A DNA stretch of 49,954 nucleotides from a virus (IMGVR_UViG_3300007515_000010:1-49954); one strand, 5' to 3'. Counted from the stretch's first letter, positions 1 through 49,954 are shown. A program made the numbers and translations. Notes: generated by a model not told the origin, from the letters alone.

Positions 1-396
1 GCACTCCCCGGATTTGTATCCGTAGAGAATTATTCTTCTCAAGGTGATGCAATTGAGGGTGAGATTGGTGGCGTAGAAGGTGTACGCTTCATTACTACAA
101 CTCAAGCAGTTCCATTTAAGGACGCTGGTGACACCGCTGGTGTTGCAAACTGCGTATCCACAAGTGGAGCAAAAGCTGATGTATACCCTGTACTTATTTT
201 TGCAGAGGACGCAATTGGTTGTGCAACATTAGGTGGAATGGATTCACTCCGCTCTAAGGTTGTTATGCCTAAACCCGGCCCCGGTGATCCACTAGGACAG
301 CGTGGTACGGTTGCGTGGGATACTTTCTATTCCTGTATCATCCTTCAAGACTTGTGGATGTACAGATTGGAAGTAGCCTGTACTAAACTTTCATAA
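1..396 (+). CDS. Major capsid protein, N4-gp56 family (C-terminal part)
   Basis: The reading frame is open from the first base and stops at 394-396, so the start lies left of the window. The 131 visible residues look like the C-terminal part of N4-gp56-type major capsid proteins: a GEIGGVEGVRF stretch, an alternating hydrophobic strand before a FAEDAIG segment, then DPLGQRGTVAWDTFY and a closing LQDLWMYRLEVACTK. These fold into the HK97-like shell that encloses the DNA. A hairpin terminator follows directly, as expected for a heavily expressed gene. The family call is from motif recall; the fold is certain to be phage structural by context. Confidence 0.85.
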   Translation, partial: ALPGFVSVENYSSQGDAIEGEIGGVEGVRFITTTQAVPFKDAGDTAGVANCVSTSGAKADVYPVLIFAEDAIGCATLGGMDSLRSKVVMPKPGPGDPLGQRGTVAWDTFYSCIILQDLWMYRLEVACTKLS

Positions 397-404
397 TTAA
401 ATAG

Positions 405-428
405 CCCCTTCTAATGGGAGGGGTTTCA
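405..428 (+). terminator. Hairpin terminator after the capsid gene
   Basis: CCCCTTC (405-411) pairs with GGAGGGG (417-423) across a five-base loop, one pair being G-T. Only three T follow, so it may be a partial terminator or an mRNA 3'-end stabiliser. Confidence 0.55.
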
Positions 429-448
429 CAATTAAATAAGGGAAACTT

Positions 449-979
449 ATGGATTCTTTAAAAACAAGAATTACTAACGCCCCACAAATGTCGGGGAGGA
501 AGACAGTATCATTAGGAAGTTATACTTCCGTTGCTACTCATGCCGCAGTTAGTAATATTCTTATACCTTGGGGAGCTATCGTTATCGATACTCCAATTAT
601 CGTAACAACTGCTTTTAATCCAAGTGGTGCCTCACACGCTGAAACAGGTACAGTAGGAACATTGGCTCAGGCTGATGGATCAACCGTATCTGCCGATCCT
701 AACGGTTTTATGGCAGGAGCGGCGGCAACAGCTAGTCTAAAGACTGTTGGTAAATTCCTCAGTTGTCGTGGTGGAACAGAGTCGCTCGGTGGAGCACTCT
801 TAGGTACCAAGCCTTCTTACACAGTTAGTGAAACCTATTCATCTTCAGGTGAAAAGGTTGTTCCAGTAGTTCTGCAATGGACTCATGCTGGAGGAGTTGC
901 TAGTGCCGGAGAGCTTATCTGGTGGGTTGAATATATCTATGATCCAAACATTGTTTGGGAACAAGCTAGTTTAGCCTAG
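449..979 (+). CDS. Probable capsid-associated or decoration protein
   Basis: A 176-residue protein, rich in Ser, Thr, Gly, Ala and Val with few charges, consistent with an all-beta virion protein. No family is recognised. It sits alone between two hairpin terminators directly downstream of the major capsid gene, the place where decoration or capsid-stabilising proteins are often encoded. The ATG is preceded by a purine-rich AAGGGAAAC. The isolated, terminator-flanked position suggests high dosage in the virion, but this is inference. Confidence 0.65.
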   Translation: MDSLKTRITNAPQMSGRKTVSLGSYTSVATHAAVSNILIPWGAIVIDTPIIVTTAFNPSGASHAETGTVGTLAQADGSTVSADPNGFMAGAAATASLKTVGKFLSCRGGTESLGGALLGTKPSYTVSETYSSSGEKVVPVVLQWTHAGGVASAGELIWWVEYIYDPNIVWEQASLA

Positions 980-993
980 TAGTATAATTCAGT

Positions 994-1020
994 AGTGGGT
1001 GGCTTTTGTCACCCACTTTT
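994..1020 (+). terminator. Intrinsic terminator
   Basis: AGTGGGTG (994-1001) and CACCCACT (1010-1017) form a perfect eight-pair stem with an eight-base loop, running into TTTT. It closes the short capsid/decoration unit. Confidence 0.8.
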
Positions 1021-1045
1021 AACAACGGAGATTTAAGGAGAAAAT

Positions 1046-1549
1046 ATGTCCATAGCAGGTGGTTTATTACCAACAGAAAATTTACCCAATCAAAAAAGGC
1101 ATGATAATTACGTTCCGGCAGGTGATGGTCGTTTTGTAGTTCTTCCTAACGGCATGAAAATGGCGGCTGAATGGAAAAAGGGTGATGAAGTTCCAGAGGG
1201 TCACGCTGTAATTAATATTGAGTACGGCAAGGATAATACGGAAATGGGGCCAGTTCCGGTGACACATGGAGATTGGACAATAGTGATACCAAGAGGAACA
1301 GACAGAGTTGTACCTCTTCAACATATGAACATACTGAATGATGCTATTACTACCGATTACTTCCAGAAGGATTTGTCACAGGGGCTTACACCAAGGACTA
1401 ACAGGCGATTTAACTTTACAGTTAAGAAGTATCCTAAAACAGGACAAAAAGCAGGTGTCGAATTTGATGATAAGTCAGAACCAATAACAAAGGAAGATAT
1501 AGAAGGTGCATTAGAGCGTCATGAGGTGATTGACCTTGACCAGAATTAA
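1046..1549 (+). CDS. Hypothetical virion-region protein
   Basis: A 167-residue soluble acidic-basic protein with a good ribosome site (AAGGAGAAAAT) before the ATG. No family is recognised. The first 70 residues contain a short basic segment and a strand-rich part, and the tail is strongly charged (EDIEGALERHEVIDLDQN). It overlaps the adaptor gene by one base (TAATG), so the two are translationally coupled, which suggests a role in head completion. Confidence 0.6.
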   Translation: MSIAGGLLPTENLPNQKRHDNYVPAGDGRFVVLPNGMKMAAEWKKGDEVPEGHAVINIEYGKDNTEMGPVPVTHGDWTIVIPRGTDRVVPLQHMNILNDAITTDYFQKDLSQGLTPRTNRRFNFTVKKYPKTGQKAGVEFDDKSEPITKEDIEGALERHEVIDLDQN

Positions 1550-2571
1550 TGAATCGAAAGCAAATAAGAGAACGTGCCGAAACCGCATTACAGGATACAT
1601 CTAATAAGCATTGGTCTGATGGAGAATTAAATACATACATCGATGATGCTTGCAATGAATTTACACGGCGTGTAAGGTACCCTCAAGTAGAAGGTTACGC
1701 TACTAATGGATCGTCTGGAACTACTATAGGTGAAGCTACCAAAACAGGTACGCTTACTACCAATAGTAAAACCGCAACGATTACATTTAGTTCTGTACAT
1801 GGATACGCAGAGGGCGATGCTATTAATGTTGCTGATGGTGCTCCTACTCAGTATATTGGGACATTCATTGTTTCTGTTCCATCTACAACTACTATAACCT
1901 ACAAGATTTCAACTAGCGGTGCAGTAACCGATTCTAGCGTTACTGTGTTTAAAGTTGGCCCTAAATTTACAATCCCCAGCACAATTTCAGAGATAGTTTC
2001 TATCAGTATAGATGGTAGAGAACTGAATATCTTTACAGAATCTGAACTTAATGCCGCCGCATCTTCAAGCGGTAATAGGCATTTCATGCTGGAATCCTCA
2101 ATGGGATTTCATCCCAATGCATTCTCCTCAGTAGTAGCTTCAACAGATAATACTCCTAGGTGGCGTGATCAAAACGGCCCTATAGAAGCCGCAGTCTTTA
2201 ACAATAGAACATCGAACACATTTAGAATATATCCCCTTCCAAAAGATTTAAAAGATTTATATATAGATAAGGATGCAACAGCAAAGGTATTTCATTCCCT
2301 TAAGGTGCGTGGTGTTCCCAAGGATAGTACATTAGCAAGTGATACAACGGAGCCAAAGGTGAATGCGTATTGGCACGAGGGATTAGTATGGGGTACACTA
2401 GAGAGAGCATATTTAAAAGAATCACAGCAACGAAATACTGAGAAGTCAGGATTTTATAGACAGAAATTCATGGAAATTGTAGCTCAAGCAGGTACAATGG
2501 AAGGTATGACTTCTGGTGCCTTGTCAGAGGGCAGGAATCAGTCAGGTTTTGTGGTTAATAGGAGTTTGTAA
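1549..2571 (+). CDS. Head-tail adaptor-like protein with a beta insertion
   Basis: A 340-residue protein. Residues 1-50 (MNRKQIRERAETALQD..HWSDGELNTYIDDACNEFTRR) resemble the helical start of T7 gp11-like and other phage adaptor proteins that dock on the portal. A beta-rich insertion at about residues 65-135 contains a HGYAEGDAINV..APTQYIGTF stretch that is also present in the protein at 4164-4751. The C-terminal third returns to helix (WHEGLVWGTLERAYL..FYRQKFMEIVAQAG), typical of adaptors. It starts in a TAATG overlap with the gene before and ends in one with the gene after. Adaptor function is inferred from motif and place. Confidence 0.7.
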   Translation: MNRKQIRERAETALQDTSNKHWSDGELNTYIDDACNEFTRRVRYPQVEGYATNGSSGTTIGEATKTGTLTTNSKTATITFSSVHGYAEGDAINVADGAPTQYIGTFIVSVPSTTTITYKISTSGAVTDSSVTVFKVGPKFTIPSTISEIVSISIDGRELNIFTESELNAAASSSGNRHFMLESSMGFHPNAFSSVVASTDNTPRWRDQNGPIEAAVFNNRTSNTFRIYPLPKDLKDLYIDKDATAKVFHSLKVRGVPKDSTLASDTTEPKVNAYWHEGLVWGTLERAYLKESQQRNTEKSGFYRQKFMEIVAQAGTMEGMTSGALSEGRNQSGFVVNRSL

Positions 2572-3116
2572 TGGTAGAAGAATTAGTAGAAGAAAGGGTA
2601 AAACCTAAAAAGAAGAAAACTAAGCCCACAGCTAAGGAGTTAAAAGAATCAAGAAAAACAATAGATTTTTGGAAAAAATCAAAAAAAGGGCCGGGTTACG
2701 TACCAGAAAAAAAGAAGCCTGTAGTAAAGAAGAAAAAACAGAAAATACCTCCCGAAGGGATAAGTCTTGGTAGTTCTTCAACAACTACATGGAAACAAAC
2801 TCCAACGAGTTATGCTGTTGATACGAGAGAGCATAAGAAAAAATATAAGAAGTGGTTAAATAGTAAAAACAGGAATTGGGCTAATCGTCCAGTACGTCCA
2901 CCACCAGTTGGTGCGGTTGCACAAGTGAAACGTAAAACTGATGGAAAAGGTAATTCTCAGTCAACTTTTAAAGGGCCGGGAGGAATGAAGCCTAAGTATA
3001 TGGACTTGTATGGTAACTGGTTGGAAAAGAAAGATAAGGCTAAAGCTAAAAAAAGAAAAATTGGTGACGTAAGAAATCGTATTCTTAAAGGATTAAGGGA
3101 ACAAAAACAAAAATAA
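2571..3116 (+). CDS. Very basic lysine-rich protein
   Basis: 181 residues, with long lysine runs in the first 55 (VKPKKKKTKP, KKKPVVKKKKQK) and again at the end. It has almost no hydrophobic core, so it is probably disordered and nucleic-acid-binding. It is the first of four consecutive basic proteins (2571-4154), with TAATG overlaps on both sides. No family is recognised. A virion-packaged DNA-associated role is inference only. Confidence 0.6.
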   Translation: MVEELVEERVKPKKKKTKPTAKELKESRKTIDFWKKSKKGPGYVPEKKKPVVKKKKQKIPPEGISLGSSSTTTWKQTPTSYAVDTREHKKKYKKWLNSKNRNWANRPVRPPPVGAVAQVKRKTDGKGNSQSTFKGPGGMKPKYMDLYGNWLEKKDKAKAKKRKIGDVRNRILKGLREQKQK

Positions 3117-3235
3117 TGCCTTTCGCATCAGACAAACAGAGAAGATACTTGTACGCAAAAAAACCAAAAGTAGCTAAGAAGTTAGCAAAGAAACACAATA
3201 AGAAAGGCTTCTTGGGTTCAAGAGGGTTGTACTAA
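3116..3235 (+). CDS. Small conserved phage protein of the QRRYLxA type
   Basis: 39 residues: a MPFASDKQRRYLYAKKPK start followed by a Lys-rich helix and GFLGSRGLY. The MPF-x-S-x-KQRRYL pattern is widespread in tailed phages and prophages as a tiny basic protein of unknown role. The gene starts inside the TAATG of the gene before and ends in another TAATG, so both neighbours confirm the frame. Confidence 0.75.
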   Translation: MPFASDKQRRYLYAKKPKVAKKLAKKHNKKGFLGSRGLY

Positions 3236-3618
3236 TGGCCCATGAAGTAACGGAGACTGTAGAATTCGATGGCAGATATCATGTCAGACCTACTGTAGGA
3301 AAGAATAAAGGTAAGTCTCTCAAGGTCTTTGATACAGAAGAAGAAGCAAATAAATGGGCAGAGAAAAGGTCTAGGGAATATAAACCAACAATGGCAAAAC
3401 GTGATTACAAGGACGAGTATAAAAAGTTTCAGAAACATAAGAGCGGTTACAGGGCAAAGCTAAACAAGTACAACCGCAAGAAGGGCACATACGGCAATAG
3501 GGATGGATTAGATGCATCTCATAAAGGAGGCAAAATAAAAGGGTTTGAACCACAGTCTAAGAATCGGGGTAGACGAGAAAAAAGTAGAATTGGCTTTTTA
3601 GAAAAGAGAGGATTATGA
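3235..3618 (+). CDS. Basic protein with a degenerate HNH-like phage domain
   Basis: 127 residues in two parts. Residues 1-52 form a small strand-helix unit (DTEEEANKWAEKRSREYK). Residues 53-127 begin MAKRDYKDEYKKFQKHK and end with SKNRGRREKSRIGF; this matches small phage proteins that normally carry an HNH core with a histidine pair and an NLR.. segment. Here the middle reads LDASHKGGKIKGFEPQ, so the usual catalytic histidine pair and Asn are not evident and nuclease activity is unlikely. Met-53 could be an internal start of a shorter product. Family assignment is from recall and tentative. Confidence 0.6.
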   Translation: MAHEVTETVEFDGRYHVRPTVGKNKGKSLKVFDTEEEANKWAEKRSREYKPTMAKRDYKDEYKKFQKHKSGYRAKLNKYNRKKGTYGNRDGLDASHKGGKIKGFEPQSKNRGRREKSRIGFLEKRGL

Positions 3619-4154
3619 AATTAGGTAAAAGAAAGTGGATAAAAGGTGGTGCCCCTGAAAGAGGTGGCTTTGATGAGAATTTACTTAAATTTGGAGGCGG
3701 AGGAGGCCGAGGCGGTGGCAGGAGCAAGCCAAAAGCACCTTCCAAGAAAGCCAAGACCAATGTAAACAAAACTGGTAAGGCAGATTCAACAGCTTCTGGA
3801 GTAGAAGAAATGGGTGGACGTAGTGCTAAACTACAGTCAAGAAAATCAGGAGCAAACCTTGCTGGTAATGCAAGGCGTAAAATACCAAGAGGGGATTTAA
3901 CACCACCTTCTGGATGGGGGCCGGGTATGGGGTCACCAGTTCCTAGACAAAAATTGTTACAGCGGCAAGCAAAGAAAGATGCAAAAGCACAGGAGAGAAT
4001 AAAAAAAGAAAAAGTTAAAGAAAAAATAAGTGGTATGGTAAAGAGGGCAAAGAGAGATAAGGAGTTTGAAGCTAAAATTGGTAAGAAGGGGGTAGCAGAA
4101 GCTAAAAAAGCATACGAAGGTTTGTATGGTGGTTGGCTAACAAGTAGTCCGTAA
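3615..4154 (+). CDS. Gly- and Lys-rich basic protein
   Basis: 179 residues. A glycine-rich start (FGGGGGRGGGRSK, about residues 26-38) is followed by a disordered middle and a long Lys/Glu helix (QRQAKKDAKAQERIKKEKVKEK, about 115-138), then a short GLYGGWLTSSP tail. The ending is similar in style to the LYGNWLEKKDK tail of the 2571-3116 protein. It starts in an ATGA overlap with the gene before. No family is recognised; it belongs to the basic cluster next to the adaptor. Confidence 0.55.
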   Translation: MKLGKRKWIKGGAPERGGFDENLLKFGGGGGRGGGRSKPKAPSKKAKTNVNKTGKADSTASGVEEMGGRSAKLQSRKSGANLAGNARRKIPRGDLTPPSGWGPGMGSPVPRQKLLQRQAKKDAKAQERIKKEKVKEKISGMVKRAKRDKEFEAKIGKKGVAEAKKAYEGLYGGWLTSSP

Positions 4155-4163
4155 TAGAAGAAA

Positions 4164-4751
4164 ATGAGTGCAGGAGTATACAATATTGAAATAGAACAAG
4201 GTGCTGATTTTGCATTAGCAGTAACTTATGCTGATTCCGCAGGTCTGGTTTTTGACCTGTCTTCAGGTTATACTGCAAAGATGAATATTAAAGAGTCATA
4301 TCTTGATGCTGACCCAATTGATAGTTTAACTAATGCTTCTGGTGAGATTACACTAACTAATGGTATAGGGGCTTCAGTAGCAGGGACAATTTCAATAGAT
4401 TCAAGTAAAACAGTAGTAACAGTAACGATAGGTTCGGGTGAACATGGCTTTGGTATAGGTGATGAAATAAATATTTCGGGTGCCGCTCCAGATGAATATA
4501 ATGGCGTTTTTGAAGTAGTATCTATTCCAACGGCGGCAACCTTTACTTATGATGCAGTAGCAGGAGATACAATTACAGATACTTCAGTCAATTTTTATGA
4601 GATACAACCAAACATATCCGTGGATATTGGACATGGAACTACAGGGGCATATGACTTTAGTAACGCTTTTTATGACCTAGAAATATCCCAAGCAACAACA
4701 AATCAAAAGGTTTTAAGAGGGAAAGTAACCTTAGTAAGAGAGCTTAACTAA
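4164..4751 (+). CDS. Beta-rich tail or baseplate-type protein
   Basis: 195 residues, nearly all beta. The N-terminal half (YNIEIEQGADFALAVTYAD) resembles phage BppU-like N-terminal tail domains that begin with polymer-strand alternation. Residues about 80-145 carry HGFGIGDEINISGAAPDEYNGVF, the same insertion module as in the adaptor at 1549-2571. The C-terminus returns to the first fold (ATTNQKVLRGKVTLVRELN). The stop overlaps the long fibre gene (TAATG), which suggests that the two proteins are made together and interact. Confidence 0.6.
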   Translation: MSAGVYNIEIEQGADFALAVTYADSAGLVFDLSSGYTAKMNIKESYLDADPIDSLTNASGEITLTNGIGASVAGTISIDSSKTVVTVTIGSGEHGFGIGDEINISGAAPDEYNGVFEVVSIPTAATFTYDAVAGDTITDTSVNFYEIQPNISVDIGHGTTGAYDFSNAFYDLEISQATTNQKVLRGKVTLVRELN

Positions 4752-7700
4752 TGGCAACAAATCGAGTAAAAGTAGCTACCCCCGGCCCCGCTGGTGTACC
4801 GGGTTTAACGTATGAGGGAGTGTGGCAAACCGGGCAAGTCTATCAAGTACGAGATTGTGTACGTTTTACAGATGGGAACCTGTACGTTGTAAATGTACAG
4901 CACACATCATCATCTTCTAATACACCACTTCTTAACGTAGAATTCTGGTCACTATTTATAAATGCAGACGATGCATTTCAATGGGCAACAAAGGCAAAGT
5001 ATGCACTAATAGGGGATTCATTAGGTAATTCAGGATATAGTGCGCTCCATCAATCGGCAATGGCGCAGGATTGGGCAAAGCTCACTACCGATGCTGTAAG
5101 GAATGATGCGAATAATGCAGATGTAGGCTATAGCGCAAAAGCATGGGCGATAGGCGGAACTGAGGTAACAACCACAGCATCACGAGGAGCCGCAAAGGAG
5201 TGGGCGACAACTACAGGAGGATTTGTAGATACGGCAGAGTATTCTGCAAAAGAATATGCACAGGGTTCAGTTTTAGCGGCAGGAGGTTCAGCTAAAAACT
5301 GGGCACAACTAGCAACCACTCCATCAACAGTAGCTACAGATGCTTCTGCTAAAGAGTGGGCTATTGGTACATCTACACATAAAGGAGATGGTTCAGCAAA
5401 AACATGGTCAACTACAGGTAAGCATACAGTAGTACCCGGAACCTCTGTATATAGTGCTAAACACTATGCGGCAAAAGCAACAGACTGGGCATCTCTTACA
5501 ACGGATGCAGTTACTAATGATGCTAATAATGCGGATGTTGATTATAGTGCAAAGGCTTGGGCAATAGGTGGTACAGAGGTAACAGCTACAGCCTCCAGAG
5601 GAGCGTCTAAAGAATGGGCAACAAAAACGAGTGCGGCTGTAGATACCTCAGAATTTAGTGCCAAAGCATATGCTATAGGTGGAACAGGTGTAACTACATC
5701 TTCAGGTAAGGGTGCCGCTAAAGAGTGGGCAACTACAACAAACGGAGCGGTAGATACTGCTGATTTCTCTGCTAAGGCATGGGCAATTGGTGGTACAGGA
5801 GTAACTGACACAGCCGCTAAAGGTGCCGCTAAGGAATGGGCTATTGAAGCAAGTGGAACAGTAGATGGTACCAGCTATTCATCTAAGGAATATGCACATG
5901 GAACTCAGGGTAGTACAGGCGGTTCATCAAAGGATTTTGCACAGAAGACAGATGGAGGAGTAAGTGGGGCTACCTCATTTCATTCTGCCAAAGCATGGGC
6001 TGTTGGAGGAACAGGAGTCACAACAACAGCTTCTAAAGGAGCGGCAAAGGAATGGGCCACTACTACAGGAGGTAAGGTAGATGGCAGTTCAGGTGATTAT
6101 AGTTCAAAGGAATATGCAATAGGAACCACAGCTTCAACTGGAGGTTCAGCTAAAGATTGGGCTACCTACACAGCGGCAGATGTTCGTGGGGCAGGTACAG
6201 GCGATATGTCCTCTAAGGAATGGGCCGTTGGTATACTAGGTAGAGGAAATGCAGGAGAAGGATCATCTAAAGATTGGGCCACAAGAACAGGAGCTACCGT
6301 TGATAATGCAGGATATTCGGCACAGGAGTGGGCATTAGGTACAACAGTAGCGGCAGGTTCAGCTAAGGATTGGGCAATACAGGCAGAAGACTCTGTAGTA
6401 GACGGTGGATCGGGGTATTCAGCCTTACATCATGCGGCAAAATCATCTGCTTCTGCTACAGCGGCGGCGGCGAGTGAGACAGCGGCAAATGCTTCCGCAG
6501 ATGCAGTAGCAAAGTATATGGATGCTTTTGATGATAAGTATCTTGGAGCAATGTCAGATAGTGCTACTCAAGGCACTAACCCTACCACAAACGGTACTTG
6601 GGCTAAGAACTCATCCTCTATTACAGTAGTCAGTAATACTAATATAAAAGTAGGTCAAGTTGTAACTGGAACAGGAATTCCCACCTCTCCAGCCCCTAAT
6701 GTTTTATCCATCAACGGTACCACAGTAGTTATATCAGATAATATGGATGCGGCAGGATCAGCCGTAGCACTTACTTTTACAGGTTATGGTATATATGGTA
6801 CTTTCAACGGCACAAAGGATGGCCCTGCAACGGACAATGACAATGGGGCACTAGCTGATGGAATGTTGTACTTCAATACTACAGACGATGTAATGAAGGT
6901 CTATGATGCAACAGCAGGAAACTGGAAACAACTACAACCAACCACAGCGGAACAAACAGCTATTAATACAGTATCGACTAATATTACAGATGTTAATACA
7001 TTTGCAGTACGGTACCGAATAGCATCCTCCGCACCCTCATCTAGTTTAGATACAGGAGATTTATATTGGAATACTACATCAAATGAATTATTTGCCTACG
7101 GTGGAGGAGCATGGAATATAACAACTCCCAATGCCGCTAATCAAGCAAACATTGATATAGTCGCAGGAGAATTAATATATAAAGAGGATTTAGGACTTAT
7201 TACAGGGACAGTTATTTCAACAACAGGAAACAATATAACTGATGTTGCTGATAACGAAACTAATATAAACGCAGTTGCTGGGAATATAGCGAATGTAGCG
7301 GCTGTAGGGGCAATAAGTTCAAATGTTACAACCGTTGCTGGAATAGCAAGTGACGTAACTGCGGTTGCAGGGGATGCTACTGATATCGGGGCGGTAGCCG
7401 CTAAAGCTACAGAGATAGGTAGACTTGGTACTGCTGATGCGGTGGCAGACATGGCAATACTTGGTACTACTGATATTGTAGCGGACATGGCGTTATTAGG
7501 GACAACGGCTTGTGTGGCAGACATGGCTATCTTAGGTACAACTGATTGTGTTGCTGATATGGCTATCCTAGGAACAGCAGATGTTGTAACAGATTTAAAT
7601 ACTTTAGGAACAGCGGATGTAGTAGCTGATCTGAATACCTTGGGTACAGCCGATGTAGTTAGCGACATGAATACGTTGGGTACCTCAAGCAATGTAACCA

Positions 7701-8575
7701 ATATGAATACCCTTGCAGGTATTTCATCAAATATTACAACGGTAGCAGGTATATCAAGTGATGTGACTGCGGTTGCCGCAGATGCAACAGATATTGGAGC
7801 AGTAGCCGCTAAAGCAACTGAAATTGGTCGCTTAGGAACAGCCGATGCAGTAGCAGATATGGCTTTACTTGGGACTACTGCCTGTGTAGCAGATATGGCT
7901 ATATTAGCTACTTCAGATATAGTAGCGGATATGGCAATACTAGGAACAGCGGATGTTGTAAACGATATGAATATATTAGCTACTTCAGATGTAGTTGCCG
8001 ATATGAATACATTAGCTACGGCTGATATAGTTGCTGATATGAATACGCTGGGAACTGCGGATGTTGTTGCTGATATGAACACATTAGCAACTGCCGATGT
8101 AGTGGCAGATATGAATACGTTAGGGACTGCTGATGTAGTAACCGACATGAATACATTGGGTACGGCGGATTGTGTATCTGATATGAATACACTAGGGACA
8201 TCCCAAAATGTGACTAATATGAATACATTGGCAGGGATAAGTGCTAATATAACTACAGTAGCAGGAGTATCAGCAAATGTTACAACAGTCGCAAATAGTA
8301 TAGCAGATGTAAACCGTTATGCGGCTGAATATACAATAGCCGCATCTGCACCCGGATCACCAAGTGAAGGTGATTTGTGGTACGATAGTACTAATAACGT
8401 ATTAAAATATCATACAGGTTCTGCGTTTGCGGCAATAGCCGCTGGTATCGGAGAAGTATCAGATGATACTAGTCCAACACTAGGCGGTGCCCTTGATGCA
8501 GATGGCAATAATATTACCAATGTTGCTACAATTAGCGGCGCAAACTTAAACATAGATTTCGGGAGTATAGCATAA
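4751..8575 (+). CDS. Long tail fibre with two repeat arrays
   Basis: 1274 residues. Residues 1-60 hold a GPAG collagen-like bit and a carbohydrate-module-like strand set (YEGVWQTGQVYQVRDCVRF). About 80-560 is an array built on SAKEWA / YSAKEYAIGGT units, as seen in many marine phage fibres. About 650-850 has two globular inserts with LYWNTTSNELFAYGG-type strands. About 858-1185 is a coiled, 12-residue array (LGTADVVADMNT) in two super-repeats. The end (DDTSPTLGGALDADGNNITN) is typical of fibre C-termini. It should form a trimeric host-binding fibre. The repeats differ strongly in codon choice. Confidence 0.8.
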   Translation: MATNRVKVATPGPAGVPGLTYEGVWQTGQVYQVRDCVRFTDGNLYVVNVQHTSSSSNTPLLNVEFWSLFINADDAFQWATKAKYALIGDSLGNSGYSALHQSAMAQDWAKLTTDAVRNDANNADVGYSAKAWAIGGTEVTTTASRGAAKEWATTTGGFVDTAEYSAKEYAQGSVLAAGGSAKNWAQLATTPSTVATDASAKEWAIGTSTHKGDGSAKTWSTTGKHTVVPGTSVYSAKHYAAKATDWASLTTDAVTNDANNADVDYSAKAWAIGGTEVTATASRGASKEWATKTSAAVDTSEFSAKAYAIGGTGVTTSSGKGAAKEWATTTNGAVDTADFSAKAWAIGGTGVTDTAAKGAAKEWAIEASGTVDGTSYSSKEYAHGTQGSTGGSSKDFAQKTDGGVSGATSFHSAKAWAVGGTGVTTTASKGAAKEWATTTGGKVDGSSGDYSSKEYAIGTTASTGGSAKDWATYTAADVRGAGTGDMSSKEWAVGILGRGNAGEGSSKDWATRTGATVDNAGYSAQEWALGTTVAAGSAKDWAIQAEDSVVDGGSGYSALHHAAKSSASATAAAASETAANASADAVAKYMDAFDDKYLGAMSDSATQGTNPTTNGTWAKNSSSITVVSNTNIKVGQVVTGTGIPTSPAPNVLSINGTTVVISDNMDAAGSAVALTFTGYGIYGTFNGTKDGPATDNDNGALADGMLYFNTTDDVMKVYDATAGNWKQLQPTTAEQTAINTVSTNITDVNTFAVRYRIASSAPSSSLDTGDLYWNTTSNELFAYGGGAWNITTPNAANQANIDIVAGELIYKEDLGLITGTVISTTGNNITDVADNETNINAVAGNIANVAAVGAISSNVTTVAGIASDVTAVAGDATDIGAVAAKATEIGRLGTADAVADMAILGTTDIVADMALLGTTACVADMAILGTTDCVADMAILGTADVVTDLNTLGTADVVADLNTLGTADVVSDMNTLGTSSNVTNMNTLAGISSNITTVAGISSDVTAVAADATDIGAVAAKATEIGRLGTADAVADMALLGTTACVADMAILATSDIVADMAILGTADVVNDMNILATSDVVADMNTLATADIVADMNTLGTADVVADMNTLATADVVADMNTLGTADVVTDMNTLGTADCVSDMNTLGTSQNVTNMNTLAGISANITTVAGVSANVTTVANSIADVNRYAAEYTIAASAPGSPSEGDLWYDSTNNVLKYHTGSAFAAIAAGIGEVSDDTSPTLGGALDADGNNITNVATISGANLNIDFGSIA
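5050..6440 (+). repeat. SAKEWA-type protein repeats in the long fibre
   Basis: More than fifteen imperfect copies of a motif built around SAK(E/A/D)(W/Y)A, spaced irregularly by about 15-35 residues and often followed by GGTGVTT..S(R/K)GAAKEWATTT. Copies are conserved in protein but vary in codons. Confidence 0.75.
7320..8300 (+). repeat. 12-residue fibre repeats in two super-repeats
   Basis: Units of the form L-G-T-x-D-x-V-x-D-M-N-T occur in two blocks. Each block starts with the same VAAKATEIGRLGTADAVADM lead-in (about 7390 and 7800) and ends with VTNMNTLAGIS. Glycine, threonine, alanine and valine codons differ from copy to copy. Confidence 0.8.
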
Positions 8576-8584
8576 GGAGTAAAA

Positions 8585-9379
8585 ATGGCGAAACAATTAC
8601 AAATACGGCGTGGAACTACTGCACAACACGCTACTTTTACAGGGTTGGTTGGAGAATTATCTGTAGACACAGATACTGACCAGCTTCGTGTCCACGATGG
8701 TTCAACTGCCGGAGGTATATTACAGGGGCCACCACTTGGTACTATAATTGCTGTAGCCTCTGGAATAACTGGAGCATATACCCTTCCATCAACAGGTGCA
8801 GTAGGAGTAGGTGGTTGGCAACTATGCGATGGTGCAAGCATTCCGGGTGCGGCTACCTTAAGTGGTAACGCTCCTACATTAAATGATGGGAGATTTTTAC
8901 GAGGACATACACATGGGAACGTAGGGTCTACAGGTGGTGCAGATACGGTAACAATATCAGAAGCTCAACTACCTTCCCACACTCACTCTGGAAGTACATC
9001 CTCACAAAGTTCATCAACTTCAGGTGGGCCTAGTAATAACACTACAGGCACTGTATCATCAAACCACACCCATAACAGTGGTAGTAATACAGGCGGTCAC
9101 CAACATGGTAACTACAACACGACTGGTTTTGGTGGTTACGGTGGAAGTGGTATTAATGGATATTCATGGGGTAACCAACGAACTTTAGTTGCAAACAATG
9201 GTGCTCACCATCATGGAAATACAGGAAACTTTAGTGCTAACCACACCCACGCAATGCAGAGCCACACCCACAGTTATTCCCACACACACGGAATATCAAT
9301 TGGTAGTACAGGTTCAGGGAGTGCAGTTACTATTACCCCAAAGTACTTAAATGTGGTATATTTGATACGAGTACAATAA
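8585..9379 (+). CDS. Tail fibre with N-terminal IRRGT domain and His-rich tip
   Basis: 264 residues, with a strong AAGGAGTAAAA site before the ATG. Residues 1-45 (LQIRRGTTAQHATFTGLVGE..DTDTDQLRVHDGST) match a fibre N-terminal domain common to many phages. Residues 75-110 (WQLCDGASIP..NAPTLNDGRFLRG) are collar-like. The rest is rich in Gly, Ser and Asn, with many H-x-H pairs (HTHS, NHTHNS, HQHG, SHTHSYSHTHG), which in trimeric tail tips such as T4 gp37 bind metal along the axis. The end PKYLNVVYLIRVQ is typical of collar proteins. Probable receptor-binding tip. Confidence 0.78.
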   Translation: MAKQLQIRRGTTAQHATFTGLVGELSVDTDTDQLRVHDGSTAGGILQGPPLGTIIAVASGITGAYTLPSTGAVGVGGWQLCDGASIPGAATLSGNAPTLNDGRFLRGHTHGNVGSTGGADTVTISEAQLPSHTHSGSTSSQSSSTSGGPSNNTTGTVSSNHTHNSGSNTGGHQHGNYNTTGFGGYGGSGINGYSWGNQRTLVANNGAHHHGNTGNFSANHTHAMQSHTHSYSHTHGISIGSTGSGSAVTITPKYLNVVYLIRVQ

Positions 9380-9404
9380 TTAACTTCTAAGAGAAAGAGA
9401 TAAA

Positions 9405-10007
9405 ATGGCTATAAAAAACTATATTGCAACCGACACTTACAGCGTTGTGGATAACATCCGACTAAACAGAGCAGAGAAAACATTAGATTTTTCTGTAACT
9501 GTTTATGCAGATTCTTCTAAGGAAATAGAAGAAACAAAACAGGAGTATATGGTGGATGGACATACTCCCACACCTTCTAGCATTGAAGCTGTTGTGGATG
9601 CTGATCCAGCCGCAGTTGACGGCGATGTAGATGCCGCAACAATACCTGTATACCTTTCTTCAAGTAAACATACTGACCCAGCATGTCTATTAACATGTTC
9701 AGAAAATGGCGGTAAGAACTTCGATTATGATGACGGTGCCGCCGTAGGAACAGAGCCTAATTCTTCAACATGGGTATGGCAACCGATAAGTGCAACTGAA
9801 GAGTATTACAAAGATAAGGCAGGTCAACATTGGTATGTTCCTCATGATAAAGGTACAGTAACTAAATGTAGCGCACCTTTTACCAGTACAGATTTTGATA
9901 CTTGGTTTGGTGTTGACACTATAAATAAGGATGATACAAACTTGGTAAAACAATGTTATTTATATATCAAGTCCCTTTCCTTATTTGCTAATGTAAAGGA
10001 TGCATAA
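9405..10007 (+). CDS. Hypothetical tail-region protein
   Basis: 200 residues, strand-rich and acidic, with no signal peptide or membrane segment. It begins MAIKNYIATDTYSVVDNIRLNR, then an antiparallel-like stretch (LDFSVTVYADSSKEIEETKQEY) and a long loop region with four cysteines, two of them in ACLLTCSENG. The family is not recognised. Place after a fibre and before the lysis block suggests a tail accessory protein. It overlaps the next gene by eight bases. Confidence 0.55.
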   Translation: MAIKNYIATDTYSVVDNIRLNRAEKTLDFSVTVYADSSKEIEETKQEYMVDGHTPTPSSIEAVVDADPAAVDGDVDAATIPVYLSSSKHTDPACLLTCSENGGKNFDYDDGAAVGTEPNSSTWVWQPISATEEYYKDKAGQHWYVPHDKGTVTKCSAPFTSTDFDTWFGVDTINKDDTNLVKQCYLYIKSLSLFANVKDA

Positions 10008-10221
10008 TAAAACTTATTATTTCCGTTGGAAATATAAATACTTCTGGCATAAATTAAAAGTAATGGGCCATAAGTACGAAGAGGATCAAAACAAGATGGT
10101 TCTTTTCATTCCAGATGGTGGGATCAGAGAAATTGCTCGCTGGTCTAGCTGTGAGTGTAGCCTAGGGGTAGATTGGGCCTTAGCGACAAAAGAGCAAATA
10201 AAAGAAGAAGCAGGACAATAA
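10000..10221 (+). CDS. Small paralogue of the 11146-11433 protein
   Basis: 73 residues: FRWKYKYFWHKLKVMGHKY, then NKMVLF.PDGGIREIARW and LGVDWA. The same framework (GHKY-x-x-D-x-N-x-MVL-x-x-x-DGGI-x-EI-x-RW and LGVDWA) recurs in the 95-residue protein at 11146-11433, so the pair is a duplication. The family is not recognised. It overlaps the preceding gene, and an AAGG lies four bases before the ATG. Confidence 0.6.
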   Translation: MHNKTYYFRWKYKYFWHKLKVMGHKYEEDQNKMVLFIPDGGIREIARWSSCECSLGVDWALATKEQIKEEAGQ

Positions 10222-10230
10222 GGAGGAAAA

Positions 10231-10281
10231 ATGACACAAAAGTATTTAGTAACGGAGACTCACAAGGGTAACCTGAGCTAA
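10231..10281 (+). other. Possible 16-codon leader peptide
   Basis: AGGAGGAAAA directly precedes an ATG that opens a 16-codon frame ending in TAA TAA (10279-10284). The same frame continues after the two stops into the M15 peptidase. It may be a leader that couples translation or the remnant of the original start of the peptidase gene. Confidence 0.3.
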
Positions 10282-10440
10282 TAAGGTCTTATCCTTATTC
10301 TGCGTAGAAAATTTATAGCTCTTGCTATTTTAGCAGGGGTAACTGTACTTCCTGAGCCTATCTCTGCAACTTTACTGAGATGGAGGCCAGTTGATTACCA
10401 TCCACGATTTAGGTGTAAGTGTGGGTGTAAAACCTGTAAA

Positions 10441-10788
10441 ATGGATAAAGACTTTTTAGACAGGTTCCAAAAGATAAGATCAGAATGGTATAGAATAACA
10501 GGAAAAGATTTAATAAAATCAATAAGTTCAGGATATAGATGCCCTTCTCACAACCGAAGGGTTTCAAAATATGCATCGAAAATTGATGGGTCAGGGCCAC
10601 ATACAAAGGGGAAGGCAGTTGATATAAAAGTCTCAGGGAAGGATGCAACACGACTTTTTAGAATTGCTAAGAAACACATGAGTGGCATTGGCTACAACTT
10701 AAAAGGTAGAAACCGCTCTCATTTTCTCCATGTGGATTCACTAACACCTGAAGAGGCAGATAGACCAGCGGTATGGAGTTACAGATAA
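10441..10788 (+). CDS. M15-type D-Ala-D-Ala peptidase (lysis), first copy; true start upstream
   Basis: From the first ATG it encodes 115 residues with the M15 zinc-peptidase signature: SSGYRCPSHN, PHTKGKAVDI (His and Asp ligands) and FLHVD (last His). It would cut peptidoglycan cross-links during lysis. The frame stays open upstream to 10285 and reads through a CKCGCKTC segment that belongs to this family's N-terminus, preceded by RRKFIALAILAGVTVLPEPISA, a basic start plus hydrophobic stretch like a signal or signal-anchor peptide. No ATG, GTG or TTG lies in this extension; ATT at 10297 or CTG at 10300 are the only near options, and two in-frame TAA precede them. The full product would be about 160 residues. 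Confidence 0.75.
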   Translation: MDKDFLDRFQKIRSEWYRITGKDLIKSISSGYRCPSHNRRVSKYASKIDGSGPHTKGKAVDIKVSGKDATRLFRIAKKHMSGIGYNLKGRNRSHFLHVDSLTPEEADRPAVWSYR

Positions 10789-11135
10789 AAATATTAATTA
10801 TAGTATTATTGGCATTATTAACTGGGTGTGTAAGTAAACCTCAGCCAGAAATTGAGAAGAAAATATACTCAAATAATTTTACCACATTAGAAATACGGTC
10901 ATACTGGACATTATGTCAACAGGCCTTTTTACAGAAAAATCCTTATACTCCTGTGCCTGTTCTTATAAAACATTGTGACTGCTATTCTGATTATGTTAGG
11001 AGAACATATAAGGATGCAAAAGAACTTGAATATAAGTCTGTTGAATCTTTTAAAAACCTAACAAAGAACTTAATAATCGAGTGCAATATGAAACTTCAGC
11101 AGGAACAGGCACTCGCTGATCCTGCATCATTATAA
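10773..11135 (+). CDS. Lipoprotein, lysis region (spanin-like candidate)
   Basis: 120 residues with a classical lipoprotein signal: MELQIK, hydrophobic ILIIVLLALL, then lipobox LTGC with Cys-19. The mature part is hydrophilic, contains CQQ, CDC and ECN cysteines and a long helix near the end. The gene begins inside the end of the M15 peptidase gene (16-base overlap), as outer-membrane spanin genes often do with their partner. It is longer than Rz1-type spanins and not proline-rich, so the spanin role is only a suggestion. Confidence 0.65.
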   Translation: MELQIKILIIVLLALLTGCVSKPQPEIEKKIYSNNFTTLEIRSYWTLCQQAFLQKNPYTPVPVLIKHCDCYSDYVRRTYKDAKELEYKSVESFKNLTKNLIIECNMKLQQEQALADPASL

Positions 11136-11145
11136 TGGAGACAAC

Positions 11146-11433
11146 ATGGCAGAAGAACAAAAACAAGAATACACGGTTTATACTTTCAATTGGAAGGAAC
11201 AGAAAGGAGAATGGCAACATCTAGAGGTTATAGGACATAAATACTATGAGGACACTAATAGGATGGTCTTATATAAGGAAGATGGAGGTATATTTGAAAT
11301 TCCACGTTGGAATGAAAATTACTCTAATCTTGGAGTCGATTGGGCTAATAAAGTAAAATTACAATACGAGGAAGAATTAGCTAAAAACCCCAAAGATAAG
11401 GAGGAACCCGATGAACTCAAAGGAAATAATTGA
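11146..11433 (+). CDS. Paralogue of the 10000-10221 protein
   Basis: 95 residues: YTFNWKEQKGEWQHLEVIGHKY, NRMVLYKEDGGIFEIPRW and LGVDWANKVK, followed by an acidic, lysine-rich tail. The first 75 residues align without gaps to the 73-residue protein at 10000-10221. Both lie around the first M15 and lipoprotein genes. No known family. It overlaps the following gene by 23 bases. Confidence 0.65.
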   Translation: MAEEQKQEYTVYTFNWKEQKGEWQHLEVIGHKYYEDTNRMVLYKEDGGIFEIPRWNENYSNLGVDWANKVKLQYEEELAKNPKDKEEPDELKGNN

Positions 11434-11710
11434 CTTAGTCCAAAATTTAGGAGCACCAATTGTTTACAGTTTACTAGCTTTATGGTTTATTAAATTTCAA
11501 TTTGTAAAGGCAGAGGATGCGGCTACAAGAGGAAGAGAAGAGAGGCAAAGGATTATAGACGATTTTACCAAGAGGGATTCAGACAATGATGCGAGAGTAT
11601 TTGCGTTAGCACAACAAAGTAATGATGCTATTAATAAAATGGCGGCGAGCTTAGAGGCTAACACAAAATCTATGGACAACTTACTTAATCAAATAACAAA
11701 CCAAACATAG
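11411..11710 (+). CDS. Single-span membrane protein with coiled coil
   Basis: 99 residues. Residues 13-31 (LGAPIVYSLLALWFIKFQF) form one membrane segment, and residues 35-99 form a charged, heptad-like helix (REERQRIIDDFTKRDSDND, then NKMAASLEANTKSMDNLLNQ). This is the layout of inner-membrane spanins and some holin partners. The start is supported by AAGGAGG seven bases upstream, although it lies inside the end of the preceding gene. Lysis role is inferred from the neighbours. Confidence 0.65.
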   Translation: MNSKEIIDLVQNLGAPIVYSLLALWFIKFQFVKAEDAATRGREERQRIIDDFTKRDSDNDARVFALAQQSNDAINKMAASLEANTKSMDNLLNQITNQT

Positions 11711-11714
11711 AGAT

Positions 11715-12014
11715 ATGTCAGTTAATGAGAAAGTTCAATTAATTAGGTTTTATGCTAGGTTTGCTATTGCAATAGTTGCAATGACAATCTTTAGCTACAT
11801 AGTTCACATGATGTTAGTAGCTAGTGATGAAATGACTTCATCCTCTAAGGATTTACTCAATATTCTTATTGGGGCTTTCATCCCCATCCTAGCTGGCATT
11901 GCTAAGTTCTATTTTGAATCAGGCGGTGATCTTCACCAAGAACCAGAAGATAAGTTACTGCCTCCACCTAAACCAACAAACGGAGAAGAAGATGAATCCA
12001 GCTTTACTAATTAA
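11715..12014 (+). CDS. Holin-like two-span membrane protein
   Basis: 99 residues with two hydrophobic segments (about 12-35, FAIAIVAMTIFSYIVHMMLVA, and about 47-66, LLNILIGAFIPILAGIAKFYF), and a hydrophilic Glu/Pro-rich tail. Size and layout fit a class II holin that opens the inner membrane for the M15 peptidases on either side. The sequence family was not recognised by name. Confidence 0.65.
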   Translation: MSVNEKVQLIRFYARFAIAIVAMTIFSYIVHMMLVASDEMTSSSKDLLNILIGAFIPILAGIAKFYFESGGDLHQEPEDKLLPPPKPTNGEEDESSFTN

Positions 12015-12180
12015 TGTTATTCAAAGTTTAGTAGTAGACAAGGCACAAGACTTGGCAGTCGAGCATGTGCAAAAGGCTATAAATGAAAATCTTAGTGAGA
12101 AGCAGATGATGTTATTGGATGCTGTGGTCGAGGAAATGCCAGATAATCCATTCAAGTCTATGAAAGAATTATTTAGCTGA
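11992..12180 (+). CDS. Small helical protein of the lysis block
   Basis: 62 residues: MNPALLINVIQSLVVDKAQDLA, then a mixed helix ending FKSMKELFS. The ATG at 11992 lies inside the holin-like gene and has GGAGAAGAAG just before it. The frame is open further upstream, but that part is only the holin gene read in another frame. The stop overlaps the next ATG (TGATG). It is similar in style to small phage proteins often found between holin and endolysin. Function unknown. Confidence 0.6.
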   Translation: MNPALLINVIQSLVVDKAQDLAVEHVQKAINENLSEKQMMLLDAVVEEMPDNPFKSMKELFS

Positions 12181-12644
12181 TGCAATTAAGTAAGAACTTT
12201 GCACTACGAGAACTAACCGCTAGTCAGACAGCTATAAGAAAGGGGATAGATAACAGCCCTAATCAAGAACAACTGATTAACTTGGCTGTACTGACAGCAA
12301 AGATACTTCAACCCTGTAGAGATAAGTTTGGCCCTATTAATATTAATTCAGGGCTGAGGGTGTTAGCTTTAAACCGTGCAATAGGTTCAGGAGATAAGAG
12401 CCAGCATACTAAGGGAGAAGCGGCTGATTTTGAAACTAGTTCAGTCAGTAACTATAAACTAGCAGATTGGATAGAAGCAAATTTAGAGTTTGACCAGTTA
12501 ATCTTAGAATATCCGGGTAAAGACCCAAGAGACGGATGGGTACATTGTTCATTTAATAGATTAGGCAATAGAGGACAAATATTAACTGCGGTCAAGGAAA
12601 AGGGCAAAACATTGTACAAAAAAGGGCTACGTACTAATGGCTAA
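12180..12644 (+). CDS. M15-type peptidase (endolysin), second copy
   Basis: 154 residues. The start MQLSKNFALRELTASQTAIRKG is the usual opening of M15_3 phage peptidases. ININSGLRVLALNRAIG corresponds to the SGYR segment, SQHTKGEAADFE supplies the His and Asp zinc ligands, and GWVHCSF supplies the last His. No signal peptide, so it would need the holin. It is clearly distinct from the first copy at 10441-10788, so the phage has two peptidases of this fold. Overlaps on both sides point to one lysis transcript. Confidence 0.82.
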   Translation: MQLSKNFALRELTASQTAIRKGIDNSPNQEQLINLAVLTAKILQPCRDKFGPININSGLRVLALNRAIGSGDKSQHTKGEAADFETSSVSNYKLADWIEANLEFDQLILEYPGKDPRDGWVHCSFNRLGNRGQILTAVKEKGKTLYKKGLRTNG

Positions 12645-12720
12645 GAAGAAGGCTAGAACTGGGAACGGCAATCCCTACAGGGATAAACGGAAACTAAAAG
12701 AAAAGAATAGAGAACAATGA
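12637..12720 (+). CDS. 27-residue basic peptide
   Basis: MAKKKARTGNGNPYRDKRKLKEKNREQ, half of it Lys or Arg. The ATG overlaps the end of the endolysin gene by eight bases and the stop overlaps the next ATG (ATGA), which argues that it is translated. Similar in style to the basic proteins at 2571-4154. Function unknown. Confidence 0.5.
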   Translation: MAKKKARTGNGNPYRDKRKLKEKNREQ

Positions 12721-13868
12721 GTACACTAAAAGTAAATGAAATCCGTCACATTAGTAATACAGGTACAGCTAATTTAGTACTTGAATCTAATGAAAATACT
12801 AACCTTCAAACCACAAGTACAAAGGGGTTAACTGTAGATGGTACATTAACTGTCTCTGGCGTAGCCACCTTAAATGGTAACTCAGTAATAGGCAACGCTT
12901 CTACAGACACACTTACCTTAACTTCTACCGTTAGTGGTTTTAATAATTTCTCTGGATTTACTGGTGAAATACGGATGTATGCAGGTAATGCCGCTGGGAA
13001 TGCCCCTCCTACTGGATGGTTATATTGTAACGGTGATACCATAAGTGAAACCTCTGGTAATGGAGGTACTCACTATAACTCAGATGGCAAGGGTAATGAT
13101 TATCAATCGCTTTTTAATTTACTGAAAGCAACAAGTGATTTTGGTAATTCAAGTTCAGCCGCATGGGGAACAAACACAGTAAAGGTTCCTGATTTCAGAT
13201 CAAGGTCACCAGTAGGTGTGGGAACAGGAGCGGCTACTTCGATAGGTAATGGCGCAGATAGTGCCGCCCTCTCTGTAAGAACATTAGGCGATACAACTGG
13301 TGCAGAAAACCACGTTTTAACTACAGCACAAATTCCTGCCCACTTACACGGTGCAACTAGTCAGGATAGCGCTACAGGTGCTACAGCGTCATTAGCGGCT
13401 ATTACTGCTAATGTACCAGACCACGTACACGCATATGCTCACACACACGGTACCCCAGCAACTGATACTGGAGGAGTTAGCACAGCTAATACAGGCGCTG
13501 GTTCACCTCACAACCATGATAATGGTGATTTTGATAAGCTGATGAAGAGAGACGGTCAGCACACAATGGCGGCCTTTGATTCTTCTCCTGATGAGCCTAG
13601 TCTTAGTAGATGTGCTGATATACTACCTGAGTCTACTCACACTCACCCCATGCCCCATACGCATGAATTACCAGCTATGACAACAAATAGTCAGAGTACA
13701 ACGAATACAACAACAACGACCAACACTGCTATAACATTTAATAGCCCTGCAATAACAATTGCTAATGACTCTCACTCACATACAATAACCACAACAAATA
13801 CAGGTGGGGGAACAGCGCATAATAATCTATCACCAATAATCGCAGTCAATTACATTATAAAAGTTTGA
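12717..13868 (+). CDS. Tail collar fibre protein
   Basis: 383 residues. Residues 1-70 (STLKVNEIRHISNTGTANLVLE, TTKGLTVDGTLTVSG) match a common fibre N-terminus. Residues 80-175 form a collar domain: TGEIRMYAG, PPTGWLYCNGDTIS, YQSLFNLLKA, VKVPDFRSRSPVGVG. The remainder has H-x-H-rich stretches (HVHAYAHTHGT, THTHPMPHTHELP, SHSHT) and ends NLSPIIAVNYIIKV, the standard collar ending. It is a second collar-type fibre besides 8585-9379, suggesting branched or alternative adhesins. Confidence 0.8.
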   Translation: MSTLKVNEIRHISNTGTANLVLESNENTNLQTTSTKGLTVDGTLTVSGVATLNGNSVIGNASTDTLTLTSTVSGFNNFSGFTGEIRMYAGNAAGNAPPTGWLYCNGDTISETSGNGGTHYNSDGKGNDYQSLFNLLKATSDFGNSSSAAWGTNTVKVPDFRSRSPVGVGTGAATSIGNGADSAALSVRTLGDTTGAENHVLTTAQIPAHLHGATSQDSATGATASLAAITANVPDHVHAYAHTHGTPATDTGGVSTANTGAGSPHNHDNGDFDKLMKRDGQHTMAAFDSSPDEPSLSRCADILPESTHTHPMPHTHELPAMTTNSQSTTNTTTTTNTAITFNSPAITIANDSHSHTITTTNTGGGTAHNNLSPIIAVNYIIKV

Positions 13869-13871
13869 TGA

Positions 13872-16800
13872 ATGGCTTTAGACAGACAAACAGATTTTAC
13901 TGGAGGCTTGAACACACGGATACCAGCGCACAAATTGCCAGAGAATATGGTGCAAGCCGCAACCAATGTGGATTTTTCTCATGGAGATATACGGCCTGAC
14001 ACAGGTATAGGAGGAGACGGAGGCGGTAAGCAATTCTACTATGAAAAAGGATTATCTTGGGTTAGCACGGACGGAGTAGGTGGTCAAACCTCATATCCAA
14101 TAACTGTAATACAAGCAGGAGCTTCAAGTACAGTAGCAAGTAATACAGATTTAGGTAACCCCCTTTTTATCAAAGAAACAGGTATCTACCAAATAGGTAC
14201 AACTCCTACCTTTACTGTTAATACAGGAACAAATGTAATTACCACAAGTACCGCCCACGGACTAGCTGATGTTGATCCTAATAATATTATAAGATTTACT
14301 TCAACAGGAACCCTCCCTGCTGGTTTATCAGTAGATACAGATTACTACGTTCTTACAACCCCTTCTTCAACTACCCTCACGGTATCTTCAGCAAACGAAG
14401 GCTCTATTGTTAATATTACAAACACAGGTTCAGGGACACACTCTGTAGAAGTAATAGTTTCAATCAATGACACAGAATTAAGTCTTGGTTCTGTTTCCTC
14501 ATTTGCAGAGTACAGCGATGATTTGTATATGGGCCGAGATTCCTTCTCAATTACAGCCACTACTGTTACAAGTGGATCAACTGCGGTTCAACTTACTGCG
14601 GCTGATGCTGTTAAAGTTATGGTGAATGATAAGTTTACTGGTACAGGGATTGCTAAAGATACAACCATAGAATCTATAAACTATGGAACTAGTATTGTTA
14701 CACTTAATAAAGTAGCAACTGCAAGTGGTTCAAGTGTTTCTCTTACGGTACATACTGCCCCAGTAAGATTAATAGATGGGATACTAGGTAATGTATACCC
14801 ACTAGAAGTTCCAAGACCAGACCCTACCTTTGTATCCGTTGATGACTTACCAGATAATAGACCTGCAAATATAACAAGTCACCACTCCAAAGCATTCCGC
14901 ACAGAAAACTTTCCTATACCTTTTCAGTATGGTATAGCCAGATTTGATGAAGCTACTGGTGTAGAGGGAGGAATATCAAAACTTTCATCTACAGATTTAA
15001 GTGTGGGTAATATTGGTAATGATGCAAATAGTGTAAACATACCAATAATAGTAAAACACAAGATTGGAAAGAAAGACGCAAACTCTCAACTTTATGGTAA
15101 GTTTGCTTTATATCGTGTAGGAGGAACATCAACTGTAGTAAAGAAGGTAGAAGATATATATCTTACCTCTGAAACTGATGGAACCCCACTATCTGTAGAT
15201 GTAGCCACGAGTACTAATGATATAGCTGTTCAGGTAGCTGGAAAACCAACTGGAGCAGAATGGAAGGTTAAGTGGTTCGGATATGGAGATGGAACCGCAC
15301 GAAGGGCGTACTCTTCAAAGTCAATTTCCAGTATCACTATTGGAGGAACAAATAACAGTTACTCTTCCGCTCCAACTGTAACGATAGCGGCCCCCTCTGG
15401 TTCAGGAGGGAAACAGGCCACAGCTACCGCAGTTTTAACAGGAGCCTCAGTTTCTAATATTATTATTACAGAAAAAGGAAGTGGGTATGAATCAGTACCT
15501 ACTGTTACAATCACAGGTAATTGTACTGGTACTGCGGTAGTCGAACCAGTTAGTTATCAAGGGGAAACTTCTTTTTTTTCTGATGTAAGCACAGTACATA
15601 AATTATATGGAGGTAGTGCCTCTCACAATATAGACCTTCACTTTGTAGTTAAATTCACATCAGATGCTATAGATACTGTAACAGGCTCACCATATAGTGA
15701 TGATACAAGGGAATATATATTTGCCAGTACCAACGTGGATGCAACAACCGTTACAGGCGATGACGGAGTCGGGTCTCATGATGGGTGTGGTTCTTACATA
15801 GACTTTATTCCTCCACGAGCATTAATAGAGATAGAGCCTATAAGTGATCCATCCGTTATTCCGTATAACCTACAGTATCTTACTGAATTTAATAACTTTT
15901 TTCTAGGGGCTGTGGATAAGAGGTTGTACATAAGTAATTATGCAAGCCCTAATAACTTTTCAATAGATGGATATTTAGACTTTGATGCCCAAATTACAGG
16001 AATAATATCAAGAGGAGGAGAAGCGGCTGTCTTTACTGAATATAGTGTGTTCCGTGTATATGGTAATGCTCATAATGAAATGAGAAAAGTACAGGTACCA
16101 ACTGTACATGGTTGTCCTGTAGGAGCGAGTAAGACAATTGCTAAAATCAAGGATTCAATAATGTATGTTTCTCATTCTGGGTTATGTTTTTTTGATGGAA
16201 GAAATGTGACTGTATTAACAGATAGACTTCTTCAATCCTTTACAAAACCAAGTGCAACCTTTTCAGAGAATGTAGCTGGGGTCGTAAATGATACATATTA
16301 TCTACTAGCCCCTGCAAGTGATGGTTGGAAAGTTGATATGAGGGATACCCCTAAAATTTGTGTTACAACAAACAAAGCAACTAACTTACATTACAGGGGT
16401 GTAAACAATAAATTATATTCTGAGGCTGGTTATATAGGTGGGGCACTTACAGCTAATAAATTTTCATTTGAAACTAGGGATTTTACTGGTGGTAATATTA
16501 CCGCAGAAAAGGCATACTATACAGTATACGTAACAGGTTCAGACTTTTCTGGCACTGTCAATATTAAATGTGACGGTTCATTAATAGACACATATAGTTA
16601 CCCCTCAGTTATCCCTGAATTTAATAGAGCACTCTCTATATCTTCAGCGAAGGTGGCAAATAGGGCTAGTATTGAGTTTGTTAATTGTACAGGTAAGATA
16701 GCGTCCGTTTCAATCAAGTATGATAATCTTGCAGAACAACAAAAGAAAAGATTTAACTTTGTTACCTTAACTTACACAGGAACGCCAACCGTGCTTGTTA

Positions 16801-16979
16801 AGGTAGATTCAGTTGAAAAAATAAGTGCCACAACCTTAAACGACCCCGGAACAGGTAATACAGGAACAGCAATTCTTTACTTTCCGGCAATGACAGAAGG
16901 GCATATACCTCATATTACTACAGATGAAACAGAAACAAGTCGAATTTCTGGTTCAGTTTTTGATGCGGAGGTTATATAA
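13872..16979 (+). CDS. Tail nozzle (T7 gp12-like) protein
   Basis: 1035 residues. The start RQTDFTGGLNTRIPAHKLPENMVQAATNVDFSHGDIRP matches podovirus nozzle/tubular protein B starts (FxGGLN.., LP.., N.D...G.IRP). The middle has an inserted beta module (about 110-200) with a FCCH-like VITTSTAHGLADV stretch. Residues 640-830 (PYNLQYLTEFNNFFLGAVDKRLYISNY, AVFTEYSVFRVYG, MYVSHSGLCFFDGRNV) are the propeller-like core common to these proteins. The last 75 residues form a beta module that recurs three times in the protein at 17188-17991. It would make the channel through which DNA leaves. Confidence 0.78.
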   Translation: MALDRQTDFTGGLNTRIPAHKLPENMVQAATNVDFSHGDIRPDTGIGGDGGGKQFYYEKGLSWVSTDGVGGQTSYPITVIQAGASSTVASNTDLGNPLFIKETGIYQIGTTPTFTVNTGTNVITTSTAHGLADVDPNNIIRFTSTGTLPAGLSVDTDYYVLTTPSSTTLTVSSANEGSIVNITNTGSGTHSVEVIVSINDTELSLGSVSSFAEYSDDLYMGRDSFSITATTVTSGSTAVQLTAADAVKVMVNDKFTGTGIAKDTTIESINYGTSIVTLNKVATASGSSVSLTVHTAPVRLIDGILGNVYPLEVPRPDPTFVSVDDLPDNRPANITSHHSKAFRTENFPIPFQYGIARFDEATGVEGGISKLSSTDLSVGNIGNDANSVNIPIIVKHKIGKKDANSQLYGKFALYRVGGTSTVVKKVEDIYLTSETDGTPLSVDVATSTNDIAVQVAGKPTGAEWKVKWFGYGDGTARRAYSSKSISSITIGGTNNSYSSAPTVTIAAPSGSGGKQATATAVLTGASVSNIIITEKGSGYESVPTVTITGNCTGTAVVEPVSYQGETSFFSDVSTVHKLYGGSASHNIDLHFVVKFTSDAIDTVTGSPYSDDTREYIFASTNVDATTVTGDDGVGSHDGCGSYIDFIPPRALIEIEPISDPSVIPYNLQYLTEFNNFFLGAVDKRLYISNYASPNNFSIDGYLDFDAQITGIISRGGEAAVFTEYSVFRVYGNAHNEMRKVQVPTVHGCPVGASKTIAKIKDSIMYVSHSGLCFFDGRNVTVLTDRLLQSFTKPSATFSENVAGVVNDTYYLLAPASDGWKVDMRDTPKICVTTNKATNLHYRGVNNKLYSEAGYIGGALTANKFSFETRDFTGGNITAEKAYYTVYVTGSDFSGTVNIKCDGSLIDTYSYPSVIPEFNRALSISSAKVANRASIEFVNCTGKIASVSIKYDNLAEQQKKRFNFVTLTYTGTPTVLVKVDSVEKISATTLNDPGTGNTGTAILYFPAMTEGHIPHITTDETETSRISGSVFDAEVI

Positions 16980-17191
16980 TGGCAGTAATACCAAGTACAG
17001 GAATGTCAGACTCAGACATTTATTTTAATATAGAGGATGAAGTTCTTAGAGAAACATTAAGGCAATTGTTTGACAATACAAGAAAACTTAATGATAAAAT
17101 TGAAACCTTAATAAGCCGTGTAGAAAAACTTGAAGAAGTAGAAATTGTTCAGGCGGCAGAAATATCGCTCCAGCTTGGGACAATCGCATGA
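16979..17191 (+). CDS. Short coiled-coil tail protein
   Basis: 70 residues with an acidic start and a heptad-rich helix from about residue 22 to 56 (LRETLRQLFDNTRKLNDKI, ETLISRVEKLEEVE). It overlaps the nozzle gene by one base and the next gene by four. Probably a small trimerising or linking component of the tail; no family recognised. Confidence 0.6.
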   Translation: MAVIPSTGMSDSDIYFNIEDEVLRETLRQLFDNTRKLNDKIETLISRVEKLEEVEIVQAAEISLQLGTIA

Positions 17192-17991
17192 TAAAAGAAA
17201 GACAAGTATTTCAGGCATTATTAATAGAATATCTAGGGAAGCCTACAATTAAGGTTACAATAGATGGCAATAACATTTTGTCACCAACAGGAAAGACGCT
17301 ACCGGAACATCTTGTACGACAGACAAGGAGAATATCTCTACCTAAAGGAGCACATGGATATGTAGCTCAGATGACTTCTGACTTAACAGATATAACACGA
17401 TACCAGTTTGAAGCACAACCAGAGGGGAGTTTTAAGGATAATACATTATTCCATTACTATGAAATAACTTTTAATAAAAATATACAAATTAAAATGTTCA
17501 TGGACGAAGAGTCAGTAAAACCAAATAACAACATTGACAAAACTGTTTCTCTAATACCAAGAAATGGAAGGAATCAAGATACAATAAAGGTTTATTTCCC
17601 TCCCCTGACTTATGGGTATATCCCCCATCTTGAACAAGTTATATCTTCTGTTCAGAAAGGTCAAATTCTATCCTCAAGACCAGTGGCACTGCCAGTTAAA
17701 TATTACAAAGGGCTTAAGTCACACACAGAATACCAAGTCACTTATCAAGGAGAGGTGGAGTTAGCCCTTTTTATGGACGGCGAGCAACTATCTAAAGAGT
17801 GGCTTCCAGAAGTAGTAATACCACAAGATGGAGGGTATAAGACACATAAGGACTATTTTCCTGCTAACTCATCTGGTCAGGTACTCCAATGGATACAGAC
17901 GGATGGAGATGGAGATATAGCATTATTAGAAACAGATCAGACTCTATTAGATGTGGAGCAACCTCAACAACCTACACCACAGGGGCAGTAA
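17188..17991 (+). CDS. Three-module beta protein related to the nozzle C-terminus
   Basis: 267 residues in three similar blocks (about 5-75, 90-165 and 180-255). Each has a strand of the type xYxGxPxIxVxxDG, a loop with P or LP, a VYFP.(L/N)..G (or LPKGAHGY) element and a final strand. The same block forms the last 75 residues of the preceding nozzle-like protein (LTYTGTPTVLVKVDS, LYFPAMTEGHIPHI). This suggests a domain that spread by duplication between neighbouring tail genes. Function unknown; a tail surface role is inferred. Confidence 0.6.
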   Translation: MIKERQVFQALLIEYLGKPTIKVTIDGNNILSPTGKTLPEHLVRQTRRISLPKGAHGYVAQMTSDLTDITRYQFEAQPEGSFKDNTLFHYYEITFNKNIQIKMFMDEESVKPNNNIDKTVSLIPRNGRNQDTIKVYFPPLTYGYIPHLEQVISSVQKGQILSSRPVALPVKYYKGLKSHTEYQVTYQGEVELALFMDGEQLSKEWLPEVVIPQDGGYKTHKDYFPANSSGQVLQWIQTDGDGDIALLETDQTLLDVEQPQQPTPQGQ

Positions 17992-17992
17992 T

Positions 17993-20266
17993 ATGATGAA
18001 AAGAGAACCGGGATTTATGGGATTGGCAAAACGTAATGCCAAGAAAAAACCAATATCACCAGAACAACAACAGTTCCGTCAACAATTGGGACAGGAGATG
18101 CAAGCAGACCAAGCACAAGAACAGGGTATGGTGGATAAGATGTCTGCATATAATCGTATGCAACAAGATAAGCAGAGGATGATGGAAATACCAAAAGAGT
18201 ATGAACCTTCTCAAGGTGGTGAAATGGAAACATTAGCATATGTTAATCCTGAAGAGATGCAGATGCTAAGAGAAGCAGGTGGTTCTGGTGAAATGACTGA
18301 GTATGGTGTGCCTAGTTTTGCTAGACCTGAAAATTATAAAGGGCCGAAGACAAGGAAAACGAGTTCACCAAAGAAATACGGATCAACAAATTTAGGAACA
18401 GGGAATAGAAAGGCAAATAGAGGAGACAAGAGTAATATGTCAAGAGGTGGAGGATGGTCGCATGGAGGGCCGGGATCGGATGAAGGTGCTGGTGCCGCAT
18501 ACAAAAGAAGCCAAGCACAAGCGGCTAATGCCGCAAGAGGGCCGGGAAGGGCTGGTTTTAGTACTGTAGGAGGCGGCGGAGGCGGCTCTCAATACAAAAC
18601 AGGTAGCGCACATGGAGATGCTGTAGCGGCTAGAGGCGGTGAGAGTGGTGGAACTGGAGGAACACATCCAACTGGGCCTCCACCCGGAGTATCTCAAGCT
18701 CAGTATAACCAGTTACAACGACAGTATGATGAATATAAAGGGGGTGAAGCGGCGAGACAGAAAGAAGCCGCAGATAGGAGGATGCAAAATTATCGCAAGT
18801 CTGAAAGGGCTAAAAGACTTGGAGAATATGAAGGATATAAAGGAGAAGCTAAAGGTCTTGGTGCTGAAGCTAAAGGTGTAACTGGTGAGTTTGGTAAAGA
18901 TGCAACAAAACTGGCAGGGTATCAATCTAAATTTGATACAATGGCAGGAGAGGCAAAGACTAGAGGAGATGAAGGAGAAAAGTTTCTTCAAGGAGAAGGT
19001 ATAAAATATACAGATGCGGCAGGTAAAGGTGCAGAAGCTCTTAAAGGAATAGGTGAAGGATATAAGGGGGTAACTGGTCAGGGCATGGTAGATGCCGCTA
19101 AAGCTGGTCAGGAAGGTTTTGAAGCGGGAGCTAAAGATTTAGGTGAAGTTAGGGAACAGTTTGGTCAAGAAGGATTCCAAAAGGATGTAGGAGGATATGA
19201 AAGCCAGATAGCAGGGTTAGCTGAAAAAGCTATGGGCGGTGATCTCGGTCAACGAGAAGCTGGAATGCTGAGAGGTCAGATGGAGGAAAGTCGTATGGCT
19301 TCTCAAAAGGGTAGTGAGGAAAAGCTGAGACGATCATTAGCACAGTCAGGAGCTTCCCCAGCAGAAATAGCGGCTAAGGTAGCACAGTTCCAGAAGTCTT
19401 CGGCTGGACAACAAGCACAAGCAGGAAGGTCTGAAGCACTATCATCACAACTTCAAGGTCAGCAAATGGGTCAAGCTAGACTAGGTCAGGCCGCTGGATT
19501 GATGGGGCAGGGTGCAGGAATGGTAGGTCAAAGGGCTGGTATGGCAGGTCAACAAGCTAGTATAGGAGCACAACAAGCCGCACTTAGAGGACAAGGTGCC
19601 GCAATGCAGATGCAGGGTGCACAAGGTCAGCAACAAGCACAGCTTGCATCTTTAGGAGGACAAGCGGCTATGGCTCAAGGAGCCGCAGGTTTGAATATGC
19701 AGGGTATTCAAGGGGGAGCGAATATGTATGGACAAGGCATGGCGGCAGGTATGCAGGGTCAACAGCAACAAGCCCAAATGATGGGACAGGGTATGGGTGC
19801 AATTCAGGCCGCTGGTGGTGCGAGAAGTCAACAAATGGCAGGAATTGGGACACAAGGTCAGTTTGTAGATCAACAAGCAGGATTTACTCAGGCTCAACTT
19901 AATGATGTTATAGCACAAGAAACACAGGCATATCAGGAAAAACAGGGACAGGCACAACGAGCCGCTAATGCCGCCGCTAATTCAGGTGGTGGAGGAGGTG
20001 GTGGAGGACTCCTTAGTGGAATTTCTAAAGTATTTAGATCAGATATTAGACTCAAAGAAAACATTGAACTTCTTGAAGAAGGAAAGGGCGGTGATCCAAA
20101 TATCTACTCATTCAATTATAAGTGGCAACCAAAACATAGATGGTCAGGTGTAATGGCTCAGGAATTACTAGGAACCAAACACGCTGATTCAGTAAGAACA
20201 CACCCAGATGGATACTATAGGGTTGATTACCATAAACTTGGTATCCAAATGAAATTATTATCATAA
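17993..20266 (+). CDS. Gln/Gly-rich virion protein with S74 self-cleaving chaperone domain
   Basis: 757 residues from the ATG at 17993, chosen because the frame upstream only overlaps the preceding gene. Residues 1-300 are polar and disordered; about 300-480 is a Lys/Glu/Gly helix region; about 480-665 is an almost uninterrupted Gln/Gly/Ala/Met stretch (GQQQQAQMMGQGMGAI). After a GGGGGGGG linker, the last 80 residues are an intramolecular chaperone domain of peptidase family S74: FRSDIRLKENIELLEEG, GVMAQELLG, DGYYRVDYHKLG. The S-x4-K dyad is Ser-683 and Lys-688. S74 domains trimerise and cleave themselves off; they normally end beta-helical fibres, not Gln-rich proteins. A packaged or tail-internal protein is possible. 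Confidence 0.72.
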   Translation: MMKREPGFMGLAKRNAKKKPISPEQQQFRQQLGQEMQADQAQEQGMVDKMSAYNRMQQDKQRMMEIPKEYEPSQGGEMETLAYVNPEEMQMLREAGGSGEMTEYGVPSFARPENYKGPKTRKTSSPKKYGSTNLGTGNRKANRGDKSNMSRGGGWSHGGPGSDEGAGAAYKRSQAQAANAARGPGRAGFSTVGGGGGGSQYKTGSAHGDAVAARGGESGGTGGTHPTGPPPGVSQAQYNQLQRQYDEYKGGEAARQKEAADRRMQNYRKSERAKRLGEYEGYKGEAKGLGAEAKGVTGEFGKDATKLAGYQSKFDTMAGEAKTRGDEGEKFLQGEGIKYTDAAGKGAEALKGIGEGYKGVTGQGMVDAAKAGQEGFEAGAKDLGEVREQFGQEGFQKDVGGYESQIAGLAEKAMGGDLGQREAGMLRGQMEESRMASQKGSEEKLRRSLAQSGASPAEIAAKVAQFQKSSAGQQAQAGRSEALSSQLQGQQMGQARLGQAAGLMGQGAGMVGQRAGMAGQQASIGAQQAALRGQGAAMQMQGAQGQQQAQLASLGGQAAMAQGAAGLNMQGIQGGANMYGQGMAAGMQGQQQQAQMMGQGMGAIQAAGGARSQQMAGIGTQGQFVDQQAGFTQAQLNDVIAQETQAYQEKQGQAQRAANAAANSGGGGGGGGLLSGISKVFRSDIRLKENIELLEEGKGGDPNIYSFNYKWQPKHRWSGVMAQELLGTKHADSVRTHPDGYYRVDYHKLGIQMKLLS

Positions 20267-20275
20267 GGAGTAAAC

Positions 20276-21349
20276 ATGGCATTTAATCCAAGCGGTACAA
20301 ATTATGCGTCAATGTTGCAACAAAGGCAACGGGCTGACGAAGGTCTTACTAGGGCACTTGATGCTCAAGGCAGAGCCGAAAAACAAAAAAGAATAAAAAA
20401 GAGCGGAGAGAGGTCATTCCTTGAAAAAGGATTAAGTGCAGTCGCTAGAGGAGCCGCCGCATACTACACAGGTGGTATGAGTGAGCAAATGGGAATGGGT
20501 GGTGCAATTGACTCTGCCATGCTAGGAACAGACTCAGAGGGCAGGGCTGTCCGTAATGAGCTTGGTGATTTGGTTGGTACAGGTGCCGCAGTATATGCAG
20601 GTTCCAAAGCTATGAAAGCAGGGAAGCTAGGCGCACAGGATGCTAGGTTCGATAAGCTAATGGACAGGAGACAGCAAAATGTTAAGACGTTATTTGATGC
20701 TGGTATGAAAAAAGAAGGTATGAAGGCTCAGGCTGAAATGGAAGACATGCGACTTAAGTATGATGCAAATAGGAAAGAGGCAGAAGGTAAGGGTTGGGGT
20801 GGTTCTGGACTTGGAATGTCAGATAAGGATTATGATTTAATACCTGTAAAACACACTCCAGAATCAAGAGCGGCTAAAGTTAATCTATTAAATGAAGGAG
20901 GCGATCCATCACAATATGCATATAAGGGTACTGATATGGGGGATGATCAAAGAAGACATGGAACTGGATCAACTAGCAGTATGATGCCCCCTAAAGCAGA
21001 TGCAGTTCAAGACTCTGGAAGACATCCTTCTAAAGAGTCTCAAAGAATGCAATTTGGCCCTGAACTTGGGGCAGATACAGCGTCAAAATCTTTTGCTAGA
21101 ACTCATGAAAAAACTGGAACCCCAACAATAATGGATCAAAAGCAATCAGAAAAGGAAGATTTGATAAACCGCATTAAAGGAGACCCCGGAAGGTCAGATG
21201 CTGATGTACAACAAAGTAGAGCAGTAAATAGCTGGATGAGAACCCCCCTCACATTAGACCCAAATGAGGAAGGTAGGAGTATCAAAGTAACTGGGAAATG
21301 GGGAGATAAATGGAGGCAAAGGAATGCAATACCGAAAGGAGTGGGGTAA
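20276..21349 (+). CDS. Hypothetical internal-virion-type protein
   Basis: 357 residues, strong AAGGAGTAAAC ribosome site. The start (MAFNPSGTNYASMLQQRQRADEGLTRALDAQGRAEK) resembles the preceding protein's polar helices. Residues 45-110 hold Gly/Ala-rich amphipathic helices (VARGAAAYYTGGMSEQMGMGG, LVGTGAAVYAGSKAMKAG), of the sort seen in ejected proteins that insert into membranes. The second half is disordered and charged. No family recognised. Placed between two other large probable internal proteins. Confidence 0.55.
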   Translation: MAFNPSGTNYASMLQQRQRADEGLTRALDAQGRAEKQKRIKKSGERSFLEKGLSAVARGAAAYYTGGMSEQMGMGGAIDSAMLGTDSEGRAVRNELGDLVGTGAAVYAGSKAMKAGKLGAQDARFDKLMDRRQQNVKTLFDAGMKKEGMKAQAEMEDMRLKYDANRKEAEGKGWGGSGLGMSDKDYDLIPVKHTPESRAAKVNLLNEGGDPSQYAYKGTDMGDDQRRHGTGSTSSMMPPKADAVQDSGRHPSKESQRMQFGPELGADTASKSFARTHEKTGTPTIMDQKQSEKEDLINRIKGDPGRSDADVQQSRAVNSWMRTPLTLDPNEEGRSIKVTGKWGDKWRQRNAIPKGVG

Positions 21350-21352
21350 AAT

Positions 21353-24097
21353 ATGGCGGCAATAAAAGAAGAAACATACGCAAAAGGGCAAAAGGTAAGA
21401 CTCACCTCTTCTGAATTTCCTAACCTACAGGTTGAAGGGGATGTAAAAAATAAAGTAAGTCTAAGGAAAAGACTAAATGCTTTGATGCGAGAGAGGAGAC
21501 GAAAGTCAGGAAGCGTTGATAAAAAGATGAGTCCTTCAGGTAAGGAGAAAGTAAAAACTAGAGACATTGAGGATGTCCCAACTACTAAGATAGGAGCACA
21601 AGGGGATGAGCCAACAGGACATTCTTCTAAAACTATGCCATCTCCTGTAGAAACGGAGAAAAAAACAAAGCCAGAATATAAGGGGTATAAAACTGATTTA
21701 GAAATGATAGCTAAAGGGGGCAAGAAGAAGAAGAAAGGGCCAGCTAAGATGGACAGTACATACGGCCCAGACTCTGGCGATCAAAGTCTAAAGGAAATAG
21801 TTAAGGAGGGGATTCAAGAAGCTGGTCGTGATTCACAACCCGGAGCAGTTAAGTTAGATTCAAAAATTCCACCTAAGCCTAAGAGTGACGATACTAGAGG
21901 TTTGAGTAATCTTCCGCATATTAGAAAACGACAATTAGCAGAAAGAAAAAGAAAAGAGAAAAGTAAAACATCTTCACTAGCTTCCAATATAATACAAGGG
22001 AAAAGAAAAGAAACCCATCCTCTCAAAAGGGCAGAGGAAAGAAGGAAAATGTTAAAACAATCTTCAGATTCTTTCCCTGATTTGGTGAAAGCAGATAAGG
22101 ATGCTGGTAAAGGAAAGTCATCAAGAAAGGAACTGGTAGAGAGAGTAAAGATGATGCTGACACGAGGGCAGTTAGACCCTAACTCTCCAGAAGTTAGAAG
22201 GATTCTAGGGCCGGAAAATTTGCCAGAACATTTAAAAAACAAAAGAACCTCGGATTACCATAGTAGACACAGAAGGACGACACGAAGAGAGGAATATGTA
22301 GATAAAGTAAAAAAGATGATTGCAGAAGGGAAGTTAGACCGAAATGACCCAGAAGCTATAAGGATTCTAGGAAAGGAAGATCAATCACCAAATGTAGGGC
22401 CAGATAAGGAACTGGAACAGAAACCAGTTGCTAAGGAAAAACTAGCAGAACTTGATGCCATAGATAAAAAGTTAAAAGCTCAGACAGGTTTTAGAGAGGG
22501 TGACACCACACCGGGAACTGGTACTGATGCTGAAGGTAGTGATCAAGGGGATGATGCTGGTGGGTTAATGAAAATGCCTGAGTCTCCCCAAAAAGGTGAG
22601 GTCAGCGAGGAACCTGTGAAGTATGATGAGAATGGATATCCAATCTATGCCAAAGGATCAAAGAAGGCGGCAGAATGGAACAAGGCATATGCTGATGCTA
22701 AACCCGGTAAATTCTGGTGGGATGGAAGAGAATATACCAAGGAAGGAAACCCGGAAGAAGATGAAAAGGCCGCAGTAGCTACTCAAGATAGTATGACTGG
22801 TGATGCAAGAGTGGCAGAAGAGCTTGGTGTTCCAGAACATCCAGATTCAGAAGCACAGGAGAGTCAGGCATTTCAACAAAGTGATGCTCAGGCTCAAGAG
22901 AATTCAAAGATTGCTGATGAAATTGTAAAAATAAAGGATGACCCTTCTATTAATCCTCATGATTCAGAAAAAGCTATAAAGGATAAGGTTAGACATCTCA
23001 GTAAGGAGGACACCGCAGATGCAAAGGAACAGGCTGGTGACTGGTATGTTGATCCTTGGACAGGCTTTGCAATTGACCTTAATAAGTTACAAGCAAGGCA
23101 GGACAGGAAGGATGCAATGGAGTTTGCGGCACTTCTTCCCGCAGATCAAAGAGCGGCATATTTGTCTCAGGAGGGACTTATTGATCCTGAAGATTTAGAG
23201 AAGTTGCTTGAACCGTCAGAGTTGGAACAACTACAATTACAAACAGCGGAGATTGCGTTAAAGACGGCTTCCTTTAACTTAGTACAAGCAAAATTAAAAT
23301 CGAAAGACTATAAAACAGATGAAGAGATAGCTGATATAGAATTGAAAAAGACTATAGCGGCAGAAAAGAGGAAGGAACAAGCAGACATTAGAAAATATGA
23401 AAGAGAAAAGACACCTGTAAGTAATAAAGCAGAAATGGACAGGTATGCTGGACTGTATAAGAACGCTATTACCAATGATGACTTTGCTGGTCAGGTTTAT
23501 TGGGGTGAAAAAATGAATTTGCCAAGGGCAGAAATGGTAAGAATAGCCAAGAGCAGAGCGGCATGGGAAGTAAAGATGGAAAAGAACAAAGATGGTGTCT
23601 CAGCATTTAAGGAGATATTTGAAATTCCATATAAATCAGTTGTAGATTCACGATCAAAACTTCTTATGGGTACTGCAAGTCTTTGGACTACAGGATCAAT
23701 TGATATTCAGATTGGTAATAAACAAGTTAAGAGTAGGGAGGGACTCTTAAATACATTAGGTATCGAAGATTATGAAGATATGACGGCTGAGGATGAGAAT
23801 GGGAATCCTCTCTTGCAACCAGAAGAAGTTATTAGGATGATTTCATCACAAAGCGACTTATCTATATTTAGAAATCCAGATTATCAGAACGAGGATGGTA
23901 GTCCAGATTTTATGAGTATTCTTGAAGATGAAGATGTGTATAAACAGTTTGTTCTTAACAATGCCATCTATAAGGGAATGAATGCACTGCATGGTGGAGA
24001 ATATGCAGATATTTTAACATATGAAGCAAAGAGACGGCAAAAAAGACATAGAGAAAATAAGATTTTCAAGAAGAAAGTAACAACAAATCAAGGATAA
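21353..24097 (+). CDS. Large charged protein, probable internal virion protein
   Basis: 914 residues. The first 330 are strongly basic and disordered. Two copies of a helical block are visible: KELVERVKMMLTRGQLDPNS..VRRILG (about 260-290) and EEYVDKVKKMIAEGKLDRND..IRILG (about 313-345). Residues 430-480 contain a YDENGYPIYAKGSKKAAEWNKAYADAKP unit. From about 560 on it is helical and better folded (FAALLPADQRAAYLSQEGLIDPEDLEKLL). It precedes the giant gene by only eight bases. No enzymatic motif seen. Role as a scaffold or ejection protein is inference. Confidence 0.55.
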   Translation: MAAIKEETYAKGQKVRLTSSEFPNLQVEGDVKNKVSLRKRLNALMRERRRKSGSVDKKMSPSGKEKVKTRDIEDVPTTKIGAQGDEPTGHSSKTMPSPVETEKKTKPEYKGYKTDLEMIAKGGKKKKKGPAKMDSTYGPDSGDQSLKEIVKEGIQEAGRDSQPGAVKLDSKIPPKPKSDDTRGLSNLPHIRKRQLAERKRKEKSKTSSLASNIIQGKRKETHPLKRAEERRKMLKQSSDSFPDLVKADKDAGKGKSSRKELVERVKMMLTRGQLDPNSPEVRRILGPENLPEHLKNKRTSDYHSRHRRTTRREEYVDKVKKMIAEGKLDRNDPEAIRILGKEDQSPNVGPDKELEQKPVAKEKLAELDAIDKKLKAQTGFREGDTTPGTGTDAEGSDQGDDAGGLMKMPESPQKGEVSEEPVKYDENGYPIYAKGSKKAAEWNKAYADAKPGKFWWDGREYTKEGNPEEDEKAAVATQDSMTGDARVAEELGVPEHPDSEAQESQAFQQSDAQAQENSKIADEIVKIKDDPSINPHDSEKAIKDKVRHLSKEDTADAKEQAGDWYVDPWTGFAIDLNKLQARQDRKDAMEFAALLPADQRAAYLSQEGLIDPEDLEKLLEPSELEQLQLQTAEIALKTASFNLVQAKLKSKDYKTDEEIADIELKKTIAAEKRKEQADIRKYEREKTPVSNKAEMDRYAGLYKNAITNDDFAGQVYWGEKMNLPRAEMVRIAKSRAAWEVKMEKNKDGVSAFKEIFEIPYKSVVDSRSKLLMGTASLWTTGSIDIQIGNKQVKSREGLLNTLGIEDYEDMTAEDENGNPLLQPEEVIRMISSQSDLSIFRNPDYQNEDGSPDFMSILEDEDVYKQFVLNNAIYKGMNALHGGEYADILTYEAKRRQKRHRENKIFKKKVTTNQG

Positions 24098-24105
24098 GGC
24101 AATAA

Positions 24106-27100
24106 ATGGCACAAAGATTCTCAGCATGGTTTAATGCTAATGCCTACCCGTGGGAGAGTTACGAAGAATCTCGTAAAAGATACGAGCAACAGTTTGGCCC
24201 CATTAAGGAAAAAAAGAAGGAGAAGTCACCAGACGATGGGGACAGACTAAGAAAAATAATAGCAAAGAAAAATAATAGGAATAAACCTACTGAACAGAAG
24301 GTAGAAGAGACTAGCGGATTCTTAGATTCCCTTAAGGATTTCAATAATATGATGCCTTGGGATGACACGTTTCAAGGTTTTATAAAGGGTGCCATACCGG
24401 GTACAGATGATGCAATGGCCTCATTAGGTTTAGTTGCAGGAGATACAGTAGCCCCCACACTAGAGGACTTAGGGTTAAACAGTCTTGGAGAAACAGTAAG
24501 AGAGTGGGGCTATGATACCTACCGTACTAATAAGGCTGAAGCCGCCGAAGAAGAAAAATTACATCCCCGACCTAAGACAACAGAAGAAGAACTCAGAGAG
24601 GCTGATCCTAACTACCGTGCTCGCACAAAATCGGAGATAAGGGAGGCTGGTGACTCTTTTGAAGCAAGTCTCTATGAGACATTCCCCTCCTTAGAAGAAG
24701 CAGAATGGATTCCCTCTTCTGAGGAATTCCGTAGAGACCTCCCAAGTTCATATGATGTAGGCAGAACACTAACAGCTTCTGGTATGCCAATGGTAGCCGC
24801 CGCTGGAACTGCCGCAGTTGGTATTGCTACAGGTAACCCTGTAATTGGTGGTGTTGGAGCAATGGTTGTAGGTTCACTAGGAGGTGCCGGACTTGTAAGT
24901 GCTGAGTATAGTGAGCAAGTTAGAGAGAACCCAGTTGTTCGCAGATCACTTGGTATAGACCCAGACAAGCCCTTTGATAAACTATCCCCCGCAAATCAAC
25001 AGAAACTCCTTAGAGTAGCCTCTGATGCTGGAAGATTAACCTTTGGAAGAAGACTCACATCTTCTGGTCTTCCTGAAATGCTTTCCTATGCCCCTTGGGG
25101 TGGACGAATATTCAGGGCATTCCTAGACGTAGCAGGTGGCACCACATCAGAAATGTTAGATATTGATGTCGGTGAAAGGGCAATAGTTGATGCCCTTGTT
25201 AAACATGGTGTTCCACAGGAGAAAGCCCATGCCCTACAACAATCATTGAGGGAAATTGGGCCAGAGAGGAAAAAGGTATTTACACAGACCTTAGTGTCTG
25301 AGGGTATAATCTCTACTGGATTCACTTCTCTTGAAAGTGCCACATATGGAGCCGCAAGTGAGCATGTGGATGAAAATGCTACATCAGCAAAAAGACAGAG
25401 GGAGGTAAAGCAAAAATTTGAAGAAGAGTTACAGAAGATACGCAGGAAGAAGGCAGAAAATACAGAAGAAATAATAAAGAATGCTGGAGTAACAGTAGAA
25501 CACATCGAAGCCATGATGGATGCAAATGATGTGGAGGGGGCTACAGCACTCTTTGAGCATGTAAAGAAAGCAGAGCCTAGAATGCAGAATGATGTTGCTG
25601 AACTCTTGATGCAGAAGAATCCAACTGTATTGTGGAGGATAGGCAAACATTTAGGTGATACTGAGACTATGGATAAGGCAATGGAAGCCCAAGAGGAACT
25701 ACTGGCAAACTTAGAGGCGGAACAAACTAAAGCTGATGAAGCTCAGGAAGCCGCAGAGATAGACAAACAGAAAAAGAAAGAAGACGCAAGGGCACAAAGA
25801 AGAGCAGATGCCGAGAAAGCAGATGCCGCTAAAAAGAAAAAGAAGACCACAGTTAAAAAGAAAAAGAAGAAGGTTGTAAAACCAAAGGTAGTAGTCGAGC
25901 CAGAGGTAGTAGTTGAAGAGGATGTAAAACCAAAGGATGAGACTCCCAAGGTTAAACCAGCAAAGAACATCGCTGAGTTAGCAAAACGGTGGGAGGATGC
26001 AAGATTGAAGGGTGAGTCCTACAAATTCAGTCCTGAAGAGTCTGAGATGATGGGTGACAGGAAAGAGTTTGATCAGGAATTAAAGAAGTACAAAAATACT
26101 CCTAAGTATATAAAGGAGAACATACCAAGATTAGCAGAAAAGGTAGCTAAAAATCCTAATGCTATGAATGATTTTACTGGAGGGGAATTATCCTTTATAG
26201 AAAATAACCAAAAATTATTTGATGAAGAATTAGCGAAAATAAAGAAATCTAAAAAGACTACTACTAAGCCCCCAAAGAAAACTACTAAGGCTACTACAAA
26301 GGTTGAAGATACTACAACAACTCCTCCAGAAACTAAAGCTCCTAAGAAGACTAAGGAACCTGATTTCACTAAAATAGATGATTTATCTGATGAAGACGTA
26401 GATACAGTTATTGATATTGTTGGTGAAGAAAGGATTCCAGTACGGTCTGTATTTACTGAAGATGTACCGGGTAGGCTTTCCGTATTAGATGAAACATACC
26501 CTGATGGAATGACCGCAGAGGAAATGGTTATGGAAGAAATGTCCATTCAGGAAGAAAAAAATAGAATAAAAAATGAACCAATAAATGAAAAGATACAAAT
26601 AGAAAATGAAAAGAGATTAGAGGAAGGAAAGGATGAAAAGCCATATAAGTCAGATGATTTATCAGACCCACAATTAACTTCAGCACAAAATAGAGGAGAA
26701 AAGAATTTTGCTAAGGCTGTAAAGAAAATTCAAGCGGAACAGCTTGCGGCAAAAGAGAAGCCAAAAATAAAAGATGTAGATGTAGAAAAGTTTAATACCT
26801 TTGTAGATAAATTTATTGAAGACAAGATAAAGGGTTTTGAAAGGGTTAGGAAGAAGGGGCAAAAGAAACAGAAGGCTACAAAGAAGATGGTCAAGGCATG
26901 GGAAGCTGAAGCTATTGCCGCTTTCCAAGCAGAACAGAAGCCAGTAAAGAAGTCCGCAGTTAGATCAAGAAGTGCAAGCACTAGACCACCTAAGAGGGGA
27001 GCATTCGGTCTTGCTGTTGATGAAGTGAAGAGCTTAGTATCTTCATTTGTAGGTATGAATAAGAAATTAAAAAAGTATGGGGTAAAATACAATGTAATCT

Positions 27101-30100
27101 CAAATAGAAATAAAAAGGATATACAGGCTCTAACGGCCTTAGAAGAAGCATACTTTGATCAGCAGGATGGTAAGGGTGAGTTTGCTCCAGAAAATAAGGA
27201 GGCTTGGGTCAAGGATCGAGTTACAGATACGCTAGAGAATGCAGAGGGTTTCATTGATGATAAAACAGGTGAGATCACCATAATCACAGAGAATATTTCT
27301 GGTGATTCAGCAACTGTTGCCACGGAAAGGCTCGCTGAAGTTTTATTCCATGAGACTATAGGACACCACGGCCTTAAGAAAACACTTGGTGATGGGTTGC
27401 AATTATTCCTAAGTAGGTTCAGGAAGACTGAAGCAAAGAAGGTGCGAAAATATTTTACAGAAGGGGAAGGCCAGTCATATCTTATACCTAAATTAAAGGG
27501 GTTAAAAACAGTTAAGGAAAGGCAAAAGGTTTGGGATGACTTATCCGATAAGGAAAAGAATGATTTAACTGAGGAGTTTATAGTTAAAAAATTCGCTGAG
27601 TTTGGTGCAAGAGACCCAGATGTAATTAGCAGGATGGGAGTACACATCCAAAGAGCATTAAATAAATATGGTTGGGGTGCAGTAGGTAGAAAACAAGTAA
27701 TGATGACCCTTAAAGAAATAGAAGGGGATTACATAGGAGGTGACAGAAACTTCTGGACAGGAGAAACATTCAAGTCAGTAGCGTTTAAACGTGCACATAT
27801 ACTTACTGGTGAAGAGGCAGAGATAGAAAAGGTTGGGCTGACACCTGAAGAAGAGTACAGGGCCAACGAAAGGAAACTCCGTGAAGGTAGAAAAAGAGAA
27901 GCTAAAGTAAGTACAGAACCTCGCTTAGTTGAAGGGCGTACTGATGAACAATTACAGGAAGAATATAAGATTAGGAATGAGCTATATGACCAGTATATAA
28001 ATGGGCAGGTTGCCACTCATAATGAATCTCAGGATTCGTTTAGTCTCCATGCGTATGTGTTAGGAAGATTAAAGAATAACAGGAAGGTGAGAGGCACTAA
28101 GGCAAAGAAGCCACTCATGAAAAATGTAGCACAGAGTGTAGCAAATAGAATCCAAGATAAGTTAGAAGACAGAGCTAAATGGAAGAAGGGTAAGAAATTT
28201 GAGGCAGTATTTAAGAGGGCTGTTGAAATTGAGACCCTTGCTAACTCCAAGGGAGTCAAGGCAAAGGCAACTCCTAAAGCAACTCCAGAGCCTACAAAGA
28301 AAGCAAGGAAAAAGACAGCAAAGCCGACTGGTACTATAGGTAGCACTCTTGGTATACAGGAACAAGTAGGATTCGCAGGTACTAAAGAAACCTTTCTAGG
28401 AATAATGGATTCTGGAGCAACACGTTCATCAATTGATAAGGCGTTAGCTAAAAAACTAAAATTAAAAAAGAGTGGTAAAAAGAGTACACATGGGTCTGCT
28501 TTTGGAATAGAAAAACGTGATAATGTCATAGCTACGATTAGTCTGGGAGGGCAAACATTTGAAGTAGAAATGTCTGTATCTAATCGTTCAGGGTTTGATG
28601 AGGGTATCCTAATTGGTCGAGATGTTTTAAGGAAAGGAAATTTCTTGGTTAATGCCAACCTTGAAAGTCATTTAGGTACTCTTAAAAAATCAAGAAAGAT
28701 GGGGTTGTACGCAAAGTACAACAAGGAGTATAAGACAGAAGGTTCAATGTTACTCCATAACAATACCAGACCAGAAGAGGGGCCATATAGAATTACGTTC
28801 TTCAAAGCGGATGGGGAATTGGATATGGCTCGGACTGAGAATGGAATAGGGCATGAGCACTTCACTACACTAAGAAAGGCAAAGGATAGACTGAAAGAAG
28901 TAGGTGAGGATATTCAGGATATATCCGGTGGCAGGGAGGTTAAGATGTCAAGGAAGGTTGCCCAACCTACTAGAGAACTCCCCATTACAAGAGAGCACGA
29001 AGCCGCTATTACAGATGTTGGACTAAAATTCTCCAGAAGAACAAAGCCTCCACCAGAAAAAACATTTAAGGCATATAAGTTATTAAAAATGAAGGTGAGG
29101 AAGCCGGGTCAAGTCTTCCCATTATTTATTGGTAGAGCAAAACCAGTTATTATGGGTGAATGGCTTGACGCAGAATTTATTCCTACAAAAGGATTTTCTC
29201 CAAGACCGGGTTGGCATCTATCTGATACTCCAGCCGCTCTTCATATAGGTACTGAAAAGAAACCTGTGGATGGTAAGCAAAAGCCAACCATTAGGCGTGA
29301 TGATGAGGTCTGGGCTGAAGTAGAGGTGGCAGATGATGTTGACTGGCAACCAGAAGCAAACAGGAGGGGGAGAGTATATAGTAAAGGTCATAAACTCGCT
29401 GGGCAACCCATGCCATCTTCAAGGGAAATAAAAGATGAGATACCTGTAGACGGTAATTACAGATATAAAACAAATCCTAATATGCAGGGTGAGTGGGTTA
29501 TAGCCGGAGCGGTTAAGATTAATAGAATTCTGTCAGATACTGAAGTGTCAGCTATAAACGAAAAAGCAGGGATTAAAGACCTACCAAGAAGAAAACCACT
29601 TGATACTAAGACATATGGATTTAAACAGTCAAGAAAAGCTCCAAAAGTAGATTTTGATGAGAAGTATCAAACCGAAGAAGGATGGGATACTGTACCTCCA
29701 GAGGTAAGGCAACAGTATGAAGATGGCTTAATATCTGAGGAGGAAGCAATGTCCCAGACTAGAATATTCCCTGACATTAGGCTTGATGAGAGACGGCACC
29801 GTCTAGCAGAAAGATTCTTTGAAGTACAAGGATTAGAGGAAATATTCCCAGATGTTCCATCAGATATTAGAGTGGATACTTATGAGGTTATAGATGACCG
29901 TAGTGTAGCAGTATATACAGAAGCTCATCCATCAAGGGGTACAAGGAAGGGAACAGGGGATCAGTTTGGTTACAGGGTTCCTAAAATATCAAAGAAGACA
30001 TTTAAGAATCCTACGCTAGGTGAACTTGTAGAATGGGAAGGTGATAAGGGAATTAAACAGTCAAGGAAGATGACTACCTTCACAGAGGAACTGGCACAGG

Positions 30101-33100
30101 CTGAAGCTAAGATTGATCCTGTTGCATTTGCAAAGGCGGCAGAGAAGAGAGTTGAAGAAGGGAAGAAGGTTGGTGCTAGGAGAAAGTCACAGGCCGAATC
30201 AATAGGAGCCGCATATAGGCTTAGTATTAGTGATGAAGGAGTTCAGAAGTACCTAGAGAATAAATCAGACGAAGGACACGGTGCAGTTATTGGTGCGGTC
30301 AAACTGTCAAGAAAAATGATGAAAACCTTTGATCTCTCAAAGAAAGAACTAGCAGAGATGGACGGTCAGAATGCAGTAGGTGGAGTTGCTGATAGATTAG
30401 CTTTAGGCCCATATACACCACTACATGGTAAAAATTCTACGCACCAAAAAATAATGGAAGAGTTACATGGTGGGCCAGATTATGCGTTTCAAAAAAGGAA
30501 CCAACCAAGTAAAGAAAAGAGGGGTGTGTGGGCTTCTACTAAAGGAGCAATCCAAAGATTAGTTAATGCAATAGGAAGAACAGAAGCAAAGTACGGCCTT
30601 ATAATAGTGGGAAAATCAGACCAGCATAAGAGCAACATGGATGTTTGGAATGTGATGTGGGGAGAAACCTTAGATGCCCGTGATCACGGGTTAATACTGG
30701 ATGATGGTTCATTAAAGAGGGATGCTGACGGTAACATACTCAAGGCAGATATGAACTGGATTAATAGAGTAATAACTGAAGGTAAATTTAAGAAGAATGG
30801 TGAAAAGCAATTTGGTTCATTATTAGAAAGACAAGTTAAGATTACTAAAATCGACCCTGTAACTGAAGAGAAATCTACAATTATAATGGATGTTATCCCT
30901 AAAGATTTAAAAAGCAAAATTACTGATTTCGATTCATTAATGCGACAGGGAGAAAATTTAACATTTGATCAAAGAGCAGAAGTCTTAAGTTATATTTTTG
31001 GGAACTCCGATCCTGTATATGCAAAATCTGATGCAAATGAAAAATTAGGAAGGACTGGACAAAGTAATCCAGACTATAAAGCAAAGGTAGAAATTGAAGC
31101 TAATGGGGTAAGCCTTGCAAGAGTAATAAGGAGAACCTCTGCATATCCAGATGCAAAAATGGGTGACTTGGTTGGGATTGTTAGGTTTGACACTCACAAG
31201 GAAAATATGCTTACAAATGCTGATGAGTTAGGTATTAAGGAACATCCTACTTACGATACTGTAATTCAAGGACAAGGAATTATACGTTATGAAAAAGGTA
31301 TTCCAATGGCTGAGTGGGCTAGAGATTGGTTGTTTCAGGAAAGAGAAAATAAACAGGTTCCGTTCTTCTCAAGGGAGGGGCAAATAGACTTTGAAAGAGG
31401 ATTTATTTACTCCCCTGAAATGTTGGCATTTTTAAGGGGCGAAAGAAAAACAGAGCCTAAAATTAAAACGAAGGGGTTTACTGCAAAACAAAAATTATCA
31501 TCAGCAAAAAGGGTTATAGAATATAAGCCGGATGCAGGGCTAAAGATAACAACAAGGATGCTTACTGAACCTCAGAAAATTGACAGTAACGCTAAGAAGC
31601 TGTCAAGGAAGATGATTAAAAAGTCTGCTGATTTTTCTCACTCAAGGATGGGAGACCCTGCAATATTTGAGTGGCAGGACAAGCTGGCACACAAGCTGAC
31701 CAGAAGGTTGGTATCTCAGGGTACACTTAATGATGTAGAGATGTACAAGGAATTAAGGAGACGGAACAAGGGTACAATTATGTTAGCTGAACAGGCAGGG
31801 GAGAGGTTGTTCAAGGTTTTGTCTAAGTCAGATGATCAAAAAGCTCTCTATGAATACTTTACTACATTCAATGCAGACCCTACAAAGATCAAGAACGAGC
31901 TTGAAAGAAAGGAGGCTGTTAAAGCTAAAGAAAAAATCAATGCGATAGGTAAGGCTTTAGTCAAGAGAGGACTGATGACTCAGGAATCACTTGATAAATA
32001 TGGAGATCAGTACCTCCCAAGAAAGTATATGAAGTACCTACTGTCAGAGTCTGACTACGCTAAGATTAGTACTGGTGGGGCTGATGTGAAATTAGACCTT
32101 AGTTATTTAAAAAAGAGACTGGACATTCCGCAGGGGATTAGGGAACTGATATTAGGAGAAGTAAAAGACCCTGCATTCCTTTCCTCAGTAGCAATTACCG
32201 CTCCACTAAGGGATATGGCTATGCTTGACTGGTTGGAACAAATAGCTATAGTTGGGACTAAGGAGGGTAGAGACTGGGTCTTGCCAGAAACTCTTGTACA
32301 GTTTGACACATTAGGAATGATGAAACAGTTGGCTGGCGGGAACACAGAATTAATAAAACAGCTTCAGTTGTATGACACAGAAGGAGTTAATGTTAGTGGT
32401 CATTGGTTACTTAATGAGGCAGATAGATTACAGGACTTGATTGATAATCGGCTGGTACTTACACCAGATAAGGAAGCTCTGGTCAAGGGGTTAATAAAAA
32501 AGATGAGAGCTTCAGGACAGAAGATAGCTGGAGTTGTTCTACCAAAGAACTATGTAAAGGTACCAAAGGGTAGGAAGTATGGGATGCTCTCAGGGATGGC
32601 AGTCCGAAAGGAAATATTCCAAGACATATGGGGTTCGCCATCTCAGGGGTCTTTTGATGTAGACGATAATGGTTACATTTCTCAAAGTTGGGCAGAGAAA
32701 GTTCTTGGAACAGGAGGAGCATTTGAAAGGTATAACAGATTATGGAAGTGGTCTAAGGTGTCTGCAAACCCACCTTCATGGGTAAGGAACTTTGTTTCAA
32801 ATATGATCTTCATGACTCTTGGCCCAATACCAATTCATAGCCTACCGGGTTTGTTTAAGGATGCTATTATAGACCAGATAAGTACAAGGAATAGGCAACG
32901 GAAGGGGGAAGCACCTGACCCTAATTCCATGACTGCACTTGCAGATAAGATGGGCCTGACCTCTGGGGGATTCAGTCAGGTTGAACTTAAAATGATAAGG
33001 AATAGTTTTGCAGAGTCAAAGGTTAAGGGTGATGGAGTCTTAGGTATTTTAAATATTAGGAATGCCTTTATAGGATTTGAGAAGTATGTACAGCGACCAA

Positions 33101-34278
33101 CTTCTGACTTGTACGGAGGTATTGATACACTTGGAAAGGTGATGATGCTCACCCACCTAAAGAGAAAGGGATTCTCAGATGATAGGGCCGCAATGGAAGC
33201 AGAGAAGTGGTTGTTTGATTACAGCAACCCCCTGCCGTCCGTTAAGTACCTGAGAAAGAGTGCGTTTGGTGCACCGTTCCTTTCCTATCCTAGTTTCGTT
33301 GCTCCGCTGATGATTGAAACAATAATTAAGAGGCCGTGGAAGTTAGCACCTTACTTTATATTTGGTGAACTAATGACAGCCCTGTTTAAGGAACAGCAGG
33401 ATATTGATGATGAAGAGTGGCAAGCAACCCTTGAAACATTACCTCCATACCTAAAGAACAAGGCAGTAGGAGGATCAATAACAGACAAGCTGTTTCCAAA
33501 GAGTGTCATTCCTTTAGTGTGGCCCACTTCATGGGGTGGTTCCTTAGATAAACTTGGTAGGGCACAGCCTGTAGATGTAGGTTACCTACAGCCGTGGGGT
33601 ATGTTTGCTGAAGTTATGAGAGAGCTTGATCCTACTAAAAAGGGAGGCTGGTCTCCGGCTGATGCAACCCACTCCGTAGGCTTGTTAGGGGCACCAATAC
33701 TGAATATTGCAACTACAATGCTGACTAACAGAGACCCATTCTCTGACAGGGAAATATTTGATGAGTTTGCTACACAGGGAGAAAAAGCGGCGGCATGGTT
33801 CCATTATATGTGGAACCTGACAATGCCTCCAATGATGCATGGATTGACGGCTGGGCCGGGTCAGGGATTTGGTGCAATTAGGAGGTTGATAGATGCATAC
33901 GATGATACTGTTGTTACAAAAGATGGGGAACCAAAATTTACTGAAGGTCAGGCAATAGCTAGAATGTTTGGTATGAACGTAACACCTATTGCCCCTTGGG
34001 AAGCAAGGCAGAAGATCGCATATTTTGAATACCAAAAAATTCAACGGCTAACAAGGAAGATTGCTCACGACTATAGGATTGGACTTCAAAATGGACTTTC
34101 AAAGAAAGAACTGGAGGAAGTTACTAAAATAAATGTAGACAAGGCAAATGCTCTTATAAAAGACCTGAAAGAGATGTTGGCAAAACCACTTCCTAAATCT
34201 CTTAAGAGGTCAAAACTTCAAAAATTAAAGGCAAGGGAAAAATTCCTAAAGCGAGTAAAGCAACTAAAGGCTGGTTAA
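24106..34278 (+). CDS. Giant 3390-residue polyvalent-type virion protein with protease domains
   Basis: Modules in order: charged start; Gly/Ala hydrophobic stretch 226-265; Lys-rich linkers about 577-625 and 725-760; a zincin-like region with HETIGH at 1082-1087 preceded by EGFIDDKTGEITIITENI; a retropepsin/RimB-like aspartic protease about 1410-1525 with DSGAT at 1435-1439 and ILIGRD at 1501-1506; then seven K-x-S-R-K/R motifs (Ser 1529, 1615, 1643, 1842, 1986, 2068, 2500) separating further modules. One of these has RPGWH (1700-1704) and HIG (1713-1715), as in large polyvalent phage proteins. The last 890 residues resemble the C-terminal LPD38-type region (SANPPSWVRNFVSNMIF). Such proteins are carried in the virion and injected, protecting or helping the incoming DNA. 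No RNA polymerase motif was found. Domain names are from recall. Confidence 0.72.
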   Translation: MAQRFSAWFNANAYPWESYEESRKRYEQQFGPIKEKKKEKSPDDGDRLRKIIAKKNNRNKPTEQKVEETSGFLDSLKDFNNMMPWDDTFQGFIKGAIPGTDDAMASLGLVAGDTVAPTLEDLGLNSLGETVREWGYDTYRTNKAEAAEEEKLHPRPKTTEEELREADPNYRARTKSEIREAGDSFEASLYETFPSLEEAEWIPSSEEFRRDLPSSYDVGRTLTASGMPMVAAAGTAAVGIATGNPVIGGVGAMVVGSLGGAGLVSAEYSEQVRENPVVRRSLGIDPDKPFDKLSPANQQKLLRVASDAGRLTFGRRLTSSGLPEMLSYAPWGGRIFRAFLDVAGGTTSEMLDIDVGERAIVDALVKHGVPQEKAHALQQSLREIGPERKKVFTQTLVSEGIISTGFTSLESATYGAASEHVDENATSAKRQREVKQKFEEELQKIRRKKAENTEEIIKNAGVTVEHIEAMMDANDVEGATALFEHVKKAEPRMQNDVAELLMQKNPTVLWRIGKHLGDTETMDKAMEAQEELLANLEAEQTKADEAQEAAEIDKQKKKEDARAQRRADAEKADAAKKKKKTTVKKKKKKVVKPKVVVEPEVVVEEDVKPKDETPKVKPAKNIAELAKRWEDARLKGESYKFSPEESEMMGDRKEFDQELKKYKNTPKYIKENIPRLAEKVAKNPNAMNDFTGGELSFIENNQKLFDEELAKIKKSKKTTTKPPKKTTKATTKVEDTTTTPPETKAPKKTKEPDFTKIDDLSDEDVDTVIDIVGEERIPVRSVFTEDVPGRLSVLDETYPDGMTAEEMVMEEMSIQEEKNRIKNEPINEKIQIENEKRLEEGKDEKPYKSDDLSDPQLTSAQNRGEKNFAKAVKKIQAEQLAAKEKPKIKDVDVEKFNTFVDKFIEDKIKGFERVRKKGQKKQKATKKMVKAWEAEAIAAFQAEQKPVKKSAVRSRSASTRPPKRGAFGLAVDEVKSLVSSFVGMNKKLKKYGVKYNVISNRNKKDIQALTALEEAYFDQQDGKGEFAPENKEAWVKDRVTDTLENAEGFIDDKTGEITIITENISGDSATVATERLAEVLFHETIGHHGLKKTLGDGLQLFLSRFRKTEAKKVRKYFTEGEGQSYLIPKLKGLKTVKERQKVWDDLSDKEKNDLTEEFIVKKFAEFGARDPDVISRMGVHIQRALNKYGWGAVGRKQVMMTLKEIEGDYIGGDRNFWTGETFKSVAFKRAHILTGEEAEIEKVGLTPEEEYRANERKLREGRKREAKVSTEPRLVEGRTDEQLQEEYKIRNELYDQYINGQVATHNESQDSFSLHAYVLGRLKNNRKVRGTKAKKPLMKNVAQSVANRIQDKLEDRAKWKKGKKFEAVFKRAVEIETLANSKGVKAKATPKATPEPTKKARKKTAKPTGTIGSTLGIQEQVGFAGTKETFLGIMDSGATRSSIDKALAKKLKLKKSGKKSTHGSAFGIEKRDNVIATISLGGQTFEVEMSVSNRSGFDEGILIGRDVLRKGNFLVNANLESHLGTLKKSRKMGLYAKYNKEYKTEGSMLLHNNTRPEEGPYRITFFKADGELDMARTENGIGHEHFTTLRKAKDRLKEVGEDIQDISGGREVKMSRKVAQPTRELPITREHEAAITDVGLKFSRRTKPPPEKTFKAYKLLKMKVRKPGQVFPLFIGRAKPVIMGEWLDAEFIPTKGFSPRPGWHLSDTPAALHIGTEKKPVDGKQKPTIRRDDEVWAEVEVADDVDWQPEANRRGRVYSKGHKLAGQPMPSSREIKDEIPVDGNYRYKTNPNMQGEWVIAGAVKINRILSDTEVSAINEKAGIKDLPRRKPLDTKTYGFKQSRKAPKVDFDEKYQTEEGWDTVPPEVRQQYEDGLISEEEAMSQTRIFPDIRLDERRHRLAERFFEVQGLEEIFPDVPSDIRVDTYEVIDDRSVAVYTEAHPSRGTRKGTGDQFGYRVPKISKKTFKNPTLGELVEWEGDKGIKQSRKMTTFTEELAQAEAKIDPVAFAKAAEKRVEEGKKVGARRKSQAESIGAAYRLSISDEGVQKYLENKSDEGHGAVIGAVKLSRKMMKTFDLSKKELAEMDGQNAVGGVADRLALGPYTPLHGKNSTHQKIMEELHGGPDYAFQKRNQPSKEKRGVWASTKGAIQRLVNAIGRTEAKYGLIIVGKSDQHKSNMDVWNVMWGETLDARDHGLILDDGSLKRDADGNILKADMNWINRVITEGKFKKNGEKQFGSLLERQVKITKIDPVTEEKSTIIMDVIPKDLKSKITDFDSLMRQGENLTFDQRAEVLSYIFGNSDPVYAKSDANEKLGRTGQSNPDYKAKVEIEANGVSLARVIRRTSAYPDAKMGDLVGIVRFDTHKENMLTNADELGIKEHPTYDTVIQGQGIIRYEKGIPMAEWARDWLFQERENKQVPFFSREGQIDFERGFIYSPEMLAFLRGERKTEPKIKTKGFTAKQKLSSAKRVIEYKPDAGLKITTRMLTEPQKIDSNAKKLSRKMIKKSADFSHSRMGDPAIFEWQDKLAHKLTRRLVSQGTLNDVEMYKELRRRNKGTIMLAEQAGERLFKVLSKSDDQKALYEYFTTFNADPTKIKNELERKEAVKAKEKINAIGKALVKRGLMTQESLDKYGDQYLPRKYMKYLLSESDYAKISTGGADVKLDLSYLKKRLDIPQGIRELILGEVKDPAFLSSVAITAPLRDMAMLDWLEQIAIVGTKEGRDWVLPETLVQFDTLGMMKQLAGGNTELIKQLQLYDTEGVNVSGHWLLNEADRLQDLIDNRLVLTPDKEALVKGLIKKMRASGQKIAGVVLPKNYVKVPKGRKYGMLSGMAVRKEIFQDIWGSPSQGSFDVDDNGYISQSWAEKVLGTGGAFERYNRLWKWSKVSANPPSWVRNFVSNMIFMTLGPIPIHSLPGLFKDAIIDQISTRNRQRKGEAPDPNSMTALADKMGLTSGGFSQVELKMIRNSFAESKVKGDGVLGILNIRNAFIGFEKYVQRPTSDLYGGIDTLGKVMMLTHLKRKGFSDDRAAMEAEKWLFDYSNPLPSVKYLRKSAFGAPFLSYPSFVAPLMIETIIKRPWKLAPYFIFGELMTALFKEQQDIDDEEWQATLETLPPYLKNKAVGGSITDKLFPKSVIPLVWPTSWGGSLDKLGRAQPVDVGYLQPWGMFAEVMRELDPTKKGGWSPADATHSVGLLGAPILNIATTMLTNRDPFSDREIFDEFATQGEKAAAWFHYMWNLTMPPMMHGLTAGPGQGFGAIRRLIDAYDDTVVTKDGEPKFTEGQAIARMFGMNVTPIAPWEARQKIAYFEYQKIQRLTRKIAHDYRIGLQNGLSKKELEEVTKINVDKANALIKDLKEMLAKPLPKSLKRSKLQKLKAREKFLKRVKQLKAG
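28330..28680 (+). other. Retropepsin/RimB-like aspartic protease domain inside the giant protein
   Basis: Residues about 1409-1525. GIMDSGATRSSIDKALAKKL carries the D-S-G-A motif after a hydrophobic strand; a second strand pair follows (ISLGGQTFEVEMSVSN), then ILIGRDVLRKGNFLVN. The pattern D-(S/T)-GA...S then LIGR-x-x-L...F-x-V is that of PF05618/RimB-like proteases. One D-S-G per chain means that it must pair with a second copy to be active. Confidence 0.65.
28681..31608 (+). repeat. Seven K-x-S-R-K/R motifs in the giant protein
   Basis: Cores: LKKSRKM (28681), VKMSRKV (28939), LKFSRRT (29023), FKQSRKA (29620), IKQSRKM (30052), VKLSRKM (30298), KKLSRKM (31597). Intervals between serines are 86, 28, 199, 144, 82 and 432 residues. 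None occurs before the protease domain. Confidence 0.7.
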
Positions 34279-34463
34279 CTCCCCCATTTTGGTCTGTGGT
34301 CACGTTCATAATCCAAGGTCTCAACATTTGATCTTAATCTTTTAAGTTTTTCTTCTATTGGAATAATATTCCACTCAAGTTCTTCCGGCAGTTTTGTAAT
34401 CTGACCACCTCTTTTAAGATATTCTTCTACTGTTTCCAATTTTTGGGTTTTTTTCTGTTTCAT
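34275..34463 (-). CDS. Small conserved phage protein (YLxRGG type)
   Basis: 62 residues from the ATG at 34463, which overlaps the reductase stop as ATGA and has GAGGT just upstream. ETVEEYLKRGGQITKLPEE matches a short motif (T-V-x-x-YL-x-x-GG-x-I-T-x-LP) found in many small phage proteins of unknown function. It is the last gene of the - strand arm; its stop shares bases TTAA with the stop of the giant gene on the other strand. Confidence 0.65.
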   Translation of the reverse strand: MKQKKTQKLETVEEYLKRGGQITKLPEELEWNIIPIEEKLKRLRSNVETLDYERDHRPKWGS

Positions 34464-36385
34464 AATACCTCGCAAAGACCTGCTGAACATGCTAATTCCT
34501 GACTGGCAACAGTATAATCTTCCTCCTCATATTGAGTTAATGTAGACCAGTCTGCTTCGCAAATCATATTGTTTAATTCATTAAATGTTTTTTTGTTACA
34601 GTCTTCATATGGTGCCTGTTTATACGCATGATCAGTATGTGGTAAAAATGACACACCTGACATCGTGCTAAAGTTATTATAAACCCAAGCTCCAACTTCC
34701 AACCATTCGTGCTCCTTCACCGTGATAGTGATTGATGGTTTGTGCTGACACCAATGCTCTTGGTATAAAGCCCAAATCTCAAGCTGTTGAATAGCTGACC
34801 TTTTCTCTCTTGTAATACTCCCCTTTGGACTTTTAACAGGGAAAGAAAATACAACGGTTTCATTAGGCTTAGTGATGTCTGGTTCCCATACCCATTCCAA
34901 ATCCTGCATGAAGGTAGTCATTGGGTCTTTAGCATCCATACGTACCCTCCTTATATAATAAGGCGAATGCCGAGAATGAATACCACTTGCACTATCCACT
35001 AATTGAGAAACTGTTCCAGATGGTTTTACACAAGTAATTGATGCACTAGGATTAATGCCTATTTCTTGTGCAAGTGCCTCATTTGTGTCCACAGCTATTT
35101 TTCTTAAACTTTGTAATTGTTCTGGCTTAGGATTTGCCGTAAGGGGATTGTCCATAATACCAGTCATGCTTACGCCAAGTAGCCGTTCTTCCTCACAATT
35201 CTTCTTCCATTCCCTTGGTAAGTACTTGAAATTAGTAAGTGTTGACTGAATCGTACCCAACATGGTAGCCAGCTTCACTTTCCTTCCAATATCAGTAATT
35301 TTGTCCTCAGAACGGATAATTACTTCAGATAAGTTACAGAACTCTCGTGAACGCAAAATGATCTCTGAGCAAGGATTCGTACCAAAAGCATGAACTTCTT
35401 CATCCACAAAGCGATCTGAGAATCTTTTTGCTTGGAGAGCCGATGCTTTTGATGAAAATATGCCCCTTTCTCCAGATTTGCTATCATATAGGGCAGTCCA
35501 CTCACGAAGGAACGTACCAGTAGATGGTTCGTCATGATAATTGGCAGAATTGTTAGCTAAAGCCCTCTGAGGATTCTCATGGAACCACGCTCCAGATTTT
35601 GCGTGTCGCATTTCATCATCGTCTATGTCACTTAGACTTAATAAAGCTGATCGTCTAACTCCACCAACCACGACCACTTCTGCTACCTTACACACTATAT
35701 CATGACACTCTATAGATTTTAGTTTCCGACCCTTTGCTTCCTGTGCAGTCTTAACAGTAAATTTAAAAAGACTATCTAACGGCTCAGGGCCACTTGCTCG
35801 ACCTCCAAATGTTTTAAGAATCGATCCTGCTTTTCTTACATTACTCAAGTCCCACTTGGGTATATGTCCTGAGTATATAAGTGCTACCAACTCCTTGAAT
35901 GCTCTTGCCCATCCTAATTTTGAATCAGCAACAATAATGGTAGTATCAGTCTTATGTAACTCTGATGGAATAATAGGTAGTTGCTCTGTGTACCTTCTTT
36001 CTACAGAAAACCCTATCCCTGTGCCATTCATGAGTACGTACAGTATCTCATCAAAGGAACGGATGCTGTCAACGTGTATATAGGCACAGTTATATCCTGC
36101 CACATTTTCTTTTTTCAGGGCTGGCCCTGCGGTCATGAGACACCGCATGGATGGCATTATCTCTAAGTTCAATATTGCATATTTCAAATCGCATACATCT
36201 ATATCCATCAACTTGTAATTATAGTTATCTTTTAAGTGTTCCTTAAAGAAAAGGATGTACCGATCTACAGTTTCCTCCCAAGTCTCTCGTCTCTTCTCAT
36301 CATAATTCCATCTGGAATATCGGGATAGATGAATGAACTGTTGATATTGAGTTGGTAGTTGCAATAATTTAGGTGTTATATTCAT
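34460..36385 (-). CDS. nrdJ: Adenosylcobalamin-dependent (class II) ribonucleotide reductase
   Basis: 641 residues. It reduces ribonucleotides to deoxyribonucleotides, supplying DNA precursors. Residues match the monomeric B12-dependent triphosphate reductase of Lactobacillus leichmannii: Cys-100 (NVAGYNC), Cys-339 in NPCSEI (radical cysteine) and Cys-350 in EFCNLSEV. Spacing 339 to 350 is 11, as for Cys-408 and Cys-419 there. NGTGIGFSVER and the C-terminal ELACSAGLCEVL cysteine pair, which regenerates the active site, are also present. Starts in an ATGA overlap with the primase gene. It needs adenosylcobalamin from the host; no B12 genes or cobalamin riboswitch were seen here. Confidence 0.92.
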   Translation of the reverse strand: MNITPKLLQLPTQYQQFIHLSRYSRWNYDEKRRETWEETVDRYILFFKEHLKDNYNYKLMDIDVCDLKYAILNLEIMPSMRCLMTAGPALKKENVAGYNCAYIHVDSIRSFDEILYVLMNGTGIGFSVERRYTEQLPIIPSELHKTDTTIIVADSKLGWARAFKELVALIYSGHIPKWDLSNVRKAGSILKTFGGRASGPEPLDSLFKFTVKTAQEAKGRKLKSIECHDIVCKVAEVVVVGGVRRSALLSLSDIDDDEMRHAKSGAWFHENPQRALANNSANYHDEPSTGTFLREWTALYDSKSGERGIFSSKASALQAKRFSDRFVDEEVHAFGTNPCSEIILRSREFCNLSEVIIRSEDKITDIGRKVKLATMLGTIQSTLTNFKYLPREWKKNCEEERLLGVSMTGIMDNPLTANPKPEQLQSLRKIAVDTNEALAQEIGINPSASITCVKPSGTVSQLVDSASGIHSRHSPYYIRRVRMDAKDPMTTFMQDLEWVWEPDITKPNETVVFSFPVKSPKGSITREKRSAIQQLEIWALYQEHWCQHKPSITITVKEHEWLEVGAWVYNNFSTMSGVSFLPHTDHAYKQAPYEDCNKKTFNELNNMICEADWSTLTQYEEEDYTVASQELACSAGLCEVL

Positions 36386-38682
36386 TTGTTATTCTCCGTT
36401 AGTACTATTCTTGAATTTTTTGTTACCTTACCATCCGTTGTTTCCATAAACAACTTACCAGACTGTTCAAGAGAAGAGAGGATATAATCATACTCATTAA
36501 ACCCGCCGTCAAGTAGTTTAGAAGCCAGTATTTTATGTCTTGTAACGGCCCCACCTCTGTTTGCTAAGTACTCAAGTATCTTCCTTTGCTTGTTCTGGTG
36601 TGTGCTCTCTCCCAATTCCCTTTCAAATAAATACCTTGTGCATTTCTCTGCATAAAGGGATAGGGAGACCCCTCCCATAATAGATGTTTCACTAAGGGTT
36701 TGACTCTCACTATCTAATAAATATTGGAAAAGTATCGCTGATTTCAGTACGTTAGGAGACCACCTTTTAAGAAAGGGGTCTAATATAGATTTCGTACCGT
36801 CATTAGACTCTTGGAAACGTGAAAACATATCATTATGGTAGTCCTCAAAAATCTTCCGAGCTTCAGGCGATATATTATATTCTATTGCTACAGAAATATT
36901 GTCGAGTTGATTATATATTTCGGACAATAATCTGTATGAATGTAGCTCCTGAATCTTTGTTTGCTTATGAGGAAGTGCATATGGTATCTTATCTGTCGAT
37001 GGAGGTTTAAAGAGCAAAAATCGTGCCAAGAATCCTGAACCTGCATCATCCTTACTTAATAACCCTTGAAGAAATTCTATTGTTGACACTCCAGAAATAC
37101 CTACAAATGGATACTGAAGTACCTTACTCCCTCTGGTTCTTGTAACATCTTCAAAGTATGTTGGTACATCATATAGCTCTGTAAGGTGCTGACGGAATCC
37201 ACGATTATGGGTTGATTCCAGCATCGCCAACCATGCACCAAACTCTGACAGGAGCCATACTCCACCACCTGTTTCATCGATACGATCAATACAGGCTTCC
37301 CATGATGCCTTGTTAGGAAGTACACGCCTCATGGACTTGTACCTCTCTAATTCATTCTGTGACTCTATTACTTCATCATCATCATCTTGGGCACCATTGT
37401 CTCGCAATGAGGACACCCTCCCATCTATTTCCTTGATTTCATAGATGATCTTTTCTTCCCGATCCCTGAGCCTAGCAGAGCCAGCATTAAGGGCTGTAGT
37501 TTTGAATGATCCACTCTCTGAGATTGACAGAAACCACAGGTTGCCGTACAAAGAAATAAAATAATTAGGCGGTTTAATGGTTAGTTTAATTCCTGCGTGT
37601 GCCCCCAAGCAAGACAGGGCAGTCCCATAAATAATAGCAGAACTTGCCTCAGTTAGTTCACAGGCTTCACGCACATGATCTCTCAATATAGGGGGCATGT
37701 GAGTATCATCGAACTGATCTGGCTCTTGCTGATCCAACAAGGAGGAACATATTTCCTCCATCTGTTCAGGCTTGGGGATTACAACGTGTGTCTTCTGGTG
37801 ATGTCGTAATTCAACTGATCGCTTAACAAATAATTCACTAACCTTTATACCAAGAGCCTCGCAAATAGTACGTATGTCACAGCCCGAATGACAACGCATA
37901 AGAATCTTGTCTGTTTCTAGAGTGACACTCAAGGAGGGCTTCTGGTCGTCATGCGTTGGGCAAATCGCATTGACAGTACTGCCAGACCTAGAAACCCCCT
38001 TGAGTTGGTTAATTATCTTTTGGTATACTTCCTGTATGTCATTTACTGATTCAGACTTTTCCGATTCTGTTAGGAACTCATCGACATTTAAGTTGTCAAA
38101 GTCCCACGATTTACTAAGGTCTAAGGTTGCAGTCTCAACAACAAATGGTGTCTTGTTCGCTTCAATTAAATTCAGTAGTGAATCCTTCTGGTTTTCTTTA
38201 GGAATTTTAGATAGGTAGTCAGTAACATCACCACCCTTATTCAGACTTGGTATGTTTACTACCCACAATTTAGAAACGTACTCTCTAATATGCTCGCCAG
38301 TTTCCTGAGCAAACTTCTTCCCCGACTCATCATTGTCTGGAATAATAAAGACTTGATCAAATCCGCTAAAGTATTTTTCTGGAAAGTCTGGTTGCTTCTT
38401 AAGGAGAGGAGACCACGCATTACTACCCCCTGCGATGGTTGTAGCTACAAGGTCTATGTTGTGAAGATTATCCACATCCTTTTCACCTTCAACAAAGATG
38501 ATTGCTTTGTGGTCTTTAATGTCAGGCCATCTGTAAGGAACCTGCTTTACGCCGTCCCAATTCCAAACTTCCTTACCTGTGACATCTGTTCTTAGTCTCC
38601 GAAATTCCTTGTTAGGAAATTTTACTACTGTGTATAACAGCCGTCCATTTCCATCATTGTACTGATACTTTATCTGTTCCAT
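36382..38682 (-). CDS. TOPRIM - zinc ribbon - DUF3987 primase/helicase
   Basis: 766 residues from the ATG at 38682; an upstream ATG at 38694 is possible but lacks a ribosome site, whereas GTGGGG precedes 38682. Residues 60-120 are TOPRIM (IIFVEGEKDVDNL with Glu-65, VFIIPDNDESG with Asp-116 and Asp-118). Residues 240-285 are a primase-type zinc ribbon (CPTHDDQKPSLSV.. and RCHSGCD; Cys-241, His-244, Cys-264, Cys-268). Residues 330-766 fit DUF3987-type helicases, with P-loop-like SESGSFKTT (Lys-394). Usually the zinc ribbon comes before TOPRIM; here it follows. Role: priming and unwinding in phage DNA replication. Neighbours: RusA upstream, reductase downstream (ATGA). Confidence 0.82.
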   Translation of the reverse strand: MEQIKYQYNDGNGRLLYTVVKFPNKEFRRLRTDVTGKEVWNWDGVKQVPYRWPDIKDHKAIIFVEGEKDVDNLHNIDLVATTIAGGSNAWSPLLKKQPDFPEKYFSGFDQVFIIPDNDESGKKFAQETGEHIREYVSKLWVVNIPSLNKGGDVTDYLSKIPKENQKDSLLNLIEANKTPFVVETATLDLSKSWDFDNLNVDEFLTESEKSESVNDIQEVYQKIINQLKGVSRSGSTVNAICPTHDDQKPSLSVTLETDKILMRCHSGCDIRTICEALGIKVSELFVKRSVELRHHQKTHVVIPKPEQMEEICSSLLDQQEPDQFDDTHMPPILRDHVREACELTEASSAIIYGTALSCLGAHAGIKLTIKPPNYFISLYGNLWFLSISESGSFKTTALNAGSARLRDREEKIIYEIKEIDGRVSSLRDNGAQDDDDEVIESQNELERYKSMRRVLPNKASWEACIDRIDETGGGVWLLSEFGAWLAMLESTHNRGFRQHLTELYDVPTYFEDVTRTRGSKVLQYPFVGISGVSTIEFLQGLLSKDDAGSGFLARFLLFKPPSTDKIPYALPHKQTKIQELHSYRLLSEIYNQLDNISVAIEYNISPEARKIFEDYHNDMFSRFQESNDGTKSILDPFLKRWSPNVLKSAILFQYLLDSESQTLSETSIMGGVSLSLYAEKCTRYLFERELGESTHQNKQRKILEYLANRGGAVTRHKILASKLLDGGFNEYDYILSSLEQSGKLFMETTDGKVTKNSRIVLTENNK

Positions 38683-39034
38683 GAAGTGCCCCACATTTTA
38701 CTATTATGTACCCCTTCTTCCTGTGATCTTTATCACATCTGATTATATTAATTTTATCTACCTGAGAATCATCTCTGAACCAAGGTAGTGCGTCTTCTAC
38801 TATTTTAATTAAATTGGAAATGTCTCGTCTCCGATTGTCTGGTGGGTGTACCTCTATATCCAGCCAGACTCTTTCTGTTTCATATATCATTTTGGTACCT
38901 GCAAATATAATACCACAGGCTTTCTTAAATGCCTTACCTTTGGCAGAAACATATACTCTCTTGTTTCTTGCTCTATACAGAGAGTTTACTGAAACAGGCC
39001 ATGGTAGAATTGCCTCTTGGCAATCAGAATCCAT
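38654..39034 (-). CDS. rusA: RusA-like Holliday junction resolvase
   Basis: 126 residues, the usual RusA length. ILPWPVSVNSLYRARN is the characteristic start. VHPPDNRRRDISNLIKIVEDALPWFRDDSQV contains the metal-binding aspartates of the RusA active site. It cuts four-way DNA junctions arising in replication and recombination. The first gene after a long non-coding stretch (39035-39658), it overlaps the primase gene. Confidence 0.9.
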   Translation of the reverse strand: MDSDCQEAILPWPVSVNSLYRARNKRVYVSAKGKAFKKACGIIFAGTKMIYETERVWLDIEVHPPDNRRRDISNLIKIVEDALPWFRDDSQVDKINIIRCDKDHRKKGYIIVKCGALHGTDKVSVQ

Positions 39035-39563
39035 GGGGTTGACCCCAATGGTATACTGTTACCGCAGTCCAAACAATCACAATTAAATTTTTCCAAATCC
39101 ATGCTTCTATCATAATTAGTACCTATTTGGTGCTATATGTGGGCACGTTGAACAGAGCCTTGGATGTGCAGATGGTTCAGACACCTTCATATCTTTCAAT
39201 GAAACTCCCTGAGATCACCCACTAAGTCAAGCATCGGCCTTTGTTGTATGGACGCTGGCACCCATTTAACAACCCCTCAAGGTTGACTTGACACCCTTAA
39301 ATGTCTCCAAGGTAGAGCATGGGGTTTTTGTTCCCTCGCACTCCGGTCTACCTCCTTTGCGCTCACCCATGTCATATAATTCAACTGACGCTCTGGTCAC
39401 AGAACGCTCCCACATAAAATTATTTATTAGTAATGACTGACTACTCGCATCCACGCTCCTCCGCCCATCCTCGTCAGTCACTTATTACGGTTTCGGATTC
39501 TTACTATAGAACCCTTGTACCCATCTTCAGTTATATATCTTAAGGTTGTCTCTATATAGAAAG

Positions 39564-39597
39564 AACGGTCAGGCAACAGGAGAGAAACCTGACCGTT
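39564..39597. terminator. Perfect 10-base-pair hairpin
   Basis: AACGGTCAGG (39564-39573) and CCTGACCGTT (39588-39597) with a 14-base loop. On the - strand CTTTCT follows, on the + strand only TTG. Possible - strand terminator or RNA structure downstream of the DUF669 gene. Confidence 0.5.
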
Positions 39598-39601
39598 TTG
39601 A

Positions 39602-39654
39602 GTGGGTGACCTCCGGGGCCGAAGGTTTCCCTTCAGCAAGAGACCATCACCCAC
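39602..39654. other. Second hairpin directly after the DUF669 stop
   Basis: GTGGGTGA (39602-39609) and TCACCCAC (39647-39654) close a 53-base structure with an inner GAAGG-TTTC-CCTTC hairpin (621-634 of this line block). It lies four bases beyond the - strand stop at 39659 and has no T tract, so it may protect the mRNA end. Confidence 0.45.
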
Positions 39655-39658
39655 CTTT

Positions 39659-40168
39659 CTAGAACGGTATGTCAGACCCCGATTCCTTTACAGGAGGAGC
39701 AGTCATAACGCTTGGGGATGCTTCAGCAGAGAATGCTGAGACATCACGCACTTCATTGTAACCGTTCTTGTTTGGGCCGTATTCTATCTTAACGAACTTG
39801 CCCTCCAGTTCACTAAGATTTTTGAGGGATTTAAGGCCAAGAGCATTAGCGTACCGGGCGATTTTCCTTTTGCCAATGCCATCTTTGACCTTACCAGCAT
39901 CATCATGCTGATTGTTCATATAGATGGCCTCAAATATCCATTGCCCATCTAAGGCATCGCTACCTGAGATTTCTATAGGCATGATTATTTTGTTGTGGCC
40001 CTTTGAGTCTTGCCTCACATCAGTCAAGCCTGTCTCCTTACTGATTAAAGGGGGTTTGATTTCACAAACGTATTCACCGACAGGGATTTCAATACGTTCA
40101 CGTTTGGTTTCAGCGTCCAGAGTTTCTTGAACGTCTTCAATGCTCATATTTAATTCAGAGTTTTCCAT
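39659..40168 (-). CDS. DUF669 protein, probable ssDNA-binding protein with DIPF tail
   Basis: 169 residues from the ATG at 40168, which has AAGGAT upstream and follows the ATPase stop. The core (YVCEIKPPLISKETG.. NKIIMPIEISGSDALDGQWIFEAIYMNN, then ANALGLKSLKNLSELEGKFVKI) fits DUF669, a family common beside phage recombination ATPases. The protein ends ESGSDIPF; the tip DIPF equals the protein-recruiting C-terminal tip of bacterial SSB. It likely coats single-stranded DNA and recruits partners. Neighbours: ATPase before, hairpins after. Confidence 0.8.
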   Translation of the reverse strand: MENSELNMSIEDVQETLDAETKRERIEIPVGEYVCEIKPPLISKETGLTDVRQDSKGHNKIIMPIEISGSDALDGQWIFEAIYMNNQHDDAGKVKDGIGKRKIARYANALGLKSLKNLSELEGKFVKIEYGPNKNGYNEVRDVSAFSAEASPSVMTAPPVKESGSDIPF

Positions 40169-40170
40169 TT

Positions 40171-40995
40171 TTATCCTTGTTTCTGAGTTTTCGGAGTTTT
40201 GCCATCCCAAAAGCTGTCAATCAGCTTGCGGTACTCATTCCAGTCTGCTGGAATTTCCGGCGGTAAGTCGAACCGATTCTTTGCGTCTACACCCATAGAA
40301 CCACTTGTGTACAGGAACCTATTACCGGACTGAATTGCCCTGCTATCTTTCCTGTTAAATCCAGAGTCGATCTTTTTGACTATGGTTTCAAACGCCACAA
40401 AAAGAATAACATCTGCCCACTCCATTACGTAAGCAGAAAGAGATTTGTGGAGCTTTAAAATGAAGGAGTCATATGGCTCCATCGTTGGTTTATTTATTGT
40501 CCTTATCTGAGTATGACAAATAAGGATTGGCTGAATGTCCTGAGTGTCTCGTAAGTAGTTGAGAGCACTAAGGAATTTGGCGAACTCGCCAGTAGTATAT
40601 GCATAGCCCTTTCCGTAACCGAGTGCCTCGATATGGGGCTGTTTGTGAGAAGTACAGACTTTAGCCTGAGCTAATATTTCTAACTTGTCAACAGAATCTA
40701 TGATGATTCTCTTAATACCAGACTTGGTGGTCGCTATGTCACGAAGAGTAGCCATAACGCCGTCCCATTTCTCTGAGTTTTCCTTGACATCGCCTGTAGG
40801 AACACAGTCATGAATCAAATCTATTCCAGTTTTATGGAACACATTTTCCCCTCCATCATCTGCGTTGATGACGAAAACTGGCTCTTTATCTGTGTGAGAT
40901 GAACACGCAAAGGTTGTCTTACCTGCACCTGCCTCCCCCTCGATGATTAATTTTTCAGGTTTTCGCATAACCTTCCGTTTATATTTATCAAGCAT
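40171..40995 (-). CDS. RecA-fold ATPase (AAA_24 / Sak4-like)
   Basis: 274 residues. Walker A GEAGAGKTT (Lys-26) and Walker B KRIIIDSVDK; the strand after Walker A (PVFVINADDGGENV) and a HTQIRT sensor-like segment fit the AAA_24 group of phage nucleotide-binding proteins. Some members (Sak4) anneal or exchange single strands with the help of an SSB, which here could be the DUF669 protein just downstream. Starts inside the end of the zinc-finger gene. Confidence 0.85.
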   Translation of the reverse strand: MLDKYKRKVMRKPEKLIIEGEAGAGKTTFACSSHTDKEPVFVINADDGGENVFHKTGIDLIHDCVPTGDVKENSEKWDGVMATLRDIATTKSGIKRIIIDSVDKLEILAQAKVCTSHKQPHIEALGYGKGYAYTTGEFAKFLSALNYLRDTQDIQPILICHTQIRTINKPTMEPYDSFILKLHKSLSAYVMEWADVILFVAFETIVKKIDSGFNRKDSRAIQSGNRFLYTSGSMGVDAKNRFDLPPEIPADWNEYRKLIDSFWDGKTPKTQKQG

Positions 40996-41398
40996 TATTA
41001 CCTTTGCTTAAGAGTTTATTGATTGATACCCCTTCTTTCCACATACGCCACTTATATTCTTTCCAGAGCTTAAACAACTTAGTTAAGGTCTCCTTAATTT
41101 CTGGTTCAAATATTCGCTCCGCACATCTAGGACAGAATAGGTGATTGCTTCTGTTTTTACAGTTGGACATCCACCAAGCGGTGTCCTCATCTAGCTTCCC
41201 GCAAAAACAAGGGAAATTACCATTGTCTCCCTTCTTATAACCAAGTTCATCGAACCTAGCTAGAATCCTCTTGTCCCTCTCCCTCTGTTGCAGTTCGCCA
41301 TCTGTGTAAACGAGCCGTTTTTTGTTCTTCGTATTCCATGATCTCTTGGAGTTGCCCGACTGTCGATAATGCGTTGAAGATGAGGTTCCTTGTTTCAT
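40988..41398 (-). CDS. Cysteine-rich (zinc-binding) protein
   Basis: 136 residues. The first 50 are Ser/Lys-rich and disordered. Then CFCGK, SNCKNRS and FCPRCAERIF give five cysteines in a zinc-finger-like setting, followed by a helix. The start at 41398 is within the preceding gene, giving an overlap of 143 bases in different frames; there is no later ATG before the cysteines. Function unknown; a DNA-binding helper in the recombination cluster is plausible. Confidence 0.6.
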   Translation of the reverse strand: MKQGTSSSTHYRQSGNSKRSWNTKNKKRLVYTDGELQQRERDKRILARFDELGYKKGDNGNFPCFCGKLDEDTAWWMSNCKNRSNHLFCPRCAERIFEPEIKETLTKLFKLWKEYKWRMWKEGVSINKLLSKGNNA

Positions 41399-41483
41399 AA
41401 AAATTTTCTTCTTTTATCTGATCAAGTGCTAGATCGAGGTGTTTTTCTATTATATTCAATCTGTTGTAGATTCTTGAGTCCAT
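41256..41483 (-). CDS. Small helical protein overlapping the zinc-finger gene
   Basis: 75 residues. It starts in a TAATG overlap with the nuclease gene. Residues 1-52 (MDSRIYNRLNIIEKHLDLAL, FYETRNLIFNALSTVGQLQEI) form a helix pair; the rest reads EEQKTARLHRW.. and looks less protein-like, corresponding to the part that overlaps the next gene. No family recognised. Confidence 0.5.
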   Translation of the reverse strand: MDSRIYNRLNIIEKHLDLALDQIKEENFYETRNLIFNALSTVGQLQEIMEYEEQKTARLHRWRTATEGEGQEDSS

Positions 41484-42265
41484 TATTGAATCCTATTTAC
41501 TAATTCATCCACGCCCTCAAAGTTTTCATAGTGGCATTTTTCAAAAACATTACACCACATAGGGGAACACAAAGCGTGAGTTCGATTTAAAGGCCAATAA
41601 TCATTATCAATCCTACTATTTAATTCAGTAAGCAATTTATAGGCCATAAACAAATCCTCCGCCGTTAAATCTGTTTTTAGGAAGACAGGCGGTTGATCTG
41701 GTATAATTAAATGGTTCTCAAATGCTGGTATCTCAGTCAGGTTTCTCTTCTGCATCAATACTAATGCATAAAGTGCTCCCTGCATAACCCATTCGTTCTT
41801 TGCTTTTTTAGCAGGTTTGGATTGTCGCTTTACATCTATAATAAGGGGCAAATCTTGCCTCTCGGCAACAATGTCCATGTAACCTGTGGTTCGTCTGGTA
41901 TGACCATCAAAGATTATATTAAAATAATACTGTGTTTCCAATGGCTTATAATTAATCCAACCCATATAATCTTCAACTGCCCTTACATGAGAATCTAAAG
42001 ATTGGGTTAGCTTAATATAATCTTCATAGCCTAAATCTTTTTCCATGTCACGGAGCTTCTCTTCCATGCACTTACGGATATTACATCCATGAACGCCTGT
42101 CATGATGTTTTTTAATCCTGCTTCATAGCCTGAATCTACCAGCGTACCTGCACCTGAAAAAAAGTTATAGTTGAACGGTTCGCCTTGTACTTTCTTATAC
42201 CACAATTGTTTTGGACAAAATGATGTGGAACTTGAATGACTTAGATTAATATCAGGGTGTATCAT
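41483..42265 (-). CDS. Cas4/RecB-like PD-(D/E)xK nuclease with four-cysteine Fe-S site
   Basis: 260 residues. GYMDIVAERQDLPLIIDVKRQS holds the Asp ... Asp-x-Lys core of the PD-(D/E)xK fold, followed by the helix NEWVMQGALYALVL. Cys-17 (STSFCPKQLWYKK) near the start, and Cys-233, Cys-238 and Cys-244 (CSPMWCNVFEKC) near the end, match the split Fe-S cluster of Cas4 and AddB-type nucleases. It should process DNA ends for recombination together with the ATPase and DUF669 protein. No cas genes or CRISPR array nearby, so it belongs to phage recombination. Confidence 0.85.
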   Translation of the reverse strand: MIHPDINLSHSSSTSFCPKQLWYKKVQGEPFNYNFFSGAGTLVDSGYEAGLKNIMTGVHGCNIRKCMEEKLRDMEKDLGYEDYIKLTQSLDSHVRAVEDYMGWINYKPLETQYYFNIIFDGHTRRTTGYMDIVAERQDLPLIIDVKRQSKPAKKAKNEWVMQGALYALVLMQKRNLTEIPAFENHLIIPDQPPVFLKTDLTAEDLFMAYKLLTELNSRIDNDYWPLNRTHALCSPMWCNVFEKCHYENFEGVDELVNRIQ

Positions 42266-42585
42266 TAATTTAAATGGTTGACAGGTTCAGAAAGACCCCT
42301 CTCTGCAAGGGTACCTTCAAGTGCTTCCTGTTCCTCTGGAAGAATTTTAAAAGATAAAACTTCAAAAAGAATTTGGTTGCTGGTAAGCCATATAACAACA
42401 GCTTCACGCCCAATCCAGCGGATGCTGAATTCTCTGTGAATCTTACCACGTTCATTTGTTCCAAATGTTGATGAGTGTATCCAGCGAGAATCTGGATGGA
42501 AGTTGGCTTGTTTATCTGCTTGCCACAGCATATCTCCGACTGTCTCTAAGTCTAATTTACCCGATTCATAGATTCGTAATATCAT
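42265..42585 (-). CDS. Hypothetical protein
   Basis: 106 residues from the ATG at 42585, chosen because GGAG lies five bases upstream (GGAGACAAAATG) while the earlier ATG at 42615 has none and lies in the promoter. Mixed alpha/beta: MILRIYESGKLDLETVGDML.. FSIRWIGREAVVIWL.. ILFEVLSFKILPEE. No family recognised. First gene after a likely promoter. Confidence 0.6.
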   Translation of the reverse strand: MILRIYESGKLDLETVGDMLWQADKQANFHPDSRWIHSSTFGTNERGKIHREFSIRWIGREAVVIWLTSNQILFEVLSFKILPEEQEALEGTLAERGLSEPVNHLN

Positions 42586-42605
42586 TTTGTCTCCAAGAAT
42601 TATAT

Positions 42606-42634
42606 ATTGTATCACGAAAAATACATCATAGCAA
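42606..42634 (-). promoter_or_regulatory. Sigma-70-like promoter
   Basis: On the - strand TTGCTA (42634-42629) and TACAAT (42611-42606) are 17 bases apart. It would drive the genes from 42585 down (nuclease, ATPase, DUF669), with a start of transcription near 42599. Confidence 0.5.
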
Positions 42635-42783
42635 AGGGCAAGTTTATTGCGTAGCTCTGAGCTTATCCCACGCTCAACTTACCCCTCATAATACCTGTAA
42701 CTTTAAGTTCCGTCTGGCATTTTCACAGATTCCTTATACAGGCTCCGTAGTAGCTGGTCAACTTCTCTTGTACAGGTACTTAG

Positions 42784-42960
42784 CTATTCTATAGGTTTCA
42801 TTTTTTCTGTTATACGTTCCTTACCGCAATGAGGACAATATGATCTCCCTTCAGGATATACGTTCATTGCCTTGTCATGCATTAAAGCAATTGACCACCA
42901 GTTTTTACACTCACTACAAGTGAAGTGAAACAAAATTTCTATTGTATAACGGTGCGTCAT
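42784..42960 (-). CDS. 58-residue zinc ribbon protein
   Basis: MTHRYTIEILFHFTCSECKN, WWSIA, then YCPHCGKERI: two CxxC pairs 24 residues apart. The ATG overlaps the stop of the HNH gene (ATGA). Single zinc ribbons like this accompany many phage replication modules; partner unknown. Stretch 42616-42783 that follows has no gene and holds the promoter at its left end plus an inverted pair TACCTGTA (42692) and TACAGGTA (42771). Confidence 0.7.
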   Translation of the reverse strand: MTHRYTIEILFHFTCSECKNWWSIALMHDKAMNVYPEGRSYCPHCGKERITEKMKPIE

Positions 42961-43442
42961 TTCTCTAAATATTTTATTGCTTTTTTCATTACATCTACAT
43001 CGTCTTTAAAGTGTCCTATTCCTGTATTACAATTAAGGCATAGTAATCCTCTTATTTTGCCTGTCTTATGATTGTGATCCACAGAAAGAGGAACACGAGT
43101 TCCCCCCTTACCCTTACGTGAATCTTTTTTTCTAATGTGACCTTTTTCGTTACAAATCATACAAGTTCCACCTTGTGCCTTTAACATTTTTTTGTACTCA
43201 CCTAAATCTATTCCGTATTTGTAACGGAGCCTCCAGTCTACCTCTCTTTTCCTAATTCTAGGATAGTCATCCCTTCTTCGTTCCCTATGGCATTCCTTGC
43301 ATTGTGAATACCTTAATCTTTGTCCTGTCCTCTTAGAGGGTTTCGTTCTTAAATAAAACTCTCCCCATTCTTTTTTCTTCTTACACCATGAACACTCATG
43401 TAAGATGCTATGATCCTCTGCCCTGAGAAGTTTTTTGTACAC
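42957..43442 (-). CDS. EndoVII-like HNH endonuclease
   Basis: 161 residues. GTG start at 43442 in a TAGTG overlap. N-terminal CSWC and CKECHRERRR form one zinc site. The C-terminal half, TCMICNEKG.. LSVDHNHKTGKIRGLLCLNCNTGIGHFKDD, is the recombination endonuclease VII (PF02945) signature with zinc cysteines and the DHxHxTG active site. It may cut branched DNA, or be a free-standing homing-type enzyme. A second junction enzyme (RusA) is at 38654-39034, so both may be used at different stages. Confidence 0.88.
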   Translation of the reverse strand: MYKKLLRAEDHSILHECSWCKKKKEWGEFYLRTKPSKRTGQRLRYSQCKECHRERRRDDYPRIRKREVDWRLRYKYGIDLGEYKKMLKAQGGTCMICNEKGHIRKKDSRKGKGGTRVPLSVDHNHKTGKIRGLLCLNCNTGIGHFKDDVDVMKKAIKYLEK

Positions 43443-43618
43443 TATCTCCCCCTTTGGCTACTTCGCCCCCTCGCCTGTTCGTGTTGATTTTTTAACCTCT
43501 CTAAATGCTTGCGATGGGGGTTGTTAAATTCATCTGCCCTCTTAGCCCTTTCTTTGGCTAATTCTTTTTGAAGCTCAGAGTTACTGAGTCTCTCTAATTG
43601 TCCTACTCTCAGTGCCAT
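43442..43618 (-). CDS. 58-residue basic helical protein
   Basis: MALRVGQLERLSNSELQKEL, then KRADEFNNPHRKHLERLKNQ and an Arg-rich tail. Excellent ribosome site GGGAGGTAT before the ATG. It overlaps the oxygenase gene before it (38 bases) and the HNH GTG after it (TAGTG). No family recognised. Confidence 0.65.
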   Translation of the reverse strand: MALRVGQLERLSNSELQKELAKERAKRADEFNNPHRKHLERLKNQHEQARGRSSQRGR

Positions 43619-44216
43619 ATACCTCCCTTTCTTTTATTACTCTTTCTGGTGTTTTTAAATAACTAAAATTAATAACGTGCCTCGTCTGTGTGTCTGTCTG
43701 TGTGACCATCCTGTGTTTAGTACTCAATGGGAATGTTACTGTCCTGTTAGCTATACTTTCAATTATTGTACCATCCTCTAATTCTGTGTACCCATTGTTT
43801 GTATTAATATAAAAAATAGATGTTGCCCACTCAGAATCCTTATACTTAGGGACATATTTATTTCCAGTAGGTAGTATCCACACCCCTCTTCTTTCCTCTC
43901 TAGGTTCCTCATCTACATGGAACACAGAAGAGTATGGTTGTTGGAGTCTTAAGTTAAAATTTATCCTTATACGAAATAATATAGAAATATCTAACGCTTT
44001 ATGGAATATTCTAAAATAATCTGCATAAATTTGGCTCATCGGAGTACCGTCAAGGTATACCATGTGTTTAAACATTCCGGGCGTAGGTAATATCTCAACA
44101 TCTTTAGAGGACACATATGGGCTAAAGAACCACGGAAATTCTTCAGCATAGACCTGCGTTTTTAAAGTAAGAAAATCTACCTGCGGTAAAAAATCATCTA
44201 TAATAGTAACATCCAT
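43581..44216 (-). CDS. 2-oxoglutarate/Fe(II)-dependent oxygenase-like protein (second of two)
   Basis: 211 residues from ATG 44216, which has GAGGTG four bases upstream; the open frame before it overlaps the first oxygenase. Opening DVTIIDDFLPQVDFLTLKTQ is typical of prolyl-hydroxylase-like proteins. FHVDEEP supplies His-x-Asp, and LSTKHRMV with RHVINFSY near the end supplies the distal His and an Arg for 2-oxoglutarate. Substrate unknown; marine phages often carry such enzymes next to each other. Confidence 0.7.
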   Translation of the reverse strand: MDVTIIDDFLPQVDFLTLKTQVYAEEFPWFFSPYVSSKDVEILPTPGMFKHMVYLDGTPMSQIYADYFRIFHKALDISILFRIRINFNLRLQQPYSSVFHVDEEPREERRGVWILPTGNKYVPKYKDSEWATSIFYINTNNGYTELEDGTIIESIANRTVTFPLSTKHRMVTQTDTQTRHVINFSYLKTPERVIKEREVYGTESRTIRETQ

Positions 44217-44217
44217 A

Positions 44218-44844
44218 CTACACCTCGTTCCACACCATTCCATCTCTGCCAGCTTGAAACCAGCCAGTGATGTACATTTTTTCACCTTCCAGCGGGGGAT
44301 TACCCCTGTGCATATGAGTGAACCCTACAGGCCAGAGTAAGGTTCTCCCCACCTTTGGTTCTATTCTTAATGATTGATGAAGAAATTCAGTTTCACCTCC
44401 CTTTGTTGGAGCCTCCAGATATGTCATATAAGTTAGTATCCTGTCTAGGTATTTATATTCTCCATTTTCATAGTGCCACACATGATACCCCTCGCCTTGC
44501 TTAACCTTATGAATCTTAAATAGGTCATTAAAAATTGGGCCTCCAAATGAAATTGAATACCTATTCATGTAATGGTCAAAGCATTCCTTTAAATAATCAT
44601 AATAAGCCCGACAGGGTGGAATGGGTAAAATAGTAGATACTGTAGGGAGTATATATATAGCCTCATCCCTTCTCAGGGGCAAATCTGTTCTCCCTTCTTG
44701 CAACCCTGTCTCATTCGGTTGTAAAAGATCAATAACTGTCTCATTCTTTTTAGCTAATGCATAATTTTCTACAAATTCTTCGCACAATTCGACAGGGACA
44801 TTATCGTCATATATCCCTATAAATTCTTTATACTCTGCTTTCAT
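44218..44844 (-). CDS. 2-oxoglutarate/Fe(II) oxygenase, prolyl 4-hydroxylase-like (first of two)
   Basis: 208 residues. KVKQGEGYHVWHYENGEYK, ILTYMTYLEAPTKGGETEFL and PKVGRTLLWPVGFTHMHRGNPP, then YITGWF form the double-stranded beta-helix core of the P4Hc group, with GGETEF and the WPxGFTHxHRGN motif holding the distal His. The first iron ligand set is WHYE rather than the usual H-x-D, so activity is likely but the ligand needs care. Acts on an unknown host or phage protein or base. Followed directly by the second oxygenase. Confidence 0.82.
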   Translation of the reverse strand: MKAEYKEFIGIYDDNVPVELCEEFVENYALAKKNETVIDLLQPNETGLQEGRTDLPLRRDEAIYILPTVSTILPIPPCRAYYDYLKECFDHYMNRYSISFGGPIFNDLFKIHKVKQGEGYHVWHYENGEYKYLDRILTYMTYLEAPTKGGETEFLHQSLRIEPKVGRTLLWPVGFTHMHRGNPPLEGEKMYITGWFQAGRDGMVWNEV

Positions 44845-44848
44845 TTAA

Positions 44849-44989
44849 TTACCATAAATTAGAATTTATTATTAGGAAGGTTTGACCTGAAAGGAATAGA
44901 TTCCATTCATGAAAGAATGATATGTATGAATATACAAAACCTAATAATATTAGTCCTTTAAATCCTACCCTATATATTTCTTTTGACAT
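44849..44989 (-). CDS. Possible 46-residue single-span membrane protein
   Basis: MSKEIYRVGFKGLILLGFVY SYISFF then WNLFLSG.. FLIINSNLW. One clear hydrophobic segment after a basic start. AAGGAG lies directly against the ATG, closer than usual, so expression is uncertain. It fills the gap between two genes. Confidence 0.35.
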   Translation of the reverse strand: MSKEIYRVGFKGLILLGFVYSYISFFHEWNLFLSGQTFLIINSNLW

Positions 44990-45032
44990 CTCCTTATCTC
45001 GCTGAGGTTTGTTAGTATGACATATTCTTTAA

Positions 45033-45824
45033 TTATTTGTAATGTTTTGTTTTACCATCTCTAAAGTTTTGAAGAGTCTTTCCGTTTAAATTCATGAGTT
45101 GAAACTTCGATCTGCTAATAACTAAATCCTTTTGTTGTTGATCCTTCACTTTTTTACTTGGTTCAGTAGTATTTTCTAGTTTTGTATTTATTCTTTTAAA
45201 AGGGATAAGTTGAACCATAGGGTCTCCCGCCTTAAATTTTATTACCTTATCCCTAGTATTGAAACGAAGGAATGCTTTTATTTCATGACATGATGTTGGT
45301 TTCTGATCCGCATCAAGTACCCCCCAGCATTGGTCAAAGTCACTACTATATTCGTAAAATGGTTTACAGAATAAAATACTCCACCCTTTAGGTGTTTCGA
45401 TTATAAATGGTGAATCGACTTTAATTAAATCCTCTGCACCTTCGTCAGAATGAAACGGACATCCGCCTACTTGCTCCTTATTGTGTGGTCGAATAATCTC
45501 TTCAGAACCAAAAAGAGGAGGCAATCTCCATGAAACCAAACCGTTATCTGCTACGTAAAATTCAACATCGTGAACCCATCTCACCATATAACCACAGTTA
45601 ATAAAATCAAAAACGCCGGGGCAATATTTAAAGGTGTCGTGCTTATCGGTTACGAATTTATTCTGAGCTATCTGTCTTTCTTCAGTGAAGAAGGGTGATA
45701 ATTTCTTCCACCACTTTTGACCAGATTTTGATGCTGGTAATACTGGATATAACCCTGCTAACCTCTTCATACTTTCAGATACGATTGGAGATGGTGATAC
45801 TCTAATCGTTGGTGTTTTAAACAT
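45033..45824 (-). CDS. Conserved phage protein of unknown function
   Basis: 263 residues. PASKSGQKWWKKLSPF.. FKYCPGVFDFINCGYMVRWVHDVEFYV resembles a family seen in many marine phages (W-W-K-x-L-x-P, then C-P-(G)-x-x-D-(F)). Possible double-stranded beta-helix-like layout with HSDEGAED, and AGDPMVQLIPFKRI near the end, which would suit a cupin-like or oxygenase-related fold near the two oxygenases. This is not confirmed. Tail is Lys-rich. Starts within the end of the gene before it. Confidence 0.6.
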   Translation of the reverse strand: MFKTPTIRVSPSPIVSESMKRLAGLYPVLPASKSGQKWWKKLSPFFTEERQIAQNKFVTDKHDTFKYCPGVFDFINCGYMVRWVHDVEFYVADNGLVSWRLPPLFGSEEIIRPHNKEQVGGCPFHSDEGAEDLIKVDSPFIIETPKGWSILFCKPFYEYSSDFDQCWGVLDADQKPTSCHEIKAFLRFNTRDKVIKFKAGDPMVQLIPFKRINTKLENTTEPSKKVKDQQQKDLVISRSKFQLMNLNGKTLQNFRDGKTKHYK

Positions 45825-46086
45825 CCTTCCTCTCGCCTGTTAATAAATAGTTTAATGCATTTACTGCACCTTTCTTTTCCTTAATGCTCATATGCTTGGT
45901 GACTTGCACGTTCTCGTACAAAGCGTCCTCGATCTGCTTGATGGCAAACTCAAGACCTTCTATCCTACCTCTGAATATATCCTCGTCACGATGCTCGATC
46001 TCCACATTCTGCATATAACCTAAAGACTTTTGATCTTCAGCAAGTGATTCCTTTAAAGTATCCAATACTTGTTCCATTTCTTTCAT
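45817..46086 (-). CDS. Small coiled-coil protein
   Basis: 89 residues, almost all helix: MEQVLDTLKESLAEDQKSLG, then RGRIEGLEFAIKQIEDALYE. ATGA overlap with the gene before and eight-base overlap after. No family recognised. Confidence 0.6.
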   Translation of the reverse strand: MKEMEQVLDTLKESLAEDQKSLGYMQNVEIEHRDEDIFRGRIEGLEFAIKQIEDALYENVQVTKHMSIKEKKGAVNALNYLLTGERKDV

Positions 46087-46559
46087 ACGTTCCTTTCTAG
46101 GAACACAGGTGAGTGTTCGCCCACATATGATCCTCTAATGTTAAATTCAAAATGTTCCAACGCTTCTTCTGGTGAGCATCCCTCGCCATATATACGGTGC
46201 TGGATAATGTCTAACACTTCCTGTGTGTCATAGCAGAATGCAGACAGGTTGATTCGCTCCACGATTCCTACTATCGCCTCGTCAAAAAACTCTCGTGGCT
46301 CTAGCATCATTAGGTCTGGATGAGTTTCTTCCCATATCTCCATACATGGGCGAAGATGGTTGTCTACTTTTTTGTCAGACCCTGCCTCCATTCTACTGCG
46401 AACATCATTCCACTCTGCTTCACGTAATTTTATTCTTCTGATATTCTCTTGATCATTAAGATCACTATCACGCTTCTCACGTTCTTCAAATGGGATACCA
46501 CGCATAACACTCTTTTCGGAATCACGCTTTCGCATTGCATCAAAATCATAATTCGTCAT
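46083..46559 (-). CDS. Hypothetical helical protein
   Basis: 158 residues from ATG 46559: GGAGG is six bases upstream, better than for the ATG at 46565 (one base). Charged helices (KRDSDLNDQENIRRIKLREA), then a folded part HPDLMMLEPREFFDEAIVG.. VLDIIQHRIYGEGCSPEEAL. No family recognised. Coupled by overlap with both neighbours. Confidence 0.6.
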   Translation of the reverse strand: MTNYDFDAMRKRDSEKSVMRGIPFEEREKRDSDLNDQENIRRIKLREAEWNDVRSRMEAGSDKKVDNHLRPCMEIWEETHPDLMMLEPREFFDEAIVGIVERINLSAFCYDTQEVLDIIQHRIYGEGCSPEEALEHFEFNIRGSYVGEHSPVFLERNV

Positions 46560-46719
46560 GATCATCCTCCTTCGGTTTAGTGTAAAATATTACTTGAGCG
46601 TGTACCTCCTTGTCTTTATCTTCTACCCATGCAAACTCCCAATTTGTGTGACCAAGTTCTGCCTCACAGTATGCATCCAAATAATCCGTTGAATATTTTG
46701 TTAGATTTTTTAATTCCAT
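46546..46719 (-). CDS. 57-residue acidic protein
   Basis: MELKNLTKYSTDYLDAYCEA.. WEFAWVEDKDKEVHAQVIFY.. with a strand-like second half. Ribosome site GGAGG five bases before the ATG. The tail overlaps the next gene and contains its ribosome site. No family recognised. Confidence 0.65.
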   Translation of the reverse strand: MELKNLTKYSTDYLDAYCEAELGHTNWEFAWVEDKDKEVHAQVIFYTKPKEDDHDEL

Positions 46720-46744
46720 TTTGCCTCCTTTTAGCCCTTATGAT

Positions 46745-46918
46745 TCATCCTGTACTATTGTTTTCGTTGCTTAGACGGCGATCTGAAGCCTTTTTTTCTT
46801 CGTCAATCGCCAATTTCTTTAAATGTTCCAGTTCTTGGTCAGATAATTCTGAAAGCAAACCCTTCAGTTCTTCCAGCAGAATTGGAATCTTACTCCACTC
46901 ACTATCCCTGAAGTACAT
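46745..46918 (-). CDS. 57-residue coiled-coil protein
   Basis: MYFRDSEWSKIPILLEELKG, LLSELSDQELEHLKKLAIDE: two amphipathic helices. ATG lies inside the end of the glycosylase gene, with GGAG five bases upstream. No family recognised. Confidence 0.6.
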   Translation of the reverse strand: MYFRDSEWSKIPILLEELKGLLSELSDQELEHLKKLAIDEEKKASDRRLSNENNSTG

Positions 46919-47558
46919 ATGAACTCCAGATTGCTTGGTCTGCCTGAGCTAGAGTCTTCATCTTATTTTGTGTCATGTAATCTTTCATGTAGACCTTAGC
47001 AATTCCTTCAATGCTTGCATACGTAAAAATGCTGGTAGGTGTGGTCTTGGGTATGTAGTCAGGATCATAACAATGCTTGTCCCTGACAAATTTTAGGATG
47101 TGTGTGTCCAACGGTACACAATCAGCTTCAGGATCAGAGTGTAGCTTGAAGAATCGTGCAGTCTTCTTACCTACTGACGGTATCTGTTCCAGATCATATA
47201 CGGATGCCTCCCTGAGCCAATCCCCAATGCAGAACCCATCCAAATATTTCAATAATTGCCCCCACCAATCAAGGAATTTAGCCCATTGATTATACTTACC
47301 AAACCTGTAAGTCCTTAGTAGGTCTACCCCATCATTACAGTTTACTAGGTAATGTATTACGCCTGTCTCAGGTCGATTACCTGCTTCTTGGTAGTATGGA
47401 TTCTCGACAAACATTTCGCTAATAAAGTCTGAAAGTTCATTTACTTTCTGTGCAGTTGTGTCTGACTTTTTCCCTGCGACTGCAACGCAAAATGTAAGAA
47501 ACTCCTGAAGTTCCCTGTCGGTACGCTTGTAGTTTGTTATATTATGTTGATCTATCAT
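46902..47558 (-). CDS. HhH-GPD DNA glycosylase (EndoIII-like)
   Basis: 218 residues from ATG 47558 (GGAGACAAAATG, the same site as at 42585). LEQIPSVGKKTARFF is the helix-hairpin-helix with the Lys used by bifunctional glycosylases, and VPLDTHILKFV carries the conserved catalytic Asp. The C-terminal four-cysteine Fe-S loop of EndoIII is absent. It should excise damaged bases and nick DNA; in a phage it may repair its own DNA or act on modified bases. Part of the compact - strand unit. Confidence 0.85.
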   Translation of the reverse strand: MIDQHNITNYKRTDRELQEFLTFCVAVAGKKSDTTAQKVNELSDFISEMFVENPYYQEAGNRPETGVIHYLVNCNDGVDLLRTYRFGKYNQWAKFLDWWGQLLKYLDGFCIGDWLREASVYDLEQIPSVGKKTARFFKLHSDPEADCVPLDTHILKFVRDKHCYDPDYIPKTTPTSIFTYASIEGIAKVYMKDYMTQNKMKTLAQADQAIWSSYVLQG

Positions 47559-47754
47559 TTTGTCTCCATCTAAGAAATGGTGTTTGTCTAAAGTGTAAAT
47601 CATGAGAACAATCCCTCCCTTCGCCCATATATGCCCATTGGGGAGAATCCTCCTCTGACCACGTTACAGAACTTATTTTAGGGAACCTGTATTCGTATCC
47701 AGCATCCCTCATTTCTTGTTCATCATTAAACTGATATAATGAATAAAATCTCAT
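47542..47754 (-). CDS. Hypothetical protein, 70 residues
   Basis: MRFYSLYQFNDEQEMRDAGY.. SVTWSEEDSPQWAYMGEGRD, aromatic-rich and acidic. Overlaps the glycosylase start by 17 bases and the gene before by four (ATGA). No family recognised. Confidence 0.55.
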   Translation of the reverse strand: MRFYSLYQFNDEQEMRDAGYEYRFPKISSVTWSEEDSPQWAYMGEGRDCSHDLHFRQTPFLRWRQNDRST

Positions 47755-47996
47755 CCCTCTCCTGATAAATTATATTGTACGATATCATCGTCAGTATAGT
47801 CATCCACATCGACAATGAATTCCCTGACTATAATGCGTTTGTTTTCACCAATAAATTTATCCTCCAGCACTCTGCCAGTTTTTTTTGCTGTTTTATTCTT
47901 TCGCCAGTCAAGTAATCTCCTTGCATTAACCTCTGCTACTTCGTCATTTTCCCATGTAACAGTAAGTATTATCTGCATTCCTCCTCCCCTCGTCAT
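47751..47996 (-). CDS. Hypothetical protein, 81 residues
   Basis: MTRGGGMQIILTVTWENDEVAEVNARRLLDW.. RIIVREFIVDVDDYTDDDIVQ. Two ATGs (47996 and 47978) both have GGAGG upstream. Alpha/beta with an acidic end. No family recognised. Confidence 0.55.
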   Translation of the reverse strand: MTRGGGMQIILTVTWENDEVAEVNARRLLDWRKNKTAKKTGRVLEDKFIGENKRIIVREFIVDVDDYTDDDIVQYNLSGEG

Positions 47997-48004
47997 TTGT
48001 CCTC

Positions 48005-48259
48005 CTATTTATTAAGAATATTCTCTAGTGTATATGCACGTCCTGTGCCTCTATCGTGTTTAAAGTCTCTTCCACAGTTAGGACAATACAAATGTTCAAT
48101 TCCCTCAAATGGTAATTTGCTTGTCATAATCATATACTTTCGCTTATTCCCACAATACGCACACTCAACCTCATAACTTGTTATGGTTGATCTTCGCCTG
48201 TTGATCTTTTCCACCAATCCGTTTGAGTTGGTTTGAGTTGGTTTGGGTTCCTTTTCCAT
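48005..48259 (-). CDS. Zinc ribbon protein
   Basis: 84 residues. CAYCGNKRKYMIM and YCPNCGRDFKHDRGT form a two-CxxC zinc ribbon. The first 20 residues (KPTQTNSNG) are coded by repeated GTTTGAGTTG units of the element at 48221-48499. AAGGAG six bases before the ATG. May bind the nearby DNA, but this is unproven. Confidence 0.7.
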   Translation of the reverse strand: MEKEPKPTQTNSNGLVEKINRRRSTITSYEVECAYCGNKRKYMIMTSKLPFEGIEHLYCPNCGRDFKHDRGTGRAYTLENILNK

Positions 48260-48499
48260 GCGTATCTCCTTGATATTGCTTAATTTCAGTTTTCGTTTGA
48301 GTGTTTGGGTACCCCCCCCTATCTGTGAGGGAAAATAAATAAGTCTCGCCAGAGATACCCCTACCCACTCAAACGGTCAAACGTAGGTAATTAATATAAG
48401 TAATATATATATATATTATTATATAATTAGTAACTTACAGGTCATTTCATCAACGGATGAGTTACTCAGGATTTACCCAAACGAACTCAAGGTTTGAGT
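48221..48499. repeat. GTTTGRGT repeat cluster around an AT-only stretch (candidate origin)
   Basis: GTTTG(A/G)GT occurs at 48221, 48231, 48241, 48295 and 48303 (+) and 48492 (+), and inverted at 48367-48374 and 48475-48482. A near-perfect 14-base inverted repeat (48469-48482 and 48492-48505) contains the last two. Between them is an AT-rich run, about 48388-48430. Stretch 48260-48528 carries no gene. Iterons beside an AT-rich unwinding region are the usual plan of replication origins. A run of eight C at 48312-48319 lies next to the fifth copy. Confidence 0.5.
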
Positions 48500-48528
48500 A
48501 AATCCGTATATCCGTATATGAGCATATC

Positions 48529-49299
48529 CTATATAGCACTAACTTGATCCAATATGCCACAGTACTTATCAAACACTTTATGCATTCCTTGCGAGCGTTT
48601 AATTTGATCTCCATAAAAGCTATTTTTAGCTACATGGGTAAAGGCGTGTTTCAGGTCAAGCATACTTTTGCCAGTTGTATTGTACTTGAAACTTGGTTTT
48701 CGCCATTCACCATCAACCGCAGTAATCTTTGTCTTTTGCAGACACCCCTCACGCACACATTCCATCATCAAGTGATCAGCTTGTGCATATGAAAGTTTCA
48801 CGTCTCGATACCTATTATTACGATTGTGTAAATTAGTGTCCAGTTGCAGAATATCCCTGCTTAATTCGTCTATCCTGAGTTGTGCAGTATCACTAATATT
48901 CTTAGTGTGTTTGGTACCCGGTATTTCTGCTTCGATGAGAAAGGACATATTGTCGCATATGAAGAATCGGTCTCCTATCCCACCTCTGAGGCTAAATTTT
49001 TGAGAATTAGAATGTCTAAACCCCATGAACATTTCGTAATCCCCTTCAAAATTACCGTCTTTTCGGAGACCTAATGCTCCAAACATTTCAGTTCCCTTCT
49101 TGCCTGAAACGCCGTATTTCTCCCAAACAACAGAGTAATTGGTATTTTTAGCAACGGACTTTTTGAACATATCAGCAACTCTATGATGAGCAACTGGTCG
49201 ATGTGTTGGACTTTGTGGCTCATAGTGTACTGAATTCATTGCCTGTAATTGTTCGTATGTCTGCGGTACAGCACCGCAGTGCAAAATGAAGTTACTCAT
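48529..49299 (-). CDS. DUF932-family phage/plasmid protein
   Basis: 256 residues. GFRHSNSQKFSLRGGIGDRFFICDNMSF fits the DUF932 pattern (replication-associated protein found on phages and plasmids, role unclear). The N-terminal part QLQAMNSVHYEPQSPTHRPV and HRVADMFKKSVAKN belong to the same family. Located directly upstream of the candidate origin on the - strand reading, next to the serine recombinase. Ribosome site GGGGGAAGT before the ATG. Confidence 0.7.
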   Translation of the reverse strand: MSNFILHCGAVPQTYEQLQAMNSVHYEPQSPTHRPVAHHRVADMFKKSVAKNTNYSVVWEKYGVSGKKGTEMFGALGLRKDGNFEGDYEMFMGFRHSNSQKFSLRGGIGDRFFICDNMSFLIEAEIPGTKHTKNISDTAQLRIDELSRDILQLDTNLHNRNNRYRDVKLSYAQADHLMMECVREGCLQKTKITAVDGEWRKPSFKYNTTGKSMLDLKHAFTHVAKNSFYGDQIKRSQGMHKVFDKYCGILDQVSAI

Positions 49300-49309
49300 A
49301 CTTCCCCCT

Positions 49310-49954
49310 TTATTGGATTAATCGCATTATTTGCGATCTATGGAAGGGTTGATTCGTACTAGGCTGAACCCACCCCTGTGATGCCAATATCTCTGCGATC
49401 TTGGCGTAAGATTTTCTTTCCTTCCTTAACTTTCTAATCTTTTTCTGGAGCGTCCTGTATCTCATGACTCCATATATTTCCTTCAACGACTTTCTTCCCT
49501 CACATTTACCTGTCTCTTTCCTTTTTCGGTCTCTCGCCACTCTCATTCTTTGACATAGAACTGATTTCTCATACCCTGAGATACAGGCAAGGATTTGTCT
49601 AATCATGGTTAAACTTGGAGAGTCTCCAGAATAATAATCTGGTGCATCGACTGGTATTACTGTCAATCCCATCTCTTTAAGTTTTAAGAGGGAAACTTCC
49701 TGAACGATGACATCTCTTGAGAATCTTGAGGATGACTCCACAAGAATAGTATTACAGGAATTCTCAATACACCATTCTGCTAATTCTCCAAATCCCTTCC
49801 TATCCAAAGGCATATCTGATGCAGATACTGCTTGGTCATATGCCCCATTCACAATCTTGTAATCGTTTTGTTTGGCATACCTCGCCACAGCATCTTTCTG
49901 GCGAGATTCACTATCACCATCCAGATTGGTTGCACTTGAGGTGCGTATGTAAAT
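49310..49954 (-). CDS. Serine recombinase (resolvase/invertase type), cut by window edge
   Basis: The frame runs to the right edge. The visible start reads IYIRTSSATNLDGDSESRQKD, the N-terminal strand with RTSS, where the nucleophilic serine lies. VESSSRFSRD and KSVLCQRMRVARDRKRKETG are the second and third motifs of the resolvase domain, and SYAKIAEILASQGWV.. SQIMRLI is the DNA-binding helix-turn-helix. A GTG at 49888 would give a shorter product lacking the serine, so it is not the start. Total visible length is 214 residues. It could integrate, invert or resolve DNA; no att or inverted site was seen in this window. Confidence 0.85.
   Translation of the reverse strand: MYIRTSSATNLDGDSESRQKDAVARYAKQNDYKIVNGAYDQAVSASDMPLDRKGFGELAEWCIENSCNTILVESSSRFSRDVIVQEVSLLKLKEMGLTVIPVDAPDYYSGDSPSLTMIRQILACISGYEKSVLCQRMRVARDRKRKETGKCEGRKSLKEIYGVMRYRTLQKKIRKLRKERKSYAKIAEILASQGWVQPSTNQPFHRSQIMRLIQ

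Follow-up and report, generated by a model that had tools for sequence, protein, structure and literature searches.

A recurring K-x-S-R-K motif at the module junctions of a giant phage protein: candidate processing sites for an embedded, predicted HExxxH peptidase

Introduction

Is the giant protein encoded at this locus taken apart at a short basic motif that recurs along it, and, if so, by which peptidase? The window analyzed here is a 49,954-bp virus record from IMG/VR, and its giant ORF (3,390 aa) is the final gene of a late operon on the plus strand, convergent with replication genes on the minus strand (ribonucleotide reductase, primase-helicase, RusA and Sak4-like). The genes located 5' of the giant ORF gave matches to families of tail, internal virion and structural proteins, so that the giant protein is encoded alongside virion structural genes. 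The original prediction had proposed that copies of hK-x-S-R-(K/R), lying behind an aspartic protease domain, are sites of polyprotein-like processing, the alternative being a flexible linker copied together with the modules.

Results

Architecture of the giant protein

The giant protein consists of several unrelated modules, among which at least A2, B, the retropepsin-like domain and the C-terminal domain are known from other contexts or orders. The retropepsin-like domain was the sole match in a Pfam scan of the protein, and no LPD domain (e.g., LPD38) was found in it by Pfam. Its features are listed below, along with the corresponding sequences of related loci (L numbers).

24106..34278, plus strand: giant ORF, 3,390 aa
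24106..25683, plus strand: N-terminal region, aa 1-526, common to L032, L035, L036 and L038 (blastp)
27004..27840, plus strand: HExxxH domain, aa 967-1245, with HETIGH at aa 1082-1087 (nt 27349-27366); predicted polyvalent-protein metallopeptidase (phmmer and alignments)
28390..28632, plus strand: retropepsin-like aspartic protease domain, aa 1429-1509, with DSGA at aa 1435 and LIGRDVL
28684..28698, plus strand: motif 1, KKSRK, aa 1527, followed by M; INQSKAF at the same place in L032
28699..28941, plus strand: module A2, aa 1532-1612; also in L032, in a different order
28942..28956, plus strand: motif 2, KMSRK, aa 1613; VNMSRKR in L032, followed there by an unlike module
29026..29040, plus strand: motif 3, KFSRR, aa 1641; NFSKR in L032, RFSKR in L040
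29053..29619, plus strand: module B, aa 1650-1838, PHROG 30118
29623..29637, plus strand: motif 4, KQSRK, aa 1840
29638..30054, plus strand: module C, aa 1845-1983, whose limits are motifs 4 and 5
30055..30069, plus strand: motif 5, KQSRK, aa 1984; kept in L002/L031 and L030, with the next residue changed from M to L and from M to V
30070..30300, plus strand: module D, aa 1989-2065; L030 has a different, shorter piece in its place
30301..30315, plus strand: motif 6, KLSRK, aa 2066; KMSRKF in L002, NLSKK in L032
30316..31596, plus strand: module E, aa 2071-2497; FFSRE lies within it at aa 2420-2424 (FFSRK in L002)
31597..31611, plus strand: motif 7, KLSRK, aa 2498; KQSRR in L002
31678..34275, plus strand: C-terminal constant domain, aa 2525-3390, the best-conserved part of the family

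In Certrevirus and Kayfunavirus phages, module B makes up an early protein by itself, some 110 aa long; in one phage, its gene immediately follows gp0.3 in the early region. The module was also encountered within other giants that do not carry the motif. LPD38 is present in two giants that have module B (L012 and L014). K.SR[KR] is absent from most giants that have only module B in common with the protein studied here.

Number and position of the motif

K-x-S-R-[KR] occurs exactly seven times in the giant protein, always between aa 1527 and 2502. Shuffles of the whole-protein composition yielded a mean of 0.21 copies, with a maximum of 3 in 2,000, and shuffles restricted to aa 1401-2600 a mean of 0.09. 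An unsupervised search of all gapped patterns of three and four residues ranked K.SRK first in this protein (6 copies against 0.13 expected). The count initially predicted was thus confirmed, as was the presence of a Met directly after four of the seven copies (aa 1527, 1984, 2066 and 2498); the residue preceding the motif is hydrophobic in six of them and a Lys in the remaining one. The Ser codon is TCA at six of the seven sites, while the codons for R and K vary. The motifs are also situated at module joins, as had been suspected, the distance to the nearest edge of a homology block being 0-12 residues, with a mean of 3.9 (p = 0.0006 against random positions). A structural model of the junction region (aa 1405-1850) reached a pLDDT of 57, with values below 50 in the linker of motif 2 and at the end of the linker of motif 4, and it gave no useful match in the PDB.

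Conservation of the motif in related giants

Relatives of graded distance were obtained by a scan with the C-terminal domain of the giant protein. The core K-x-S-R-[KR] is retained in the nearest two. L002/L031 has it at three junctions in common with the giant protein; in L002, half of the 22 residues flanking aa 2498 (11) have changed, whereas K, S, R and a basic residue are still there. L030 has three sites, two of them enclosing a different, shorter piece. L032 is 52-64% identical to the giant protein over the shared motif-bearing blocks, and K.SR[KR] is absent from it, its junctions carrying NFSKR, NYSKR, NQSKA, NMSRK and NLSKK instead. Module order in L032 switches exactly at the motif (GGRKVNMSRKR, then TTFTEELAQ). 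The alignment of related giants, which the original prediction had put forward as a check, gave the expected picture of a motif conserved in position between varying flanks; in addition, the order of modules changes at the motif.

In more distant relatives, the sites share the shape h-X-x-S-[KR]-[KR], with an X (K, N, R or S) that is the virus's own at nearly all sites: the second motif residue is N in L033, mainly K in L035 and L036, and R in L038 and L040. Across the relatives, near and distant, the residue after the motif is L, F, V, A or R in place of Met, the rest being retained, and the motif Ser codon is TCT in L033. Two further sets were recognized after their enrichment had been seen, which makes their individual p values optimistic: RFSK in L082 (4 copies against 0.03 expected) and IS.S.R in L085 (6 against 0.03). 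Conservation in relatives thus holds for the core in the nearest two and for a virus-own variant in distant ones, and does not extend to the many giants devoid of the motif. No clear motif set was found in C-terminal relatives such as L034, L039, L041 and L042, some of whose sequences are incomplete, and a scan of prokaryote genomes returned a single distant relative, which lies on a contig of a Deferrisomatales MAG and lacks the motif set. A P-N-L-x-x-V-G repeat in L038-L040 was considered as a second junction motif and rejected, as it is a clustered repeat domain.

Concerted change of the sites within each protein

In the DISCRIMINATING test, the downstream sites of ten proteins, including the L082 and L085 sets picked post hoc, were pooled and residue identity within proteins was compared with that in shuffles. 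The second motif residue was identical in 57% of within-protein pairs versus 20% after shuffling, a value reached by 0 of 5,000 shuffles. Agreement was weaker at the R/K position (p = 0.012) and at the K/R position (p = 0.014), while h (p = 0.93) and x (p = 0.86) showed none in this same pooled test. Protein composition does not explain the agreement at the second residue: L032 contains only 4% Asn, yet Asn is found there at 6 of 6 sites.

Two candidate protease domains upstream of the motifs

Upstream of the aspartic protease domain, the giant protein has another predicted protease domain (HETIGH, aa 1082), which is the more widespread of the two and had been missed in the original prediction. 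H-E-x-x-x-H and, with the downstream Glu, E-E...F-x-E-x-G are invariant in 11 aligned domains of this type. The domain is common to the giant protein, L032, L033, L035, L036, L038, L040, L082 and L085. All relatives that bear the motif and are complete in that region have the domain ahead of their motifs. It gave no Pfam match, and its structural model (pLDDT 72, pTM 0.71) found no significant match in the PDB (best E 1.1). Its conserved residues fit the HEXXXH class of polyvalent-protein metallopeptidases, and we consider it a predicted peptidase with a putative zincin fold.

The retropepsin-like domain matched Asp_protease_2 with 25.9 bits for a cut-off of 24.3 (PF13650 above its cut-off, PF13975 below), and the model of this stretch had a pLDDT below 50. 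The match ends at aa 1506-1509, so that the first motif follows after 18-21 residues and all seven lie downstream of it, as originally described. No phmmer match to this domain was obtained among 64 relatives, nor on other viral contigs in a direct scan whose reach was limited to close relatives.

A short motif next to the HExxxH domain in unrelated giants

A scan with the HExxxH domain alone, combined with the earlier loci, gave 57 non-redundant giants, 48 of them outside the clade of the window. Among these 48, [FY]S[RK] occurred 21 times at +95 to +270 residues after the His, against 3.5 expected (6.1-fold), and was enriched 2.4-fold farther downstream; scrambled or substituted control patterns mostly remained at about 1-2-fold, with [RK]S[FY] at 3.5-fold. 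[FY]SR was the most enriched [FY]-led tripeptide after the domain (18 versus 1.7). Counted by protein, 21 of the 48 carried [FY]S[RK] in the +95 to +270 region, versus 4.3 expected, and 27 did not, so that this short motif is common after the HExxxH domain, not universal. In the cultured Vibrio phage K249, HEILAHH has QFSK (aa 1034) on one side and MFSK (aa 1589) on the other. The long form h-X-x-S-[KR]-[KR] was not enriched outside the clade (17 versus 17.4 expected in 48 giants).

Discussion

Proposed role of the motif

The junction motifs are probably the places where the giant protein is cut apart, to judge from their sequence pattern across relatives. The motif is best read as the place where the HExxxH peptidase processes the protein or, at the minimum, as a recognition motif under co-evolution. 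According to this scheme, the giant protein would be a polyvalent protein of a phage, one that is probably carried in the virion and presumably injected. Its N-terminal and C-terminal parts are constant; between them, an HExxxH metallopeptidase-like domain is followed by modules that vary from virus to virus and whose junctions are marked by hK-x-S-R-K. The HExxxH peptidase, if active, may cut at the motif, in cis or between copies, and thereby free the modules, either in the head or after injection. We hold it slightly more probable than an even chance that the embedded HExxxH domain is indeed the cutter. Its extension to a widespread class of phage polyproteins, in which an HExxxH peptidase within the protein would cut at short motifs particular to each virus (core [FY] or x, S, [RK]), all the sites of one virus co-evolving with its peptidase, is put forward more tentatively and falls a little short of an even chance.

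From a mechanistic point of view, the constraint seen on the sites resembles recognition, and this, not chemistry, is what the sequence data give. The motif may accordingly stay uncut and act as a peptide on which the HExxxH domain docks, as a packaging tag carried by each module, or as a neutral linker favored by module exchange, the low model confidence around motifs 2 and 4 being compatible with linkers; we regard this group of explanations as unlikely, though conceivable. A neutral or duplicated linker is expected to be alike throughout, and it fits poorly because the h and x positions differ among sites within one protein; codons also vary, and the Met that follows is not retained. The alternative raised in the original prediction, a linker copied with the modules, was thus dismissed as the only cause. 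A single partner that recognizes all sites, by contrast, would account for the pattern, because only the positions read by the recognizer are expected to be fixed.

If the motif is indeed cut, the protease could also be encoded elsewhere, as another phage protein or by the host, basic motifs in exposed linkers being easy targets for proteases and prohead proteases such as SPN3US gp245 processing numerous virion proteins at short motifs; a prohead protease is also the presumed cutter of P1 DarA. This seems improbable to us: the association of the motif with the HExxxH domain in unrelated giants points to an embedded domain and not to an external one, and the six neighboring late proteins yielded one weak match to the generalized motif only, and no HExxH-type sequence.

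The retropepsin-like domain, embedded directly upstream of motif 1, is an obvious candidate, with a match above cut-off, DSGA and LIGRDVL, and all motifs downstream of it. However, none of the 64 relatives searched has this domain, yet the motif is present in L032, L033, L035, L036, L038 and L040, and we therefore find it rather improbable as the cutter of the motifs; as a general cutter it is disfavored, since these searches and a viral scan reaching close relatives detected it in this virus alone. It resembles a further cargo module, with an accessory role. The original prediction is supported in part: sequence comparison favors specific recognition sites at the joins, while the aspartic protease was probably the wrong enzyme.

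Finally, the ATG after four of the seven motifs and the TCA codon at six of seven might suggest that translation starts internally at these places or that a DNA element is repeated. Both readings can be rejected with near certainty, since relatives swap Met for L, F, V, A or R and retain the rest, the R and K codons vary, and L033 uses TCT.

If the motif is a cut-site code, giant phage proteins would be split into functional units and the fragments that enter the host would become predictable; it would also bring to light sequence-specific peptidases of a new family, along with their natural sets of substrates. Should the self-processing class prove true, module boundaries of giant uncharacterized phage proteins could be read from sequence.

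Comparison with known systems

Polyvalent proteins of phages were predicted to be processed by their own peptidases, and the HEXXXH class was described among these (Iyer et al., 2017; PMC5512222). The giant protein resembles them as a giant multidomain protein with a predicted HEXXXH-type domain and variable modules, adjoining virion genes and with predicted self-processing. It differs by its recurring junction motif and its aspartic protease, neither of which was found described in that work. The virion RNA polymerase of N4 speaks against self-cutting, as it contains a peptidase domain but enters the virion without being cut (PMC5512222). P1 DdrB, a virion protein with a peptidase domain, was reported to be processed to 76 kDa (PMC5512222). 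Unlike the giant protein, DdrB belongs to the HELGH class and lacks a repeated motif. LSRAF at aa 720-724 of DdrB lies near the expected size, a lead only, which does not settle the matter.

In purified virions of Burkholderia phage JC1, the DarB-like gp69 (4,515 aa) was detected through 51 unique peptides (PMC9144972). It is likewise a giant late podovirus protein, with an HExxH domain and a C-terminal LPD38, and by analogy, not by direct homology, its presence in virions supports the view that the giant protein may be a virion protein. By eye, the HEAFH domain of gp69 is preceded by RSFSVSP and followed by ARFSVSA; unlike in the giant protein, V and not R/K follows the Ser, the domain is HExxH and not HExxxH, and cleavage is not reported.

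The prohead protease gp245 of SPN3US cuts several virion proteins after AXE (PMC10052503), and P1 DarA is presumed to be a substrate of the prohead protease (PMC12810830). The gp245 system is like the proposed scheme in that one phage protease acts on several targets at a short motif, but its protease is separate, its motif is another one, and it removes mostly N-terminal propeptides instead of acting at module junctions. Retroviral and RNA-virus polyproteins are alike in that modules are split by virus-specific sites that change together, but their peptidase types and domains are other than those of polyvalent proteins (Iyer et al.). In the open-licence literature searched, no virus-specific code of junction cut sites was found for polyvalent proteins. 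Polyvalent proteins and their predicted self-processing were thus already known, and what is added here is a junction motif that could be their processing code.

Candidate junction motifs and repeats

A possible eighth site, gained or lost, lies in module E of the giant protein (aa 2071-2497), where FFSRE (window 31363-31377) has FFSRK as its counterpart in the near relative L002. In L013, a different phage, Y-M-P occurs six times (vs 0.11 expected) within aa 940-2475 of another giant protein with module B (ORF L013:2152-10698), with copies immediately flanking that module on both sides, and may be an unrelated junction motif. Three relatives carry P-[NS]-L-x-x-V-G repeats, resembling an insertion of a leucine-rich-type repeat domain into the variable region:

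L038, aa 2551-2593
L039, aa 288-340
L040, aa 2138-2196

Other genes of the window

Peptidase_S74, a self-cleaving chaperone of tail fibres, was matched weakly, below the cut-off, by the C-terminus of the neighbouring 771-aa protein (window 17951-20266). Of two overlapping genes (window 43581-44844, - strand), one matched endonuclease V and the other a 2OG-Fe(II) oxygenase; together they may be linked to DNA base modification or repair. Terminase, portal and major capsid had no match among the window proteins searched; the record may therefore be incomplete, or these genes divergent.

Stand-alone relative of module B

29053-29619, module B (PHROG 30118)

In Kayfunavirus IMM-002, a stand-alone relative of this module lies directly behind gp0.3 and ahead of a protein kinase gene, a position which suggests a host-takeover or anti-defence function.
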